Shown one piece after another: positions 1 through 64,000 of a stretch of DNA of 64,000 nucleotides. The stretch is taken from the NCBI GenBank assembly GCA_947564735.1, contig CANOEC010000001.1, positions 1 through 64,000 of the forward strand, written 5' to 3'. This DNA is from an uncultured Lachnospiraceae bacterium. GTDB lineage: Bacteria; Bacillota; Clostridia; Lachnospirales; Lachnospiraceae. A program made the translations under genes and the position numbers. Position 1 is the stretch's first letter, and every line of letters starts with the position of its first letter. The notes beneath the pieces are model-generated. The model saw only the letters and a list, made by a program, of their open reading frames with translations. It did not search any database and was not told where the DNA came from.

Positions 1-735
<735 letters not shown>

Positions 736-1045
736 TAAAAGTAATCTGTTGCGCAAATAACAATAGTAATTTGCTTCGCAAATAACAAAAGTAAATTCCT
801 GCGGAATTAACTTTGCAGGCCCCGCTGCGCGGCCCTGCTCTCCCAGTCTGATCTTTGGACCAGAACAAGCTTGGCTTCTTCTGTATCCGTGGTGCCTCCC
901 CTTCCGGGAAAGCCCCATACTGTGTTTGGTTCGTATCTGTCCGATACTCTCTGAAAATTTCTCTCTTGAATTTTCAGGGTTGCATTACTGTTTATTTGTC
1001 AAGGTCCTGTGCATATCCGCTGTTCCTCGGACACGCAACGTTGGT
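736..1045 (-). other. rRNA operon leader with palindromes
   Basis: Transcribed leader between the rRNA promoter and 16S, without a credible gene. It holds a perfect 9-bp inverted repeat (951-959 with 969-977) and three short palindromes near the 16S end: TTGCGCAA (749-756), TTTGCTTCGCAAA (770-782) and AATTCCTGCGGAATT (794-808). The middle one is the same core hairpin found in other intergenic spots of this window. A TTGACA (1002-997) without a good -10 box may be a second, weaker promoter element. Confidence 0.6.
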
Positions 1046-1103
1046 ATATTATCATACCTGCCGTCTGCCGTCAATACCTTTTTGAAATTTTTTTATTTTT
1101 TAT
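1046..1103 (-). promoter_or_regulatory. rRNA promoter with UP-like A-tract
   Basis: On the minus strand, TTGACG (1074-1069) is followed after 17 nt by TAATAT (1051-1046). Directly upstream (1103-1075) is an A-rich stretch of the kind that acts as an UP element at rRNA promoters. Distance to 16S is about 310 nt, normal for an rRNA leader. Confidence 0.75.
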
Positions 1104-1221
1104 CTCTCAGGCGCCGGTTCCCCAGACGGTGGACTTTTATTCTACCACTCCCTTCCGCTTCCTGTCAATAGCCTATCGTGAAAATTTATTGCAAAAATTT
1201 TATTGCAGTCAAAAATGCACG

Positions 1222-1731
1222 TTAGCCCACAACCGTATAACGATAATGGGGCATATCCACACCCCGGTAATGTTTTGTCCAACTGTCTGTTAAAGTCATC
1301 CCATTTCTAAGCGCCACATTCTGAGAGGCAATATTAGTATCTCTAATAATAGAACAAACCTCTTTTGCATTTAATACTTCAAAAGCATATCGCTTACACG
1401 CCTTCGCTGCTTCCACTGCATATCCCCGATGCCAATGCTGTCGGCAAAAAAGATACCCTACTTCAAGCACTTCCTTATCCTTCCACGGTTGCATGGTCAG
1501 TCCGCATTGCCCAATCATCTCATCGGTCTCCCTTAAAATAACTGCCCATAACCCAAATCCCCATTTCTGGTAACGGGAGAGCTGCCTGTCGAGCCACTCC
1601 TGCACTTCTGCATCGTTAAACGGTCCTTCATAGGCATACATTGTTTCTTTATCCTGCATAATTTTGCATAATGATTTGAAATCCTTCTGATTCATCTCCC
1701 GCAAATATAATCTTTCCGTTTCGAGTATCAT
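1222..1731 (-). CDS. GNAT acetyltransferase, RimJ/RimL-like
   Basis: Predicted N-acetyltransferase of 169 residues that would transfer acetyl from acetyl-CoA to a small molecule or a protein N-terminus. It begins with the typical ETERLYLRE strand of the Acetyltransf_3 (RimJ/RimL) group, and the acetyl-CoA pyrophosphate loop is RQHWHRGYAVEA at residues 97-108. A NVALRNG segment near 139-145 matches the usual C-terminal helix entry. The start at 1731 is chosen because GAGG lies just upstream; a longer reading frame from 1767 has no ribosome site. Substrate unknown. Confidence 0.85.
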   Translation of the reverse strand: MILETERLYLREMNQKDFKSLCKIMQDKETMYAYEGPFNDAEVQEWLDRQLSRYQKWGFGLWAVILRETDEMIGQCGLTMQPWKDKEVLEVGYLFCRQHWHRGYAVEAAKACKRYAFEVLNAKEVCSIIRDTNIASQNVALRNGMTLTDSWTKHYRGVDMPHYRYTVVG

Positions 1732-1818
1732 ATCTTCCTCTTTTCTGTACCATTTTTTATCGCACAAATTTATACATAGTTTCCATTTGCAGCAGAGAAT
1801 AACACCGTCACAATCCCT

Positions 1819-2394
1819 TCATCGCCCAAAATCTTTTCCGCATCTTAACCATTTCATAATTTCATTGACATTATCATCAATCATTTTAGTCCCGTCCACT
1901 TGCATCATCGGTATATGGACAGATTTTAACCAATCCTCTGTCTCATGTTCCAACCGGTGCTCTGCCATACTGAAAAATTGCTTTTCTTTCTCATATAAAT
2001 CACCGCCGGGAAGTATTCTGTCACCAAACTTTTGAAAAGACCTGTCCCTTACGCGTTTCATTCTGATTTCTTTCGGAACGCAAATGAGTATTGCTTCCGT
2101 AAATAGCGATATCACCTCGTCTCCATAATTGCCTTTCCCCGATGTAAATATAAGATTATCATATTTACGCATGTCTTCTAATAATAATTCCGCTACTTCT
2201 TCTCTTGTCCGCGCATTATCATAGGGGTATTCTTCGTCCTCCCCTGTAAAATAGTAATTTTCCACATCGATAAACCGATATTGCATCCTTTCGGCAAGAC
2301 TTTTCCCTAATGTGCTTTTCCCGGCGCCGTTCAAACCGCAGATTAATATTTTATGGTTCAATGCACTCCCCCTATGCCTGCTTTGCTTTCCCAT
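1819..2394 (-). CDS. P-loop kinase (AAA / adenylate-kinase-like)
   Basis: Small nucleotide-binding protein of 191 residues with a Walker A loop GLNGAGKST at residues 20-28 and a short shikimate- or adenylate-kinase-like fold. It probably phosphorylates a small molecule or nucleoside, but the substrate cannot be read from the sequence. Start 2394 has AAGGA eight bases upstream; an alternative TTG start at 2361, behind an AGGGGGAG site, would remove 11 residues of low conservation and put the P-loop at the very N-terminus, as in most relatives. Confidence 0.75.
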   Translation of the reverse strand: MGKQSRHRGSALNHKILICGLNGAGKSTLGKSLAERMQYRFIDVENYYFTGEDEEYPYDNARTREEVAELLLEDMRKYDNLIFTSGKGNYGDEVISLFTEAILICVPKEIRMKRVRDRSFQKFGDRILPGGDLYEKEKQFFSMAEHRLEHETEDWLKSVHIPMMQVDGTKMIDDNVNEIMKWLRCGKDFGR

Positions 2395-2446
2395 TCGAGT
2401 ATTCCTTTTTCAAAAAAACTCTTGTGCCGGAACAGTTACCATGCAA

Positions 2447-2863
2447 TCAATGTCCTTCAATATTATTCGGAAATGGCGCCGCGCTCTCCAGATAAACCGA
2501 ATAACTGTTACCATCCTCTTTTTTTATCGTACAGTATTGATTATCAGAAGTATAATACTCCGACAATGCCGCTTTGATTTCATCCTCTGTCATCTCCGTT
2601 GAAAATATTATCGTAGACATACATTCCACATGATTGCCCGTTCCCGATGCATTCCCTGTTTCAGAACTAACATGAACAATTTCTATATCCGGAATTTTTT
2701 CTGTTAAATCGGTCTGCAGCTTGTCCGTCTGTCGGTCCGTAGTCACATGATTCGCACACATACCGATTATTTCAAATATGATAATACCTGCTATAGCAAG
2801 AAACGGTAAAAATAAAAGCGTTATACCGATTCCTTTAAATATTTTGAATAGCTTCATAACCAA
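2447..2863 (-). CDS. Membrane-anchored hypothetical protein
   Basis: Protein of about 138 residues with one N-terminal hydrophobic segment (roughly residues 10-36) followed by a polar extracytoplasmic domain with alternating beta and helix character. I do not recognise the family. The frame opens at TTG 2863 and has an ATG at 2857; GGAG lies 5 nt before the TTG and 11 nt before the ATG, so the start is ambiguous by two codons. It sits upstream of the P-loop kinase on the same strand with a 52-nt gap, so the two may be co-transcribed. Confidence 0.6.
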   Translation of the reverse strand: MVMKLFKIFKGIGITLLFLPFLAIAGIIIFEIIGMCANHVTTDRQTDKLQTDLTEKIPDIEIVHVSSETGNASGTGNHVECMSTIIFSTEMTEDEIKAALSEYYTSDNQYCTIKKEDGNSYSVYLESAAPFPNNIEGH

Positions 2864-3098
2864 ATCATCTCCACTTCATATACGCCGTCAGGTTCAATCA
2901 AAGCTCAATATTAGGTTCGCTCTTACAATTACAAATTATCTTCAATCCATAAACAGGCATAGTTGCATACGGAAATTGAAGAGGCTTTATGATTGATAAA
3001 ATGATATATGGATTTTATTATATATAGCAGACAAAAGCAATACTCGAAAGAGGAATTTTAAACCTTGTAATTTTATAAAATGTCTCCCCCTTTCAGTA

Positions 3099-3127
3099 TT
3101 GTGTATCTGTTATAGGCAGGCTATAAT
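3099..3127 (+). promoter_or_regulatory. Promoter for flavodoxin-like gene
   Basis: TTGTGT (3099-3104), 17-nt spacer, TATAAT (3122-3127). It lies 32 nt upstream of the ATG at 3160, which is preceded by a strong GGGGGGAGGGG ribosome site. Confidence 0.75.
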
Positions 3128-3159
3128 AATACTTACAAATCAAAGGGGGGAGGGGACAT

Positions 3160-3708
3160 ATGAACATATTGATTATTAATTGCAGCCCTGTAAGAAATGG
3201 CGCGACTGCTGAAATTGTAAACTTAGTTAGCCACTATGTAAATGATGGAAACAATGTTAAATCCCTGTGTATAGACGATTATGAGGTCAAGTACTGCAAG
3301 GGGTGTCGAAGATGCCACAAAACAGCAGAATGTTTTCAAGAAGACGATGTTAAAAAAATCATAGAGCAATTTGAATGGGCAGATAAAATCGTTTTTGTTT
3401 CACCGTCATATTGGGCGGATATTCCCGGACAATTTAAAGTATTTATAGATAGATGTACACCATGGTGTAATACACATGAGCCACATGCGGTCATCTCAAG
3501 TGGAAAGAGAGGCTATACGATTGCTTTGAGAACCGGTCCCAGCATGCCGGAATGTGAAAAAGTAATCGGCAGCATAGAACATTTCTATGGACATTTGGAA
3601 ATAAAACCGAGCGGTAATATGGGATTATGTTCTATAGAATACAAAGAAGCCGTCTCTGATAGAATTGACGAAATAAAAGCATTTTGCAATTTAATTACGA
3701 ATCCCTAA
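3160..3708 (+). CDS. NAD(P)H-dependent flavodoxin-like reductase
   Basis: Cytosolic FMN-binding oxidoreductase of 182 residues of the flavodoxin-like NADPH-dependent FMN reductase family. The N-terminal strand and FMN phosphate loop NCSPVRNGAT (7-16) are clear, followed by a cysteine cluster C46-x2-C49-x2-C52-x5-C58 that is common in the iron-sulfur flavoprotein-like clostridial branch, and SPSYWADIPGQFKVFIDR, which forms the flavin-facing loop. It is one of few plus-strand genes here and has its own promoter. The electron acceptor is unknown. Confidence 0.85.
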   Translation: MNILIINCSPVRNGATAEIVNLVSHYVNDGNNVKSLCIDDYEVKYCKGCRRCHKTAECFQEDDVKKIIEQFEWADKIVFVSPSYWADIPGQFKVFIDRCTPWCNTHEPHAVISSGKRGYTIALRTGPSMPECEKVIGSIEHFYGHLEIKPSGNMGLCSIEYKEAVSDRIDEIKAFCNLITNP

Positions 3709-3908
3709 TTCTTCTTGGTTCTCTGCAAAGCGCGCCGGAATTTACCCTGCATATCCTATGAACAAGACTAATTGGACCATATTTGATTGGGGGCGTCATG
3801 TATCAAAGATTCGTAAAAGAAAGAACAGTCTACAGACTCCTTTTGCGTCAATAACAGCCAAGGAGCAACCTGCTAAACCTCGGCTGCCCCTTGCATTCTA
3901 TGTCATAA

Positions 3909-3960
3909 AAACGAGCGTAGATCATTTGCGAGATTTGCTTCGCAAACTCGTGCACAAACA
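3909..3960. repeat. Intergenic palindromic element, copy A
   Basis: Nested palindrome: outer ACGAG (3911-3915) with CTCGT (3947-3951), inner TTTGCGA (3925-3931) with TCGCAAA (3940-3946), 8-nt loop. Nearly identical to copy B at 11396-11450 and related to copy C at 21643-21700. It lies just downstream of the hydrolase gene, which ends at 3967 on the minus strand. Confidence 0.8.
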
Positions 3961-3966
3961 CAGAAA

Positions 3967-4926
3967 TTATTTCCCTGCCTTCTCGGCAATCTCCCCCACC
4001 ACCTTCCGGTACTCCTCCACATTATCGAGCATCGGCGCGTGACCGGCATCGGGAATCAGATAAAGCTTCTTGTCCGGCGCCTGCAGTTTATCAAAATATT
4101 TGACACTGATTTCTATCGGCGTCTGGCTGTCCTTCTCTCCAAGCACATAGTAAACCGGAACCCGGTAGCAGTTCCCCCTTTTTCTTAAATCAAAGCTCAT
4201 CAGTTCACTCATCAGCTGCATATTGACCGAGATACCCGCCATAAAAGGAATAAGGTCTTTCATGCCCATGATTGGCGAGCGCCGCCACAAATCAATGACC
4301 GTCTTGTTAAAGCTCTGCGCCAAACCGTACTTTCCCTGCAGACTCCTAATCTGTCCCATTTTCCGATAGGTATTCATGTCAAAATACTCCGTTGGATACT
4401 CGCCAATCTTTTGCAGTTTTTTCATATCTTTCTTATTACCGCTTTTTTCGATAGCTTCTTTCAGTATCGCATAGCCCATTCGTTCATTTTCCACAATATT
4501 AATCACTTGCCCGCATCCTATGTAGCATAATGTATGCTCCGGATGCTCCAGCGCAAACATACTGCCCAGAACGCTGCCCCACGAATGTCCAAGAATGCCT
4601 ATCTTTTCTTTGCCATATTTTTTCTTGATGTACAACACCATCTGTAGCAAATCATTCTTTAGCGTCTCCGTATCGGGCTTGCTCTTTTTGTTCCTCAGCC
4701 ATGTTTTCCCCGCTCCGCGCTGGTCATAATAAACGATATTATAGTTACGCTCCGCATATTCTTCCACAACAAAGGCAAAAAAACTCTCTGTCTGCCCCGG
4801 TCCGCCATGGAGAAAGAGTAGTACGGGATCCTCCGGTCTGGACTGATAGTGCAGCAGATAATGCTCAATTCCCGCAATAACCGCATATTCTTCTGCATAT
4901 GTTTTTTGTGTTTTCTGATTCCTCAT
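3967..4926 (-). CDS. Proline iminopeptidase-like alpha/beta hydrolase
   Basis: Serine hydrolase of 319 residues of peptidase family S33 (proline iminopeptidase-like). The oxyanion motif HGGPG is at 40-44, the nucleophile elbow GHSWGS has Ser115, and the rest of the triad is probably Asp266 (GEKD) and His296 (AGHAP). Such enzymes remove N-terminal proline from peptides, but several relatives hydrolyse other amides or esters. The start at 4926 follows AGGAGG at ideal distance; a longer frame from 4980 is less likely. No signal peptide, so it is cytosolic. Confidence 0.88.
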   Translation of the reverse strand: MRNQKTQKTYAEEYAVIAGIEHYLLHYQSRPEDPVLLFLHGGPGQTESFFAFVVEEYAERNYNIVYYDQRGAGKTWLRNKKSKPDTETLKNDLLQMVLYIKKKYGKEKIGILGHSWGSVLGSMFALEHPEHTLCYIGCGQVINIVENERMGYAILKEAIEKSGNKKDMKKLQKIGEYPTEYFDMNTYRKMGQIRSLQGKYGLAQSFNKTVIDLWRRSPIMGMKDLIPFMAGISVNMQLMSELMSFDLRKRGNCYRVPVYYVLGEKDSQTPIEISVKYFDKLQAPDKKLYLIPDAGHAPMLDNVEEYRKVVGEIAEKAGK

Positions 4927-4981
4927 AGCCCGCCTCCTACGCACATCAATCCTGTAACAATCCTTCCACTCGCCGGACAAA

Positions 4982-6982
4982 TCAGGCAGTAAAAGAATTT
5001 ATCCGGTCGCTTAAGCCCGCTGACAAATCATCCAGTCGCTGCGCAAAATCTTTCAGCTGGGACACGGCTTGAATCTGCTGCATGGAAATCTGCATTGCCT
5101 GCTCGGAATAGTTAAGGCAGGACTCAGAACTTACATCAATGCTTTCAAACGCTTCCGTAATATCTTCTTTTGCCGCAACAAACTCTTTCAATCCATTGTA
5201 CAGTTCATGGTTACGCGCATCCATATCCTCGATGGAGGCGGCAATATCGTCAAACGTCCCTCTGACTTTTCCCGTAATCTGCGTATTTTGCGCAAACAAT
5301 TTTGCAACCCCTTCAATCTCACGCACCGTCTCGTCGATTTGCGATTGTATTTCCACGATTAACTGTCTGATATTCTCCGTAGAATCCTTCGTCTGCTCTG
5401 CCAGAGAACGAATTTCATCCGCCACAACTGCAAACCCTTTTCCTGCCTCACCTGCCCTTGCCGCCTCAATCGAAGCATTTAAGGCAAGCAGATTTGTCTT
5501 GGAGGATATCTGTGTAATCGTAGAAATAATATCGGTAATATGATTTGATTTCACTTCCAACGCTTCAATTCCTTCCTGCAGCCGCTTCATATTTTCCATG
5601 GATTTATCCGTAGAAGTCTCTAAATCCATCGTAATTTCAGCACTGCCGGCAAGTTTCGTATTGACATCCCCGACAATCACCCTCATATCCTGAAATTGCT
5701 CGTGGAACTCATCTATCTGTGTCTGGAACTGATTCAGCTTCGTCCTGCCCTCCGACACACTCTGGCTCTGGGTACCGACACTGTCCGAAATATGTTCCAT
5801 CTCATCCTTGACCTGATCAGCTCCCCCTACCACTTCACCAGTAATCTCTTTGAGGATTTCCGACGATTCTTTAATGTTCTGAACCGCATCCGCCGAAATA
5901 TCCAGAATACCCTTCAGACTGCCCATCATCTCATTAAAACCACCCGACAGCTTTCCCACTTCGTCTTTGCTGTGAATCGTAACCTCATGGGTAATATCTT
6001 TCGCTGCTACAACTTTGGTCAATCTCTTTATCGGTCTGACAATGGAAGAAGCGGTAATGCTGACAATGGCAATACAAATGACAAATGAAATGATAACCGA
6101 CACCGCAAATCCCTGAATCAGTGCAACCACATTTGCATTTAACACTGCCTGATCAACCGCGATGGCAAGCACCCAGTCACATGCCGGAATCGCTGCGGTA
6201 AAAATATCTCTCTCCACATTGTCATAGTCCTGTACCAAAACGTTTTTCCCCGTCCTTGCCGCAAGTGTATCGGCAAGCTCCCTATACGGATTTCCTGCCA
6301 GAGTTGAAATAGAAACAGGTTCGTCATTGACATACCCATATTCCTCATTCGGATGCACCACCAACCCCATATTCTGGTCAAGCAGCATCGCATAACTGTT
6401 ATCCGGCACAATGCATTTGTCAACCATATCGACAACCGTATCTATAAAAATATCCTCCGCAAGAACACCCACCACAGTACCATCAACTGTAACCTTGCGT
6501 GAAAGTGTGATAACCATTCTTCCCGAATCTACATCCCGATAAGGCGATTCGTAATTTACTCCTTGATTCTCAACCGCACCTATGTACCAGCTTCGTTGTG
6601 TAAAATCTATATCCGGCGTCGGCTCATACCCGCTCGCCGCCGTCATTTTATTATCTGCACTGACATAATAAATGTCATACAGCACATTATCCATATTATG
6701 GTGCTCCAATAATTCCGTAAGATATGTAAGTAACGGCTCATGTTCTGTTTTACCCTCAATCTCAACCGTTGCCGCAATCGTATTAAGAAAAACTTCCTGT
6801 TCATTCATCCACAATTGTATTTCCTCTGCGCTTTTTGTCGCTAAGGCTTTTGCATTCTCGCTCTCCTTATTCCTAAGCTCTCCTGAGGTATTTACATAGC
6901 TCATGAAAGAAGCGATTCCGAGACATATCACGCAAATAAAGCAAGTCTCCAATATAAGTTTTCCTCTTAAGCTTTTCATCAC
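4982..6982 (-). CDS. Methyl-accepting chemotaxis protein with dCache sensor
   Basis: Chemoreceptor of 666 residues. Transmembrane helix 1 is near residues 10-30, then a large extracellular double-Cache ligand-binding domain with the typical [10 protein letters not shown] and [18 protein letters not shown] segments, transmembrane helix 2 near 288-313, a HAMP domain, and the methyl-accepting signalling coiled coil. The conserved hairpin tip is [20 protein letters not shown]. It fits the flagellar genes at the far end of the window. Ligand unknown; dCache sensors often bind amino acids or other small metabolites. No chemotaxis genes adjoin it. Confidence 0.95.
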
Positions 6983-7011
6983 CGTCTCCCTCCTTCAAAA
7001 AATCGCCGCCA

Positions 7012-7065
7012 GACAGCGACGATTAAGAGAATGCTGCGCATTCTCCCTAAATCATTTACGCTGTC
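7012..7065. repeat. Structured leader palindrome
   Basis: Nested inverted repeat: outer GACAGCG (7012-7018) with CGCTGTC (7059-7065), inner hairpin AGAATG-CTGCG-CATTCT. It lies between the terminator of the F420 ligase-like gene and the chemoreceptor start, so on the minus strand it is in the chemoreceptor leader. Confidence 0.6.
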
Positions 7066-7086
7066 GCAATTTCCTATGACAGAACA

Positions 7087-7125
7087 AATACAAAGCCCGC
7101 TACGTTATAGGAAACATAGCGGGCT
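7087..7125 (-). terminator. Rho-independent terminator
   Basis: Perfect 9-bp stem AGCCCGCTA / TAGCGGGCT (7125-7117 with 7102-7094 on the minus strand), followed by a T-rich TTTGTATTTG run. It ends the gene at 7208-8398. Confidence 0.85.
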
Positions 7126-7207
7126 CGTACGTATGTATGTGTCCTTAATCATACCCAGTTGTCCAACTTCGTATTATCTGTATCATACATCATTCAGAAA
7201 TAATACA

Positions 7208-8398
7208 TTAGTTCGTATAATTATCGAAATAACCTTGAATCAGAATCACCGGCGTACCCTTATCCCCCGATCCACTTGTCAGGTCACACAAAGAGCCAAT
7301 CAGGTCTGTCAATCTTCTGGGGGTTGTGCCTTGAGACGCCATATCACCCACCAGATTGTCCTTCTTCTCTCTGATGCGGTTAGAAATCGCCTCTTTTAAC
7401 GCATCGCCGGACAAATCCTTAAAATCATTGTCCGCCAGATACTTCAATTTCACTTCATTAGGCGTACCCTCTAAGCCCGGCGTGCTTGCCGGAGATACGC
7501 AAGGGTCTGCAAGCTCCCATATCTTTCCTACCGGGTCTTTGAAAGCCCCGTCACCGTATACCATAACTTCCACATGTTTACCGGTCTTGTCAAGCATCTG
7601 CTTCTGGATATCCAATACCAAATCCGTACACTCTCTCGGAAATAACTTAATCGTATCTTCCGTAGATTTATTGGAACCTAAGAGACCGTACTTCTCATTG
7701 CATCCGCTTCCGTTAACAGGCGCCGTGAGAATATCATCCATTCCCATTACGACTTCTGCACCGGCTGCAAGCAGCAGTCTCTTCGTGCGTGCCCTCGTGT
7801 GGATATCGCAATTCAACACCTTCTTGGCATAAGGAAGGATGCTGCGGCAGTCATTGGCAAATATAATTTCCACCTCTGCTCCTGCTTCCTTAATCAGTTC
7901 CCCATAATAAGAGACATAATCCACTCCCGTAAAGGGATGCTTATTCTCACCGAACAGTTCGCGGTACTTCTCCAACGTCAATACGTCACTGTACGGATTG
8001 ATTCCCGCCTCGTCAAGTTTATCTAAAGAAACCAATTCGTTGCCGACTTCATCGCTGGGGTAGCTGAGCATAAGCACAATCTTCTTCGCCCCCATGGCGA
8101 TTCCTCTCAGACAGATTGCAAAACGGTTTCTGGACAGAATCGGGAAGATAACGCCAATCGTCTCACCGCCAAGCTTTGCTCTCACGTCTTCTGCAATCGC
8201 TTCCACCGATGCATAATTACCCTGAGACCTCGCCACAACGGATTCCGTCACTGCAATGATATCCCTATCTCGAATCGCAAATCCTTCCGACTCAGCAGCC
8301 TCCATTACACTGTCCACAACAATCTTGGACAAATTGTCACCCTCTCTGATAATCGGGCAGCGTATACCTCTTGATACAGTACCAACTTTTCTTTCCAT
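7208..8398 (-). CDS. Coenzyme F420-0:L-glutamate ligase-like protein
   Basis: Protein of 396 residues related to CofE/FbiB F420 gamma-glutamyl ligase, which in F420 producers adds glutamates to F420 with GTP. The N-terminal RDIIAVTESVVARSQG segment and the downstream GDGAFKDP motif are characteristic of this family. F420 is not known from Lachnospiraceae and no other cof or fbi gene is nearby, so the true substrate is probably another acid or peptide cofactor. It is a single-gene unit with its own terminator. Function beyond the family is inference. Confidence 0.8.
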   Translation of the reverse strand: MERKVGTVSRGIRCPIIREGDNLSKIVVDSVMEAAESEGFAIRDRDIIAVTESVVARSQGNYASVEAIAEDVRAKLGGETIGVIFPILSRNRFAICLRGIAMGAKKIVLMLSYPSDEVGNELVSLDKLDEAGINPYSDVLTLEKYRELFGENKHPFTGVDYVSYYGELIKEAGAEVEIIFANDCRSILPYAKKVLNCDIHTRARTKRLLLAAGAEVVMGMDDILTAPVNGSGCNEKYGLLGSNKSTEDTIKLFPRECTDLVLDIQKQMLDKTGKHVEVMVYGDGAFKDPVGKIWELADPCVSPASTPGLEGTPNEVKLKYLADNDFKDLSGDALKEAISNRIREKKDNLVGDMASQGTTPRRLTDLIGSLCDLTSGSGDKGTPVILIQGYFDNYTN

Positions 8399-8585
8399 GA
8401 TTTAGCCCTTCTCTCTTTCATATATAGTAAGCCCTTGCGAAGCCTTCCCATGATATAGGAAATTCTTTCTTCCTCTCTCATTTTGCCAAAAAATATACAA
8501 AAAAGCAATACAATTTGTCATCTGCATAAAATCTTCTAAATTTTGCATAAAATTGCATCTTGATATCTTCCAGATACTCTTATGG

Positions 8586-10166
8586 TTACAGCTCCACAAC
8601 TCTTGTAGCTATCCTTTCGCGAAATCTTACATCATGTTCCACCAGTAACATCGTAGGCTGATAAGCAAGAATCAGATTTTCAATCTGCATTCTGGAAAAA
8701 ACATCAATATAATTAAGCGGTTCGTCCCAGATATAAAGGTGCGCCGACTTTAGCAGACTGGCGGCAATCAATACCTTTTTCTTCTGCCCTTCAGAATATT
8801 CTTCCATATGCTTGACAAACTGCACCCGCTCCAAATCGAGCTGTCTTAAAATTGCCAGAAAAAGACTTTCGTCAAGGTTGTTCTTTCTGCTGTATTCCTT
8901 TAGCGTTCCCCGCAGATGCGAAGTGTCCTGATTGATATAAGAAACAATCAGCCCCGAAGCCGTCGTCAGTATGCCGGACTCCTGCATGGCGCTTATCCCG
9001 TCTAAGCCTTTGCCGTCCGATACGCAGCGCGCAAGAACCGCCTTAATCAGACTCGATTTCCCACAGCCGTTCTCCCCGTGGAGAAAAACTCTCTCTCCCC
9101 GTTTTAGCTCAAAGTTCAAATTTTGGAAGACCTGTTTATAAATCACGCATCCACTTTCCGCCGCGTCGCCGCCTTTCTGACCATTCTGATATGCAATCCC
9201 ATAATCCCTTGCAGCAATCAGAACCTCTTTATGATGTTGCAGCGGCATAATTTTTAAATCCACCGGGCGCTCAATATCCTGCAGCAAACCTTCCTTCTGC
9301 TCAATCTCATCGGCAATCCGCTTCTCCATCTGCGTTCTTCTGCTCTGCATTTTCTTCGTCTTAGCGCCAATATAAGAACGTGTATTCAGACATCGGTCAT
9401 GCTCCTTCACCGGGTCGAAACCTATCTTCGTCCTCTCGCTCTTATCCGCCCACTCGCGGATTCTCTCCGCCGCCTTGTTCAGACGACGTATTTCCCTCTT
9501 GTGCTTCTCATTCTCCGCCTCATGAAAAGCATCCATACGGTTCTTATTCTCCCACCACGAGGAAAAGTTCCCGCTCTGCACTTCAATCGTACTCCGGTTT
9601 AAGACGAGCACATGGTCGATACATGCGTCCAGCAGATCGCGGTCATGGGATACCAGTATAAACCCTTTCTTCTGTTGCAAATATTCCTTAACGATATCCC
9701 TCGATGCCTGATCCAGATGATTCGTCGGCTCGTCTATCAGCAAGAAATCATTTTCCCCCGAAAAAAGAATTGCCAGCATCACTTTGGTGCGCTCTCCGTG
9801 ACTGAGTGTCCGAAAAGGGCGGTAGAGCACCTCCGTTCCAAGATGCAGCTTCTCCAACTCGCAGATAACCCTCCATAACTCACACTCCGGCTTCAATTGC
9901 TCCATAAATTCTGCGAAACACTGCTCCATTTGTTCTTCCGCAATGTGATAGGGAAAATAATCGAATACCGTCGAAGCGCTGATATGCCCTTGATAATCAC
10001 TTAACTTTCCCGTCAAAAGATTTAGAAACGTGGTCTTGCCTTTGCCATTTCTCCCAATGAAGCCCAGCTTCCAATCCGTATCAATCAAAAATGATACATT
10101 TTCAAATATATTGTCAAAACTTCCCTCATAACAAAACGTGAGATTTGATACGCTGATTTGTGCCAT
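8586..10166 (-). CDS. ABC-F ribosome-protection ATPase, Lsa-type
   Basis: Duplicated ABC ATPase of 526 residues without membrane helices, as in ABC-F proteins that bind the ribosomal E site. Walker A motifs are GRNGKGKTT (38-46) and GENGCGKSS; signature motifs are LSHGERT and YSEGQKKK; Walker B segments are LLIDEPTNHLD and IWDEPLNYID. The N-terminus (FENVSFLIDTDWKLGFIGRNG) closely resembles Lsa-family proteins, which give resistance to lincosamides, streptogramin A and pleuromutilins. The interdomain linker, which reaches toward the drug site, spans about 215-320. A regulated leader upstream supports a drug-inducible role. Resistance itself is inferred. Confidence 0.88.
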   Translation of the reverse strand: MAQISVSNLTFCYEGSFDNIFENVSFLIDTDWKLGFIGRNGKGKTTFLNLLTGKLSDYQGHISASTVFDYFPYHIAEEQMEQCFAEFMEQLKPECELWRVICELEKLHLGTEVLYRPFRTLSHGERTKVMLAILFSGENDFLLIDEPTNHLDQASRDIVKEYLQQKKGFILVSHDRDLLDACIDHVLVLNRSTIEVQSGNFSSWWENKNRMDAFHEAENEKHKREIRRLNKAAERIREWADKSERTKIGFDPVKEHDRCLNTRSYIGAKTKKMQSRRTQMEKRIADEIEQKEGLLQDIERPVDLKIMPLQHHKEVLIAARDYGIAYQNGQKGGDAAESGCVIYKQVFQNLNFELKRGERVFLHGENGCGKSSLIKAVLARCVSDGKGLDGISAMQESGILTTASGLIVSYINQDTSHLRGTLKEYSRKNNLDESLFLAILRQLDLERVQFVKHMEEYSEGQKKKVLIAASLLKSAHLYIWDEPLNYIDVFSRMQIENLILAYQPTMLLVEHDVRFRERIATRVVEL

Positions 10167-10203
10167 AGTCTGCCCCTCCTTTTTTTTGCCGAAATTTCCA
10201 ATA

Positions 10204-10235
10204 CAAAAAAAGAACCATCTGTTGCCAAATGATTC
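10204..10235 (-). terminator. Attenuator in the ABC-F leader
   Basis: On the minus strand a 10-bp stem (10235-10226 with 10221-10212, including two G-U pairs) with a GCAA tetraloop is followed immediately by seven T. It lies 38 nt before the ATG at 10166 and well downstream of the promoter, so it would stop transcription before the coding region unless read through. Confidence 0.8.
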
Positions 10236-10388
10236 GGGATACGTTTCTATTCATAAACACAATTCGCTGTCTGATGAACAACGCCGCACAAACCAAGAGG
10301 CGCAACATTGTTTCCATCAAACATTTTCTGTTCTTTATCAAAATTTCCTATTAAACAAAGAAAGAGCGGTTATGAGATAGAGAAACAT

Positions 10389-10451
10389 AATCCACTTTTG
10401 ACAACATAAGTACCTTCCGATTCATGTTTCAAAAGTTGATTATTTTTCCAT
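10389..10451 (-). promoter_or_regulatory. Three-codon uORF and hairpin in ABC-F leader
   Basis: A strong ribosome site GGGAGGAAAG (10461-10452) precedes ATG GAA AAA TAA (10451-10440), a peptide Met-Glu-Lys. The stop codon overlaps the first arm of an inverted repeat (10443-10428 with about 10405-10389) built around ACTTTTGA / TCAAAAGT. A ribosome stalled on the uORF would mask this arm, the layout used by ribosome-mediated attenuators of ABC-F genes. Confidence 0.6.
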
Positions 10452-10549
10452 CTTTCCTCCCATCTGTCCGCCTCGGCAGACACTCAGATACAATCGTTGA
10501 AAGTGTTAATCTTTCAAACTTTGCTACCACTCTTACCTAAAGATATCTT

Positions 10550-10579
10550 ATTATAAATATATTATGTAAGATTTGTCAA
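10550..10579 (-). promoter_or_regulatory. Promoter of ABC-F gene
   Basis: TTGACA (10579-10574), 18-nt spacer, TATAAT (10555-10550) on the minus strand. Transcription would begin near 10543 and give a leader of about 375 nt. A small GC-rich hairpin (10465-10482) precedes the uORF. The rest of 10580-10722 shows nothing coding; it should also contain the promoter for the plus-strand VTC gene, for which I could not fix clear boxes. Confidence 0.8.
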
Positions 10580-10722
10580 CTATGTTGAGAAAACTTAGTA
10601 GACTTATGGAGGCATTATCCAACATCCAGAACACAGAATTTTCTCAATTTGAACATATTTCTTCCTTATTTTCCCTATATAATTTTCTAAGACAAGTATT
10701 TTAGAAAGGAACCGACGCCCAC

Positions 10723-11394
10723 ATGACATTCCGGCACGAATTAAAACATGAAATCAGCTTATCTGATTTCATTACCCTTCGCTGCAGACTATCAGCAGTC
10801 GCCGAAACCGACCCGCATGTTACCGGCAGAACCTATGAAATCCGGAGCTTATACTTTGATAATCTGTCGGATAAGGCGCTCCGCGAAAAACTGGACGGGG
10901 TAAACAATCGCGAAAAATTCCGTCTCCGCTGCTATAACAGCAATTTTTCCCTAATCCATCTGGAGAAAAAAAGCAGGCAAAACGGCTTGGGAACAAAAGA
11001 CATTGCCACCTTAAGCAGTTCGGAGACACAATCCATTATAGATGGCGATTTTGCATGGATGGCGCAAAGCGGCCAGCCGCTCATACAGGAATTATATTTC
11101 AAAATGACTACCCAGCGGCTCCGCCCGAAAACAATCGTCGATTACACGAGGGAACCTTACATATTTCCCGCGGGCAACGTCCGCGTTACAATAGATTATC
11201 ATATCAGAACCGGGCTTCAATGCACCGATTTCCTAAATCCTCAATCTGTCACCGTCCCCGCCGGCAATGCACCCATTATCCTTGAAGTAAAGTGGGACGC
11301 CTTTCTGCCGGATATCATCCGGGACGTTGTACAGCTTGACAACCGACGTGCCGGTGCATTCTCTAAGTACGCCGCCTGCAGGGTATATGGTTAA
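10723..11394 (+). CDS. VTC-domain polyphosphate polymerase-like protein
   Basis: Protein of 223 residues with the VTC domain (tunnel fold), known from yeast Vtc4, which makes polyphosphate from ATP. Visible hallmarks are the RHELKHEI start, YEIRSLYFDN, KFRLRCYN, LEKKS, TIVDYTREPYIF, RVTIDYHIRTG and ILEVKWD: basic and acidic residues that line the tunnel and bind phosphate and metal. It has no membrane segment, and the downstream DUF4956 membrane protein may anchor it. VTC, DUF4956 and CotH genes commonly cluster in Firmicutes. AAGGA lies 9 nt before the ATG. Confidence 0.85.
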   Translation: MTFRHELKHEISLSDFITLRCRLSAVAETDPHVTGRTYEIRSLYFDNLSDKALREKLDGVNNREKFRLRCYNSNFSLIHLEKKSRQNGLGTKDIATLSSSETQSIIDGDFAWMAQSGQPLIQELYFKMTTQRLRPKTIVDYTREPYIFPAGNVRVTIDYHIRTGLQCTDFLNPQSVTVPAGNAPIILEVKWDAFLPDIIRDVVQLDNRRAGAFSKYAACRVYG

Positions 11395-11395
11395 A

Positions 11396-11450
11396 AAAAC
11401 GAGCGTAGCTCGTTTGCGAGATTTGCTTCGCAAACTCGTGCATAAACGGA
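11396..11450. repeat. Intergenic palindromic element, copy B
   Basis: Outer ACGAG (11399-11403) / CTCGT (11435-11439), inner TTTGCGA (11413-11419) / TCGCAAA (11428-11434). Nearly identical to copy A. A partial second copy follows at 11464-11486. The element sits inside the VTC-DUF4956 operon and lengthens its otherwise short gap to 120 nt. Confidence 0.8.
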
Positions 11451-11514
11451 GCATTCTCCCTATGGGATTCGCTTCGCAAACTCGGCATATAATTATAAGA
11501 AACGGAGACAAACT

Positions 11515-12186
11515 ATGACTTTTCAAGACATTTTCAAATCCAGTTTTCTGGAAAACGTAACAAGCATAAGCCTTTTGGATATGATGCTCGCACTGGTTCT
11601 TGCTTTCGGGCTGGGCATGTTTATTTTCTTTGTTTACAAGAGAACCTTTATGGGGGTCATGTATTCCTCTGGTTTCGGCGTGACGTTGGTTGCACTGACA
11701 ATGATTACCACGCTGGTGATTCTGGCGGTAACATCCAATGTCGTGCTTTCCCTTGGTATGGTCGGCGCCCTCTCGATTGTCCGGTTTCGCACCGCCATCA
11801 AAGAGCCCCTTGACATCGCTTTTCTATTCTGGTCGATTGCCGTAGGAATCGTGCTTGCCGCCGGTCTGATTCCCCTCGCCGTCATCGGCAGCGTTGCCAT
11901 CGGCGTCTTCCTGCTAATCTTTGTCAATCGCAAATCACATGTGAATCCATATATTATGGTGATTCATTGCAACAATCAGGACAGCGAACAGAAAGCCGTC
12001 GAGTATCTGAAACAGCAGGTAAACCGCTTCGTAATCAAGAGCAAAACCGTGAGAAAAGGGGCGATTGAAATCAACGCAGAAATCCGCCTGAAAAGCAGTG
12101 ATACAGACTTCGTCAATACCCTTGCAGATATGGATGGCATCACTGACGCTGTGTTAGTCAGCTACAACGGTGACTATATGGGATAA
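11515..12186 (+). CDS. DUF4956 membrane protein
   Basis: Protein of 223 residues with about four transmembrane helices in the first 135 residues and a cytosolic C-terminal domain of ferredoxin-like length. The conserved core GMVGALSIVRFRTAIKEP between helices is diagnostic of DUF4956. The role is unknown; constant company with VTC and CotH proteins suggests a membrane partner for polyphosphate synthesis or secretion. Ribosome site AACGGAGAC precedes the ATG, and CotH follows after 11 nt. Confidence 0.85.
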   Translation: MTFQDIFKSSFLENVTSISLLDMMLALVLAFGLGMFIFFVYKRTFMGVMYSSGFGVTLVALTMITTLVILAVTSNVVLSLGMVGALSIVRFRTAIKEPLDIAFLFWSIAVGIVLAAGLIPLAVIGSVAIGVFLLIFVNRKSHVNPYIMVIHCNNQDSEQKAVEYLKQQVNRFVIKSKTVRKGAIEINAEIRLKSSDTDFVNTLADMDGITDAVLVSYNGDYMG

Positions 12187-12197
12187 GGAGGCGTTTC

Positions 12198-13853
12198 ATG
12201 TCAACGAGCAAACACATTGACAAAATCTGCTGTATCATAACCGCCGTCACATTCCTTTTGACCATCCTTTTTATGAATGCCGGAAAGCTTGGTATACAGG
12301 CAGTAAGCGCTCCGGTTGGATACGCTTCGAGATTGTTTCATACTTCCACCGTACACACGATTGACATCGTAATGGATGACTGGGACTCTTTTCTTGCAAA
12401 CTGCACTGACGAGCAATATGCAGAATGTACTGTCATCATAGACGGCGAAGCATTCCGAAATGTGGCGCTGCGCGCAAAGGGAAATACATCTCTTACCACA
12501 GTGGAGTCTTACGGGAATAACCGTTACAGCTTTAAAATTGAGTTTGACCATTATGACAATGCCCTCAATTATCATGGACTAGATAAGCTTTGCTTAAATA
12601 ACATTATTCAGGATAATACCTACATGAAAGATTACCTCACGTATCAGCTCATGCATGATTTTGATGTGGATGCACCCTTATGCAGCTACGCATATATTAC
12701 CGTAAATGGGGATGACTGGGGACTATATCTGGCAGTAGAAGGCGTTGAAGAAGCTTTCCTGCAGCGCAACTACGGCAGTGATTACGGAGAACTCTACAAA
12801 CCGGACAGCATGAATATGGGCGGCGGACGCGGCAACGGACGCGAATTTGATATGACAAATTTTGAGCTGCCACAGCCTTCCGGTCACGCTTCACCCACGC
12901 AACAGGCACCTCCAGAACCGCAGATGCAGCAGCCGCCCGACCACACTATGCAAAGCAGTGACGTCTCTTTGATATATACAGACGAGGAGTTTGACAGCTA
13001 TGCAAATATATTTGATAATGCAAAAACCGATGTGACAGACAGCGACAAAGCACGGCTGATTGAATCAATTAGAAAACTAAACAGCAGCGAAGATATATCT
13101 GACATTATAGACGTAGACGAAGTCATCCGCTACTTTGTCGTGCATAACTTCGTACTAAACTTTGACAGCTATACCGGAAGCATGATGCACAATTATTATT
13201 TGTATGAAGAAAACGGACAACTTTCCATGATTCCTTGGGATTATAATCTTGCTTTCGGCGGTTTTGAAGACCAGACCGATGCTGTGACACTTGTCAACTA
13301 TCCTATTGACACGCCCGTTTCAGGTGGGACCGTCGACTCGCGTCCCATGCTTGCATGGATATTTAGCGAGGAAGCGTATGAGAATCTGTATCATCAATAT
13401 TTTGCGGAATTTATCGCCAAATACTTTGAAAACGGCAGAATAGACAATATGATAACTTCCACCGAGGAACTGATTGCCCCTTATGTGGAACAAGACCCGA
13501 CCAAATTCTGCACTTACGAGGAATTTAAAAAAGGCGCCTCCACCCTAAAACAATTCTGCCTGCTGCGTGCCGAAAGCATACAAGGTCAGCTTGACGGCAC
13601 AATCCCTTCCACCTCGGAGGCGCAGGCGCAGGATACGTCCGCACTGGTTGATGCGGACGGTCTCAGTATTTCGGATATGGGAACCATGGGCGACATGGGG
13701 AATATAGGCGGCATGGGGGAGATGGAACATGGGCACCCGCCGGGGAATATGGAGCATAATCCTCCACCGGGAAATATGGAGCACAATTCTCCGCCGGTGG
13801 ACATGCCGCAAGGTGAACCGCCAGAACCACCGAATCAATCATTCGGCCGATAA
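12198..13853 (+). CDS. CotH-family protein kinase-like secreted protein
   Basis: Protein of 551 residues with an N-terminal membrane anchor or signal (about 9-28) and a CotH kinase-like domain, related to Bacillus spore-coat kinase CotH. Typical segments are ALRAKGNTSL, FKIEFDHY, GLDKLCLNN, YMKDYLTYQL, GLYLAVEGVEEAFL and, further on, SMIPWDYNLAFGG, carrying the likely metal-binding DYN. A low-complexity Met/Gly/Pro stretch interrupts the domain near 210-250. The C-terminus is a Pro/Gly/Met-rich tail with repeated GNMEH(N)PPP units. The 3' end overlaps the convergent YitT gene by 19 bp. Confidence 0.88.
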   Translation: MSTSKHIDKICCIITAVTFLLTILFMNAGKLGIQAVSAPVGYASRLFHTSTVHTIDIVMDDWDSFLANCTDEQYAECTVIIDGEAFRNVALRAKGNTSLTTVESYGNNRYSFKIEFDHYDNALNYHGLDKLCLNNIIQDNTYMKDYLTYQLMHDFDVDAPLCSYAYITVNGDDWGLYLAVEGVEEAFLQRNYGSDYGELYKPDSMNMGGGRGNGREFDMTNFELPQPSGHASPTQQAPPEPQMQQPPDHTMQSSDVSLIYTDEEFDSYANIFDNAKTDVTDSDKARLIESIRKLNSSEDISDIIDVDEVIRYFVVHNFVLNFDSYTGSMMHNYYLYEENGQLSMIPWDYNLAFGGFEDQTDAVTLVNYPIDTPVSGGTVDSRPMLAWIFSEEAYENLYHQYFAEFIAKYFENGRIDNMITSTEELIAPYVEQDPTKFCTYEEFKKGASTLKQFCLLRAESIQGQLDGTIPSTSEAQAQDTSALVDADGLSISDMGTMGDMGNIGGMGEMEHGHPPGNMEHNPPPGNMEHNSPPVDMPQGEPPEPPNQSFGR

Positions 13854-14695
13854 TAAAACCGCCCCGACAATTCTTCCGTCCGGATGGCATTTACGAAGGC
13901 GGCTTCGTCCGCCTTCTTTACGGCGCTTATCACTTCCCTGCTCTCTTCCTTAGATACTACGGAATATACAACCTTCCGCTTCTCATGCTCGTAAGAGCCT
14001 TCACCGCTTAAGATGGTAGCGCCATGCATACTTACCGTATTAATTGCCTTACATACCATATCAGCCTTATTCGTCACAATGAACAGCGTCTGCTTCTGGT
14101 ATCTTTTATACATCATATGCAGAACCTGCGTGGACACATACTGATAAATAATCGAGTACAGCGCTTTATCCAGACCGAACAGCATTCCCGCAATCATAAT
14201 GATCAAAACATTAAATGCAAGAATAAAGTTCCATGCATCTACACCCTTTTTTTCTGACAAATAGATAGAGATAAAATCCGTCCCGCCCGTAGTCGCATTC
14301 ATCGACAGGCACAGACTGATTGCAAAGCCGCTGATAATTCCGCCAAATATACTAATCAGCAAAATATCATAAGTCACTGCAATATCCGGTATGATATCTG
14401 TCAGAATACTTGTCACCAGAATGGAAAGGCAGGAATACAATGTAAATTTTTTTCCAATAAAATGAAATCCGATATAAACCGGCACTGCATTCAACAATAA
14501 ATTCACCGGCGTATATGGGATAGCGATATTAAAAAACATTTTGAAGATACTCTGTATCAGTATGGTCAATCCGGTAGCGCCGCCCGGATACAGCCCGCCT
14601 GCATGAACAAACGTCTTGATATTAACCGCCATAATCGCAGACGCAAGACAGATTACGATAATTCTTTTTGCGTCCTTTTTCAGTTCAAATGTCAT
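13835..14695 (-). CDS. YitT family membrane protein
   Basis: Protein of 286 residues with five or six transmembrane helices (DUF161 / YitT) and a C-terminal soluble DUF2179 domain of ACT/PII-like size (about 200-280). The GGLYPGGATGLTIL and NATTGGTDFISIYLS segments are the paired conserved loops of the family. Transported or sensed substrate unknown. It is convergent with CotH and overlaps its last 19 bp, so neither gene has a terminator between them. Confidence 0.9.
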   Translation of the reverse strand: MTFELKKDAKRIIVICLASAIMAVNIKTFVHAGGLYPGGATGLTILIQSIFKMFFNIAIPYTPVNLLLNAVPVYIGFHFIGKKFTLYSCLSILVTSILTDIIPDIAVTYDILLISIFGGIISGFAISLCLSMNATTGGTDFISIYLSEKKGVDAWNFILAFNVLIIMIAGMLFGLDKALYSIIYQYVSTQVLHMMYKRYQKQTLFIVTNKADMVCKAINTVSMHGATILSGEGSYEHEKRKVVYSVVSKEESREVISAVKKADEAAFVNAIRTEELSGRFYYRPND

Positions 14696-14849
14696 AGCCC
14701 CATCCTCCGTTTATCACATCATTTATAATACCAGATATGTCAATCGGCTAAACGGCGATATGCCTCTCCCAATACGAAGGCACACCGCCGCTGCTACTGT
14801 CAGTCTGAAAATACATACTGCAAATCCATTAAACTGACCTTTTATCTAT

Positions 14850-15770
14850 TTATTTGTTCGCCATCTCACAAAGTTCATCAAGCATCTTTGGAAGGTCGCT
14901 CGCCATATTCTCATCCGTAAACTGACATGTTCCGACCTTCTTATGTCCGCCGCCGCCATATTTTAACATCAGACTCCCGACATTCACATCGCTTGTCTTA
15001 TTTAAAATACTGTAGCCCACCGCCGCAGAACAGCCCAAGCCGCCTTTGCCGTTGACAATCCATGCCGAAATATTCTGTTCCGGATACATGCTATAAATCA
15101 TGAAACGGTTTCCCGTGTAAATAACCTCAACACCGCGCAAATCCGTAATAATCACATTCCCCCGCACCTCGGTATGCGCCGTAACCATCTCCTTAAACTT
15201 CTCTGTCTGCTCGTTATATACCTCGATACGTTCCTTGACATCCGGCAAATCAAGAATTTCATCTGTTGACATCGTACGGCAGGCATCAATGAGCTTCTCC
15301 ATAAGCTGGTAATTGGAAATCGTAAAATTGCGGAAACGACCAAGTCCCGTTCTGGGATCCATCAGATAGCCGACAAGAATCCAACCCGTAGGATTCTGAA
15401 TCTCGTCAATCGTAAGATTGCCAGAATCCACCTTGTCAACTGCTTCCATCATGTCATCAAACTGCGGGAATCTTTCCCGACCGCCGTAATACTCATAAAT
15501 GATTCTGGCACAGGAAGGCGTAATGCGACTCTCTCCCTTATACTTACCTTCCAACTGCAATCTCTCATGCTCACTGGAATGATGGTCAAACCACAGCCCG
15601 CAGCCCTCTACATAAGGGACATTGGCAAGACAGTCATCTTCCGTAATTTCAACTAATCCATCCTGTAAATCCTTGGGATGCGCAAATTTCCAATGGTCAA
15701 TAATTCCAGCCTCTTTCAATAACGCCCCACATGCAAGTCCATCAAAATCCGAACGTGTTACTAACCTCAT
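14850..15770 (-). CDS. DHH family phosphoesterase
   Basis: Cytosolic phosphoesterase of 306 residues. Metal-binding motifs are TRSDFDG (5-11) and DHHSSEH (62-68), followed by a DHHA1 substrate-binding domain ending in GGGGHKKVGTCQF. Relatives act as exopolyphosphatase, nanoRNase or cyclic-dinucleotide phosphodiesterase; the sequence alone does not decide. Proximity to the VTC cluster makes polyphosphate possible, but this is weak evidence. Start 15770 follows GGAGGG; the frame extends to 15788 without a ribosome site. Confidence 0.85.
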   Translation of the reverse strand: MRLVTRSDFDGLACGALLKEAGIIDHWKFAHPKDLQDGLVEITEDDCLANVPYVEGCGLWFDHHSSEHERLQLEGKYKGESRITPSCARIIYEYYGGRERFPQFDDMMEAVDKVDSGNLTIDEIQNPTGWILVGYLMDPRTGLGRFRNFTISNYQLMEKLIDACRTMSTDEILDLPDVKERIEVYNEQTEKFKEMVTAHTEVRGNVIITDLRGVEVIYTGNRFMIYSMYPEQNISAWIVNGKGGLGCSAAVGYSILNKTSDVNVGSLMLKYGGGGHKKVGTCQFTDENMASDLPKMLDELCEMANK

Positions 15771-15848
15771 AATAACCCTCCATCTCAAACAAATTAGATA
15801 TCAGGACATATATGTATCCAATGCCTGTCCAAAATATAGTTAAATTAT

Positions 15849-15877
15849 ATTATAGACAATTTTTATTCTTTTTTCAA
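15849..15877 (-). promoter_or_regulatory. Promoter of DHH gene
   Basis: TTGAAA (15877-15872), 17-nt spacer, TATAAT (15854-15849), about 80 nt upstream of the DHH start. It separates this gene from the ABC operon that ends at 15902. Confidence 0.75.
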
Positions 15878-15901
15878 TATGAGCAGAAAAATTCTATCAT
15901 C

Positions 15902-17167
15902 CTACCTCCTAAGCTTCCTCGCCCACCTTCTTATCGTAAAGGGAATAAAGGCACATCCGAACAACACCGGAACCGTAACAAGCAGATAAGGCGACCAGAT
16001 AATCCTCCCGAAAAGATGGAACACATTCGTCCGAAAAATATCCGTCGAACCTCCGGCGAGCGGCAAAAGATCCATCACCTGCTGTACGGACATGGGCATG
16101 TACTGTCCAATTGCCGAAGGCAGATAGGCAACCGCCAGTCCGCTGACTAAGGCAATAAAATTATTCTTAGCCACCGCAGAGAAAAACATGACAAGCGCTG
16201 CAAGACCTACCGCGCCAAACAGAACATAAGCATACTCATAAATTTCCGCCTGCAGCATGTTCATCGGCGCGACCGCAATCAGTTTAATATACTGTATCGG
16301 CATATCCCATCCTTCTATCCCTAAGAAAAAGAGCTGTCCCGCTATAGCGCCTGCCGCAGTCACAAAGAAAAGTTCCAGCGTAAAAGCAATCCCACTGAGA
16401 ACTTTCGCACAGGCAATCTCTTTCCATCCGTACTTTGTCGTCAGCATAAGCGTCCCCGTACCGTTGTGCCATTCTCCCGAAAAAACCGTGGAAAGCGCAA
16501 TGATTAGAAACACCGCCATAACCATTCCAAACTCCCCCAGCATATCGGTAAGAAGCAGCGCCCAGCCCTCAACCCAATGATATGAAAAAGGTTCCTCTAC
16601 CCGGTCATTCATCCCCAGCAAATATTCTTTTTCCTTGTCAGTATAATCCATCCCATTCAGAAATTCCTCTACTCTCTGCCGGCGCCTCTCATAAAAATCT
16701 GTCAGCTTGGCAGGATTCACATAGTACTCTATCAGAATCGGATAGGGCTGCAAATTATCCTGAAGCTCCGGATATAATATCCCAAGCCAAGTAGATATTT
16801 TAGTGCGATCCGTCCTTCGCATCTGTGCGTTGTACTGCGCCGCCTTTTCCGTGTCACCCGCGCTGCGGGCTTCCTCTGCCGCCGCAGATATCCTCTGCAC
16901 ATCTCTCACCATCTCCTGCAGTGTTTCATCCGTCATCGCTCCTTCCCACTGGCGGGAATATTCTTTCATTTTCCTGATATTTTCATATCCATCGAAGCCA
17001 TTTCCAAATCCTGCATAATTAGCTCTATGGCTCCCAAAGGTAAACCACTGATAAGTCAGAAAGCTTCCAAATACCACGATATAGAGAACGCATAGAAAAA
17101 AACAGATGCGGACGCTTTTCTTTTTCCATAATTTCTTATGCTCCTGCCAAAATAATTCTCTTATCAT
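15902..17167 (-). CDS. ABC-2 type transporter permease
   Basis: Membrane protein of 421 residues: one helix near residues 20-45, a long extracytoplasmic domain to about 200 rich in Glu, Arg and Tyr, then five or six helices. This is the topology of ABC-2 permeases of lantibiotic-immunity or stress exporters. Its ATG overlaps the stop of the ATPase gene (ATGA), so translation is coupled. It is the last gene of a sigma factor / membrane protein / ATPase / permease operon. Substrate unknown. Confidence 0.85.
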   Translation of the reverse strand: MIRELFWQEHKKLWKKKSVRICFFLCVLYIVVFGSFLTYQWFTFGSHRANYAGFGNGFDGYENIRKMKEYSRQWEGAMTDETLQEMVRDVQRISAAAEEARSAGDTEKAAQYNAQMRRTDRTKISTWLGILYPELQDNLQPYPILIEYYVNPAKLTDFYERRRQRVEEFLNGMDYTDKEKEYLLGMNDRVEEPFSYHWVEGWALLLTDMLGEFGMVMAVFLIIALSTVFSGEWHNGTGTLMLTTKYGWKEIACAKVLSGIAFTLELFFVTAAGAIAGQLFFLGIEGWDMPIQYIKLIAVAPMNMLQAEIYEYAYVLFGAVGLAALVMFFSAVAKNNFIALVSGLAVAYLPSAIGQYMPMSVQQVMDLLPLAGGSTDIFRTNVFHLFGRIIWSPYLLVTVPVLFGCAFIPFTIRRWARKLRR

Positions 17168-18057
17168 CTCAAGAACCTCCCTTCCAAGTTCTCTTCCTTC
17201 ATCGGGAAATGATATAAGTACAAATCCTCCAGCGCCGCACGGCACGAAACCGCCTGCGGCGACGGTTTTTCATCCGCCACGATACGAAGCACCACCCGTT
17301 CACCCTCATGCCGGAGGTTGGATATGGTTGCCTTTTTCTCCCACTTGTGCACTTCTTTAGGTGCGATTTCCAGTTCCCACACTTTGCCCTCCGCCTGTTC
17401 CACCAATTCCGATACCGTTCCCTGTGTGACGAAGCCGCCCTTTTTCATAACAAAAACATGGTCTGCTATGGCTTCGATATCTGAGACGATATGCGTGGAA
17501 AGAAGAACAATCTTATCCCCTGCATAATCTGCTAACAGATTCCGAAACCGCACTCTTTCCTTCGGATCAAGCCCTGCCGTCGGCTCGTCAAGGATAAGGA
17601 TTTTCGGATGATTGAGCAATGCCTGTGCAATGCCAAGTCTCTGCTTCATTCCACCCGAAAAGGTCTTAATCTTCTTGGAGGCAACATGCTTTAACCCTGT
17701 CACCTCCAACAGTTCCTCGCTGCGGTTCACCGCCTTCTTTCGCGGAATGCCTTTGAGCACCGACATATATCGTAAAAATTCCATCGCCGTATAGTCTGGA
17801 TAATAGCCAAATTCCTGCGGCAGATACCCCAGAATATTTCTGTAGTCCGCACCCATATCAATCACATTATGCCCGTCAAAAAATACTTCGCCCGAAGTCG
17901 CCTCCAGAACCGAACAAATCATGCGCATCAAAGTCGTTTTCCCTGCGCCGTTCTCTCCCAGAAGTCCGTAGACTCCCGGACTTAGGTTTGCGCTGACGCA
18001 GTCTACCGCAATCTTTGTCCCATAATGTTTCGTTAAACGGTCAATTAACAGCTCCAT
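17164..18057 (-). CDS. ABC transporter ATP-binding protein
   Basis: ATPase of 297 residues of the BcrA-like group: Walker A GENGAGKTT (34-42), Q-loop GYLPQEFGYYP, signature FSGGMKQRLGIAQ, Walker B ILILDEPTAGLDP, H-loop STHIVSDIE. The C-terminal extension after about 215 is usual for this group. Start at 18057 follows GGAAGGAAGG and overlaps the upstream membrane-protein gene by 17 bp. Partner permease lies directly downstream. Confidence 0.92.
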   Translation of the reverse strand: MELLIDRLTKHYGTKIAVDCVSANLSPGVYGLLGENGAGKTTLMRMICSVLEATSGEVFFDGHNVIDMGADYRNILGYLPQEFGYYPDYTAMEFLRYMSVLKGIPRKKAVNRSEELLEVTGLKHVASKKIKTFSGGMKQRLGIAQALLNHPKILILDEPTAGLDPKERVRFRNLLADYAGDKIVLLSTHIVSDIEAIADHVFVMKKGGFVTQGTVSELVEQAEGKVWELEIAPKEVHKWEKKATISNLRHEGERVVLRIVADEKPSPQAVSCRAALEDLYLYHFPMKEENLEGRFLR

Positions 18058-18877
18058 ACATTTTTCCTTCCTTCCGTATCTGAATGATAAATACAACCTC
18101 TCTAATAAAAAAAGCAGCGAAAACAACGAATCCCGCCAGCCATATTCCCGTTGCCGACGTCTCATACAGCCACGGAAACGCTTTTGCCGACATCCCCCAT
18201 GTGGCACAGGATATAAATGACAGCGACGTGTATGCCGTCAGATTCCCACGTCTGCATGTACGCAGACTGCGCAACAGCCAGACCATACACACCAAGAAAG
18301 GGACGATGCTATACAAAATCATCTGCACAAGCTGCGCTGTATCTCCCGACACAGATATTTTTAACCAGAGTATTATGGTCATGCACAATAGCTGCGACGC
18401 ACCTGCCAATATTAATTTCGCCAGTACAATCTCCGCACCGGAAGCTCTGGTTGCCGCTTCCATCTCGCACATTCCATACACCCTACTCCGATATAAAACC
18501 AGAAAAAACGCCAGTCCAAATAACGGCATAATCATCGGAAGCACCGCCGGAAACTGCTTAAACAAAATGATTCCAAGGCAGCTTGCCACTAACACCGCCA
18601 TCTGTAACCCGAAAATGGATAACCCTTCCAAACGGAAGATATCCGAAAGATACATCCAGAATCCTGTTCTTTCCTCATACTCGGATTCCTGCCTGTGCAT
18701 TTGTGCAATACACAGCCCTATTGTCTCCTGCATTTTCTCCTTCCGGGTATTTACCGGTACAGACATTACATTGCTTAAATACTCTTCAATTTCTCCATAA
18801 TCTGCTTTCTTGCCATTCCGGCTGCCTGCATGTTGTTCCGCCATACCGTTCCCTCGTTTATATGCCTGTTCTCTCAT
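18041..18877 (-). CDS. Membrane protein, probable anti-sigma or sensor
   Basis: Protein of 278 residues: a cytosolic N-terminal part of about 85 residues, then roughly six transmembrane helices. Its start overlaps the stop of the ECF sigma gene by ATGA, the usual place of an anti-sigma factor, and the N-terminal cytosolic segment could bind sigma. I see no zinc-anti-sigma motif (HxxxCxxC). In similar clostridial operons such proteins sense the transporter's state. Function inferred from position only. Confidence 0.7.
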   Translation of the reverse strand: MREQAYKRGNGMAEQHAGSRNGKKADYGEIEEYLSNVMSVPVNTRKEKMQETIGLCIAQMHRQESEYEERTGFWMYLSDIFRLEGLSIFGLQMAVLVASCLGIILFKQFPAVLPMIMPLFGLAFFLVLYRSRVYGMCEMEAATRASGAEIVLAKLILAGASQLLCMTIILWLKISVSGDTAQLVQMILYSIVPFLVCMVWLLRSLRTCRRGNLTAYTSLSFISCATWGMSAKAFPWLYETSATGIWLAGFVVFAAFFIREVVFIIQIRKEGKMYGAVN

Positions 18878-19377
18878 CGCCTCCGCCCCTTTCTCATGAT
18901 TTCCAGCGCACACCTTACTCTGCTCTGAGCCGTTCTCAAGCTGCAATCCATAATCTTGGCAATCTCCTTAAAGCTTAACTGTTCACTGAATCTTAAGATA
19001 ACTGCTTCCCTCTGTTCCGGCGACAACCGCCGCATCAGTCTCTCCAGTTCATCCCTGTCTTCTAACTCGGAAAATGCCGGACAAGCTTCGACCGGCTCCT
19101 CTTCCAATGCCCGCCAAGTCATTTTCCTGCTTTCATCAATACAAACATGATTGGCAATGGTATACAGCCATGACTTAAATTTGTCTCTTTTGCGATAATC
19201 GCCAAGATTCTTAAAAACCCGCAGAAACGTTTCCTGCGTCAAATCCTCCGCCGCGGCGTGATTCGTACAGTGCAGACGACAGTATCTTAAAATTGCAGAA
19301 TAGTAGCGCGTAATCAATTGTTCTGCACTCTGTTCGTCCCCGTCTCTAATCCCTTCAATCAGCTCGTCGTCCGTCAT
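18874..19377 (-). CDS. ECF sigma factor
   Basis: RNA polymerase sigma factor of 167 residues with sigma region 2 (AAEDLTQETFLRVFKN, then KFKSWLYTIANHVCID) and region 4 (LSPEQREAVILRFSEQLSFKEIA, helix-turn-helix to about 150). Start 19377 follows AAAGGAG. It heads a four-gene operon with a membrane protein and an ABC transporter, so it presumably turns on that operon in response to envelope or antimicrobial stress. Confidence 0.93.
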   Translation of the reverse strand: MTDDELIEGIRDGDEQSAEQLITRYYSAILRYCRLHCTNHAAAEDLTQETFLRVFKNLGDYRKRDKFKSWLYTIANHVCIDESRKMTWRALEEEPVEACPAFSELEDRDELERLMRRLSPEQREAVILRFSEQLSFKEIAKIMDCSLRTAQSRVRCALEIMRKGRRR

Positions 19378-19480
19378 TGCCGCTCCTTTCCTCGCCGCGC
19401 CCATCCGACATGTATCAGGCATAACATGATGCATGATTGGCTTTCTGTTTATTATAACGACTTGGATGTGTGAAATGATC

Positions 19481-19523
19481 AAAAAAATTTCCCATGCTTA
19501 ATTCATAAAAAACCAAGCATGGG
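19481..19523 (-). terminator. Rho-independent terminator
   Basis: Stem CCCATGCTT / AAGCATGGG (9 bp, 19523-19515 with 19499-19491) followed by AAATTTTTTT on the minus strand. It ends the DUF4179-type gene at 19563. Confidence 0.85.
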
Positions 19524-19562
19524 AAAACATGTTGTCAGACTGGACATGCAAAATATAATGCA

Positions 19563-20951
19563 TCATGATTGTAAAAATTCCTGCAGAGCCACTACTCTCT
19601 TAAACAGTGCCTTTTCCTCCAGCATATTACGGAATTTTTCTTCATCCTCCAAAGCATACACCCTTATTTCATCCATATATTCATTATAGTCACAGATATA
19701 GACCGTCACCGTAGAAATATCATGCCCTACGGTTGCCAATTCATATGCATTGGTGCTTCCCGAAGCCAGCTTCTTGCCATCCTTATCCAATACTACCGCA
19801 AAGGTCAGACAATCCGCCGGTTCCGTTGTGTGCAGCGTCAATTCAACCGGGGAAACTTCTATCGTTTCAATCCCAATTCCCTGCGCATTCACTTCATGAA
19901 TTTGTATCGTCTGCATACCTGTCCTGCTTTTCGCAATCTTACAAGGCGGGATTTCCCAATTCCCGCGCACTCTATATTGATTCCCATTTTCTGCGTCTGT
20001 CTCTTCCCGGCAGTATCCTCGTAAAGATTCTATCGTAATTTGCGCCATAAATTCTTCCGGCACTTCAAAACGACTATAATATAAATCCCATGTTTCTTCT
20101 GTAACAGTCGGAAGCTCTTCGCCTTTTTCCTCAGCTTCACGGCATAGCGCTTCATATTTACTGTCATCTATATTAATCTCATCATAGTCTACACGCATAA
20201 TCCCTGCAAATGTATGCGCATCCTCTAATCTGCCCTCTATATTCCTAGCGCCGCTTACTTTTGTATCACGGAAAGAATACTGTTCGCTCGTTATTGCCTG
20301 TATGAGCTGATAACCTTTATCACCCATGACGGCAAAGGACGGAAACGCCTCCTCACTCTCTATGCAGATACCAAGGAAGACCGCTTGATTCGACGCATAA
20401 TATTCCGTTACTGTCACGGTGATTCCGTTATCGTAATCCCTATACAAGAAATCCTGTTCATTCTCCGCCTGTTCAGAAACCGCCGCCCCTTGCTCGCTCT
20501 CTCCCGAAGTATCACGGCTCATATCCGGGTCGCTGCCAACAAGAACATATGACGTTTCATTCATATTCTGATACGTGCCGGTGTCATTGTCATATAATCT
20601 CGTCGTTTCATCTTCCGATATTCTCCCAAATGAAAAAATATCCTGCACCTTCGCAAAAACATTTCCCAAGATCGGTATATTTTCAGCCATCGAAGGATTC
20701 GCCGCGCAGATTCCCAGCGATACGAAAAGTACTGCTGCCACGCTGCCCAAGCCATATACCATTCTTCTCCATACTGTACCTTTCCTAACTGACGCCGGCT
20801 TTTTCTGTTTGATAGCAGTTAACGTCTCCTCAATCCTTGTATCTATCACTTCGTTGTGTATAGTTGTCATACTCATAATCATACTTATATTTTCATCCGA
20901 ATACTTATCTTTCATCACTTTTTCCATACCTCTTTCTTTCACCAGCCTCAT
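19563..20951 (-). CDS. DUF4179-type anti-sigma-like membrane protein
   Basis: Protein of up to 462 residues: cytosolic N-terminal part of about 65 residues, one transmembrane helix (near 67-87), and a large extracellular beta-rich region, the layout of DUF4179 anti-sigma regulators. It follows an ECF sigma gene by 41 nt, so it is the likely cognate anti-sigma factor holding sigma at the membrane. Start choice is open: ATG at 20951, 20927 or 20915, none with an ideal ribosome site. Confidence 0.75.
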   Translation of the reverse strand: MRLVKERGMEKVMKDKYSDENISMIMSMTTIHNEVIDTRIEETLTAIKQKKPASVRKGTVWRRMVYGLGSVAAVLFVSLGICAANPSMAENIPILGNVFAKVQDIFSFGRISEDETTRLYDNDTGTYQNMNETSYVLVGSDPDMSRDTSGESEQGAAVSEQAENEQDFLYRDYDNGITVTVTEYYASNQAVFLGICIESEEAFPSFAVMGDKGYQLIQAITSEQYSFRDTKVSGARNIEGRLEDAHTFAGIMRVDYDEINIDDSKYEALCREAEEKGEELPTVTEETWDLYYSRFEVPEEFMAQITIESLRGYCREETDAENGNQYRVRGNWEIPPCKIAKSRTGMQTIQIHEVNAQGIGIETIEVSPVELTLHTTEPADCLTFAVVLDKDGKKLASGSTNAYELATVGHDISTVTVYICDYNEYMDEIRVYALEDEEKFRNMLEEKALFKRVVALQEFLQS

Positions 20952-20992
20952 CCAAATCTATTCCCTGCATCCGTGAGTGCATCTTTTTTCTG

Positions 20993-21532
20993 TTATCCCT
21001 CTTTTTCCAGCTGCTTTCGCAACTGTATCTTCCCTCTGCGTATTCTACTTTTCACGGTATTTTCTTTTATATGCAGCATATCGGCAATCTCTGCCGTCGT
21101 GAACTGCTCGCCAAAATATAACTGAAAAATTACTCTGCTGTCCTCCGGCAGCGCTTTAAGCAACTCAAAAAACTCCAACTCCCTATGTGCCATCTCCACA
21201 TTATCACTTCCTGTCAGAAAATCTTCTGCATACATATCAGCCCTGACTTCAAGTCCATAATGATTCTTGTTGTCCCGGTAGAGCTTCGTACAATTATTTA
21301 TCAGAATCCTTACAAGCCATGTCTTAAAGTATTCCGATTTCTTCAACTGTCCAATATGCTCATAGGCGTCCAGAATCGTATCCTGTATCGCATCTGCAAT
21401 ATCGTTCTCATCTTTAAGCCACGCCACTGCAATCCGCTTAAGAGTCTCTTGATTGATTTTTATTAACTGAATAAACGCCTCCGCATCCCCTTTTTTTGCT
21501 GCCTTCACCAAATGTTCCATGCCCTCAGCCAC
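20993..21532 (-). CDS. ECF sigma factor
   Basis: Sigma factor of about 179 residues. Region 2 has NDIADAIQDTILDAYEHIGQ and YFKTWLVRILINNC; region 4 has ALPEDSRVIFQLYFGEQFTTAEIADML with ENTVKSRIRRGK as recognition helix. This is the SigV/SigW-like ECF group that is common in clostridia. Start is GTG 21532 or ATG 21520; both have imperfect spacing to AAGGTG or GAGGG. Paired with the DUF4179 protein downstream. Confidence 0.92.
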   Translation of the reverse strand: MAEGMEHLVKAAKKGDAEAFIQLIKINQETLKRIAVAWLKDENDIADAIQDTILDAYEHIGQLKKSEYFKTWLVRILINNCTKLYRDNKNHYGLEVRADMYAEDFLTGSDNVEMAHRELEFFELLKALPEDSRVIFQLYFGEQFTTAEIADMLHIKENTVKSRIRRGKIQLRKQLEKEG

Positions 21533-21642
21533 ACCTTTCTTCTGTCCGTACCATTGGTATTTTAACCTTTCTGATTTATTAGATAAATATTTCGTTTAAA
21601 TAGTTGCCATAGAGCCAGTTTATTTTTCTCTTACCAAAAATT

Positions 21643-21700
21643 AAGCTCCGCTCAATTGCGGGATTCGATCCGCGAACTCGCGCACAAACGGAGTATGCTT
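21643..21700. repeat. Intergenic palindromic element, copy C
   Basis: Diverged copy of the elements at 3909 and 11396. The inner stem is TTGCGG (21656-21661) with CCGCGA (21670-21675); the closing pair A-T of copies A and B is G-C here, a compensatory change. The flanking sequence GCACAAACGGAGTATGC matches the 3' flank of copy B. Confidence 0.7.
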
Positions 21701-21719
21701 TGACAGTAATAAGTAACAG

Positions 21720-21758
21720 GGAGATGAATCGCAACATCCATCTCCCCTCGCTTTCATA
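21720..21758 (-). terminator. Probable terminator of Xre gene
   Basis: Inverted repeat GGGAGATG / CATCTCCC with a 12-nt loop, downstream of the gene ending at 21786. The following T-run is weak (TGTTACTTATT), so termination may be partial. Confidence 0.5.
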
Positions 21759-21785
21759 TTTTCATTCAATTATCCAGCATTGACT

Positions 21786-22292
21786 TCACCCACGATGCAG
21801 CAGTTTTTTCTTAAACGCCCTGATTTTGGACATATGGCGGCTCGTATACAGAACGGAAACCAAAAGTATTCCGAAGGACAATCCCAGACAGAACGATGCA
21901 ATGTCCTCCGTGATGCCGCTGTCAGCCATCCCCATGATATCCAGAACCATATAGATGACAAAGCTGATTACGCCCATCCAGCAAATAATATGCATTCTTT
22001 TCATCAGTCTCTGTTTCTCGTCATTACTGTAGTCTGCAACCTTTAATACGGTTTCTTCCAATTCCTTATTCATTCTCTCACCTTTCCTTTCTCCGTCTAA
22101 CAGTTCTCTTAAGTCTACCTCATAGAAATCTGCCATCTCAATAAGAACATCCAGATCCGGCATATTTCTTCCTGTTTCCCATCGTGAAACCGTTCTGCCG
22201 GAAACTCCGAACTGTTCTGCCAGCTGTTCCTGCGTAAGTCCCTTTTTACTCCGAAGCTCTTTCAAAAAACTTCCTGTCTTTTTTAGGTCCAT
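21786..22292 (-). CDS. Xre-type regulator with membrane domain
   Basis: Protein of 168 residues: N-terminal helix-turn-helix of the Xre/HTH_3 type (about 8-63; GLTQEQLAEQFGVSGRTVSRWE), short linker, then two transmembrane helices (about 102-122 and 133-150). Membrane-tethered Xre proteins of this form are common in clostridia and are thought to sense envelope state. It lies between two ECF sigma operons. The start at 22292 has GGAGGAACAGGGAA upstream. Targets unknown. Confidence 0.87.
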   Translation of the reverse strand: MDLKKTGSFLKELRSKKGLTQEQLAEQFGVSGRTVSRWETGRNMPDLDVLIEMADFYEVDLRELLDGERKGERMNKELEETVLKVADYSNDEKQRLMKRMHIICWMGVISFVIYMVLDIMGMADSGITEDIASFCLGLSFGILLVSVLYTSRHMSKIRAFKKKLLHRG

Positions 22293-22454
22293 TTCCCTGT
22301 TCCTCCTTTACCGATAGGATAGCTTAACACCGCCGCAGTGAACACGACACAAAATGAGAAAATGTCGTATTTTATGACCAGACACACTATGTCTGGAAAA
22401 ATATCAATACCTATATAATAAAAATAACATACCTTAAAACCAAACTCTACCCCT

Positions 22455-23648
22455 TCATCCCTTCGGACGGTACACAACAAATGTAACTGTTCCGTCCTCA
22501 TTCAGTATAAATACATCTATAAATAAGCTTGACAGCCCTTCATCGCTATAACTGTAACCGCCAAAATTGCGTCCGGGCTTTCCTTCGGGAAATAAATCTT
22601 CCAGAATACCTATGCCGCTTCCTCCATCCCCTTCAAGTTCATAGGAATATTTCAAATAAGTATTTCCATCGTTTGATTTTTCGATGGTACAAGTCTGCCT
22701 CGTAGCTTCAATCGGCTCCGCATACTCATCGAGATTTTCCGCAGTCAGTCCGCCCATAAAATCATCTATTTCCATATCTATATCGTCTTTTTCTATCGGC
22801 GCATCCGGGGTGCTCCACTCCTTTCGCAGCTCATTCAGATACGCCTCCGCAGCTGCCGGGTCAGCTTTTGATACATCAACAGTAAGTTCAAATAATGCAT
22901 TTACTCCCGCATAATTCTCATTGCGGCTCATTTCACCGGTACTTGCATCATAATTGTAAGCCGCTGAATCATAAAAGCTGCCTGAGCTTACCCCTACATA
23001 AATGCCCCTGTCCGCAAACATTTCAATATTGTCCATCTCCAATAACCGATACATAATACCATCCTTGACCAGTTCAGTATAGCCGCCTCCCATACTCATA
23101 ATACTGTATTGATTCGGGTCAAGTCCATGAACATAATGGGATACATAAAAAGGCATATCCCCATAGTCATCGGAACTCGTATCAGGCATGGGGCTGCCGT
23201 CTGCATGTTCAATTGCCACTACTGTATAAATTTTGTCATTCTTTTCTATTTCGCCTGTATTTTCGTCCATCGGTATGAAATCACTTATACTTTTACCCGC
23301 AACACTTCCCAGCAGCGTAATCCGATAGCCGCCGCTTTCCTGTGTTTCATTTACCAAAATCGCATCATTACCCAAAAAAGCTTCTTGCAATGTACGGTTC
23401 TTTGTCTCCTCTGCCACTTGTGCGGGCGTCAAGTACTTGTACACCGCCAGCACCGTCCCCGAACACAACATTAGTACACATGCCGCCACAATTGCCGCAG
23501 CCGGAATCTTTCTACGAACATTCTTCTTTTTACCAGCCATAGTCTTTCTCTCCTTCACTTCCAGAAGAATCCTGTCATTTAACTCAGCATACGGATTATC
23601 CATCGGAGTCAGCGCTTTTTTTAATATGTTATCTATATCCTTTTTCAT
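22455..23648 (-). CDS. Anti-sigma-like membrane protein, DUF4179-type
   Basis: Protein of 397 residues with a cytosolic N-terminus (1-48), one transmembrane helix (about 49-69), and a long acidic extracellular domain with sensor-like beta structure. Its ATG overlaps the TGA of the upstream ECF sigma gene, so the two are translationally coupled and form a sigma / anti-sigma pair. Sequence similarity to the 19563-20951 protein is visible only in general layout, so the sensed signal may differ. Confidence 0.72.
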   Translation of the reverse strand: MKKDIDNILKKALTPMDNPYAELNDRILLEVKERKTMAGKKKNVRRKIPAAAIVAACVLMLCSGTVLAVYKYLTPAQVAEETKNRTLQEAFLGNDAILVNETQESGGYRITLLGSVAGKSISDFIPMDENTGEIEKNDKIYTVVAIEHADGSPMPDTSSDDYGDMPFYVSHYVHGLDPNQYSIMSMGGGYTELVKDGIMYRLLEMDNIEMFADRGIYVGVSSGSFYDSAAYNYDASTGEMSRNENYAGVNALFELTVDVSKADPAAAEAYLNELRKEWSTPDAPIEKDDIDMEIDDFMGGLTAENLDEYAEPIEATRQTCTIEKSNDGNTYLKYSYELEGDGGSGIGILEDLFPEGKPGRNFGGYSYSDEGLSSLFIDVFILNEDGTVTFVVYRPKG

Positions 23649-24166
23649 AGCAAGTCCTCCAATTTCTTTTTTAGGATTTTTTTCGCCCTGTGTATTCTGG
23701 TCTTAACCGTACCTTCCGGAATCTGCATTGCTGACGCAGCCTCCGCCGTCGAAAGTTCTTCCATATAGCAGAGCAAAACCGGTATTTTGTATTTGTCCGG
23801 TAATTGGGCAACCGCTTCTCTGACCATCAGACGTTCCTCGCGGGCAATCATCATCTCTTCGGTTTCCTGCCCCTGAGCGGCAATTTGTTCTACTGTCTCA
23901 TCCGCAGTTACATTGATGCCCGTAATCTTTTGTCTTACTGACTGCTTCCTCTTAAAGTTGCGGTACAGATTAAGTGCAACACTCATCATGAAACTTTTCG
24001 GGTTCGATTTAATTATCACTTTCTCACCCAGCTCATACATTTTCAGAAATGTCTCCTGATATAAATCATCCGCCTCCTGCCGGCTATGTGTCACACAACA
24101 GCAAAACGAATACAAATCCTTACCGTATGCGTAAATATAATTTTCCAGTTCTTCCTGTCTCATCAT
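23645..24166 (-). CDS. ECF sigma factor
   Basis: Sigma factor of 173 residues: region 2 SRQEADDLYQETFLKMYE and NPKSFMMSVALNLYRNFKR, region 4 LPDKYKIPVLLCYMEELSTAEAA with GTVKTRIHRAKKIL. The cysteine-rich FCCCVTH stretch near 21-27 is unusual for region 2. The ribosome site before the ATG is weak. It is the first of three ECF operons lying head to tail. Confidence 0.92.
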   Translation of the reverse strand: MMRQEELENYIYAYGKDLYSFCCCVTHSRQEADDLYQETFLKMYELGEKVIIKSNPKSFMMSVALNLYRNFKRKQSVRQKITGINVTADETVEQIAAQGQETEEMMIAREERLMVREAVAQLPDKYKIPVLLCYMEELSTAEAASAMQIPEGTVKTRIHRAKKILKKKLEDLL

Positions 24167-24325
24167 AACCTCCGGTATTTCCGGCAGCCCTCATGATGAC
24201 GCCGGATAATGGATATCCATGATACATATGTATCTTTCCGGAATTTGCTTCCTTCACTGATATAGGGTAATCATACCGCGCAAAGTTTCATCCGCACAGA
24301 ATATTTTTTGCTTCGCATTCTTTCG

Positions 24326-24350
24326 CTCTTTGAAGGAATTTTCTATACAA
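24326..24350. repeat. 25-nt dispersed repeat, copy 1
   Basis: CTCTTTGAAGGAATTTTCTA and its 3' flank recur at 33573-33597 with two or three changes. Both copies lie at the T-run side of an intrinsic terminator and next to short hairpins with a TTC loop. Confidence 0.6.
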
Positions 24351-24392
24351 AAATAAAAGAGCTCTTCCGACTACCCCATCGAAAGAACTCTT
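24343..24392 (-). terminator. Rho-independent terminator
   Basis: A 14-bp stem (24392-24379 with 24370-24357, two G-U pairs), 8-nt loop and TTTATTTTTG tail on the minus strand, just after the PII-like gene. Confidence 0.85.
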
Positions 24393-24411
24393 CTACATTT
24401 ATCCCAACAAT

Positions 24412-25116
24412 CTAATTCGCCAGCCCCATCACTTCATCTACCGGCAGTGCAAGCACAATCCCGTGTGCATCCGTCCCCAGACCACACACACTCGTGATTG
24501 CCGCCATCGTTTCATTCTTTTTATCTCTCGGAACAACAATCATGACGAAATCCTGCTCCTCCTGCATGGAAATGCCAAAGTGATGACTTACCTGCTCAGA
24601 ACTGCGCCTGCGTCCTTTCATGACTGTACCGCCCTTTGCACCCGCATTTCTCGCCGCGTCCACTACATCATCGCTGTAACCGCTTGCCACAGAAACCCAG
24701 ATTACCGCATACTCTGATTTCTCTTTCATCTCTTCCTCATCTCCTTTCAGCGCCTCCTTCATCTCATCCCGCGCCGCATCATTTAATATTTGCAAAACAT
24801 GACTCTGACATCCGCTCACAGGAAGGGTAATCGCTATTCCACCGCCCCTGTGCCGGAAAGAAAGCTGTCTGTTCATCGTCTCAAATAACGGCTGCACCTG
24901 AGACTTGGGAATCAATGTACACGTTAGAAGCCTCGTCGTACCCCGCAGCCCAAAAATATCCATCATCTCCGAGGGTGCCGTACCTTTTCCCCTAAATTGG
25001 AAGCATAACGGCGCATTCATAGAATCAAGAACTTCCTCCAGTTTTTTCTGATCTTCTTCCCGCGTAATCGTAATGACCAGCCGCGGAATTATCTGCTGAT
25101 TCTTTTGATTTGTCAT
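24412..25116 (-). CDS. Tandem PII-like (GlnB-type) regulator
   Basis: Cytosolic protein of 234 residues made of two PII-like halves, about 10-110 and 135-230. The second half contains AVIWVSVASGYSDDVVDAARNAGAKGGTVMKGRRR, close to the PII core that forms the nucleotide-binding interface. It is separated from the DUF1538 membrane-protein gene by only 2 nt, which repeats a common pairing, so it probably regulates that protein in response to energy or nitrogen state. Effector ligand unknown. Confidence 0.82.
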   Translation of the reverse strand: MTNQKNQQIIPRLVITITREEDQKKLEEVLDSMNAPLCFQFRGKGTAPSEMMDIFGLRGTTRLLTCTLIPKSQVQPLFETMNRQLSFRHRGGGIAITLPVSGCQSHVLQILNDAARDEMKEALKGDEEEMKEKSEYAVIWVSVASGYSDDVVDAARNAGAKGGTVMKGRRRSSEQVSHHFGISMQEEQDFVMIVVPRDKKNETMAAITSVCGLGTDAHGIVLALPVDEVMGLAN

Positions 25117-25118
25117 AT

Positions 25119-26756
25119 CTAGTCTTCCTCCAAATCAACTACGGTATCTTCCAAGTCAACAATGCTATCCTCTGAAACAGCAATCGTATCTTCTAAATCC
25201 ACAATCGTATCATCCAAATCAACAATTGTGTCCTCAAAATCGACAATCGTGTCCTCAAAATCCACAACAGCATCTTCTGAAAGTTTCTTCTGCGGTTGAT
25301 GAACTGCTTTTGTCCTGCGCTCATACACAAGCCCCATCACCTGTATTGCAATGAGCGGCGCAAGAGCGACCAATGCTACGATACCAAACGCATCCGTTAC
25401 CACATTACCGCCCAATGCCGTACACGCTCCCATCGCAAGCGGCAGTAAAAACGTAGATGTCATAGGTCCACTCGCTACACCGCCGGAGTCAAACGCAATA
25501 CCAACAAAAACCGGCGGCACCAGTCTGCTCAAAATCAGCGCCAGCGCATATCCCGGAACAATCACCCAGTAAATACTGACACCCGTCAAAACACGTGTCA
25601 TTGAAAGCGCAACCGCACATGCGACACCGATAGACATAGATGCATTCATCATTTTATAAGATACCATACCGCCCGTAATCTCTTCTACCTGTTCGTTCAG
25701 CACCCGGACAGCCGGCTCCGCCTTTACAATATAATATCCTATTATAATCCCGACGGGAACCAAAAGCCATTTAAAAACACTGTCCGCCAGTCCGCCGCCA
25801 AGCAGACTTCCCACCGGGGCAAACCCGATATTCACGCCGGTGAGAAACATAATGAGCCCGATAACAGTATACCCAAATCCGACCGCCATTCTCTGTACCT
25901 GACGTTTCCGATAACTTCGTGCAAAAATTTGAAATATAAGAAACACTCCGACCACGGGCAGAACACTGCGCAAAACTTCTCCCGCATAATCCGGCATTGA
26001 TTTCGCAAACTCCTTCACCACATCCTGCGTAGTCACAAGCTGCGGAATTGTTACCGCCGTATAAACCGCCTCCGTCGGATGATAAAATATCCCCAGCAAA
26101 AGCACCATAAGAATCGGACCCACACTGCACAACGCAATCAGACCGAAACTGTCATTACTACCGTCTTTATCGCTTCGCGCTGCGGAAAGACCAACGCCCA
26201 GCGCCATGATAAAGGGAACTGTCATCGGACCGGTTGTCACACCGCCTGCGTCAAATGCAACCGCAATAAATTCTGACGGCGTGAAAAAGGAAAGTATAAA
26301 CATAAATATGTATAATCCGGCAAGCAAAAGCGACAATCTTATCTTAAACAAAATACGAAGCAATGCGACTACCGTAAAGATTCCCACGCCTGCCGCGACC
26401 GTCCAAATCAACACCATATTAGGGATTGCCGCAACCTGATTCGCCAATACCTGCAAGTCCGGCTCCGAAATCGTAATAATCGCTCCCATTAGAAAACAAA
26501 TAAGTGCCATCATCCAGACACTCTTAAACTTCACGAGCTTACCGCCCACACCCTGACCAAGCGGGGTCATAGCCATCTCCGCGCCCAGCTGGAAAAAACC
26601 CATTCCCACAATCAAAAGCACTGCGCCCGTTAAGAACAATACAAGTGTGCTGATTTCCATGGGCACTAAAGTAATACTCAGAATAAGTACAATCATGGTA
26701 ATTGGCAGAACGCTTGAAAGGGATTCCCTGATTTTCTCTTTTAGCTTCTCATTCAT
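25119..26756 (-). CDS. DUF1538 membrane protein with repeat tail
   Basis: Integral membrane protein of 545 residues with about 12 helices arranged as two DUF1538 halves; the paired loops FDAGGVTTGPMT and FDSGGVASGPMT show the internal duplication typical of transporters. The last about 48 residues form a strongly acidic tail of seven near-identical heptads of type DTIVDLE, encoded by a 21-bp repeat (about 25125-25265). The neighbouring PII-like protein suggests regulated transport; substrate unknown. The tail looks cytosolic and may bind a basic partner. Confidence 0.88.
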   Translation of the reverse strand: MNEKLKEKIRESLSSVLPITMIVLILSITLVPMEISTLVLFLTGAVLLIVGMGFFQLGAEMAMTPLGQGVGGKLVKFKSVWMMALICFLMGAIITISEPDLQVLANQVAAIPNMVLIWTVAAGVGIFTVVALLRILFKIRLSLLLAGLYIFMFILSFFTPSEFIAVAFDAGGVTTGPMTVPFIMALGVGLSAARSDKDGSNDSFGLIALCSVGPILMVLLLGIFYHPTEAVYTAVTIPQLVTTQDVVKEFAKSMPDYAGEVLRSVLPVVGVFLIFQIFARSYRKRQVQRMAVGFGYTVIGLIMFLTGVNIGFAPVGSLLGGGLADSVFKWLLVPVGIIIGYYIVKAEPAVRVLNEQVEEITGGMVSYKMMNASMSIGVACAVALSMTRVLTGVSIYWVIVPGYALALILSRLVPPVFVGIAFDSGGVASGPMTSTFLLPLAMGACTALGGNVVTDAFGIVALVALAPLIAIQVMGLVYERRTKAVHQPQKKLSEDAVVDFEDTIVDFEDTIVDLDDTIVDLEDTIAVSEDSIVDLEDTVVDLEED

Positions 26757-26874
26757 CTAATCAATCATCCTCCCTCCCTTTAATAATGTATGTTAATATC
26801 ATACTGTATATTATCTGGGATTGGAATCAAATACGCGTTAAGAATTTGCTAACATCCACGATTTGCTATTTAAT

Positions 26875-26918
26875 AAAGGACAGGGAAATCTATTTTTCTC
26901 TGTCCTTTTCACTAATTC
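26875..26918 (-). terminator. Possible terminator after small membrane gene
   Basis: A 14-nt stem AAAGGACAG-A-GAAA / TTTCCCTGTCCTTT with one mismatch, loop of about 5 nt, then ATTAAAT on the minus strand. It lies between the 38-residue gene and DUF1538; the weak T-run leaves read-through possible. Confidence 0.5.
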
Positions 26919-26950
26919 TTTATCAATTATGATCCCGAATACTGCGCCGT

Positions 26951-27067
26951 CTATTCGTCTTCCCCGATATCCTGAGATGCCGCTATCGCAGAAACAACCG
27001 AAGATACTACCGCTATCACAACGGGAATAATCACAACCACCAAGCCGCCTGCCAATAATAAAAACAT
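26951..27067 (-). CDS. 38-residue membrane peptide
   Basis: Short gene with a very strong ribosome site, AGGAGGTAGAGT directly before the ATG at 27067. The product is one long hydrophobic helix (residues 2-30, rich in Val, Ile and Ala) ending in an acidic SQDIGEDE tail. I do not recognise it. It lies on the same strand 194 nt upstream of DUF1538. It could be a small transporter subunit or a regulatory or toxic membrane peptide. The rest of 27068-27392 is AT-rich and shows nothing I can support. Confidence 0.6.
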   Translation of the reverse strand: MFLLLAGGLVVVIIPVVIAVVSSVVSAIAASQDIGEDE

Positions 27068-27392
27068 ACTCTACCTCCTATATACTGACACTTGTCATAA
27101 TCTATTAATTGCAACGCTGTTGCCGCTTATCATTTCACAAAAAATCCTATCTGCTAATTAATATTTATTGTACACGCATTGAGCACGTATTGCAACTGGT
27201 TTGTTGGAGAAGCTGGTTTCTGTATTTTCAAAAGATAGAAATCCTAATTCGACATTTCAAAATATTTCTTCTTCGGGAAACACTTATTAACTTTTTCCTT
27301 AGCAATACCCTCACTATTTTCAGATATACTTTTTTGCATCATTTGACCTAACAGCAAACACTTTCAATAATTTATTCATAATTATTATTAAC

Positions 27393-28034
27393 CTAAAATG
27401 TTCCTTTCTTTGCCAGCACATTAATCCATTGTTCATTTTTTCTGTTTTTACGAACATCCTGCGTCACAAAAATATCTTCTACCAAGAAACAATGATTAAT
27501 CATAAGATTTTTTAATGCATTTTCCTCGTAATCATAAAATACTCTGTCCTTATCAATCCTCATGCCTTTTCCATGTTTAAAAGATGCATAAAGTATCCCT
27601 TCATCTTTCAAAGCATCCCAAAACCGATTCAGCACCTCATCCATTTCTGTATAAGATACATGCAAAAGAGATGCACATGCCCATATTCCGTCAAATTCCT
27701 GCCAAAACTGCAATTTCCCAAATTCTATGCATAGAACTTCCTGTTTTAATACCTTGCTGGCTTCTTCACATATTCTCTTTGAAGCATCCAATGCAGTCAC
27801 TTGGTATCCGGCATCTAAAAAAGCTTTTGCATCCCTTCCACTGCCGCACCCTGCATCTAAGATATGAATGTTTGATTTATTACCCTGCTTTATCCCAATA
27901 TGATTTTCTTGCGCCAAAAGATGCAGAAACTTGTCCCTGCAAAAACTCATATCTGCATCTTTCGTTGCCCGACAAAATTCTTCCGCATTTTTATCATAAT
28001 AAGATATTGTCTGATTCATTATGTTCTTTCGCAT
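27393..28034 (-). CDS. Class I SAM-dependent methyltransferase
   Basis: Methyltransferase of 213 residues (or 208 from the inner ATG at 28019), with SAM motif I HILDAGCGSGRDA (57-69), motif II VTALDAS and a C-terminal half typical of small-molecule methyltransferases such as the TehB/UbiE type; no DNA-methylase NPPY motif is seen. Its first 41 bp overlap the end of the HNH-nuclease gene, so the two are co-translated. Both genes are AT-rich compared with neighbours, which suggests horizontal gain. Substrate unknown. Confidence 0.85.
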   Translation of the reverse strand: MRKNIMNQTISYYDKNAEEFCRATKDADMSFCRDKFLHLLAQENHIGIKQGNKSNIHILDAGCGSGRDAKAFLDAGYQVTALDASKRICEEASKVLKQEVLCIEFGKLQFWQEFDGIWACASLLHVSYTEMDEVLNRFWDALKDEGILYASFKHGKGMRIDKDRVFYDYEENALKNLMINHCFLVEDIFVTQDVRKNRKNEQWINVLAKKGTF

Positions 28035-29142
28035 CCTTATAAATCCAGTCCTTAAATCCGCAATTTCTTGCAGATTGATATACTGGCTGCAAAATTTCTT
28101 CTAATGCACCGGAAAAACTTATAAAATCCTGTCCTTTTTGATAAATTTTTCTTCTCACTGCACTATCGTTTAAATGCTCCTTTGCACACTTTTCAAATTC
28201 ATCATGCAAAACATCATATTTCCACATCATTTCATAAGAAATAAATTCCAGCTTTGCCAGTTGGGGAAAATAAACATTCCAATCTGGTAAGTTGTTATTC
28301 TTACTGCTGTTAATGCTCCGCGTTGTCGGGTGCAGATTCCAAAATTCATCATGTGCCACATACGACCATGGTACAAAGTGATCAATTGAAATATCTTTCT
28401 CTGATAGCTGTACATGCCCATATATTTCATGAATCGGCTGTACTGCCAGTAGCATCTTCCAATATTTTTTCACTTTCTCTAGTTTCCGCTCTTGAGGAGG
28501 ATATAATTTATCCGCAATTCCCGGGACGCTCGGATTACGTTTCTGTAGATATATAATAATATTATACTGTAGCCATCCTTTTAAGATTTCTTGATTTTTA
28601 TGTATATATGCACGCCACTCTGGACTGAATCGTATTATAGTCTGCATACCGTTTAATGCTTCAAAATAATACATTAATCTGCGTTCTTGATTAATTTTAA
28701 AAATAAGTGCGCTCTCTGAAACATTCCATTCTTTGCCTTTCACCTTATCCATAAATGGAGCCTGAATACGATATGGAACATTTTTCGTCAGTATTCTTTT
28801 CCGCCGCATGACTTCTTTATCTGTGCAGTTTTTTAAATAATTGATGATATTTTCTTTCTTTTCTGAAGATTTCAATTGAGATATCTGCTTTAGATAAAGC
28901 ACTAAATTTTCCAGCGTATCTCTTGGACCCAAATTCAAATGATATTCAATTACCATATACCATGCATCTGCAATCATTTCATCAACTAATTCTTCATAAG
29001 TCACACATTCTTTACCTTCCAGCACTTTAGAAATAATTGCCTGAAACCAAAAGAATTTATAGCACTCGCTTGTATTGTCAAATATCCGGCTTAAATATTG
29101 AACTTCCAGAGTGTCGGAGTATGGTAATTGCATATATTTCAC
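27994..29142 (-). CDS. HNH endonuclease domain protein
   Basis: Protein of 382 residues. The C-terminal half holds an HNH nuclease signature: SIDHFVPWSY with Asp254-His255, NLHP with Asn269, and SSKNNNLP with Lys281-Asn284. The N-terminal about 230 residues are helical, rich in Lys, Glu and Tyr, and not recognised; this part may bind DNA or sense a trigger. It overlaps the methyltransferase gene downstream. HNH proteins of this kind occur in restriction and phage-defence loci, but no specificity or helicase gene is present here. Confidence 0.78.
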   Translation of the reverse strand: MKYMQLPYSDTLEVQYLSRIFDNTSECYKFFWFQAIISKVLEGKECVTYEELVDEMIADAWYMVIEYHLNLGPRDTLENLVLYLKQISQLKSSEKKENIINYLKNCTDKEVMRRKRILTKNVPYRIQAPFMDKVKGKEWNVSESALIFKINQERRLMYYFEALNGMQTIIRFSPEWRAYIHKNQEILKGWLQYNIIIYLQKRNPSVPGIADKLYPPQERKLEKVKKYWKMLLAVQPIHEIYGHVQLSEKDISIDHFVPWSYVAHDEFWNLHPTTRSINSSKNNNLPDWNVYFPQLAKLEFISYEMMWKYDVLHDEFEKCAKEHLNDSAVRRKIYQKGQDFISFSGALEEILQPVYQSARNCGFKDWIYKDAKEHNESDNILL

Positions 29143-29506
29143 CTTCTTACTTTTCCAAATTGTATATTATTTCAATCATTAATTCCACTTTCCATCATTC
29201 GCATTCCGCATCTTTTCTTTTATCGCTATGCCCATAATAAAACAGCGCATATTCCATACACACAATACCTTCTTCAAAAAATGTCTCTATCAGCTTTTTC
29301 TCAGATATTTCCATTCTATCAGCTATTCGATAATATCCATGCTAACCCTTGCAAGTTCTCCACTTTCACACACTTTTATAATTTTAAAAATAACAATTCG
29401 ACAACAAATACAACTTTTTGTGTTCAAAAAGTTATATTTTTACATATATATTCATGAAAGTTGTTACCGAATCATGACCAACACGCTTTGAGATATCAAC
29501 CCCCGC
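29143..29506. other. AT-rich intergenic region, nothing supported
   Basis: Strongly AT-rich gap between the HNH gene start and the end of the ABC permease gene. It must hold the promoter of the HNH/methyltransferase pair near its left part, but I could not fix boxes. Short reading frames on the plus strand have low-complexity Phe/Ser/His content and no ribosome sites. Confidence 0.5.
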
Positions 29507-32500
29507 CTACTCTATCGACTTCAGCGACTCCGCCATATTAATCTTCTCCAGCTTAAAGAACATAATCCCATTCACAAACATCGCAAAGACAAACGTCAGC
29601 AACAAACTCAGCCCATAACCAAGCGGACTGATATACGTCCTAAAGGATATCATGTCAATATTAATGTTATACATGATAAACCAATGAAGCAGCTTTCCGA
29701 GCAGCAGCCCAACCACCGCGCCTAATCCCGTAAGCATCAGATTCTCGCGAAAAACATAATCCGCCGTCTCCTTCGCATAAAATCCCAACACCTTAATCGT
29801 AGCAATCTCACGAATCCGCTCCGTAATATTAATATTCGTCAGATTATAAAGCACGATAAACGCAAGAAAACCGGCACATAAAATAATCAGTGCAACAATA
29901 TAGTCCATACTCTGCATCATCGTGGAAATCCTGTCCCTCATATCCTGAACGACAGAAACGGAAAGCACATTATCCATATCTGAAACAAACGCCGCTGCCG
30001 CATGAAGGTCCGTGCCTTCCACAACAAGCGCGTATGCACTTTTATACTCAGGCTCTGTTCCAATCTGCTCCCGGTAAGTTTCCTTGTTGAGATAGATATA
30101 ATTATAGACAAAATTCTCACTCAACGCGGAAATCTTCACCCGGATATCGTTCATGTCATTATCCCTGAGCACTACCTCATCTCCGACCTTGATTCCCATA
30201 TTCTCAGCAGCCTTTGCCGTAATGACCGCCTCCCCTTTCGCCGGGTAAAGAATGGTCTCACCCTGCTTCGTATGCAAATCAATAAAGTCCGTAATCTCCT
30301 CCACGTTTTCCGGAATGACCATATACATGGACTTTGTTTTTCCCTTAAAATCTATGTCCACGCTCTCCTCGAAGCGGTATGCGGTCTGCGCAAAAATGTC
30401 CGTTGTCTGTTCGGTCATGGCTTCCATATCAGATTCCGTCAGCGGTTCGTCAAACGTCAGCCCGATATCATATATTTGCACTTCATCATACTGCTGTTCC
30501 GCCACATTCGCCACCGAATCCTTGATGCCAAAACCAGCCACAAGAAGCGCCGTGCACCCGCTGATTCCCAGTATCATCATAAAAAACCTTTTCTTATACC
30601 GCACAAGATTTCTCACGGAAACTTTATGCAGAAATTTAAGTCTTTTCCAGATAAAAGTAATTTTTTCCAGAAAAATACGCTTTCCATTTTTGGGAGCCTT
30701 CGGTCGAATCAGATTAGCGGGTACACTGAAAAGCTCATAACGGCAGGAAAAAAATGCCGCTCCCACGGAACACAAAATCGCTGCAAGCACCGAAAATAAA
30801 GCGAGCCAGCCGTTGAAAAGATACGTAATCTCTCCCATATTATACATAATACGGTACCCTTCCCATATGGTCTTAGGGAACAGCCACGTGCCGCCGGCAA
30901 GTCCTGTCAGTGCACCCACAGTCGCAGCGCTTCCGGCATAAAACATAAATTTTGCCATAATAGCGGAATTGCTATAACCGAGCGCCTTCAAAACGCCTAT
31001 CTGCGTCCGCTGTTCTTCCACCATTCTGTTCATGGTAGTCATACAGATTAACGCCGCAACCAGAAAGAAAAATACCGGAAATACATTAGAAACAGCTTCC
31101 ACTATATTGGCGTCACTGTCAAAACATGCATACCCGATGTTCGTCTCTCTTGTCAGGACATACTCATCCGGCTCCTCAATATCCGCAAGCTCTTCGCGGG
31201 CATCGTCTATTTTCTTCTGGGCGTCCGCAATTTCTTCCTCAAATTCCGCCTTCGCCTCTTCATACTCCTCTCTGCCTTCCGCCAAGTCAGCCTTCGCCTC
31301 TTCCAGTTCTTCCTCTCCTTCAAGTAGTTCGGCTTCCTGCGCAGTCAGCTCGGCTTCTGCCGCCGCAATCTGTTGTCTGCCTGCCTCAATCTGCGCCCTG
31401 CCAGCCGCTATCTGTTCCATGATAGTCTGCGACTGCGCCGCATTGCCTGTCATCTGTGCCATTCCTGCCTGCGCCTGCGCCACATCGCCTGCCATCTGTG
31501 CCATAGCGCCATACTGTCCCGAAGCCATCGCTGCTGTCATTGCTGCTTCTGTCTCATTTAGCTGTGCTTCCTGTTCCTCCAAATCGCGCTTCTGTGCGCG
31601 CAGAGTATCCCACGCCTCCGCTATCTGCTCTTTTCCGTCTGCTATCTCCTGCTCGTGCTCCTCTATCTGCCTTTCGCCATCCAGAATATCCTGCCAAGCC
31701 TTATCAAGTTCTTCCTCCGCCTCCGCGCTTTTATCATCAAGCTCGGTCTGCGCATCGTCTATCTTCTCCTGTGCTTCATCAATTAACTCCTGATACCTGT
31801 CACGGACCACTTCTTCTGTCTTTTCCTCAATCCCATCCTGCACGACATCTATATACTCTTCGTATTCATCTGTATAGACATCATATTTTTCCTTAAGCGT
31901 AAGAAACACTTCCGTTAAATATTCACTGTCAAAAGATTCCTTCGGCACATACGCAAACGCAGCAATCCTGCCGTCACCGATAGAAGTCGTTCCGCGCTCA
32001 AAATTGATATAGTAGGGAGACTGTACAAGACCGACAACCTTGTACGTGCGGTTTTCAAACATATCCAGTGTATCCGCGTCATTGCTGTCTGTAACTGTAA
32101 AAACAGAACCAATCGTTTCCTCCGTATACTGTGCCGAGTCCAAAACACACTCATCTTCCGCCTGCGGCATCCGTCCTGCCGAAAGTATCACTTTATTAAT
32201 TCTATCCGGCATGGCGTGTATCTTGTATACCACCTCGTTCCCCTCGTCGATTCTGCAAAGCGCATCAAGGGAAATCGTTCCTTCTATATCCGCAACCTCT
32301 TCTATTTGCGATAACTCTTCCACATCATCATCGGTAAACCCGATTGTAGAAAGCAGGCGGAAATCAAAAAAATTCTGCTCCCGTAAATAGGCATTCTCTG
32401 TGGCAATCATTGCCGGTTTCGTTATCTTTAACCCGGCAAAAAGCCCCACACCAAGCATAACAATTGAAAAAATCGCCAGATACCTTCCGAAACTTGCCTT

Positions 32501-32539
32501 GATTTCCCTAATTGTCGTTTTAATCATTCCACTGCTCAT
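29507..32539 (-). CDS. MacB/FtsX-type ABC transporter permease
   Basis: Permease of 1010 residues. One helix near 15-37, a first extracellular domain, a long predicted coiled coil (about 235-470, Ala/Glu/Asp/Gln-rich with a Gly/Met/Ala-rich hinge), then two blocks of FtsX helices (about 495-620 and 875-1000) separated by a second extracellular domain after a helix near 665. Such large FtsX proteins with coiled coils are typical of Firmicutes peptide or lipoprotein exporters. The ATPase gene lies 70 nt upstream. Substrate unknown. Confidence 0.9.
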   Translation of the reverse strand: MSSGMIKTTIREIKASFGRYLAIFSIVMLGVGLFAGLKITKPAMIATENAYLREQNFFDFRLLSTIGFTDDDVEELSQIEEVADIEGTISLDALCRIDEGNEVVYKIHAMPDRINKVILSAGRMPQAEDECVLDSAQYTEETIGSVFTVTDSNDADTLDMFENRTYKVVGLVQSPYYINFERGTTSIGDGRIAAFAYVPKESFDSEYLTEVFLTLKEKYDVYTDEYEEYIDVVQDGIEEKTEEVVRDRYQELIDEAQEKIDDAQTELDDKSAEAEEELDKAWQDILDGERQIEEHEQEIADGKEQIAEAWDTLRAQKRDLEEQEAQLNETEAAMTAAMASGQYGAMAQMAGDVAQAQAGMAQMTGNAAQSQTIMEQIAAGRAQIEAGRQQIAAAEAELTAQEAELLEGEEELEEAKADLAEGREEYEEAKAEFEEEIADAQKKIDDAREELADIEEPDEYVLTRETNIGYACFDSDANIVEAVSNVFPVFFFLVAALICMTTMNRMVEEQRTQIGVLKALGYSNSAIMAKFMFYAGSAATVGALTGLAGGTWLFPKTIWEGYRIMYNMGEITYLFNGWLALFSVLAAILCSVGAAFFSCRYELFSVPANLIRPKAPKNGKRIFLEKITFIWKRLKFLHKVSVRNLVRYKKRFFMMILGISGCTALLVAGFGIKDSVANVAEQQYDEVQIYDIGLTFDEPLTESDMEAMTEQTTDIFAQTAYRFEESVDIDFKGKTKSMYMVIPENVEEITDFIDLHTKQGETILYPAKGEAVITAKAAENMGIKVGDEVVLRDNDMNDIRVKISALSENFVYNYIYLNKETYREQIGTEPEYKSAYALVVEGTDLHAAAAFVSDMDNVLSVSVVQDMRDRISTMMQSMDYIVALIILCAGFLAFIVLYNLTNINITERIREIATIKVLGFYAKETADYVFRENLMLTGLGAVVGLLLGKLLHWFIMYNINIDMISFRTYISPLGYGLSLLLTFVFAMFVNGIMFFKLEKINMAESLKSIE

Positions 32540-32609
32540 CCATCCGACTCCTTATGCATTCATACCGCATATATCCAGATATACCAAATATGATTTGTTG
32601 ATTGCCCGA

Positions 32610-33314
32610 TTACCATTCAATCTGCTCCACAGGAACAATATGCTCATTCATCTCCATCTTCTGAATCGTACCGCTCTTTACCGTAATGATTCTGTCCGCC
32701 ATTGCAGTCAATGCCTGATTGTGGGTAATGACCACTACCGTCATTCCCTCCTTTCGGCATGTATCCTGCAAAAGCTTCAGCACTGCCTTACCCGTATTAT
32801 AATCCAGCGCGCCGGTTGGCTCATCGCACAATAACAGCTTCGGATTCTTCGCAAGCGCTCTTGCAATCGCTACCCTCTGCTGCTCTCCACCGGAAAGCTG
32901 TGCCGGAAAATTTCCCGCCCGGTCTTTTAACCCCACCATTTCCAGAACCGTCATCGCATCCATCGGCTCTTTGCATATCTGCGCCGCCAATTCCACATTT
33001 TCAAGGGCAGTCAGATTCTGCACCAGATTGTAAAACTGAAAAACAAATCCGATATCATACCGTCTGTAGGTGGTCAGCTTCTTACTGTTGTAAGCAGAAA
33101 TCTCTGCTCCGTCCAGCATGACCTGCCCGGAGGAAAGACTGTCCATACCTCCCAGAATATTCAAGATAGTTGTTTTACCTGCACCGGATGCCCCTACCAC
33201 GACGCAGAACTCTCCCTTTTCAATCGTAAAATTCACATCTTTCAAGGCGTCTATATCCACCTCTCCCATGTGGTATGTTTTGCTGACGTTTTTAAATTCT
33301 ACAAATGCGCTCAT
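32610..33314 (-). CDS. ABC transporter ATP-binding protein, MacB/LolD-type
   Basis: ATPase of 234 residues: Walker [10 protein letters not shown] (41-49), Q-loop FQFYN, signature [15 protein letters not shown], Walker [13 protein letters not shown], and the H-loop VVITHN. The GALD D-loop and overall pattern place it in the MacB/LolD group that works with FtsX-type permeases. The start at 33314 matches the family N-terminus ([12 protein letters not shown]); a longer frame to 33362 looks non-coding. Confidence 0.93.
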
Positions 33315-33572
33315 GATTCTTCTGACCCTTTCGTCTTGTCTATCGTCTCTACACTCACACAATTACCATAGTTTCGCTCATATAGATGCATTCCATAATG
33401 AATCCTTGGTTTCTTCGTTACAGTTCTTCTTAGGATTTTATCATATGTATCTGTCTGCTAAAACAGTGAAAAGCAAAATAATCATAAAATAATTTTTAAA
33501 TTACGATAAACTTTCCTATAAAACAAGAAAATTGCTTCGCAATTATCTTGAGAAGAACCTTCGGTTCTTCCA

Positions 33573-33597
33573 CTCTTTGAAGGAATTTCCTATATAA
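33573..33597. repeat. 25-nt dispersed repeat, copy 2
   Basis: Second copy of the element at 24326-24350. It is preceded by two compact hairpins, TTGCTTCGCAA and GAAGAACC-TTC-GGTTCTTC (8-bp stem). The region 33315-33656 carries no gene otherwise. Confidence 0.6.
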
Positions 33598-33634
33598 TAA
33601 AAAACCCAGAAATGTTAAACCAACATCTCTGAGT
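33594..33634 (-). terminator. tRNA-Ser terminator
   Basis: 13-bp stem (33634-33622 with 33616-33604, G-U pairs included), 5-nt loop and TTTTTATTATATA tail on the minus strand, 23 nt after the tRNA 3' end. Confidence 0.88.
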
Positions 33635-33656
33635 CTTAATTCATCGGTAGATAAAA

Positions 33657-33744
33657 CGGAGAAAGAGGGATTTGAACCCTCGCGCCGCGCAAGCGACCTA
33701 CACCCTTAGCAGGGGCGCCTCTTCAGCCTCTTGAGTATTTCTCC
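33657..33744 (-). tRNA. tRNA-Ser (GCT anticodon)
   Basis: 88-nt class II tRNA. Acceptor GGAGAAA (33744-33738) pairs with TTTCTCC (33664-33658), discriminator G at 33657, CCA not encoded. The anticodon GCT (33710-33708) sits in a CTGCTAA loop, a long variable arm follows as expected for serine, and the T arm is GAGGG-TTCAAAT-CCCTC. It reads AGC and AGT codons. It is a single-gene unit with strong promoter and terminator. Confidence 0.97.
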
Positions 33745-33802
33745 ACAGTCTGAACTACCTCTACCAATATGAAGTTCTGCGCCTTGTTACAACGCAAATG
33801 TT

Positions 33803-33831
33803 ATTATACCTAAGCTATTTGCGTTTGTCAA
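33803..33831 (-). promoter_or_regulatory. tRNA-Ser promoter
   Basis: Consensus TTGACA (33831-33826), 17-nt spacer, TATAAT (33808-33803) on the minus strand, about 60 nt before the tRNA. Confidence 0.9.
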
Positions 33832-33860
33832 CGCTTTATATCGATTTTCCTTATTAATTC

Positions 33861-33894
33861 GTAACAGTTAATCACTTGGAGATTGAACTGTTAC
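33861..33894. terminator. Inverted repeat after fumarase genes
   Basis: Perfect 9-bp inverted repeat GTAACAGTT / AACTGTTAC, 16-nt loop, 65 nt beyond the fumarase beta stop. There is no clear T-run, so it is a weak terminator or an unrelated structure. Confidence 0.4.
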
Positions 33895-33958
33895 ATCAAT
33901 TCACTACAAATTAATAGATTTCCAATAGTAAAAACTTTTATCTCACGCGCGCTCGCCA

Positions 33959-34510
33959 TTATTCGACACAATACTCCCGAATTGCTGTCTCATACAAATT
34001 GTTCCCCTCAGAATCAATCACCACAATCACAGGAAAATTTTTCACTTCCAACCTGCGAATCGCCTCCGTCCCAAGGTCTTCGTAAGCAACGAGCTCCGAT
34101 TGCACAATCGACTTTGACAATAACGCGCCTGCCCCGCCGACAGCGGCAAAATAAACCGCTCCATTTCTGACAATTGCCTCTTTCACCGCATCTGTACGCT
34201 TCCCTTTACCTATCATGCCAATCAGTCCCATATCCAGCAGCGTCGGCGCATACTTATCCATCCGGCTGGCTGTGGTTGGACCCGCAGAACCAATCGGACG
34301 TCCTTCCCGCGCCGGAGATGGACCCATATAATAGATTACGTTGCCACACATTTCAAGGGGAAGCTGTTCTCCCCGCTCCAATGCCTCATACATCCTCTTA
34401 TGCGCTGCATCCCGGGCAGTATAAATCGTTCCGCTGATATACACATAATCACCTGCCCGCAGTTTTTTCGCCTCTTCCTTGCTCATAGGCGCCTGTATAT
34501 GTTGTTCCAT
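33959..34510 (-). CDS. fumB: Class I fumarate hydratase, beta subunit
   Basis: C-terminal-type subunit (about 183 residues) of the two-subunit Fe-S fumarase / tartrate dehydratase family, which interconverts fumarate and malate. The conserved YYMGPSPAREGRPIGSAGPTTASRMD and GMIGKGKR segments bind substrate carboxylates. The start at 34510 follows GGAG with 6-nt spacing. It lies 22 nt after the alpha-subunit gene. The paralogous L-tartrate dehydratase has a similar sequence, so tartrate activity is not excluded. Confidence 0.9.
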   Translation of the reverse strand: MEQHIQAPMSKEEAKKLRAGDYVYISGTIYTARDAAHKRMYEALERGEQLPLEMCGNVIYYMGPSPAREGRPIGSAGPTTASRMDKYAPTLLDMGLIGMIGKGKRTDAVKEAIVRNGAVYFAAVGGAGALLSKSIVQSELVAYEDLGTEAIRRLEVKNFPVIVVIDSEGNNLYETAIREYCVE

Positions 34511-34532
34511 ACTAATCTCCATTCTCGCTTTA

Positions 34533-35375
34533 CTACAATACCCTTACGGCATGTCTGTTCACATGACAACAAATATTGACTGCAACCGGCAGCCCGGCAA
34601 TATGCGTCGGATATGTATTAATATTGACAGCCAGCGCCGTGGTCGAGCCTCCCAGACCGCCGGGACCAATTCCCGTCTTATTAATTTTCTGAAGCAGTTC
34701 TTCTTCCAGCTCTTTCACATAAGGAATATCGGAATGTTCATCCACCGCCCTTGTCAGCGCCTTCTTCGCCAGCAAAGCACACTTTTCAAAAGTGCCGCCC
34801 ACCCCTACGCCTACCACCATCGGCGGACACGCATTCGGTCCGGCATCTTTTACCGCAGTCAGGATTGCATTCTTAACTCCTTCGATTCCGTCCGCAGGTT
34901 TTAACATGAACACACGGCTCATGTTTTCACTTCCAAACCCTTTGGGCGCCACCGTAATTTTTACTTGATTTCCTTCCACCAGTTCATAATGTATCACCGC
35001 CGGCGTATTATCTTTCGTGTTCTCCCGCAGTATCGGGTCTTTCACCACAGATTTTCTTAAGTATCCTTCCGTATACCCTTGTCTGACGCCCTCATTCACA
35101 GCCTCTTCCAAAGAACCGCCGACAAAATGCACTTCCTGCCCAATCTCCAGAAAAATGACAGCCATCCCGGTGTCCTGACAAATCGGTATCATATCCTCGC
35201 CTGCGATTTTAAGGTTCTCCTGAAGCTGACACAGAATCTGTCTGCCAAGCGGCGCTTTCTCCGTCTGCACCGCGCATTTCATCGCCTCATCCATATCTTT
35301 GGAGAGAAAATGATTTACCTCAATACACATCTGCTTAATATTTTGTGTAATATCTGCTACATCTATCGTCCGCAT
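34533..35375 (-). CDS. fumA: Class I fumarate hydratase, alpha subunit
   Basis: N-terminal-type subunit of 280 residues that carries the oxygen-sensitive [4Fe-4S] cluster of class I fumarase. Candidate cluster cysteines lie in IPICQDTGMAV, NACPPMVVGVGVGG and the FEKCALLAKKAL region, matching the family pattern; the GIGPGGLGGSTTAL motif follows. The two subunits form a heteromeric enzyme of the anaerobic C4-dicarboxylate pathway. Oxygen-labile fumarase fits an anaerobe. Confidence 0.92.
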   Translation of the reverse strand: MRTIDVADITQNIKQMCIEVNHFLSKDMDEAMKCAVQTEKAPLGRQILCQLQENLKIAGEDMIPICQDTGMAVIFLEIGQEVHFVGGSLEEAVNEGVRQGYTEGYLRKSVVKDPILRENTKDNTPAVIHYELVEGNQVKITVAPKGFGSENMSRVFMLKPADGIEGVKNAILTAVKDAGPNACPPMVVGVGVGGTFEKCALLAKKALTRAVDEHSDIPYVKELEEELLQKINKTGIGPGGLGGSTTALAVNINTYPTHIAGLPVAVNICCHVNRHAVRVL

Positions 35376-35404
35376 CTGCTTCTTCTATCCTTTCCGTCAA
35401 TCTT

Positions 35405-35812
35405 TCAGCCTACAATCTCATTCTTAATCTCTTCCAGCTCCTCCTGCGTCACTTCCATCGGTTTCCAGCCAATCTTCTGACCGTCCGCCTGATATCTCGG
35501 AATCAGATGCAAATGAAAATGGAAGACCGTCTGACCTGCCAGATCGCCATTATTTTGTATAAGGTTAAATCCCTCGCACTTTAACCGTTCTGTCATCTTT
35601 GCCGCCATCTTCTTAGCAAGCTTCATCGTTTCTCCCGCAACTTCCTCCGGAAGTTCATACAGATTCGCATAGTGCCCCTTCGGCAAAATCAACGCATGCC
35701 CTTTCGTCGCAGGACCCAAATCCAGAATCACGCGAAAACGCTCGTCCTCATATAATGTTTTAGAAGGAATCTCTCCGTTTGCAATCTTACAAAAAATACA
35801 ATTTGTGTCCAT
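35405..35812 (-). CDS. HIT family nucleotide hydrolase
   Basis: Protein of 135 residues of the histidine-triad family (Hint/HinT-like). The N-terminal CIFCKIANGEIPS carries the zinc-type cysteines, and the catalytic triad is FHFHLHLIPRY near 97-107. These enzymes hydrolyse AMP-linked or phosphoramidate nucleotides. It lies 29 nt upstream of the fumarase operon in the same direction and may be co-transcribed with it. Confidence 0.95.
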   Translation of the reverse strand: MDTNCIFCKIANGEIPSKTLYEDERFRVILDLGPATKGHALILPKGHYANLYELPEEVAGETMKLAKKMAAKMTERLKCEGFNLIQNNGDLAGQTVFHFHLHLIPRYQADGQKIGWKPMEVTQEELEEIKNEIVG

Positions 35813-35886
35813 TTTTTCAATCTCTCCTTTGCTATCAATTTGCCATACATGGGGCTTTCTGTCCTATGATACCGCCTGTTTATATT

Positions 35887-36906
35887 CTATTGCATCCCCG
35901 CCGATCCTGCACCGAATATCAGAACCTGATCCAATGCCCTGAGCACTTTAAAATCACCTTTCATCTTCATGTCGCCCGCCATAAAAGAAGTCTGGAACGT
36001 ATTTTTTCCTGTAATAATATTTTCAAGAATCTCTCTTGTCACGTGCATTTCTACATCCGCACGACTGCCTTCCCCATAGAAGCACTGCAGATTACCGCCG
36101 TTTACTTCTATCACCAGCGGCGTTTTTTTGCCCTCAATGATAATCTTGTAGCTGCCTGCCAGTCCAGGCTGCGGTCTGAAGTGCTCCTGAATGTCCTTAA
36201 GATATTCCGTAGTATCCTCTTTCTCATTGCTGCCCATCATGTCACGGAACATGCTCGCCAGTTCTTGAATATCCGCCTTCTGCCTTTGTACATAAGTGTC
36301 ATCGGATACATATTGGGAAAGCTGCTCCGACTCCTGCGGTGTGAAGTTAATGTTTTTCGTAATGGCAACCTTCTGCTTCACTGCCTGATTGCTGGTCGGC
36401 AGGCAAGCCATCTTCTGATTGATCGTGCGGTATAAGTTTTCCGCCCGCTTCTCTATAATGCGTATATACTCTTCATTTTCTTCTAATATAGATGTATCCG
36501 CAATATACCCGCAGATTCCGTCGCACGGCAGACCGCCTAAGATTTCCCATGCCGTTACCAAATCTAACTTTCCCCCGCGTTCGCCATATGTGGTTGACAT
36601 CACAACCGGGCACATATAAATCTGGCTGATTTTTTCTTTGTCTCCATACAGCCAGCAGGAATCTAAGAATTGCTGCATATATCCGCCTATGCCATACCAT
36701 TCAACCGTCGTTGCCAGAATAATTCCATCGGCATCCTTCAAGCTTTGCGGCAAGGTGGGAATATTGTTTTTGACCTCATAGAGATGAAAACATTCCACCG
36801 TCACCCGCAGTTCCTCTAACACTTCCTTCATTTTATTTATGACAAAAAGCGACGGGTCATCCATCAGCCCTCTTCCACCATAATAAATGTTAATTTTCAT
36901 TGACAT
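35887..36906 (-). CDS. Flavodoxin-SCP2 fusion protein
   Basis: Protein of 339 residues. Residues 1-185 are a flavodoxin-like NAD(P)H-dependent FMN reductase with TTVEWYGIGGYMQQFLDSCW around the flavin site. Residues about 230-335 match SCP2 sterol-binding or alkyl-sulfatase C-terminal type domains (GNLQCFYGEGSRADVEMHVTREIL, FMAGDMKMKGDFKVL). The SCP2 part likely holds a hydrophobic ligand for the flavin to act on. The start overlaps the rhomboid gene end by 17 bp, so the genes are coupled. Substrate unknown. Confidence 0.85.
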   Translation of the reverse strand: MSMKINIYYGGRGLMDDPSLFVINKMKEVLEELRVTVECFHLYEVKNNIPTLPQSLKDADGIILATTVEWYGIGGYMQQFLDSCWLYGDKEKISQIYMCPVVMSTTYGERGGKLDLVTAWEILGGLPCDGICGYIADTSILEENEEYIRIIEKRAENLYRTINQKMACLPTSNQAVKQKVAITKNINFTPQESEQLSQYVSDDTYVQRQKADIQELASMFRDMMGSNEKEDTTEYLKDIQEHFRPQPGLAGSYKIIIEGKKTPLVIEVNGGNLQCFYGEGSRADVEMHVTREILENIITGKNTFQTSFMAGDMKMKGDFKVLRALDQVLIFGAGSAGMQ

Positions 36907-37981
36907 CTCTATCCTTTCCCGTCCTAATGTGAGGGCGCAGCACCATAATGACCGCTGTCACCGCAAATCCCATAAGAACGCCTCCTATATGCGCCGCATT
37001 ATTTATATTGCTTTCCGTAAAACCGCAATAGAGGGAAAATGTAATCACAAACGCAAGTCTCCCCAGCGTCACATGCTCCAGCTTGCCGTGATGAATGGCA
37101 AGCAGAAAAAGCAGCGCTCCCTCCACGCCAAAAACCGCACCGCTGGCTCCCACAGAGTTATAATACTCTCCCGACAGCAGTTCATATCCCATCGAAAAAA
37201 TATCTCCCATAATTCCCGAAAGAAAATATATGATTACATAAGGAATATGCCCCACTTTTTTCTCTACAATCTCTCCGATGCAATATAAGACAATCATATT
37301 GCTGAAAAGATGATGTATATCCGAATGCAGAAACATGGAAGTAATCATCCGATAATAGGACTGGTCTTTTGTAATCTGCCGGATGCCAAAGGCACCTTTA
37401 TTATATAACAACTCACCGGTAAATGTACATATCAGAAATACAACCACATTGACTGCCACCAGACAGATACTCACCCACGGCAGCCCTGCAATCCTCTCCC
37501 GGTTCCATTCCTTTTCCCCATACGCCTGCGTGCCGTAAGTTCTTTTTTCTTCCGTTGCCGCTCCCCCGGCATCCGCATCAGTTGGGAACCCTGTCAGATA
37601 ATCTTCCAAAACCGTTCTTAGTCCATAGAAATCATTCACTTGATTTTCATGAATCATCAAGCGCCGCGTTTCACTGTCAATCATCCAGCAAAAAGGATCC
37701 GTAATGCATAACCTCTTTGACTTCTCCATATCCGAACTTAATATGAGAGACAGCATATGAATCTCTCTCTCGCCTCTGGCACGGAAAAATTCCTCAATCT
37801 TTTCTTTTACATGCGCGTACTGATCCACGGAAATATAAATATCCCGCCGGTAATCAATCACAAGTATGACAGTTATCCCCTGATTCTCCTTACGCCAGTA
37901 AAAAGTAAATTCCGGCAGATTTGACTGGGTTTTACAATATCCGTTCGCATAAAACAGACGCTCGATTTGCTCTGATGTCAT
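36890..37981 (-). CDS. Rhomboid intramembrane serine protease
   Basis: Membrane protease of 363 residues. The first about 165 residues are a soluble cytosolic domain; six or seven helices follow. Active site: Ser280 in GASGAVFG and His331 in AHIGG, with the conserved HLFSNMIVLY loop (HH at 223-224). It cleaves transmembrane substrates within the membrane. The start at 37981 has GGAG at 6 nt; a perfect TCAAGTA / TACTTGA palindrome (38005-38023) lies just upstream and could be an operator. Confidence 0.92.
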   Translation of the reverse strand: MTSEQIERLFYANGYCKTQSNLPEFTFYWRKENQGITVILVIDYRRDIYISVDQYAHVKEKIEEFFRARGEREIHMLSLILSSDMEKSKRLCITDPFCWMIDSETRRLMIHENQVNDFYGLRTVLEDYLTGFPTDADAGGAATEEKRTYGTQAYGEKEWNRERIAGLPWVSICLVAVNVVVFLICTFTGELLYNKGAFGIRQITKDQSYYRMITSMFLHSDIHHLFSNMIVLYCIGEIVEKKVGHIPYVIIYFLSGIMGDIFSMGYELLSGEYYNSVGASGAVFGVEGALLFLLAIHHGKLEHVTLGRLAFVITFSLYCGFTESNINNAAHIGGVLMGFAVTAVIMVLRPHIRTGKDRDVNEN

Positions 37982-38076
37982 GGTATACTCCAACTCTATT
38001 AAGGTCAAGTAACTACTACTTGAGGTTATCATTTTCCGTATGCCATGTCAAATCAATTGCCCCTAGTCCGTATCCC

Positions 38077-38104
38077 TTGACTATAGGCGAAAAAGTAATA
38101 TAAT
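38077..38104 (+). promoter_or_regulatory. Promoter of SCP2-cupin operon
   Basis: TTGACT (38077-38082), 16-nt spacer, TATAAT (38099-38104), about 70 nt before the plus-strand operon and divergent from rhomboid. Confidence 0.7.
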
Positions 38105-38174
38105 GAAATCAGCAAATCACAGTTTATGGATTGGCGCAGGAGTTTGATGCATAAATGGATTATGGAAGGCAAAA

Positions 38175-38906
38175 ATGGAGAACCAGAAGAGTGAAGTAAA
38201 AGAAATTTTTATGGAATTTGCGAGTGCTTTCGAGCACAAAATTGACAATACTTTTTGGATTCAATTACAATATGAAATCACATGCGAGAATGACATTGCC
38301 ATCATTCAAGTAAAGGTTGAAAATGGCTGCGTACAAATATATGACGGAGAAATTATCGAACCAGAAAATATCTATGTGATGTCAATTGAGACACTTCGCA
38401 AATTATATCGCCATGAATTGACTCCGCTGACTGCGTTGGCAAATGAACCGAATGAATCGGGTGAAATGTGCTCTTTGATTGAACCTAAGTACAAAGATGA
38501 AGCGAAAAAAATATATCTGTCAAAAAAGAATGACGAAAAAGCGCTTGAATTTGCCAGCAGAGTTCATAAAATGGACGATTTCTTTAACAAAGACGACTTT
38601 TATATGGCAAAAGTGCAAACGGATTTTTGCCGCAGACTCCATCAGGTCAATGCGATTGGGTTGTATAATAATTTTGCAAAAGGCGCGTTACACGTTTATT
38701 TTTCCATAAAAGAAGGGGAAACCCTATCCGAACCGCCTATTGAATTTTCTGTTTATATTTTACAAGGAAAAGGAACCATCGTAACCGGGGACGACAGCAT
38801 TCCTGTCTCAGAAAACGAATACTATCATATCTGTCCGAAACAACCGGTTCAGATAAAAAATGATTGCGCAGAAGATTTGAATCTTCTATATTTGGGCCAA
38901 ATGTGA
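38175..38906 (+). CDS. SCP2-like / cupin two-domain protein
   Basis: Protein of 243 residues, soluble. The N-terminal about 100 residues resemble an SCP2 domain (GCVQIYDGEIIEPENIYVMS then RHELTPLTALA). The C-terminal part about 165-243 looks like a small cupin barrel (GETLSEPPIEFSVYILQGKGTIVTGD, then ENEYYHICPKQPVQIKN), with His for metal binding but fewer His ligands than classical cupins. It resembles the SCP2 fusion across the divergent promoter. It likely binds or modifies a hydrophobic small molecule. Function inferred. Confidence 0.65.
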   Translation: MENQKSEVKEIFMEFASAFEHKIDNTFWIQLQYEITCENDIAIIQVKVENGCVQIYDGEIIEPENIYVMSIETLRKLYRHELTPLTALANEPNESGEMCSLIEPKYKDEAKKIYLSKKNDEKALEFASRVHKMDDFFNKDDFYMAKVQTDFCRRLHQVNAIGLYNNFAKGALHVYFSIKEGETLSEPPIEFSVYILQGKGTIVTGDDSIPVSENEYYHICPKQPVQIKNDCAEDLNLLYLGQM

Positions 38907-38932
38907 ACTTTTTATAGTAAAGGAGCAAAAAA

Positions 38933-39412
38933 ATGGCATACACATTTCAATCAGTACAAGACACAGAGAAATTAACGGGCACCAGCAATATTTGTAATAT
39001 TATTAATGATTTTGTAGATTATGAGAAGAAATTTCCAATCGCTTATGGTAAAATAAAGGCACGGTTTGGTCAGCCCATCTATGAAACGGAAAATCTGGAA
39101 AACCTTTTTTCTTACTGTGTTCTGGCGACTTCAGAAGATGGAGAAGAAGTTTATTTAGATATCTACTGTGCAGGATCAGGGCTGGCAATTGGCGGTCATC
39201 AGAATGAGGCTGCTAAAAAAGCCGCCAATGCTTTGCTAGATTACATCCTGCAGGCAGAGCCTGTTGACTATGCGCATAAAGCCTACTATATGGATGGTCC
39301 GACAGTGCTTGAATTTGGAATCACTGACGGGGTTCCCTATTATCATGAAGCGGAACTGGAACTTTCTGAAAAAGAATTTCGTGACCTGTACGCTAAATTG
39401 TATGGTGTTTGA
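38933..39412 (+). CDS. Uncharacterised 159-residue protein
   Basis: Soluble protein without recognised domain. Mixed alpha/beta pattern, with a Gly-rich GSGLAIGGHQNEAAKKAANALLD stretch near 82-104 and an acidic C-terminus. An AAAGGAG ribosome site precedes the ATG. It lies 26 nt after the SCP2-cupin gene and 35 nt before the Fe-S protein gene, so it belongs to the same operon. Confidence 0.65.
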   Translation: MAYTFQSVQDTEKLTGTSNICNIINDFVDYEKKFPIAYGKIKARFGQPIYETENLENLFSYCVLATSEDGEEVYLDIYCAGSGLAIGGHQNEAAKKAANALLDYILQAEPVDYAHKAYYMDGPTVLEFGITDGVPYYHEAELELSEKEFRDLYAKLYGV

Positions 39413-39447
39413 TTCTCTAATTTATTTTACATTTGAAGGGTCAGATT

Positions 39448-40143
39448 ATGATTGACAGTAAAAAGGCGAAAGAGATTTTGTTTAAATTAGGCGCAGATTT
39501 ATGCGGAATCGCAAGCATAGACAGATTTGCGGAGGCACCAAAGGGCTATCACCCTTTAGATGTTATGCCAACATGCAAGTCTGTCATTTCTTTCGGATGC
39601 CGGTTCCCTGTCGGAGCATTAAGCTGTAATTCTCACATACCTTATACAAGGGTAAGAAATTCTATCACTTCAAAAATGGACGCAATGGCGCTTGATTTTT
39701 GCATTGAAATGGAAAAATATCAAGCTGCATGTGTTCCCATTCCGACCAATGAAAGCCAATGGGATGAAAACACAAAAAGATGGCGTTCCATTATTTCCCA
39801 GAAACATGCGGCACAAGCCGCAGGATTAGGAACCATCGGACGCCATTCTATATTGATAACGCCAGAATTTGGCAGTATGATCTGGCTGGGCTGCGTTTTA
39901 TGTAATCAGGCGCTTGAACCCGATGAAATGAAGCAAAATCTCTGCAACAACTGTAATGCATGTGTTGAAATATGTCCTGTAAACGCTTTAGAACATACAG
40001 AAATAAAACAGCAGACATGCTGGGATTACGCTTTTGGAGACAATGAAGAAATTCAAGCTTGGATTATAAGCTGTCATAGATGCAGGGATATATGCCCTTA
40101 TCATTTGGGCACGCAAAATTCATTCGTAAATATATCCTCTTAA
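39448..40143 (+). CDS. QueG-like double [4Fe-4S] protein
   Basis: Protein of 231 residues with homology to the epoxyqueuosine reductase / reductive dehalogenase-like family. The N-terminal LGADLCGIASIDRF and SVISFGCRFP segments match; the C-terminal ferredoxin part has CNNCNACVEICP and a second set TCWDY...CHRCRDICP, enough for two [4Fe-4S] clusters. It is shorter than true QueG and lacks the HEAT repeats, so queuosine synthesis is doubtful. Start 39448 follows GAAGGG; an upstream TTG at 39433 is less likely. Confidence 0.78.
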   Translation: MIDSKKAKEILFKLGADLCGIASIDRFAEAPKGYHPLDVMPTCKSVISFGCRFPVGALSCNSHIPYTRVRNSITSKMDAMALDFCIEMEKYQAACVPIPTNESQWDENTKRWRSIISQKHAAQAAGLGTIGRHSILITPEFGSMIWLGCVLCNQALEPDEMKQNLCNNCNACVEICPVNALEHTEIKQQTCWDYAFGDNEEIQAWIISCHRCRDICPYHLGTQNSFVNISS

Positions 40144-40165
40144 CATTCTTCTTGTCCCTGCATAT

Positions 40166-40192
40166 GTGGATTGTTTCCGCAACCGCTTTTTT
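40166..40192 (+). terminator. Probable terminator of the Fe-S operon
   Basis: GTGG-A-TTG / CAA-CCGC stem with one bulge and a 6-nt loop, followed by TTTTTT, 23 nt past the Fe-S gene stop. Confidence 0.55.
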
Positions 40193-40243
40193 CGTTATTC
40201 CGTGCGGTTTTGCCATCTCGTTAAAATCTTTGCGGAAAATAAT

Positions 40244-40672
40244 TTATCTATAACTATTAGCCTTCCTTAATATATCTATCATCTGAGCTGGCGTAACAAT
40301 AAAATCTCTGATGGGATAATGCTTTTGGTTTCCCGTCACCAGATATGCATCATCATCCCTCTTTTCCATAACCACCTCATAAAATATCAAATCATCCATA
40401 TCTACAAAAATTTCTCCCGATGCTTGTGGAAACACCTCGACACCATACTTGATAATAGAATCAATTAAAATCCGTATAATTTCATTATCAATCTTAAACT
40501 TACTGCGATGAAGAACCTCTTCGTATTCAGTCAATATATCCCTATGATACAAAGGAGTCAAATCTCCTCCCAATACAGCTTCTAAAACCCTAACCGTTGC
40601 TGCTTCCTGATTCTTCGTTATCAAAGCAGATATCAATACATTTGTATCGATTACTGCATATACCAAATGCAT
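40244..40672 (-). CDS. PIN-domain toxin (putative ribonuclease)
   Basis: PIN-fold protein of 142 residues. Acidic metal-binding residues are visible: AVIDTNVLISAL with the first Asp, LTEYEEVLHR with Glu, and KRDDDAYLVTGN with Asp-Asp. It belongs to the PIN_3-like group annotated as toxin of type II systems and would cleave RNA. Its start overlaps the antitoxin stop. The active site looks complete. No substrate can be inferred. Confidence 0.83.
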   Translation of the reverse strand: MHLVYAVIDTNVLISALITKNQEAATVRVLEAVLGGDLTPLYHRDILTEYEEVLHRSKFKIDNEIIRILIDSIIKYGVEVFPQASGEIFVDMDDLIFYEVVMEKRDDDAYLVTGNQKHYPIRDFIVTPAQMIDILRKANSYR

Positions 40673-40968
40673 CACCTCTTCCTTTCAGCTCTTGCCGCAG
40701 CAATTTCTGCGTTGATTTCATCTAAAGACAACTCCTGTTCATTTTCCATCTGTTTCCTTGCCTCATAGAAAGCATTCAATGCATCAGCTCTTGTAATTGC
40801 TTGTTCTGGTAATGTTGCATCAAACGGAAGACCTTTTACTTGCTTACTCTTTTTCATAAACATACGAAATGCCGTCGGCAAATCCATTCCTAACTGTTCA
40901 TAGATGTCTGCCACTTCCTGCTTCAATTTTTTATCTGCTCGAAATTGAATCAATACTTGTTCCGCCAT
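40672..40968 (-). CDS. RelB/DinJ-type antitoxin
   Basis: Protein of 98 residues with a ribbon-helix-helix N-terminus (AEQVLIQFRADKKLKQEVADIYEQLGMDLPTA, typical of DinJ/RelB) and a charged C-terminal toxin-binding arm (residues 60-98). It should repress its own promoter and block the adjacent PIN toxin. Start 40968 follows GGAG. DinJ-type antitoxins usually pair with YafQ/RelE-type toxins, so a PIN partner is a less common combination. Confidence 0.85.
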   Translation of the reverse strand: MAEQVLIQFRADKKLKQEVADIYEQLGMDLPTAFRMFMKKSKQVKGLPFDATLPEQAITRADALNAFYEARKQMENEQELSLDEINAEIAAARAERKR

Positions 40969-41021
40969 AATTTTCTCTCCACATTCTAGTTTGTATTTGT
41001 TTTGCATGTGTTTGTATTTCT

Positions 41022-41050
41022 ATTATATGCATAATTCATGACTTTATCAA
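41022..41050 (-). promoter_or_regulatory. Toxin-antitoxin promoter
   Basis: TTGATA (41050-41045), 17-nt spacer, TATAAT (41027-41022), about 55 nt before the antitoxin start. Repeats of ACAAA(C/T)AC lie between promoter and start and could bind the RHH protein. Confidence 0.75.
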
Positions 41051-41247
41051 GTATTCTTCTATTGTCTTCTTAATTATCTGAATATAATATGGGAGAAGTT
41101 GCATCTCATTTTACAATTTAGATTCCTAATTGTACGCAGCAATTCAGCCTTCTATGTTCGTCAATTCATTCCACAGCATCTGCTATGATATAGTTGTATG
41201 ATGTAGTTATGCGAAGAATCGTTGGAAAACCCCAACACTTCCAACCC

Positions 41248-42702
41248 CTACCGATAACAATAATTCAGACTCCCAAAACGTATTTCGTCTCCCGGCTCGA
41301 TTATCACAGTTTCCTGTGGCTGCATCCGAAGCCCGTTTTTATAGGTCCCGTTGGTAGAATTCATATCCGTCATTGTTACTCTATCCCCCTGCCTGTCAAA
41401 TCTTGCATGGATTCGACTGACAGAATCATCCGGAAGTACATAATCGACACAGCCCGCCATTTTTCCTACCGTACATGGAAACTGCTTCAATTCTATATGC
41501 CTTTTATTCTTTCTATCTACCGCATACAGCTTAAACTCCTCTAATGCACTCTCATCAAAAAACACCGTATTTCCATAATCTTCCTCTTTCTGCATCGATG
41601 CTGACCGTGTATTGCCCGGCGCATAACTGCCATATCTGTCTGTCCCGTAACCGTTAGGCTTATAATCCGCCATATCGAGATTCATGTCACGGCTGATAAT
41701 ATGCTCCAATGGCACTCTTGCTTCATCTGCTAAATGTTCTCTAACTGGCACTTTCCCCGATTCTCCTTCCGGGTTGCCACTCCCATACGTCTTCTGTCCA
41801 CTCCCGTTATCATAGTTTCGCTTCTTCCTTCCGCCTGCCATTCCTGCCAGACAAATGAGCGCACACACGCCCATAGCCGCTATGGCGCCATAAAGCGTCA
41901 GCTGCTCCTCCTGCGTCAGCTCATACATCTGACCTACAGCCACCGCACCCGCTATGCCAAACAGTGACAATAGCATAAATAACGGATAGAAAATACTCCT
42001 TTTTTCACGCCGTGCAGTACTTTCCTCTTTCACCGGAAACACTTCCGCATCGAAACAAAACCCTTGGTTTTCCTCCATCTGTTCGGGTGTTGCCTCCCAT
42101 TGCAAATCCGCTTCCTTTTCCTGCATTTCTGAATCACAATTTCTCTGCCCTTTTTCCTCTTTATCGTCCAATATCTTGAGTGCATCCTCTATGCAGAAAT
42201 GTTTTTCTTCCGCCATTTCATAAATCTGATACATATTCTCTGTCAGACGTTCGTCTTCCGTATCCACATGCTCTAACAAAAAATCCATCAACGGTCGGTA
42301 GAGATTTTCCCCATTCTCCCGATAATCCGGATAATAAAGTCCGACATACTTATGATTCGTCATATCATAATAAATATGTTCCGGCTGCAATACCAGCTTT
42401 GCTTCCTCCATAAAATATCCCGCCAGCTTCTCGCAGATTCCGCATAACTGTAACAAAACGTCCTTAACCTGCGCATAGGACATTTGCCTGCCCCGATAAA
42501 GACCCTCCAATGTCGTTCTCGAACTGATATCATAATAATAGTATGTAGCACCGTTGATATGCCGCACCGAACAACGAAGAATTTCTCCGATTTTGTCGGA
42601 AGTAAGAATTTTGTGCTGGTAACTGTTCATCATTTCTCTTTGTTCACATCGTAATATCATATAATTGTGGCGGTAATCCTTATAATATTTTGCCTCTAAC
42701 AT
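41248..42702 (-). CDS. FHA-domain membrane protein of tad cluster
   Basis: Protein of 484 residues: an N-terminal cytosolic domain (1-200) of the DUF6382 type, two transmembrane helices near 240-300, a Gly/Asn/Tyr-rich linker, and a C-terminal FHA domain (about 400-480) with VSRIHARFDRQGD and DMNSTNGTYKNG, which bind phosphothreonine peptides. It is the last gene of the tad operon. It suggests control of pilus assembly by Ser/Thr phosphorylation, though no kinase lies nearby. Confidence 0.85.
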   Translation of the reverse strand: MLEAKYYKDYRHNYMILRCEQREMMNSYQHKILTSDKIGEILRCSVRHINGATYYYYDISSRTTLEGLYRGRQMSYAQVKDVLLQLCGICEKLAGYFMEEAKLVLQPEHIYYDMTNHKYVGLYYPDYRENGENLYRPLMDFLLEHVDTEDERLTENMYQIYEMAEEKHFCIEDALKILDDKEEKGQRNCDSEMQEKEADLQWEATPEQMEENQGFCFDAEVFPVKEESTARREKRSIFYPLFMLLSLFGIAGAVAVGQMYELTQEEQLTLYGAIAAMGVCALICLAGMAGGRKKRNYDNGSGQKTYGSGNPEGESGKVPVREHLADEARVPLEHIISRDMNLDMADYKPNGYGTDRYGSYAPGNTRSASMQKEEDYGNTVFFDESALEEFKLYAVDRKNKRHIELKQFPCTVGKMAGCVDYVLPDDSVSRIHARFDRQGDRVTMTDMNSTNGTYKNGLRMQPQETVIIEPGDEIRFGSLNYCYR

Positions 42703-42753
42703 ATTAATCCTCCATTTATCTGTTTCGGAGAATACCCATATTCTGGCATTCTC

Positions 42754-43203
42754 TTAATTTTGCTGCAGCATATTGCCCAGCCATCTGCTTTTACGTATTA
42801 TATGCGTCGGATTGATAATTTGCGCTCTGGCACGCGTGCGAATCTTCCACCCGGACCTGCTGTACATTGTAAATGTCTCGTGAATCGGCACCTTTACCTG
42901 ACACTCACCGGTCACGTCCGTAACATTTCCTCTCCTGTCCACGCTTCCCTGTACTTTTCCGGTCCCAAAATACTTCTTGCCAAACTGCTCCTGCATATGC
43001 GCACTGATATAAGGCACAATATTGTCCTCCTGCTTCTGGATACTGCCGCGAAAACAAACGGCATAGGCATCTTGAAAAAGTACGCACTTATCATAAGAGT
43101 AAAAGGACAAATAAATCAGAAAGACAAAAATGAAAACTGTCCATGTAATGATAAACGATGCTTCCACCGTCATATATCCTCCCTGTTTTTTTCTTATAAA
43201 CAT
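42754..43203 (-). CDS. TadE-like pseudopilin (minor)
   Basis: Protein of 149 residues with a basic start and GGYMTVEASFIITWTVFIFVFLIYL, the TadE-type processing and membrane segment (Gly before the cleavage point, Glu at +5). A short extracytoplasmic domain follows with one RTRARAQI basic stretch. Start at 43203 has GGGGG at 7 nt and overlaps the prepilin peptidase gene by 10 bp. It is likely a minor pilin or assembly factor cleaved by that peptidase. Confidence 0.82.
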   Translation of the reverse strand: MFIRKKQGGYMTVEASFIITWTVFIFVFLIYLSFYSYDKCVLFQDAYAVCFRGSIQKQEDNIVPYISAHMQEQFGKKYFGTGKVQGSVDRRGNVTDVTGECQVKVPIHETFTMYSRSGWKIRTRARAQIINPTHIIRKSRWLGNMLQQN

Positions 43204-43616
43204 AGTGCTACCCCCGTTCCAAACAGCAGAAAGGGCACGAAAGGAATCCTGCAGTCTCTTGATATTCTCTGAATCGCTAACAGAATCAAAACAATCACCG
43301 ATTCCGTAACCAGACCAATCAGCAGTATCAGAAAGCATCTCCACATTCCGACAAACAATCCAATCATGATAAGCGCCCATCCGTCACCATACCCCACTTT
43401 CTCCCGTGTCACAAAGCTGATGAGCCAGAACGCCGCTCCCGGAAGCACGGATAAAACAGCCATTAAAAAACCCTCCCCGTCAATTGTCCCTTGAAGCCGC
43501 AATATTCCTGCCATGATGATACCAAGCCATACAATTGCAACCGGAATTTCTCTTTTTATCCCGTCGATTACCGCACATATCCCCAGCAGGAGAAACAGCA
43601 CTATCTCTATCCACAT
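43194..43616 (-). CDS. A24 prepilin peptidase (TadV-like), second copy
   Basis: Membrane aspartyl protease of 140 residues. The two catalytic aspartates lie in GICAVIDGIKREIP and REKVGYGDGWAL (GxGD). Four to five helices. It would process Flp and TadE-type prepilins. Start 43616 follows AGGAAGG with 8 nt and overlaps the upstream TadE gene. A second A24 peptidase lies at the head of the operon. Confidence 0.85.
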   Translation of the reverse strand: MWIEIVLFLLLGICAVIDGIKREIPVAIVWLGIIMAGILRLQGTIDGEGFLMAVLSVLPGAAFWLISFVTREKVGYGDGWALIMIGLFVGMWRCFLILLIGLVTESVIVLILLAIQRISRDCRIPFVPFLLFGTGVALCL

Positions 43617-44554
43617 TTTGAACACCTTCCTCTCCCGCCGGTCTCTGACAACGGCACTGTATAAATCGTTCTCTTAAGCCTTGAACAATTAATCTGACTG
43701 TGATAACTGTTTCCGTATTTTGTAACGTAAACCTGCCCGACTCCTCTGTACCCGCCGCATATTTCACAGGAATAAAATTTTGCGCCGGATTGATTTCTCA
43801 ACTCTCCTACCCTCCCCGCCGCCACCGACTCCACAGAGGGATTTAAATAAGTACAGTTTCGGTCTGTATGATATACCGTTCCGGTTTCGGTAATGTACAC
43901 CATAGGATCCTCGTTTATCACATCACTGACAAACTGCGTAACGTCATACCCTGTCCATGCCCTGCCGTAATACCGCTGGGACATGGCAAACCCGTCAAAT
44001 CCCATGATGCCGGCAAAGGGCTTGACACGATAAGAAACGATAATGTCAATCATATCATCCTGCTCCATGATAGAAGACCCGGCAAAAGAGACCCCGCCCG
44101 AACCACCAACAATACAGGACTGATTCAAATATTCTGTCCCCACATACTCCACAATCTGCCCTCTGGCATAAATACTGGTCAACGCCACATTTGCCAGACT
44201 GTCCGGCAAGGCATCGCCAACTGCACGGTCATATACATAACCGGCAAATGCCATTTTATTCCCCGTCTGGTGAAGCGCAGCGTTTATTCTGCTCTGTGTT
44301 CCGATCATGTTAACCGCAAACAATATATTGATGACCGCAAACAGGAAAAACGGGAGAACAAACGCCGCCTCCAGCGTCATAGAACCTTTTTTGTGCAAAC
44401 TGGCTATTTTGCGTGAGCAGATAAAAGATGCCCTCTTTGCCGATTTGCAGATAGATAGAACCATTTGACCACCTTGAATGGTATCAAGATATGCCCGGAG
44501 AGAATGTGCTGTCGATTTGTTAGATTTATGCTGCTTTAACCGTAAAAAGGACAT
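43607..44554 (-). CDS. TadE-like protein with doubled Cys/His module
   Basis: Protein of 315 residues: about 55 basic residues, then GSMTLEAAFVLPFFLFAVINILFAV (TadE processing and helix), an extracytoplasmic domain, and at the C-terminus two copies of a module of type VYxTxxGxxYHxxxxCxxL ... CxxCG (about 222-270 and 275-315). Each module has one His and three Cys, enough to bind zinc or to form disulfides. Strong GGGAGGTGAT ribosome site. Probable minor pilin of the tad system. Confidence 0.8.
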   Translation of the reverse strand: MSFLRLKQHKSNKSTAHSLRAYLDTIQGGQMVLSICKSAKRASFICSRKIASLHKKGSMTLEAAFVLPFFLFAVINILFAVNMIGTQSRINAALHQTGNKMAFAGYVYDRAVGDALPDSLANVALTSIYARGQIVEYVGTEYLNQSCIVGGSGGVSFAGSSIMEQDDMIDIIVSYRVKPFAGIMGFDGFAMSQRYYGRAWTGYDVTQFVSDVINEDPMVYITETGTVYHTDRNCTYLNPSVESVAAGRVGELRNQSGAKFYSCEICGGYRGVGQVYVTKYGNSYHSQINCSRLKRTIYTVPLSETGGRGRCSKCG

Positions 44555-44569
44555 CTTTTATCACCTCCC

Positions 44570-46009
44570 TCAATAAAACCCATAGCTTCTAGTCATTTCA
44601 TAGGTATATCCGAAACGACTGCACACTGATAAATCAGCCTGATATGTGTCAAAACATGCATCCATACAAAATCTGGAATTGCCGGGTGTCCTGCGTATAT
44701 CCATTTCCATCACATCCATTGCGCGGAATGTCCGCGTATGTTTGTTTTCTAAAAAAAGCATTATCTGTAAGTAATCCTGATAACTGAGTCCCCTTCCTCC
44801 CTCGTCCTGTGTCAGACTGCCACGCACATTTTTAATGCTGTTTATTCCGGTTTTCCAGTCTGCAGCCGTTTTATAAATCGGCACCCTGCCGCCGGCAAGA
44901 AGTGTCTTCACATCCTGCAGGCTCTCCACGTACGCCCACGCAAATAAAATGGTGTATTTTACCGGTTCCGCCAATTCCGGGCACAGACACACTGCCGTCA
45001 ACGCCAGCGCCATTGCTTCCGCCTCGGCAACCTTGGCGCTGTCCGTCAGTATATAGAGAACGTTTGCAGCTTCCCGCCATCTAAGCAGCTTCTTTGCCAC
45101 ATACTCAAGATTCTGCCAGTCCGTATCTTTTCCCGCCAACAGGTACTCTATCTGATACTTTAACAGCGATTTATCCAGCTCATGCCCGAAATACCCATAT
45201 TTTTCAAACAGATATGCCTGAAATACCAGTTCGTTCGGCTCCCCCGAAATTGCCGCCGCCTCCGCACACATACCGGTTCCCTGCATCAGAGAACGGTGGG
45301 AAATATAATCATTTAGAGAAACCTTGACCGCCGATATCTGTGACGGGTCTTCCACTACCAGATTCAGTACGCCGCTGCTCCTTGTGGCATTTGCTATGTC
45401 CGCCGGGTTATCTAAAGGTACTTCTTCGTACACACCTTCTTCGACCTCCTGCACCGGCAGCCCGATTTCCTGAATCCGTGCTTCATGGCTTTGCCGCTCA
45501 CCCTCGACATTTCTTGTCTCCAATCCGTAACGCTCCATTTCCGATACGCCAAATTCAATTTTCTCTAAAATGGCGCCCAGCGGATAGTCTGACATATAAT
45601 CCGTGACCTGACGCTTGAGTACCCGTCCTCCCTCATCCGAAGCCACGGAATACTGTCCTATGCGCACATTACTGACCTCCATTGCAAGAAAATCCCTGAC
45701 GCCTCCGTGTCCAGCTCCACTTCCCGCCTCGGAATGCAGATTCTTCTGCATGTAACGATACAGATGCGCTTCCGTATTGCCGATATCTGCATTGCTGCCG
45801 CCATAGGACATGTCCACAAACAACAAATCATACTGCTCCAGCAGTTCCCTATGATACTCTGCAAGAATTGAATTCATACCGATATCCGCCACGCACTCAA
45901 ATTTCATCCGGATTGCACTGATTCGTGCCCCTTCTATTACCGTGAATACAAGGGACAGAATCAATGTGAGTGACAATGTAAGGAATACGGTTATGTATCC
46001 CTTCCTCAT
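44570..46009 (-). CDS. DUF5702 tad-associated surface protein
   Basis: Protein of 479 residues with a start like a pseudopilin (RKGYITVFLTLSLTLILSLVF, then EGARISAIRMKFECVADIGMNSILAEYHRELLEQYDLLFVD), as in DUF5702. The long extracytoplasmic part is helical with several Cys. In clostridial tad clusters this protein takes the TadG-like position. It probably forms part of the pilus base or tip. The start at 46009 overlaps the Flp pilin stop by 4 bp. Confidence 0.82.
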   Translation of the reverse strand: MRKGYITVFLTLSLTLILSLVFTVIEGARISAIRMKFECVADIGMNSILAEYHRELLEQYDLLFVDMSYGGSNADIGNTEAHLYRYMQKNLHSEAGSGAGHGGVRDFLAMEVSNVRIGQYSVASDEGGRVLKRQVTDYMSDYPLGAILEKIEFGVSEMERYGLETRNVEGERQSHEARIQEIGLPVQEVEEGVYEEVPLDNPADIANATRSSGVLNLVVEDPSQISAVKVSLNDYISHRSLMQGTGMCAEAAAISGEPNELVFQAYLFEKYGYFGHELDKSLLKYQIEYLLAGKDTDWQNLEYVAKKLLRWREAANVLYILTDSAKVAEAEAMALALTAVCLCPELAEPVKYTILFAWAYVESLQDVKTLLAGGRVPIYKTAADWKTGINSIKNVRGSLTQDEGGRGLSYQDYLQIMLFLENKHTRTFRAMDVMEMDIRRTPGNSRFCMDACFDTYQADLSVCSRFGYTYEMTRSYGFY

Positions 46010-46239
46010 GACATTACCGTATTGCTGTCGGTGGTAATCTTTTCAAATACCTTTTCCACCAGCGAACGCAGCTGCGTCTTAAAGATAATGACCAATCCGA
46101 TTAAGACTACGATAATCAATATGATTTCCACCGTTCCCATGCCTTCCTCTTCCCGCCAGAACTCACGCAGACCTTTCAATCTGCCAACTTTCTTTTTTTC
46201 TCTGTTATCTGTTCTCTCATTTTTCACTTTGCGCATCAT
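46006..46239 (-). CDS. Flp-type pilin (Flp1)
   Basis: Major pilin candidate of 77 residues. A basic, Lys/Arg-rich leader is followed by the processing site EEEGMGTVEIILIIVVLIGLVIIF: Gly before the cut, Glu at +5 of the mature chain, then one helix. The short C-terminus (QLRSLVEKVFEKITTDSNTVMS) matches Flp1-family pilins. Unusual only for its long charged leader. Start ATG 46239 is behind AAAAGGTG. Confidence 0.85.
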   Translation of the reverse strand: MMRKVKNERTDNREKKKVGRLKGLREFWREEEGMGTVEIILIIVVLIGLVIIFKTQLRSLVEKVFEKITTDSNTVMS

Positions 46240-46391
46240 ATTCACCTTTTTGTCCTTTCCGTTTTGTTTTTTGCTTTTTTAATCAGTTTTCTTTCCATCC
46301 TCTTTGTTACCACCTTCGTCCGCTGTCTGCGGCTTCGGCTACCGTGTTTTCACGAAAAATCCTATACACCCTGCAGAATATACGCAGACGC

Positions 46392-47849
46392 CTATACCAT
46401 AAAAGAAAAATATGCCGGAATCATGATGATTACCATGACAATACATAGCATCATCATCATCGGAAGCAGCAGTTTCGTGCCCGCTTCCTCTCCTAATTTT
46501 TTTGCCATGTTTTTTCTCTCTGCAAAGGCGTTATCCGCCTCCTGCCGCAGTACACACAGCAAATCATTGCTTCCCTTCTTGATATTCTGCGACAATAATG
46601 TGCTCAGCTTCATGTATGCCTGCACCTGACAGCGTCTGCCAAAATGGTCATACGCCTCCTTTTCAGACCTGCCGCTTTGAAGTTCATAGCAGGTAATTAA
46701 TATCTCTTCATACACATATCTCCTCCTTTCTTTCTGCTGTTTCTTATAGTCTTCTCCCATCTTGACAAAGGCATTTCGTATCGTCATGCCCGCGCCCATA
46801 TAGAGCAGCAGCTTATTGACAATCTCTGGATAATCCAATAGCAGCTCCTTTCTTCTCTGTTCCAACTGCCTGTCAATTTCCCTGCCTCTTCCCCAGTACA
46901 TCATTCCCGCTGCCAGCAGAACCAGCAGCATCAGATATCCACTGCCATCCTCTATGATTTCCCGCCATACAATCGGTGAAGCCTCCATACTGTCCGGCAA
47001 TACCATCACTTCACTGCTTCCGGTACGCTCCGCTTCCCTATGCAGCAGTTCCTCTATTGTGTTACGAACCTGCTCCTTATGCGTATACACAACCGGATTC
47101 ACCTGCACATGAAGCTGATGCTCCCACACCCATTGTTCATACCGGAAATGCGCCGTCAGCGTCACTACCACACCTTCCTGCAAATCCGCATTATCTATGG
47201 TTCCATCCGTATTGACAAGCGTATACTGGCTGCTATCCCATGATATTTCAAAGGGGTATCCGTCCATCTTTGTCACGAGATCCAATTTGTATCTCACATC
47301 CTCCAGCCTGTCATTCTGTCCGCAGATTACTTCCGGAAGATACGCCGACGCTTCTTCATATAATGACTCCGCCTCCTCCTTCGTGTACTTGCGTTCCTCC
47401 ACGATATACTGAAATACTTCTTCCTCCTCTCCTTCTATTTGTGCCGCCAGCCCGACCGGTATCGCTCCGTCTCCATGTGAATTTCTCCGGATATATCTGC
47501 CTTCCGTTAAAAGCGAACCGGCATGTGCACTGCACCACGTCCCAAGACATACCAGCAATCCGGCAAATATCACGGCAAGCACTGCCGTATACTGTGACAG
47601 ATAATATTCTTTCACTTGCATATCTGCGGCGGCTGAAGGCTGCAGGGTTTTTAATTTTCCCGCTAACTGCCGTTCCTGTGTCTTCTTTTTCCAATTTCGT
47701 CCTCCGGCAGACTTCTGATGCAGGATACCGTACCGCCTGCGCAGGATATAGGCTGCCGCCTTACGAAATGGATTTTTCCCCTCCTCCTTTCTTGACAGGA
47801 TAAAAAGAACCAGATAGATTCCAAGCGCCGCTATGTATCCGTAGATCAT
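46392..47849 (-). CDS. tadC: TadC-like inner-membrane platform protein
   Basis: Protein of 485 residues with a T2SSF (GspF-like) domain at the C-terminus (MGAGMTIRNAFVKMGEDYKKQQ, then LITCYELQSGRSEKEAYDHFGRR and KKGSNDLLCVLRQE) between helices. Unlike standard TadC (about 300 residues) it has a long extracytoplasmic insertion, about 110-270, which is seen in clostridial homologues. It forms the membrane platform with TadB and couples to the TadA ATPase. Confidence 0.85.
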   Translation of the reverse strand: MIYGYIAALGIYLVLFILSRKEEGKNPFRKAAAYILRRRYGILHQKSAGGRNWKKKTQERQLAGKLKTLQPSAAADMQVKEYYLSQYTAVLAVIFAGLLVCLGTWCSAHAGSLLTEGRYIRRNSHGDGAIPVGLAAQIEGEEEEVFQYIVEERKYTKEEAESLYEEASAYLPEVICGQNDRLEDVRYKLDLVTKMDGYPFEISWDSSQYTLVNTDGTIDNADLQEGVVVTLTAHFRYEQWVWEHQLHVQVNPVVYTHKEQVRNTIEELLHREAERTGSSEVMVLPDSMEASPIVWREIIEDGSGYLMLLVLLAAGMMYWGRGREIDRQLEQRRKELLLDYPEIVNKLLLYMGAGMTIRNAFVKMGEDYKKQQKERRRYVYEEILITCYELQSGRSEKEAYDHFGRRCQVQAYMKLSTLLSQNIKKGSNDLLCVLRQEADNAFAERKNMAKKLGEEAGTKLLLPMMMMLCIVMVIIMIPAYFSFMV

Positions 47850-47911
47850 TTACCTTACATTCCTCCTCTCTCCTCTTCAATTTCAACACATGAATCTCCA
47901 CAGCTTCATCT

Positions 47912-48670
47912 TCACACTTCAATCTCCACAATCCGTTTTGACATCAGATACGCCGCCGCATAGAATCCGAGACAGACTGTCATGATAATGACGCCGGCAA
48001 TATTGTGATACAGCACGTCAAAAAAACCTTTGGATGTACTGCTCACATAAAAGATAATCAGAAACGGCACCATGTTCATAATCCTCTGCTCCATTTTTTT
48101 TGCGCTTATCATCAACTGTATTTCCTTATCCGTCTCTGTTTTCTGCTCTATCACTGCCGCCGTCTTTTGCAGAATTTCCGTCATGTTTCCCCCGCTTCTT
48201 TTGGCGATAAAGAAAACGTCTGCAAACTGCACAATATCCGGCAGACCGCTCCGTATACCGAGACTGTAGATAAGCTTCTCCAATACCACATTGTTATCCA
48301 GACCTGCAATGATATAGCGTATTTCCTTACATATGATTCCCTCCGCCCCATAAAGCATCTCCATGTCCTTATAGGATTCCCGAATCGCATTTTCAATGGA
48401 ATATCCGGCTTTCTGGTTCGCCGCCACCGCAAGAATCATATCCTTGAACTGTATGCCCAGCTCCTGCCTTTTTCTCTTTGCAAGGTCTTTCCTCTTTTCC
48501 TTTATAAAAAGAAACAACAACGGTATCAGACACAGACATGCAATCCACGACCGGTAAAAGAAATACCCGATTAGAAGAATCAGTAACAGCCCCTCCAAAC
48601 AATACAGGATTTTCCCTTTTGCCCGAAAATGATACTGGCTATAGTCCGGCTGACCGCAATTTTTCGACAT
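47912..48670 (-). CDS. tadB: TadB-like inner-membrane platform protein
   Basis: Protein of 252 residues with two helices near the N-terminus, a cytosolic T2SSF domain (AVAANQKAGYSIENAIRESYKDM, GIRSGLPDIVQFADVFFIAKRSGGNM) and two C-terminal helices. Start 48670 follows GGAGGGGGAG and lies within the last 32 bp of the TadA gene, so translation is coupled. Confidence 0.88.
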   Translation of the reverse strand: MSKNCGQPDYSQYHFRAKGKILYCLEGLLLILLIGYFFYRSWIACLCLIPLLFLFIKEKRKDLAKRKRQELGIQFKDMILAVAANQKAGYSIENAIRESYKDMEMLYGAEGIICKEIRYIIAGLDNNVVLEKLIYSLGIRSGLPDIVQFADVFFIAKRSGGNMTEILQKTAAVIEQKTETDKEIQLMISAKKMEQRIMNMVPFLIIFYVSSTSKGFFDVLYHNIAGVIIMTVCLGFYAAAYLMSKRIVEIEV

Positions 48671-49856
48671 AGGTAAGCTCCCCCTCCTTCCGTAATGTTC
48701 CGACGACTTTACCCTGCATTTCTTTCTCCGTCTCCACAAACCTGTACAACGGTTTTAACTGAATATCCCCCTCTTCATACCCTAAGATTTCCACAATTTC
48801 AAGGACCTTTCTGGAACCGTCCCGCAACCGTCCTAAATGGATAATAATGTCAATTCCTGAAGCAATCTGCTGCTTAATTGCCGGAAGCGGGATTTCCATT
48901 CCCATTAATATCATATTTTCCAGACGGTTTAACATATCCTTGGAGCTGTTGGCATGTCCGGTTGACATCGAACCGTCGTGCCCGGTATTTAAGCACTGCA
49001 TCATGTCAAAGGCTTCTCCGCCTCTGACCTCACCGACAATGATACGATCCGGTCTCATGCGCAGCGACGTCTTAATCAAATCCCTAATGGTAATCTCCCG
49101 ACATTCCTCCACATTGGCATTTCGCGTTTCCATGCGCACTAAATTGGGAATCCCAAGAATCTGTAACTCCGCGCTGTCCTCTATCGTGATAATGCGCTCC
49201 TCTTTCGGAATGTAATAAGATAACGCATTTAAAAACGTGGTCTTCCCGGAGCCTGTCCCTCCGCTGATAAAGATATTATATTTTGCCCGCACCAGCCGGC
49301 TTAGCCATTCGCATACCTGTTCCGTAACTGAACCGTAGGATATCAAATCATCCATCATAATCGGCTTGTCCGGAAACCGGCGGATTGTTACAATCGGACC
49401 GTTTAACGCAACCGGATTCAGCACCACATTGACACGCGCACCGTTCCTTAATCTCGCGTCAACAATGGGGGACGCTTCGTTGACCACTCTGTTGCAGTCC
49501 GCCACTATCTGTTGAATCACGTTATGCAGCTTTTCCGTGCTTTCAAAGGATAGTGGGCTTCGACACAGTTTCCCGTCCTTCTCAATAAAAATAGTGTCCG
49601 GTCCGTTGATCATAATTTCTGTGATATGTGTATCATCAACCAGCTCCTGCAACACATCCAGCTTGCGGACCGCATAAAACAGTTCCTTGCGCAGCTGTCT
49701 GCGCTCCCTAATTGTCAACGGCAGTTCCTTGCTTTCTTTAATCAGCATCTCGTCGATTAAATCCTGTATTTCCTCATCCGTACTCTCTGTAGAATAATCA
49801 ATGCTTTCCGCCAGCTTCTCTTTCAGCCGTCTCGTATACTCCTCTCTACTCTCCAT
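48639..49856 (-). CDS. tadA: TadA/CpaF pilus assembly ATPase
   Basis: Secretion ATPase of 405 residues of the PilT/GspE superfamily, TadA branch. Walker A GGTGSGKTTFLNAL, Asp box ITIEDSAELQ, Walker B-region RPDRIIVGEVRGGEAFDMM and His box STGHANS are all intact. The N-terminal about 100 residues form the usual helical domain. It powers Flp pilus assembly. It overlaps the CpaE-like gene by 11 bp upstream and tadB downstream. Confidence 0.96.
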   Translation of the reverse strand: MESREEYTRRLKEKLAESIDYSTESTDEEIQDLIDEMLIKESKELPLTIRERRQLRKELFYAVRKLDVLQELVDDTHITEIMINGPDTIFIEKDGKLCRSPLSFESTEKLHNVIQQIVADCNRVVNEASPIVDARLRNGARVNVVLNPVALNGPIVTIRRFPDKPIMMDDLISYGSVTEQVCEWLSRLVRAKYNIFISGGTGSGKTTFLNALSYYIPKEERIITIEDSAELQILGIPNLVRMETRNANVEECREITIRDLIKTSLRMRPDRIIVGEVRGGEAFDMMQCLNTGHDGSMSTGHANSSKDMLNRLENMILMGMEIPLPAIKQQIASGIDIIIHLGRLRDGSRKVLEIVEILGYEEGDIQLKPLYRFVETEKEMQGKVVGTLRKEGELTYVEKLRSAGL

Positions 49857-50952
49857 ACAAATCCTTTCTCACAATCGCCCTGACATATCCCGCCATTTCT
49901 CCGTGGGTCATTAAATCCATATCCGCCGGCAGTTCTTTAAATACCGGGAACTTGCACTTCACGGTCTTATCCGCAATTTCTTCCAGCTCATAAAATTTCA
50001 GAATCTGTTCGTATTGATTCATTTTGGCTGCGGCAAAGCGGTCGTCCTTGGTAATGGTATATATTTTGTTACAGTTTTGCAGAAGGTCAAACAACCCTTC
50101 CATACTGTCATCCAAATCAAGAATGATGTATTCGTAATGACCGACTGCAGCAATATTCCGGCATAATTCCAGCCACTGTGTTCCCGTAATCTCTTCCTTC
50201 TTTGCACGATACCGCGTCGGCGGTACATAATCCAGCCCGTTCATATTCTGTATGACAGAGGGCAGCCGCAAAAATAATTTATCCTTGGCACACCGGAAGT
50301 AATACATTAAGTCCGTCATATCCATAGAAAACTCTTTCTGAAGCATCTGACTGAATCCCGAATAGTTCTCAAAATTGAAATAGAGCGTCTTATGCTCTTT
50401 CGCCAATATCTGTCCCATCGTAAGTGCAAAAGATGTCTGCAGGCATCTCTTGATCGGTGAATATATCCCAATCAGCTTTGCGCCCGTATCCTGCACGTTC
50501 ACTTCCTGCCGCCAATCGGATATATCCGCGATTGCCTCATACAACCATGCTATAATCTTCTCCGGGCTCTGAAACTTGCTGACATAACCCGAATCCGCAC
50601 GCACGTCTTTTTTCTGCCTGTCCATAGCATTCTGCCTATCTGCGTCTTCTTTCTGCCGACTCACAACATTCTGCCCAACTGCACCTTCTCTCTGCCTGAC
50701 TGCGCCTTCCTCCTGCAAAACAAACATCTTCACAACCTGTTGTCTGATAGATTCCTCCTGCAGCATTTTTAACGCGTTCTCAGCGATAAGCAAAATTTCC
50801 ACTTTCTCCTCCTGCACAAATTTCTGTAACTCCTCTACTCTTGTAAACAAATGTAATGCATACGGTAATCTGATTTTTTCCAGCATATACTCCGACAACC
50901 TAAGTGCATATGCCTCTTCCGTATCACAAATTGCAAAAATTTTCTGTCTCAA
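49846..50952 (-). CDS. CpaE-like protein with degenerate P-loop
   Basis: Protein of 368 residues: an N-terminal receiver-like domain (1-85), a Gln/Arg/Glu-rich repeat linker (about 85-122, in which units like RQKEDADRQN recur), and a MinD/ParA-like domain (about 150-365). The expected Walker A (KGGVGKT) is replaced by YSPIKRCLQTSFAL, so ATP hydrolysis is doubtful, although the Walker-B-like YIILDLDD remains. CpaE proteins place the tad machine at a site in the cell. The ATG overlaps the peptidase stop (4 bp). Confidence 0.8.
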   Translation of the reverse strand: MRQKIFAICDTEEAYALRLSEYMLEKIRLPYALHLFTRVEELQKFVQEEKVEILLIAENALKMLQEESIRQQVVKMFVLQEEGAVRQREGAVGQNVVSRQKEDADRQNAMDRQKKDVRADSGYVSKFQSPEKIIAWLYEAIADISDWRQEVNVQDTGAKLIGIYSPIKRCLQTSFALTMGQILAKEHKTLYFNFENYSGFSQMLQKEFSMDMTDLMYYFRCAKDKLFLRLPSVIQNMNGLDYVPPTRYRAKKEEITGTQWLELCRNIAAVGHYEYIILDLDDSMEGLFDLLQNCNKIYTITKDDRFAAAKMNQYEQILKFYELEEIADKTVKCKFPVFKELPADMDLMTHGEMAGYVRAIVRKDLYGE

Positions 50953-51476
50953 ATGATTCCTCCTATCCGCAGCGCCGCACTCAACAAAACCGGCACTGTA
51001 AAATGTATCTTATTGCTACGATATAACCGATAATCCTCTATCATATGTTCTCCGTATATCTTCCACTGCCGTGTACAGAATATTTCCGTGACATAAGAGA
51101 AAAAATAGCCTATTCTTTCCCTGCCGTTATGTTCTGTCAATATTTTCATGACTGAAAATACCGCACCGATTACAAATGCCACGACGAAAATTGCCATAAA
51201 ATCTTCTATCTTCACAAAGCTTCCAATCATAACAAATACTTTGATATCTCCGGCGCCCAAGGCGCCAATTTTAAACAGGGGATACATCAGTACAAATGCA
51301 AGAAGCATAGACGCGGCAGACTGTAATAGTTCCGAGCGAACCAATAAGTTCCCGGACATTCCGATGATAGTGCCAATGACAATCAATCCGTTCGGAATAC
51401 GGTCTGTCCTCAGATCTGTAAGCGCCGCCAGACACAGCAGCAGAAGCAACAGAAATTGATAATAAAATAACCCTAT
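50949..51476 (-). CDS. A24 prepilin peptidase, head of tad operon
   Basis: Membrane aspartyl peptidase of about 166-175 residues with catalytic Asp in AALTDLRTDRIPN and in GALGAGDIKV. The frame has no ATG or GTG start. A perfect GGAGGTGG ribosome site (51488-51481) lies 4-7 nt before an ATA codon at 51476-51474, which would give a full first helix; the first standard start is TTG at 51449, 27 nt later, without a ribosome site and with a shortened first helix. I list the ATA start as more likely. It heads the tad operon. Confidence 0.8.
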   Translation of the reverse strand: MGLFYYQFLLLLLLCLAALTDLRTDRIPNGLIVIGTIIGMSGNLLVRSELLQSAASMLLAFVLMYPLFKIGALGAGDIKVFVMIGSFVKIEDFMAIFVVAFVIGAVFSVMKILTEHNGRERIGYFFSYVTEIFCTRQWKIYGEHMIEDYRLYRSNKIHFTVPVLLSAALRIGGII

Positions 51477-51748
51477 AAAACCACCTCCATATAAATTAAT
51501 TAATTTGATTCAATGAAATACAAGGGATGATTCTCCCGATGCCGTAACGGCAATAGAGTGGAGCATGATATCCGGATGTACTTGCTCCGTATAGAATTCT
51601 TGAATTGTATTTCAACCTGCGTCCCCCACAGGGAACGCATCCAGCTTTCCTTCGTTTCTTTCGTATCGGCTGGTGTGAATTGAATTATAAACATATTCCT
51701 ATCTCTTGTCCAGACCTATTTTGCAAAAAAATACTTTTTGTGAAAAAC

Positions 51749-52021
51749 CTACAATATTTTGAAAAAATGTATCCCATAAAGTACTGCAATCCCCGGAAAT
51801 CCAAGGATTCCAGATGTCAAAATCGTAAGCGGATTAATCCCTACCGCGATGGAAATCTGGCGTGCCGCCAAGAAATAATTCAGACAATAAATGCCTATCG
51901 TACCCATTACTGCCCGCAAAATAAAATTGACCAGCCACTCCACTTTTCTCCCCAGCGCACCGATAATCAGCACAATGACACACACTCCCAAAATTGCCAG
52001 TACTCCGTTTGCATTTACCAT
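51749..52021 (-). CDS. bofA: Pro-sigmaK processing inhibitor BofA
   Basis: Membrane protein of 90 residues with two or three helices and the BofA-family motif FILRAVMGTIGIYCLNYFLA, then VGINPLTILTSGILGFPGIAVLYGI. In Bacillus, BofA holds SpoIVFB inactive until pro-sigmaK is cut in the mother cell. Many clostridia keep the gene without SpoIVFB, so its job may differ. Strong AGGAGAGG ribosome site. It is divergent from the DUF2508 gene. Confidence 0.92.
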   Translation of the reverse strand: MVNANGVLAILGVCVIVLIIGALGRKVEWLVNFILRAVMGTIGIYCLNYFLAARQISIAVGINPLTILTSGILGFPGIAVLYGIHFFKIL

Positions 52022-52144
52022 TTTTTTCCTCTCCTGCGGTCTTGTCTGCTAATAACATATGTCCTGTATGTTGAAAATATTCTATGAATATTTATCCAAA
52101 TTTTACCTATACTTTAACTAAGAGCAAGAAAGGCAGGACATACC

Positions 52145-52408
52145 ATGAAAATATTTTTCCGTCAGAATGCAAGCAACCCAACACAGGCAGAGATTATCGT
52201 AGATTGTCACAAAATGACGATTCGCGAGGAGCTCGCCCAGACCAGATATGCCTTGGAAATTGCATATTCAAATTTTGATAATGTGACTGATCCGGATTTG
52301 ATTGACTGTTACATTTATGAGGTGAATGCTGTCCTCAAGCGTTACCGTTATCTATTAGAACAGGCAGCAAAAATGAATCTGCTGCCCGAAGAAAAACCTA
52401 CCGTATGA
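52145..52408 (+). CDS. DUF2508 (YaaL) family protein
   Basis: Soluble helical protein of 87 residues with the YaaL-type pattern (IREELAQTRYALEIAYSNFDNVTDPDLIDCYIYEVNAVLKRYRYLL). In Bacillus, yaaL lies with recR and bofA; here it is directly divergent from bofA, which supports the call. Function unknown. AGGA lies six bases before the ATG. Confidence 0.9.
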   Translation: MKIFFRQNASNPTQAEIIVDCHKMTIREELAQTRYALEIAYSNFDNVTDPDLIDCYIYEVNAVLKRYRYLLEQAAKMNLLPEEKPTV

Positions 52409-52578
52409 ATGTGGACGGTGACTCCGTCCTTCCTCTCATATACTTTTGTAAAATAAACTTTTTCATTGAGTTCTACACATACTCCAAACGGGTCATTCAC
52501 GTCTATTACACTTGGTTCTTTCGTGCCCTCTTCTGAAATGTCTGTGGAAAAATAACAAGACTTCCCCTCTGTCGCCAT
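52348..52578 (-). CDS. Possible small hypothetical protein
   Basis: Frame of 76 residues on the minus strand. The first about 57 residues have ordinary codon use and a beta-rich, soluble look; the last about 20 residues overlap the 3' end of the DUF2508 gene antisense. There is no clear ribosome site before the ATG. It occupies sequence that is otherwise empty, so it may be real, but I cannot tie it to a family. Confidence 0.35.
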   Translation of the reverse strand: MATEGKSCYFSTDISEEGTKEPSVIDVNDPFGVCVELNEKVYFTKVYERKDGVTVHIHTVGFSSGSRFIFAACSNR

Positions 52579-52645
52579 TTTATATCAAAAGTATAGATTT
52601 TCCCACAATACCTAAGACTATATAATCTCACCCATTTTTTAATTA

Positions 52646-52674
52646 TTGACAAATGTTTTATACCTCCGTATAAT
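52646..52674 (+). promoter_or_regulatory. Promoter of blaI-like gene
   Basis: Consensus TTGACA (52646-52651), exact 17-nt spacer, TATAAT (52669-52674). Confidence 0.9.
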
Positions 52675-52677
52675 CAA

Positions 52678-52693
52678 TTATACAATTGTATAA
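52678..52693 (+). promoter_or_regulatory. BlaI/MecI-type operator
   Basis: Perfect palindrome TTATACAATTGTATAA directly after the -10 box, containing TACA-AT-TGTA, the half-sites of BlaI/MecI operators. It should be bound by the repressor encoded 17 nt downstream. Confidence 0.8.
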
Positions 52694-52709
52694 TAGGAGG
52701 CACTGATAA

Positions 52710-53075
52710 ATGAAAAAGATTATGAAAAAATTAGGGGAAGCTGAATTGGAAATCATGCTGGTGATTTGGAAAGCAGACATCCCTGTTACTTCCAGTTTTA
52801 TCTTAAAAGAATTACAGGAACGGAGAAAGTGGCAGCTTTCCACTCTTATGACTTCATTATCACGTTTAGTTAACAAAGGATTTATCAGTTGTGACCGTGC
52901 CACTGGAAACAATTTGTATTCATCAATCATTTCAGAGAATGATTTTAAGGCAAAGGAAAGCAAAAATTTTTTGGAGAAACTATATAATAATTCCATACAG
53001 AATATGGTTGCTACCCTTTATAGCAATAACTATCCATATAAGATACTTCCATTTTATTGCATACCTTTTATTTAG
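52710..53075 (+). CDS. BlaI/MecI repressor with replaced C-terminus
   Basis: Winged-helix repressor of 121 residues. The DNA-binding domain is intact (LGEAELEIMLVIWKADIPVT, QLSTLMTSLSRLVNKGFI, RATGNNLYSS), with the dimer helix to about residue 107 (NMVATLYSNN). The final 14 residues, PYKILPFYCIPFI and preceding Tyr, are not BlaI-like: they are read from the first arm of an 83-bp inverted repeat that replaced the normal end, about 20 residues. DNA binding may remain but dimer stability is probably hurt. Confidence 0.8.
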   Translation: MKKIMKKLGEAELEIMLVIWKADIPVTSSFILKELQERRKWQLSTLMTSLSRLVNKGFISCDRATGNNLYSSIISENDFKAKESKNFLEKLYNNSIQNMVATLYSNNYPYKILPFYCIPFI

Positions 53076-53243
53076 GAATGGTGCGAAAATGAGCAGAAAA
53101 ATGATAACGTATTTATTTTTAAATGTAGTTGCTATTTCCATATCAACAAGCCTTATTATAATTTTTCTGCTCATTTTCGCACCATTCCTAAATAAAAGGT
53201 ATGCAATAAAATGGAAGTATCTTATATGGATAGTTATTGCTAT
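53020..53243. repeat. Perfect 83-bp inverted repeat, 58-bp spacer
   Basis: Arm 1 (53020-53102) is the exact reverse complement of arm 2 (53161-53243), checked base by base; after one mismatch four further bases pair. Arm 2 is the genuine BlaR1 coding sequence (LNKRYAIKWKYLIW); arm 1 occupies the place where the BlaI C-terminus should be and stops two bases into the likely BlaR1 start codon at 53101. Confidence 0.95.
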
Positions 53244-54590
53244 GCGCTTGATTATACCGTTTAATATGGACATTCCGTTTCCACAGATAATAATTGATAT
53301 TCCGGCAGAGATTACGATTCCCATTAACACATATAATGAAAATGACACTTCAACAGTGTCATCGATAGAACAAGAACCAATAGAGATCCATCATGAAAAT
53401 ACTATGAAAGCGCCGTCTCAAACAGCGTTAAAACCTTCAAAATTTACTTTGCTGGACATTATCGCCTGTCTATGGCTAACGGGCTGCCTGCTATTCCTGT
53501 AGTTTTGCCGACATGTGATTACAGTGAGGAAGAACTATTCTTTGTTTTGAAACATGAATTGATACACATAAAACGACATGATATTTATTTTAAGTTGCTT
53601 TTTGTGATTGCAAATGCTTTACATTGGTTTAATCCTTTCGTTTACATTATGCAAAGAGAAGCAGTCGTTGACATGGAATTATCCTGTGACGAAAAAGTAA
53701 TCCAGCAAACCGCTTATGCTGTCCGAAAAGCATATACAGAAACCTTGCTTTCTACTTTTAGCAAACAGCATAAGAAAGGAACTTTTTTAACAACACAATT
53801 TTACGGAGATAAAAAAATTATGAAAAAAAGGTTCAAAAATATATTAACCAAGTCACCAAAGAAAAACGGCTTATTGATTTGTATATGTGCTATTTGTATT
53901 ACCTTGATTTCGGGAATGCTAATCGGGTGTTCTGCACTAAAAAATGATTCATCAAAAGAATCAGGGCAGATAGATAATGATTCTTCAGAAGAACCGATGC
54001 AGACGGACTTAGACCCTATAAATCCCGGTTTAGAAGATAATAATTATAAATCCATACTTTTGGGTAAGAGCAATTTTATATGTGCTGATTTGGCAAATAA
54101 AAGCCTAAATATCAGTGAAATAGGGCAGGCTGTTACAGATGATGATAGCGTTGCAGTAAGTGCTACAAAATTTGCAATGATAGATATTGATGGTGACGGA
54201 GAAGATGAAACCATTCTTTGGCTCCAAATAAATGGTATTTCTAATTATGGTTTTGAGATACTGCATTATCAGAATGGGGAAATACTTGGATATACATTGC
54301 AGTATAGGGCATTTATGAATCTAAAAACAGATGGTACCTTTCTGTTTTCGAGTGGTGCTGCTGATTCCGGAATAGGAAAAATAAATTTTTCCGAGACTGG
54401 ATATCACATAAACAGTCAGGCTTATAGTCAATCCGGATTTGACTCAAACAATGAATTGATTGTACAGTATTTTGTAAACAATGAATCTTGTTCAGAAGAT
54501 GAATTTAATGATGTTATAAATGGTCAAGAGCAAAAAGCGGATGTGGAGTGGTATGACTTGTCCGAAAACAACATAAATGCAGTTTTATAA
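53101..54590 (+). pseudogene. BlaR1-like M56 sensor peptidase, disrupted
   Basis: The first part, 53101-53502, encodes the N-terminal BlaR1 membrane region (ITYLFLNVVAISISTS, AIKWKYLIWIVIAMRLIIPF, then a helix ending LTGCLLFL and a stop). The M56 zinc-peptidase part continues in another frame from about 53472: YSEEELFFVLKHELIHIKRHD with the HELIH zinc site, then a helix and lipobox-like IGCSAL, and a C-terminal sensor-like domain. About 50-70 residues between helix 3 and the peptidase are missing at the junction near 53500, so it is an internal deletion with frame loss. No whole sensor can be made. Confidence 0.82.
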
Positions 54591-54656
54591 TAGTTAATTT
54601 TATACGCAACGAGGGTACTTGTCGGGAAAATAGTCTTGCCTGTATCCAATGACACG

Positions 54657-54709
54657 GAAGAAAAAGGCTGCGGAAGCCAGACAGACACCACATTCCCCTT
54701 TCCGCATCC
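54657..54709 (-). terminator. Terminator of flagellin-fliS operon
   Basis: 10-bp stem with one mismatch (54709-54700 with 54675-54666), long loop, followed by TTTTT on the minus strand, 73 nt past the fliS stop. Confidence 0.65.
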
Positions 54710-54781
54710 ACTTTCTTCCGCCCTGTTTCTAATGTTGCTCATCTTCTGACACCAGCAAAACGTTCTTGCGCAATCTACTTT

Positions 54782-55258
54782 TTATACACAAAATCCTCTG
54801 TTGGAAGAAGGGTCACTGATATTTTCAGTCAGCGTCGTTCTGCCGTAAGTAAGTCCGGCATAAACTGTTTGTGTATTGCCCATGACCGGACCCGACATAT
54901 CCTGATTTTCTATCTCCTGATATGCCGCGCGAAGTTTATCAATCACCATACGCACATGCTCCAGATTTTCTTTGTCGTAATGTGAAGACGCTTTGACAAG
55001 TTCTCTGTTTACATACAGATAAAGCTGCTGCAGATTATGCGCCAGTTCATACTCAAAATTCAAAGAACTTGTCAGTTCATCGATACATCCGCGAATTTTG
55101 CGGATAACACCCTTATACTCAATTCTGTCATCGGCGTCAAGCGCTGCCTCCGCCTCGTCTATATAGAGCAGCGTCATTTCATACAGAATGGTAATCAACT
55201 GCGTTTTATTTGCCTGCGATATCCGCAGCGTGTAAGCCTGCTTCAATTCCTTCGTCAT
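54782..55258 (-). CDS. fliS: Flagellar export chaperone FliS-like
   Basis: Helical protein of 158 residues with the FliS pattern: QAYTLRISQANKTQLITILYEMTLLYIDEAEAAL, CIDELTSSLNFEYELAHNLQQLYLYVNRELVKAS. It binds the C-terminus of unassembled flagellin and prevents polymerisation in the cytosol. It carries an extra C-terminal tail of about 40 residues beyond the standard fold. It follows a flagellin gene by 34 nt, as expected for a chaperone and its client. Confidence 0.87.
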   Translation of the reverse strand: MTKELKQAYTLRISQANKTQLITILYEMTLLYIDEAEAALDADDRIEYKGVIRKIRGCIDELTSSLNFEYELAHNLQQLYLYVNRELVKASSHYDKENLEHVRMVIDKLRAAYQEIENQDMSGPVMGNTQTVYAGLTYGRTTLTENISDPSSNRGFCV

Positions 55259-55292
55259 ATTCCACTCCCTCTGTTTCTATGAAAATGTTCTA

Positions 55293-56447
55293 TCACTGAA
55301 GAAGCTGCAGAACCTGAGAAGGTCTCTCGTTTGCCTGTGCGAGCATGGAAGTCGCCGCCTGAGAGATTACCTGCTCCGTCGTGTATGCAGTCATCTCTTC
55401 TGCAACATCTGCATCCATGATACGTGAATAAGCAGCCGTCATATTTTCATTTGTAATATCCAGATTGCTGACCGTATGCTCTAAGCGGTTCTGGTAAGCG
55501 CCAAGTCTGCTGCGGGCATCCGACACATACATAATCGCACCCTTAATCTCTTCGATTGCATCTGTGCTGCTCTCTTCCGTAGTGACCTCCGTCTTCTCGA
55601 TACCGAGTCTGTCCAGAGATATCGTAGGGATTCTGATTTCCAACTGCTGTCCTTCGTTCGCGCCGGTCTGCATATCCATCGAACCGATTCCTGTAATATC
55701 AAGAATCAAATCGTTGCCGCCTGTTACGTCCTGTGACGCAGCGCCGGCTGCCGGCGGTGTGATTGCAAGCGTCATCTTAAAGTCCTGCGGTCCCGTAATC
55801 GTTATCTTATCCTGCCCAACCTCCGTAATCGCTGCACCTACAGGAAATTCAGTACCAAGCTGTATCGCTGGAGGCGTCAAAGTCGGGTCTGTCATCTTCT
55901 CTTTGTCAATCTTTCCATCCGCATCGTAATATACCGTCAGACTGTTAATCGTATATTTCTTCGCCAATACCTCGTCGCTATAATAATCCACCTTCGCCGC
56001 CTGACTGTTTGTATAGCCTCTTAAGTCGAAGCTTCCATCTAAGAGCGGCTGTCCGTTAAACTCTGTATCCCTTGCAATCCTTGCCACTTCTTCTTTTAAC
56101 TGCTTCAGCTCCTGATTCAGCGTCTGGCGGTCAGTGGAGGTGAGCGTTCCTGTCGCGCCTTTGACTGCCAGTTCGTTCATTCTCTGCAGCATATCATGTA
56201 CCTCTGTCAATGCTCCGTCCGCCGTCTCAATGACAGAAATACCTCTGTTGGAATTTTGTGTCGCAACCTCCACACCTGCAATCTGGGCATTCATCCGCCG
56301 TCCGATTGCATATCCTGACGGATTATCCTTAGATGCCGTAACCTTTAAGCCGGAAGACAATTTCTTAAGAGAATGGGACAATCTTTTATCTGATGCGTTA
56401 AGTGCGTTGTTCGCGTGCATAGCCGCTGAGTTATAACTGATTTTCAT
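55293..56447 (-). CDS. Flagellin
   Basis: Flagellin of 384 residues. N-terminal D0/D1 (1-135: NNALNASDKRLSHSLKKLSSG, NGQPLLDG) and C-terminal D1/D0 (about 300-384: AYSRIMDADVAEEMTAYTTEQV, ending PSQVLQLLQ) enclose a modest variable domain with a beta-rich GPQDFKMTLAITPP part. The N-terminus MKISYNSAAMHANNAL differs from the other flagellins, which start MIIKHNLTAV. Strong AGGAGG site. Located 30 nt after the 1026-residue gene. Confidence 0.95.
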   Translation of the reverse strand: MKISYNSAAMHANNALNASDKRLSHSLKKLSSGLKVTASKDNPSGYAIGRRMNAQIAGVEVATQNSNRGISVIETADGALTEVHDMLQRMNELAVKGATGTLTSTDRQTLNQELKQLKEEVARIARDTEFNGQPLLDGSFDLRGYTNSQAAKVDYYSDEVLAKKYTINSLTVYYDADGKIDKEKMTDPTLTPPAIQLGTEFPVGAAITEVGQDKITITGPQDFKMTLAITPPAAGAASQDVTGGNDLILDITGIGSMDMQTGANEGQQLEIRIPTISLDRLGIEKTEVTTEESSTDAIEEIKGAIMYVSDARSRLGAYQNRLEHTVSNLDITNENMTAAYSRIMDADVAEEMTAYTTEQVISQAATSMLAQANERPSQVLQLLQ

Positions 56448-56477
56448 ATGGGTTCCTCCTGTTATCGTTACCGTTTT

Positions 56478-59400
56478 CTATTTCGTAATCGCTGTGATAA
56501 ATGCCTTTGCTATCCGGTATAGGTCAGCCGTCTGTACCGCCGCTCCTGCATCCTGCATTTCTTCTGACTCAAATGCATTCAAATCAAGTTCATCGCTGTG
56601 GATGATTCCTATCTTTTCAAGTTCCATCTCCTTGTGCTCCAGACCACTGAACGCATCCCGAAGACCAGCCTGTAAATTGCCGCTTTCTTCCTGAAGCGCT
56701 GCCGTTCCCTCGGATGTAGAGCAGGCAATGTAACCCGATACTTTATGATTTCTTATCGTAAACTGCGCCGCCACGTTACCGTATCTCTCTGTACTAAGCG
56801 TTGCTTTCACCTTACCGCCGTCGTCTTTTGCATGTAAAATTTTCAGATGAATCGCCGTCGTCTCACCATGGATTTCGACTGGTATCTGATAATTTTCTTC
56901 CTTGGCAAGATTGCCGGCAAGCGTAAGCTGTTTACGACAGCTTTGAATTGCTTTCAAATCAATATATGTGATATCCGTATCATACTGCGCTTCTTCCAAA
57001 ACCTCTTCAAAGGCTTCCCGCATCTCTTCATATGCCGCCTGCGCAGAATCCTTATCCGTGAATGCCTCCTGCAGATGCGCGGCTGCATGTTCCGCTTTCG
57101 CTTCTTTATCGGCTGCGGTGTACTCTTTTAATTTTTTGAATAAAGCCCCGCGGCTGTTCATCAGCATATTTGCCGCCGCCAGATTATTGACTGTCACCGG
57201 CTGTTTATGGTGCAGCAGTTCTTCGATTACCGTATCGTCCACCTCGCAGGACTGCCGGTATTCCTGCAGCTGCTCTTCCTGATAATCCTTCTCCATGGAA
57301 GCATCCTGCTTTGCCATACGGTCCGCGATATCGCCTACAATGTCTCGGTAGTATTTGCGGAATCCTGTTTCAATCTGCGCTGTGATGGACATTCCCTTCT
57401 TCACCGCATCTATTCCGGCAAAAGCGTCGTCTACCATGATATCCATTCCGCCCCTCTTGCTGCTGCGAACTGCGCTGAGCATATTCTTAAATGAAAACTC
57501 TGCGCCCATGTTCAGAAGCGCGCCTACTGCGGCATCGTCCGTTTTCTCAAACTGTCTGAGCATTCGGTATATCCCGATGTAAGCTGTCCTCTCTTCCTCA
57601 GTAATCGCCTTGTTCTTATCCAGCTTATATAGGAATTTACTGTATTTTTCCGCTTCCTGCTCTTTACCGTAAGGTATGGAATCCAAATATTCATTTAATT
57701 CCGGTATGGTCATCTCAAGCGGATTCTTGCCGTCGCGAATCGTCTGCAAGACAGCTGCCGGCGTCATTTTATCAATAACGCGGTGGAGTTCCATCGCCGA
57801 AGCCCGTACCGACATCACATTTTCACGTGACAATTCCATCTTATTATAACTGAGGATTCTCACTGCACGACGATTTTCTTCGTCAGGCTCCATATCCATG
57901 TCTTCCAGAATACTGTCCACATTGCGGAATGCCTTTGTCATGGAATCGCCCAAATCGCTGTTTGCCATTGTCATCCATGACTCATATTTTTCTCCGGCAT
58001 GCTCATATCTGCTCCGTAATGCACTGCCTTCAATGTGCACCTGATTTAAAGTAAAATCTTCGTCCGTTACTTTAAACCTGCCGGCAACGTCAATCGGCAT
58101 ATAAGGTATCTCAGCCGTCTTCGTCCGGGTCTCCGTATAGAGCGCCGCTTTCTGCGCCGCCTTATCAATATCTGGCTCGCCGAACAAAAGCTCCCTCTGC
58201 TGCGCTTCCATCTGCTTCAACGTATCTACAAGCCGCTCTAAATCAGTGGTGTCAATCGAATAACCGCTCTCCAGCAGCTTCCGGTTGACCTCTATCGTCA
58301 TCATCAGCCGGACTTCTTCCAACTGCCGTCTCGCCGTAATGACCTCCGGATTTTCAGAAGTTCCCGCATAATCCGCAATGCTTTCCCTCTCTGTCCCATA
58401 GCCGGGAGCTGCATTTTTCTCCGCTTCCCCGCTATTTTGAACCTTATTGTTATCCGGCTGTTCGGACTGCCCCGGAAGCTCTTCTTTCGCCGCTTCCAGA
58501 TTCACCAAGTTAAGCTTTTTCTCTTCTCTTACAGCCTGTTCTACCGCCTCGTCCGGTATGCGGGCAAAGCGTTCCACATACTCTGCCGCTTTCTCCATGC
58601 TGCTTCTGTCGTCCGCAAGATTGGCTTCTCCCGCCTTTTTCCCGTCAGCTATTGCAGAGGCAATCGCCGTAAGAACCTTTTTCTCATCCTGTGGAAAGGT
58701 CAGCTGTCCAAGCTGGTTTAAAACCCGCGCCGCATCCGGTGTCAGAGGAACGCCTTTCTCTATCAGCCACTTTGCATTCTCCATAGTCTCTTCATTTACT
58801 TCCAGCCCGGCTTCTTCCAATACCTTTTCCATCTGGGGACGTAACTGCTGCCAGTTATAGTCTTCCGCCTTCTTGGCATAATAGCCGGGACCGTCTGCAT
58901 AGTAACCCCTGCCCTGCCTGCTCCCGTCCATCGTGGAACTGTAATCCGCCAGATACAGATTATCAATGGTAGGCTCCCTATGGTTTTCCACCATATATTT
59001 CATGGCGCCTTCCGTCATATCCTGAAGTTCCATCGCCTTATCATAGGCTTTCTTAACTTCCTGCACATTCTCCTTTGTCAAAGGGATATCATGCTTCGCA
59101 AACTGATTTGCTAATTCTTTGGCAAATACTTCACTTCCGGTAATCTCCTTTAAAGTATCCATATCAAGCTGGTCCGTGTAACCGATGACCTGCGTGCCGC
59201 CTTTTATCAGCTGCGCTTTGATTGTATCAACAATGGTGACTACTTCTTCTACGTCCATGTCGCCGACCTGATATCCGTCCTTAACCATCCGGCTAAAATC
59301 TTCCTCAGACATAGTATTAGACATAACTGTCATATAGTCTCTCTGCGCAGCAACGTCAATCTGCCCCGCTTCCTGCATAACGTCTTCTGCGGTCCTTCCC

Positions 59401-59558
59401 TGACCCTTGTAAGCTGTGTTATCCATAACTGTTCCAGAAATGTCTAATGCGAATGCACCCGTCCGGTTTACTTTCTCCTCACGGGTGTCCCTGTATGTAG
59501 TTGTCGCCACCTTGTCTACATTTTGATTTGCGCTGTTATTATCAAATGTTATCTTCAT
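56478..59558 (-). CDS. Large FliK-like flagellar protein
   Basis: Soluble protein of 1026 residues without membrane segments. Recurrent helical units with the motif (P/E)LT.EN(V/A) occur near residues 157, 275, 590 and 830, and the last about 170 residues resemble the FliK C-terminal hook-length-control domain (GGKVKATLSTERYGNVAAQFTIRNHKVSGYI). The family resembles DUF6240, described only as clostridial flagellar-locus proteins; I recall this from memory. It heads an operon with flagellin and FliS behind a sigma28-like promoter. Function inferred: hook-length or export control, or a filament-associated secreted factor. Confidence 0.6.
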   Translation of the reverse strand: MKITFDNNSANQNVDKVATTTYRDTREEKVNRTGAFALDISGTVMDNTAYKGQGRTAEDVMQEAGQIDVAAQRDYMTVMSNTMSEEDFSRMVKDGYQVGDMDVEEVVTIVDTIKAQLIKGGTQVIGYTDQLDMDTLKEITGSEVFAKELANQFAKHDIPLTKENVQEVKKAYDKAMELQDMTEGAMKYMVENHREPTIDNLYLADYSSTMDGSRQGRGYYADGPGYYAKKAEDYNWQQLRPQMEKVLEEAGLEVNEETMENAKWLIEKGVPLTPDAARVLNQLGQLTFPQDEKKVLTAIASAIADGKKAGEANLADDRSSMEKAAEYVERFARIPDEAVEQAVREEKKLNLVNLEAAKEELPGQSEQPDNNKVQNSGEAEKNAAPGYGTERESIADYAGTSENPEVITARRQLEEVRLMMTIEVNRKLLESGYSIDTTDLERLVDTLKQMEAQQRELLFGEPDIDKAAQKAALYTETRTKTAEIPYMPIDVAGRFKVTDEDFTLNQVHIEGSALRSRYEHAGEKYESWMTMANSDLGDSMTKAFRNVDSILEDMDMEPDEENRRAVRILSYNKMELSRENVMSVRASAMELHRVIDKMTPAAVLQTIRDGKNPLEMTIPELNEYLDSIPYGKEQEAEKYSKFLYKLDKNKAITEEERTAYIGIYRMLRQFEKTDDAAVGALLNMGAEFSFKNMLSAVRSSKRGGMDIMVDDAFAGIDAVKKGMSITAQIETGFRKYYRDIVGDIADRMAKQDASMEKDYQEEQLQEYRQSCEVDDTVIEELLHHKQPVTVNNLAAANMLMNSRGALFKKLKEYTAADKEAKAEHAAAHLQEAFTDKDSAQAAYEEMREAFEEVLEEAQYDTDITYIDLKAIQSCRKQLTLAGNLAKEENYQIPVEIHGETTAIHLKILHAKDDGGKVKATLSTERYGNVAAQFTIRNHKVSGYIACSTSEGTAALQEESGNLQAGLRDAFSGLEHKEMELEKIGIIHSDELDLNAFESEEMQDAGAAVQTADLYRIAKAFITAITK

Positions 59559-59645
59559 ACAAACACTCCATGTAGTAGGGTAGTAGGTTTCCGTTTTTCC
59601 TTTTATGGTAAGAAAAAAGGGGAAACGTATTTACATTCACCCTTT

Positions 59646-59672
59646 ATTTCGGCATAGCTTATTGAATTCTTA
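59646..59672 (-). promoter_or_regulatory. Sigma28-like flagellar promoter
   Basis: TAAG (59672-59669), 15-nt spacer, GCCGAAAT (59653-59646), close to the sigma28 consensus TAAA-N15-GCCGATAA. It lies about 90 nt before the 1026-residue gene and would drive late flagellar expression. Confidence 0.65.
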
Positions 59673-59729
59673 ACCCCCTCCGCCCAAAACAGCCGGGCTG
59701 TACATACTTCGTTGTATGCTTCCGTATTC

Positions 59730-61685
59730 TTATTGTAAAAGCTGCAGCATGGACTGGGTACTTTGGTTCGCCTGCGAGAGCATGGAAGTTCCCGCCTGCG
59801 CCAGAATATTGTTAACCGAATATTCCAGCATCTCTTCCGCCACATCCGTATCCCGGATTAATGACTCCGCCGACTGCGTATTCTCTGTGATGTTGTCCAG
59901 ATTATTTCTTGTATGCTCCAGACGATTCTGCACCGCCCCATATTCCGAGCGCATGGTAGACACACACAGGATTGCCCGTTTGTATTTGTCTATCGCCTTC
60001 CCTGCACTCTCCGCAGAGTCCACTTTCACATCGGCGACACCCAGATCATTTGCCGACAACTTAAATGAACTGAAATAGATATGCTGTCCTGCTTCCGCAC
60101 CCGCCTGCACGAACAGACTGCCGGACCGCTGTACCGTGCCGCGCTTGGAGTCTGAGGAACTTCCCCACTTTTTCTCGGCGTCGGCATTCGTATTTCCGTC
60201 TCTGTCTACTCCGTTTGTCGTGGTGGCGCCGCCGCCGGTATATGTATTCTTGCCGCCCAGATTATTCACAAAATGATCGCTCTGGTCTACATTCAGGATA
60301 AAATAATTGTTCTTCGTTCCTCCCTGTAAAAGAGACGCCTTCGTCCCCGACAGACCATTGGGAGATACAATGGAACCCGTTCCGGCGCCGACTGCCGTAA
60401 CCAAGTCCTTGGCAAACCCTACCGCGTCTTTGGAAAAACTATCCTCAAAATCCGCCAAGTCTTCATATTTCCCGTTTGTCCGCCTTGAAATCGCCTGTCC
60501 GAGAGAGTAGCCATCCTCAATATCTTTCAGAATACTATCCAGTCCTCTTGCAATCGTATCCGCCGTAACCGCACCGCCTCCGCCTGCCGCATAGCCCAGA
60601 TACATACTTGCTATATATCCCTGCGCATATGCATTATAGGAATCCGATGTATCTGTCACCCGTGACAGCCATTTGCTAATCGCAGCATCACCTTTTGGCA
60701 TGACATTATATATCAAGTCCCCACAATAATTCATGGCGCCGCCGACTGCCTGCGCAGTCCCCTCCACAAACCACGAAGGGAATGAATCTGCACCGTAAAC
60801 TCCCAACATACCATTTGTTACGGCATCAAACATAACAGCATGTGTCATTTCATGGGCAATTGTCGTGGCAAGGTCATCAGACATCGCAATATTTCCACCG
60901 TTTTCTTTCAGATATTTCATATTGACGCCCAGCTGGAAAGAAACACCATTAGAAGATACATACGCCAGTGTCGAATCGTTCTTATAGTACATATTCAGGC
61001 TAATCTGCAATCCAGACACAGTAGGTACTGCGGAATTCGGAAGCTTTGATACGATATCACCGAGCAGGGTCGGCATATAAGTGTCCCTGATTTTCTCTGC
61101 AAAGTCTGCAAGCCCCGCCTGTGTAAACACCAAGCCTGCCCCATTTGCCTGCGCGATTGCATCCTTAAAATTCTGCATCTCATAAGACATATAGTCCGCA
61201 TCCAGAAAGATAATATCAGAGAAATCATCCGATATGCGGCGGGGACTTCTGGACGAGAAAGATGCATTGGAAGAATCAAACACATCCATTTCGTTAAACT
61301 GTGTATCTCTCGCGATTCTGTCTATTTCCTTATTAAGCTGCTCAATCTCTGCAAAAATCGCGTCCCTGTCTCCGGACATATTCGTATCATTCGCCGCTTT
61401 GACTGCCAGTTCATTTCCGCGTTGCAGAATATCATGTACCTCATGAAGCGCGCCTTCTGCACTCTGCACATATGAAATTCCATCCTGTACATTTAAGGAA
61501 GCCTGCGTCAGTCCCCTGACCTGTCTGCGCATCTTCTCTGATATGGAGAGTCCGGCTGCATTGTCCGCCGCACGGTTAATTTTATATCCCGAAGAAAGCT
61601 TTTCCGTATTTTTTGCCTGCTTGCCTACTACCAGATTCAGATTGCGATTCGCGTTTACCGCTGTTAAATTGTGTTTAATAATCAT
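59730..61685 (-). CDS. Flagellinolysin: flagellin with metallopeptidase domain
   Basis: Flagellin of 651 residues. The N-terminal D0/D1 (1-137) and C-terminal D1/D0 (about 555-651) are normal and complete, ending in STQSMLQLLQ. The variable region carries a zinc peptidase domain: HEMTH at 278-282 and a third ligand Glu308 in SWFVEGTAQAVGG, the gluzincin pattern. This matches the flagellinolysin family, in which the protease is displayed along the flagellar filament and is active. Gly/Asn/Thr-rich beta segments (430-550) lie between the peptidase domain and the C-terminal D1. Good AGGAGG site. Substrates unknown. Confidence 0.93.
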   Translation of the reverse strand: MIIKHNLTAVNANRNLNLVVGKQAKNTEKLSSGYKINRAADNAAGLSISEKMRRQVRGLTQASLNVQDGISYVQSAEGALHEVHDILQRGNELAVKAANDTNMSGDRDAIFAEIEQLNKEIDRIARDTQFNEMDVFDSSNASFSSRSPRRISDDFSDIIFLDADYMSYEMQNFKDAIAQANGAGLVFTQAGLADFAEKIRDTYMPTLLGDIVSKLPNSAVPTVSGLQISLNMYYKNDSTLAYVSSNGVSFQLGVNMKYLKENGGNIAMSDDLATTIAHEMTHAVMFDAVTNGMLGVYGADSFPSWFVEGTAQAVGGAMNYCGDLIYNVMPKGDAAISKWLSRVTDTSDSYNAYAQGYIASMYLGYAAGGGGAVTADTIARGLDSILKDIEDGYSLGQAISRRTNGKYEDLADFEDSFSKDAVGFAKDLVTAVGAGTGSIVSPNGLSGTKASLLQGGTKNNYFILNVDQSDHFVNNLGGKNTYTGGGATTTNGVDRDGNTNADAEKKWGSSSDSKRGTVQRSGSLFVQAGAEAGQHIYFSSFKLSANDLGVADVKVDSAESAGKAIDKYKRAILCVSTMRSEYGAVQNRLEHTRNNLDNITENTQSAESLIRDTDVAEEMLEYSVNNILAQAGTSMLSQANQSTQSMLQLLQ

Positions 61686-61746
61686 CTATCGTTCCTCCTG
61701 AACATCCCATGCTCCTCCATAAGCATATGCTATCGCTCATCCTTCT

Positions 61747-62136
61747 CTAATCCCACAATCCAATCTGTTTCCAGCTTAAATCACCAGTATGACAGATAGG
61801 ACATATCATGTGATGCGCCTGTAACTCTATTTCCTGTAATTCCTCTCCGCACTGCGTACAGTGATTTCCAAGTATAATCCTGCTGCCATCCGTCAATTCC
61901 GCCTCTACCGTTAAAAGACAAAATATGTCATGACATTTGTCACAATAAAAAACTTTCTGCTGTGCATTAAAAAATCGCACTTTCTGCTGTTCACACAGCC
62001 TCTTCCATTCTTCCGCCTCAGCCTGCGGCAGACAGGAAGCTATGACCTCCGAATTATTGCTCATTAATCCTGCCCCTACCGACATCTCTTTCTTACAGCC
62101 GCAGGCATCGCAGGATATCAATATTCTTTGTCCCAT
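61747..62136 (-). CDS. Zinc-ribbon protein among flagellin genes
   Basis: Soluble protein of 129 residues with CxxC-type pairs: CDACGC near 9-14, CDKC near 65-68, CTQC near 93-96, and CPIC near 112-115, enough for two zinc sites. I do not know the family. It lies 61 nt upstream of flagellinolysin and 39 nt downstream of the large flagellin on the same strand, so it is probably expressed with them. It could be a regulator or assembly factor. The ribosome site AAAGGAGAG is good. Confidence 0.72.
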   Translation of the reverse strand: MGQRILISCDACGCKKEMSVGAGLMSNNSEVIASCLPQAEAEEWKRLCEQQKVRFFNAQQKVFYCDKCHDIFCLLTVEAELTDGSRIILGNHCTQCGEELQEIELQAHHMICPICHTGDLSWKQIGLWD

Positions 62137-62175
62137 AATCTCTCCTTTTCTGGCAAAAACCTAGTTAACTTTGCT

Positions 62176-64000
62176 CTATTGTAACAACTGCAGAATGGAC
62201 CGGGTGCTCTGGTTCGCCTGCGTCAACATGCTTGTTCCTGCCTGCATCAGTATGTTGTTGATGGAATATTCCATCATCAAATCCGCTACATCCGCATCCC
62301 GGATTAGTGACTCACTCGCCTGCGTGTTCTCAATAATATTGTTATTATTATTGATGGTATGCTCCAGCCTGTTCTGCATCGCGCCGTAAGTACTTCTTTT
62401 TGCACTTAACAGTTTAATCGCTTCCTTGATGCGCCGGACTGCTTTCTCGGCATATTTTGGTCTGCTCAGCGTAATGGAATTGATTTTAATTGCACAGGAA
62501 CCGATGCTTACACGGGGAATTTCTATATTATCCCCAGACTCTCCACTGACAAGGATGCTAAGCGGTTTGCGGGACTCCCTTCCGTTCTCATTATAAAAAA
62601 TAATCTTTCTCGCGCTCCCGCCGACATCCGTTATGGTATGGGAGCCGATAACCTTGTGCACAATTTTCAGCACACCATTTTCTACGGATGCATTCAGAGG
62701 CGCCTTATTACCATTATCGTCTCCGTTCGCAAACCTGTCATTCAAAAGGTTGACAAAATCCTCTGTCGTATAGGAAATGCCTTCCGAAAATGTATACTGG
62801 TATGGTTTGGAATCCGCCGAAAGAGTCAGCACATTTTCACCGGGCGGGAACGTAATACCCTCTGTCAAATCTTTTGTTCCAGTAATATAGGTCGCCTGCG
62901 GTTCCGTGGTTGTTTTATAGAAGACAAAGCTTGCGGCGCTTCCCCGCACGCCGTCAAGGATGTATTCTCCATCATCAAGCTCTACACCCGGTTTTTTATG
63001 TACAAGAATCTGCAGGGCTGTCTTATCATTGGAATTCGCAACATTTGTTTCCCGCAAACCGATTCCAACTTCTATGATAAAGTCATTGAGTCCTTCTTCT
63101 TGAAACTTTTTCTGTATTTCATTCTGCAAAACAGTCGTAAGCTGACTCCCCGTGTAACTGCCTGCCGGAATTTTTATATCCATCGGAATTTCATAGTCAC
63201 TCGCAATTGGCGACCTGCTCTTAAAAGCAAAATCAAAAGTTAGCATATCATTTGCATCGGCAACAATTTCAACAGGATCCCCCGTTAAATCTTTACGCCC
63301 GATGATAAATGCTTCCGTATAATCGGAATCCACATAACTCCCATTCTGCTTATAATTGGAAGCCACAACATCCTTTGTATCCTTTGACAGCAAAACTCCG
63401 TCATGGAAACTTCCTGACGCCCTCAAATCAGTACTGCCTGCAGAAAGCTGGATTTTATCCTCTATGATTGCAACCTCAACTTTATCTTTCAAGTCGGGAT
63501 TTCCATTAATTGCACTTTGTATGGCATTCTTTAATGCATCTCTGGTTCCATAACTGCCGGATGCAATGTCCACCGAAACATCTTTGCCGCCGACATGTAT
63601 AGTTAACACATTATTGTTGTTGTTAATCGTTGTATTTTCGGCGACCGGCATATAAGTTGTTAAAGTCGTTTTCCCTGCCTTGTAAATTGTAGGCTCCCTT
63701 TGCTCCACTCCGATAATATTTGCCCATGCAGAAGAAGTGGTGGTGTAATTCTGGAGATAGAGATAATAAGAATCAGAAAGCGGCGGCGATGTAAAAATCA
63801 AATTACCTCCGCTATATGACACCTTCATATTCCTTAACGTATCATTGCTGCCTGCTTTAAGTTTAGTGTTTATTTCATCAACTAATTCCTGCATACTGCC
63901 ATAAGTTCTGGCTGTCAGTGCAATTGAGCCTGTACCGTTTACGCTTGAAGAAAATGCCAGTGTACAGCCATCCTTGCCAATCGTTATGGAACCTGACTGC
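62176..64000 (-). CDS. Large flagellin, N-terminus beyond the window
   Basis: C-terminal 607 residues of a large flagellin; the frame stays open to the right edge. The last about 90 residues are a complete D1/D0 (AVRRIKEAIKLLSAKRSTYGAMQNRLEHT, ending STRSILQLLQ). The visible variable region is built of repeated beta modules of about 90-120 residues, each with a pattern like (P/S)xGxYTxxxLxxxLN followed by xVxxGxLxIxxK, seen near 62650-62820, 63040-63230, 63450-63600 and 63780-63900. Such modular variable domains form the outer filament surface. Confidence 0.9.
   Translation of the reverse strand, partial: QSGSITIGKDGCTLAFSSSVNGTGSIALTARTYGSMQELVDEINTKLKAGSNDTLRNMKVSYSGGNLIFTSPPLSDSYYLYLQNYTTTSSAWANIIGVEQREPTIYKAGKTTLTTYMPVAENTTINNNNNVLTIHVGGKDVSVDIASGSYGTRDALKNAIQSAINGNPDLKDKVEVAIIEDKIQLSAGSTDLRASGSFHDGVLLSKDTKDVVASNYKQNGSYVDSDYTEAFIIGRKDLTGDPVEIVADANDMLTFDFAFKSRSPIASDYEIPMDIKIPAGSYTGSQLTTVLQNEIQKKFQEEGLNDFIIEVGIGLRETNVANSNDKTALQILVHKKPGVELDDGEYILDGVRGSAASFVFYKTTTEPQATYITGTKDLTEGITFPPGENVLTLSADSKPYQYTFSEGISYTTEDFVNLLNDRFANGDDNGNKAPLNASVENGVLKIVHKVIGSHTITDVGGSARKIIFYNENGRESRKPLSILVSGESGDNIEIPRVSIGSCAIKINSITLSRPKYAEKAVRRIKEAIKLLSAKRSTYGAMQNRLEHTINNNNNIIENTQASESLIRDADVADLMMEYSINNILMQAGTSMLTQANQSTRSILQLLQ

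Follow-up and report, generated by a model that had tools for sequence, protein, structure and literature searches.

Results

Gene Order at the Locus

The window analyzed here, the first 64,000 nucleotides of contig C1 of an uncultured gut Lachnospiraceae bacterium, contains a run of flagellar genes on the minus strand. A giant modular flagellin (called at 1260 amino acids; 62176..64000, continuing past the window end to C1:65958) is followed by a 129 amino acid zinc-ribbon protein, which we call ZnR (61747..62136), a 651 amino acid flagellinolysin (59730..61685), a 1026 amino acid DUF6240 protein (56478..59558; PF19753, E-value 2.4e-123), a 384 amino acid flagellin without protease (55293..56447; Pfam), and the flagellin chaperone FliS (54782..55258; PF02561, E-value 5.9e-22). 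Gene order and Pfam bear out an earlier sequence-only reading, according to which a protease-bearing flagellin lies beside protease-free flagellins; that reading had overlooked both the linked zinc-ribbon gene (61747-62136) and a second flagellinolysin.

The gaps between giant flagellin and ZnR (39 bases) and between ZnR and flagellinolysin (61 bases) are short, good ribosome-binding sites are visible by eye throughout this run, and the three genes are predicted to form an operon with the giant flagellin as its first gene. Using the sigma28 consensus TAAA-N16-GCCGATA (spacing 14-17), we find a site with one mismatch approximately 62 bases before the assumed start of the giant flagellin, outside the window; the best sites before ZnR, the flagellinolysin, and the 384 amino acid flagellin have three mismatches each. 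A site with two mismatches precedes the DUF6240 gene (59647..59673, minus strand), which is therefore probably on a separate transcript.

Other features of this region deserve mention. The slot of the giant flagellin varies among genomes of the genus (loci L053-L068): the protein at this place has approximately 1260 amino acids here and in some relatives, approximately 657-718 amino acids in others, and is sometimes absent. Most of the locus versions that were read keep the DUF6240 gene next to the 384 amino acid flagellin, and its product has a weak FliK-like match at the C-terminus (E-value 0.017). An inverted repeat (53020-53107 and 53156-53243; 88 nucleotides, 99% complementary, with a 48-nucleotide loop) is either an assembly artifact or a real hairpin, and the open reading frames around it (52710-54590) resemble, by eye, a regulator gene and a disrupted gene for an M56-type peptidase.

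A Divergent Flagellinolysin

The 651 amino acid open reading frame starts with ATG, and its product has complete flagellin ends: Flagellin_N matches residues 3-140 (61266..61679, minus strand; E-value 2.8e-37) and Flagellin_C matches residues 566-650 (59736..59990, minus strand; E-value 3.7e-23), both above the Pfam cut-offs. Between them, conservation and secondary structure place a metalloprotease insert (residues 186-446; 60348..61130, minus strand), the limits being those that we picked for the alignment. The insert carries HEMTH at residues 278-282 (60840..60854, minus strand) and, within SWFVEGTAQ, Glu308 (60762..60764, minus strand), the likely third zinc ligand. His278, Glu279, His282, Glu308, and Ala311 are invariant in all 33 aligned flagellinolysins of the genus, the window protein counted (10 of type B and 23 of the 24 of type A, as defined below; G063 is excluded for an internal stop), so HEMTH is no chance HExxH. 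What the sequence-only reading had described, a flagellin with this motif, Glu308, and both ends intact, holds.

Flagellinolysins have been known as a class since 2017 (Eckhard 2017). The NCBIfam flagellinolysin model NF033876 matches residues 112-581 (E-value 7.7e-44) at 150.7 bits, below its cut-off of 205. The flagellin ends contribute part of this score: the flagellin at 55293-56447, which has no protease, already reaches 62 bits against the same model. We therefore file the window protein as a divergent relative rather than as a member of the NF033876 equivalog. Asn255 aligns where at least 90% of 69 rows carry Asp; by our own mapping, this column, upstream of HExxH, corresponds to the calcium-site Asp206 of FliA(H). 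By eye, the canonical members L229 and L230 also seem to have Asn there.

Like the flagellinolysins (FlaMP) of Clostridium haemolyticum and Hylemonella gracilis, the window protein has a protease between complete flagellin ends, an HExxH motif, an Ala three residues after the Glu, and structural flagellins encoded next to it. The Glu lies 26 residues past the second His, versus 25 in C. haemolyticum by the published numbering. The window differs in its divergent sequence, the presence of two flagellinolysins in one genome, and the linked ZnR. As judged from its sequence, the window protein is a divergent flagellinolysin (type B); it is predicted to be proteolytically active and to co-polymerize into the filament.

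An AlphaFold model built on 69 sequences (mean pLDDT 77.6; low-confidence stretches at 147-173 and 458-519) places His278 and His282 in one helix (270-288) and Glu308 in another (304-315), the order expected for a gluzincin. In helix order, the model agrees with the gluzincin fold suggested earlier; the matches listed in the fold searches are flagellins. A profile search of PDB sequences gave two chance matches only. Among 25 protease inserts drawn from the 33 of the genus, six show weak similarity to Peptidase_MA_2 and one to M9.

Other Flagellins in the Genome and the Genus

Genome-wide there are nine Flagellin_N matches. The one on contig C43 is probably FlgL, as read from its low score and, by eye, from its neighbor genes. 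Another belongs to a second flagellinolysin (C16:71767-73641; locus L018, 13768-15642), a 624 amino acid frame with HELMH that scores 236 bits, above the NF033876 cut-off. Its frame runs off the contig end, leaving the first 21 Flagellin_N positions unmatched; it is 36% identical to the window flagellinolysin over the BLAST alignment, and no ZnR gene is adjacent to it. The earlier description of the window enzyme as one of three flagellins is therefore correct for the locus but not for the genome. The genome (G000) also encodes a 254 amino acid flagellin-like protein (C73:3076-3840) that lacks the first 16 Flagellin_N positions and has an unusual C-terminus.

In 78 genomes of the genus, we distinguish type A, above the NF033876 cut-off, from type B, the type found in the window. 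Among the matches listed, type A occurs in 24 genomes and type B in 10, nine of the latter scoring 144-160 bits and one, G019, 95 bits (its sequence has unread letters). Three genomes, this one included, carry both types, and 31 carry at least one, again among the matches listed. Three genus genomes without flagellinolysin encode proteins of 1652-1879 amino acids (L248 3897-9065, L249 204-5843, L250 3815-8773) with HELQH, weak similarity to the flagellinolysin model, and, by eye, an N-terminus resembling a Sec signal.

ZnR, a Zinc-Ribbon Protein beside the Flagellinolysin

The gene directly upstream of the window flagellinolysin encodes a protein with four CxxC pairs (C9/12, C65/68, C93/96, C112/115) and a C-terminal Trp-Asp. 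The eight cysteines are invariant among ZnR members (alignments: A1, 32 of 33 genus ZnRs; A4, 51 of 53 plus the window one, 52 members). The structural model is confident and compact (pLDDT 92.9), and no signal sequence is seen by eye. The window ZnR stays under all curated cut-offs, with a best Pfam score of 20.4 bits versus 24.5 and a best NCBIfam score of 21.5 versus 117. The families CpXC (PF14353) and Zn_ribbon_8 (PF09723) share CxxC pairs with ZnR and give weak matches in 10 and 37 of the 52 members, respectively (best E-values 9.3e-4 and 9.2e-6), the window ZnR lying below their curated cut-offs.

At type-B loci, a ZnR homolog is the immediate upstream neighbor on the same strand in all ten cases. 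Five versions of this locus that have no flagellinolysin (L062, L064-L067) have no ZnR either, and one (L068, in G077) has ZnR without flagellinolysin. At type-A loci, which lie elsewhere in the genome, ZnR is directly downstream in 22 of 24 and is 19-28% identical to the window ZnR. The two type-A genes without an adjacent ZnR are those of G000 and G077, and both genomes keep ZnR at the type-B locus; as four of the 24 have a copy there, the chance of this pattern is 6/276 = 0.022 (calculated by hand). At the type-A site of G000, approximately 130 bases lead to the next gene, versus approximately 533 in G055, where the next gene is 83% identical, which marks ZnR as missing.

Co-occurrence of ZnR and Flagellinolysin

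Among the matches listed, ZnR is present at 124 bits or more in all 31 genus genomes with a flagellinolysin and in two of the 47 without (Fisher p-value 1E-19, without correction for kinship). In the first of these, G044, the neighbors of ZnR are end pieces of a flagellin with no protease insert; in the second, G052, ZnR is at a contig edge. Two of 35 genus matches were dropped, in G009 (39.6 bits, an end piece) and G018 (21.4 bits).

In the family (299 genomes), flagellinolysin-profile matches at an E-value of 1e-20 occur in 11 genomes, 10 of them with flagellin ends, some broken. ZnR adjoins eight of these 10, and none was found in the other two genomes, G352 and G354. Once six of 16 ZnR matches were dropped (E-values of 1.7e-8 or weaker), ZnR matches with E-values of 1e-12 or below remain in 10 genomes, including two without flagellinolysin: G317, where ZnR is at the edge of a contig, and G124, which is a true exception. 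In G359, the flagellinolysin (L135 6096-7691) reads HGLMH, with Gly for the catalytic Glu, has a disrupted N-terminal part, and is probably decaying; ZnR is still adjacent to it.

We also examined 80 named loci, the best 80 of 133 found with a type-A-led query, several of which overlap the genus genomes. ZnR lies on the 3' side in 56 of these best 80, and all 56 end in Trp-Asp. The 56 include partial or broken flagellinolysins (L160, L170, L171, L180, L187, L207) and one without HExxH (L186); in L187, ZnR is in one frame with a piece of the protease. The median gap between flagellinolysin and ZnR is 27 nucleotides in the 49 downstream pairs measured; the upstream arrangement comprises 15 measured pairs and G019. 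The 56 loci represent up to 37 gene neighborhoods, an upper figure, given the thresholds chosen (two shared genes, 45% identity, 60% length) and the seven of 56 loci shorter than 8 kb. For 65 of the 80 loci, the 300 bases preceding the flagellinolysin were scanned for a sigma28-like site with at most two mismatches; 53 of the 65 have one, versus 10.7 expected under single-base shuffling.

The 24 named loci without a 3' ZnR are L165 (the same as G077), L172 (contig edge), L179, and 21 that are mostly of rumen or Butyrivibrio type as judged by their titles; a search of the genomes behind the 21 found no ZnR. Among the 23 genomes behind the 24 loci, two have ZnR elsewhere; in G377, one of the two, it directly precedes a different flagellinolysin.

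At the level of the class (391 genomes), the long ZnR is found at an E-value of 1e-8 in four genomes (G000, G615, G627, G633). It lies directly upstream of a flagellinolysin in G615. In G627, which belongs to another family, the gene that directly follows it encodes a flagellin whose insert is partial and has no HExxH; in G633 no flagellin is nearby. The same is true of the ZnR-like protein of G124 (L126 8525-8902), and together with it the protein of G633 (L226 7203-7658) possibly belongs to a wider family with other roles. No long ZnR was found at this E-value in G422, which has a canonical flagellinolysin. Just downstream of that flagellinolysin is a 78 amino acid open reading frame (L228 5890-6126) with four cysteines near its start, which shows no relation to ZnR by profile.

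A short relative occurs in a different family of the class, f56, where flagellinolysins above the cut-off are found in seven of 40 genomes. In all seven, a short ZnR relative lies downstream on the same strand, starts with Met-Gly, and ends in Phe-Tyr-Asp; it has 106 or 109 amino acids where the start is clear, and in L235 it lies in a longer frame with an ambiguous start and a gap of approximately 300 bases (the short-form alignment, A5, uses six of the seven, leaving out L235). A draw of 378 genomes from the phylum yielded 11 loci read outside the genome of the window; both copies in G1108, from a further family, have a short relative downstream, and no ZnR was found within flanks of approximately 1.5 kb at the other nine. 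In hhalign comparisons, the first 25-26 columns of the short and long forms match (probability 95% with A1, 87% with A4), the rest being unaligned; the two forms are likely to be homologous over the whole protein. Taken as a pattern of gene neighborhoods, the link between ZnR and flagellinolysin is well supported.

Protease Domains without Flagellin Ends

Four proteins, one in G168, two in G269, and one in G660, have the same protease domain without flagellin ends, and each begins with what, by eye, resembles a Sec signal. No ZnR lies beside any of them within the stretches read (the G168 contig has only 3.6 kb), and none was found in the G168 genome. In a tree of 69 protease domains, one Sec-like version groups with the ZnR-linked flagellinolysins with support of 100/96, and the others fall nearby, on long branches that are less well supported. 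The tree took in 27 of the 49 pairs with ZnR downstream as well as 18 loci from the 24 without ZnR, and it carries a long-branch warning; the domain alignment (A3) holds 68 of 70 eligible locus proteins and the window protein.

The divergence of ZnR tracks that of the protease domain more closely than that of the flagellin ends, with a partial r of 0.80 over 64 pairs (the 49 downstream pairs give 0.49 and the 15 upstream pairs 0.61); as a correlation of distances between linked genes, it is weak evidence. Together, the Sec-like versions without ZnR and these distances suggest that ZnR may handle the protease domain in the cytosol before export.

Discussion

The flagellinolysin class, its activity, and its mixed filament are already known; what is new is the conserved zinc-ribbon partner. 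The mixed filament that the sequence-only reading had put forward has been shown for C. haemolyticum, where the protease flagellin is a minority subunit of up to about 10% (PMC5595980). The terms “zinc ribbon” and “cytoplasm” are both absent from the main texts of PMC5595980 and PMC7643111, and “chaperone” appears in them 0 and 2 times, the passage displayed being a reference list. Searches of the open literature showed no description of a ZnR-type partner of flagellinolysin.

We lean toward a model in which flagellinolysin, giant flagellin, and ZnR are made from a single sigma28-type transcript and ZnR serves as the dedicated cytosolic partner of the exported filament protease. One late flagellar transcript would yield all three proteins; ZnR, probably a cytosolic chaperone or inhibitor, would bind the protease domain and, up to the moment of export, keep the insert inactive but fit to be exported. 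The flagellar apparatus would then export the flagellinolysin, which would co-polymerize as one of several flagellins and expose a zinc protease on the filament, while ZnR would stay inside. It is tempting to go further and suppose that flagellar export has its own protease-antiprotease module, in which ZnR, devoted to the insert, both inhibits it and keeps it unfolded in the cytosol; ZnR would have accompanied flagellinolysins across several families within the phylum and be absent where the protease domain takes the Sec route. We regard this version as possible at best. Perhaps the conserved aromatic-Asp tail of ZnR sits in the active-site cleft. The retention of ZnR beside damaged flagellinolysins (G044, G627, G359) counts against the favored model, as an inhibitor alone would not need to be kept there. 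So does the occurrence of ZnR-like proteins with no flagellin nearby (G124, G633). Moreover, ZnR is missing from many flagellinolysin loci, so flagellinolysin can either manage without it or use something else. The recombinant protease regions of C. haemolyticum (PMC5595980) and H. gracilis (PMC7643111) are active without a partner, which implies that a protein like ZnR is not needed for folding in vitro.

Could ZnR have a different role? By analogy with FliW and CsrA, which couple flagellin synthesis to export, ZnR might be a regulator that binds nucleic acid and ties the making of flagellinolysin to its export. Its weak similarity to zinc ribbons found in RNA polymerase and in RNA-binding proteins and its probable place in the flagellinolysin transcript would fit such a role; yet ZnR follows the protease domain in its divergence more closely than the flagellin ends, lies on either side of the gene or at another locus altogether (G000, G077), and is not found with the Sec-like versions, and we find this explanation unlikely. 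That ZnR is a zinc chaperone loading the active site strikes us as improbable. The enzyme needs zinc, ZnR has eight invariant cysteines, and 24 of 52 members show weak similarity to HypA (best E-value 0.0014); however, flagellins cross the export channel unfolded and would thereby lose any metal acquired in the cytosol, no export signal is seen in ZnR by eye, and both recombinant domains work without a partner.

We give very little weight to the reading that ZnR is a mere passenger and the window holds nothing beyond an ordinary flagellinolysin: many flagellinolysins do lack ZnR, and genes that are linked travel together by descent among related genomes, but passenger status sits poorly with 31 of 31 versus two of 47 genus genomes among the matches listed, with up to 37 neighborhoods, and with a ZnR at the second locus where the first lacks it. 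Hardly any probability attaches to the window protein being a structural flagellin with an inactive protease insert, for although its score is under the NCBIfam cut-off and the general base is replaced elsewhere (HGLMH in G359), the catalytic positions are all invariant in the ten type-B members.

The favored role, that of a cytosolic partner of the protease flagellin, has functional parallels. FliS and FliW are cytosolic handlers of a flagellar export substrate, as is proposed here for ZnR, and fliS is present in this locus. FliS reportedly binds the flagellin C-terminus; in contrast to FliS, full-length ZnR in the genus goes with protease-bearing flagellins or a remnant of one, a single contig-edge case apart. 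The staphostatins ScpB and SspC of staphylococci are small inhibitors encoded in the operon of an exported protease and protect the producing cell from it (PMC8443034). The comparison is one of function and not of homology: staphopains, the targets of staphostatins, are cysteine proteases, and ZnR has zinc-ribbon cysteines and a proposed inhibitory role.

A protease of broad specificity must be made in the cytosol and passed along the flagellar channel without damage to the cell, and we found no account in the open literature of how this is achieved. The pair of ZnR and flagellinolysin offers a concrete, testable candidate for safe cytosolic handling before flagellar export. In addition, ZnR provides a gene-neighborhood marker for protease flagellins that score under the present family cut-off.
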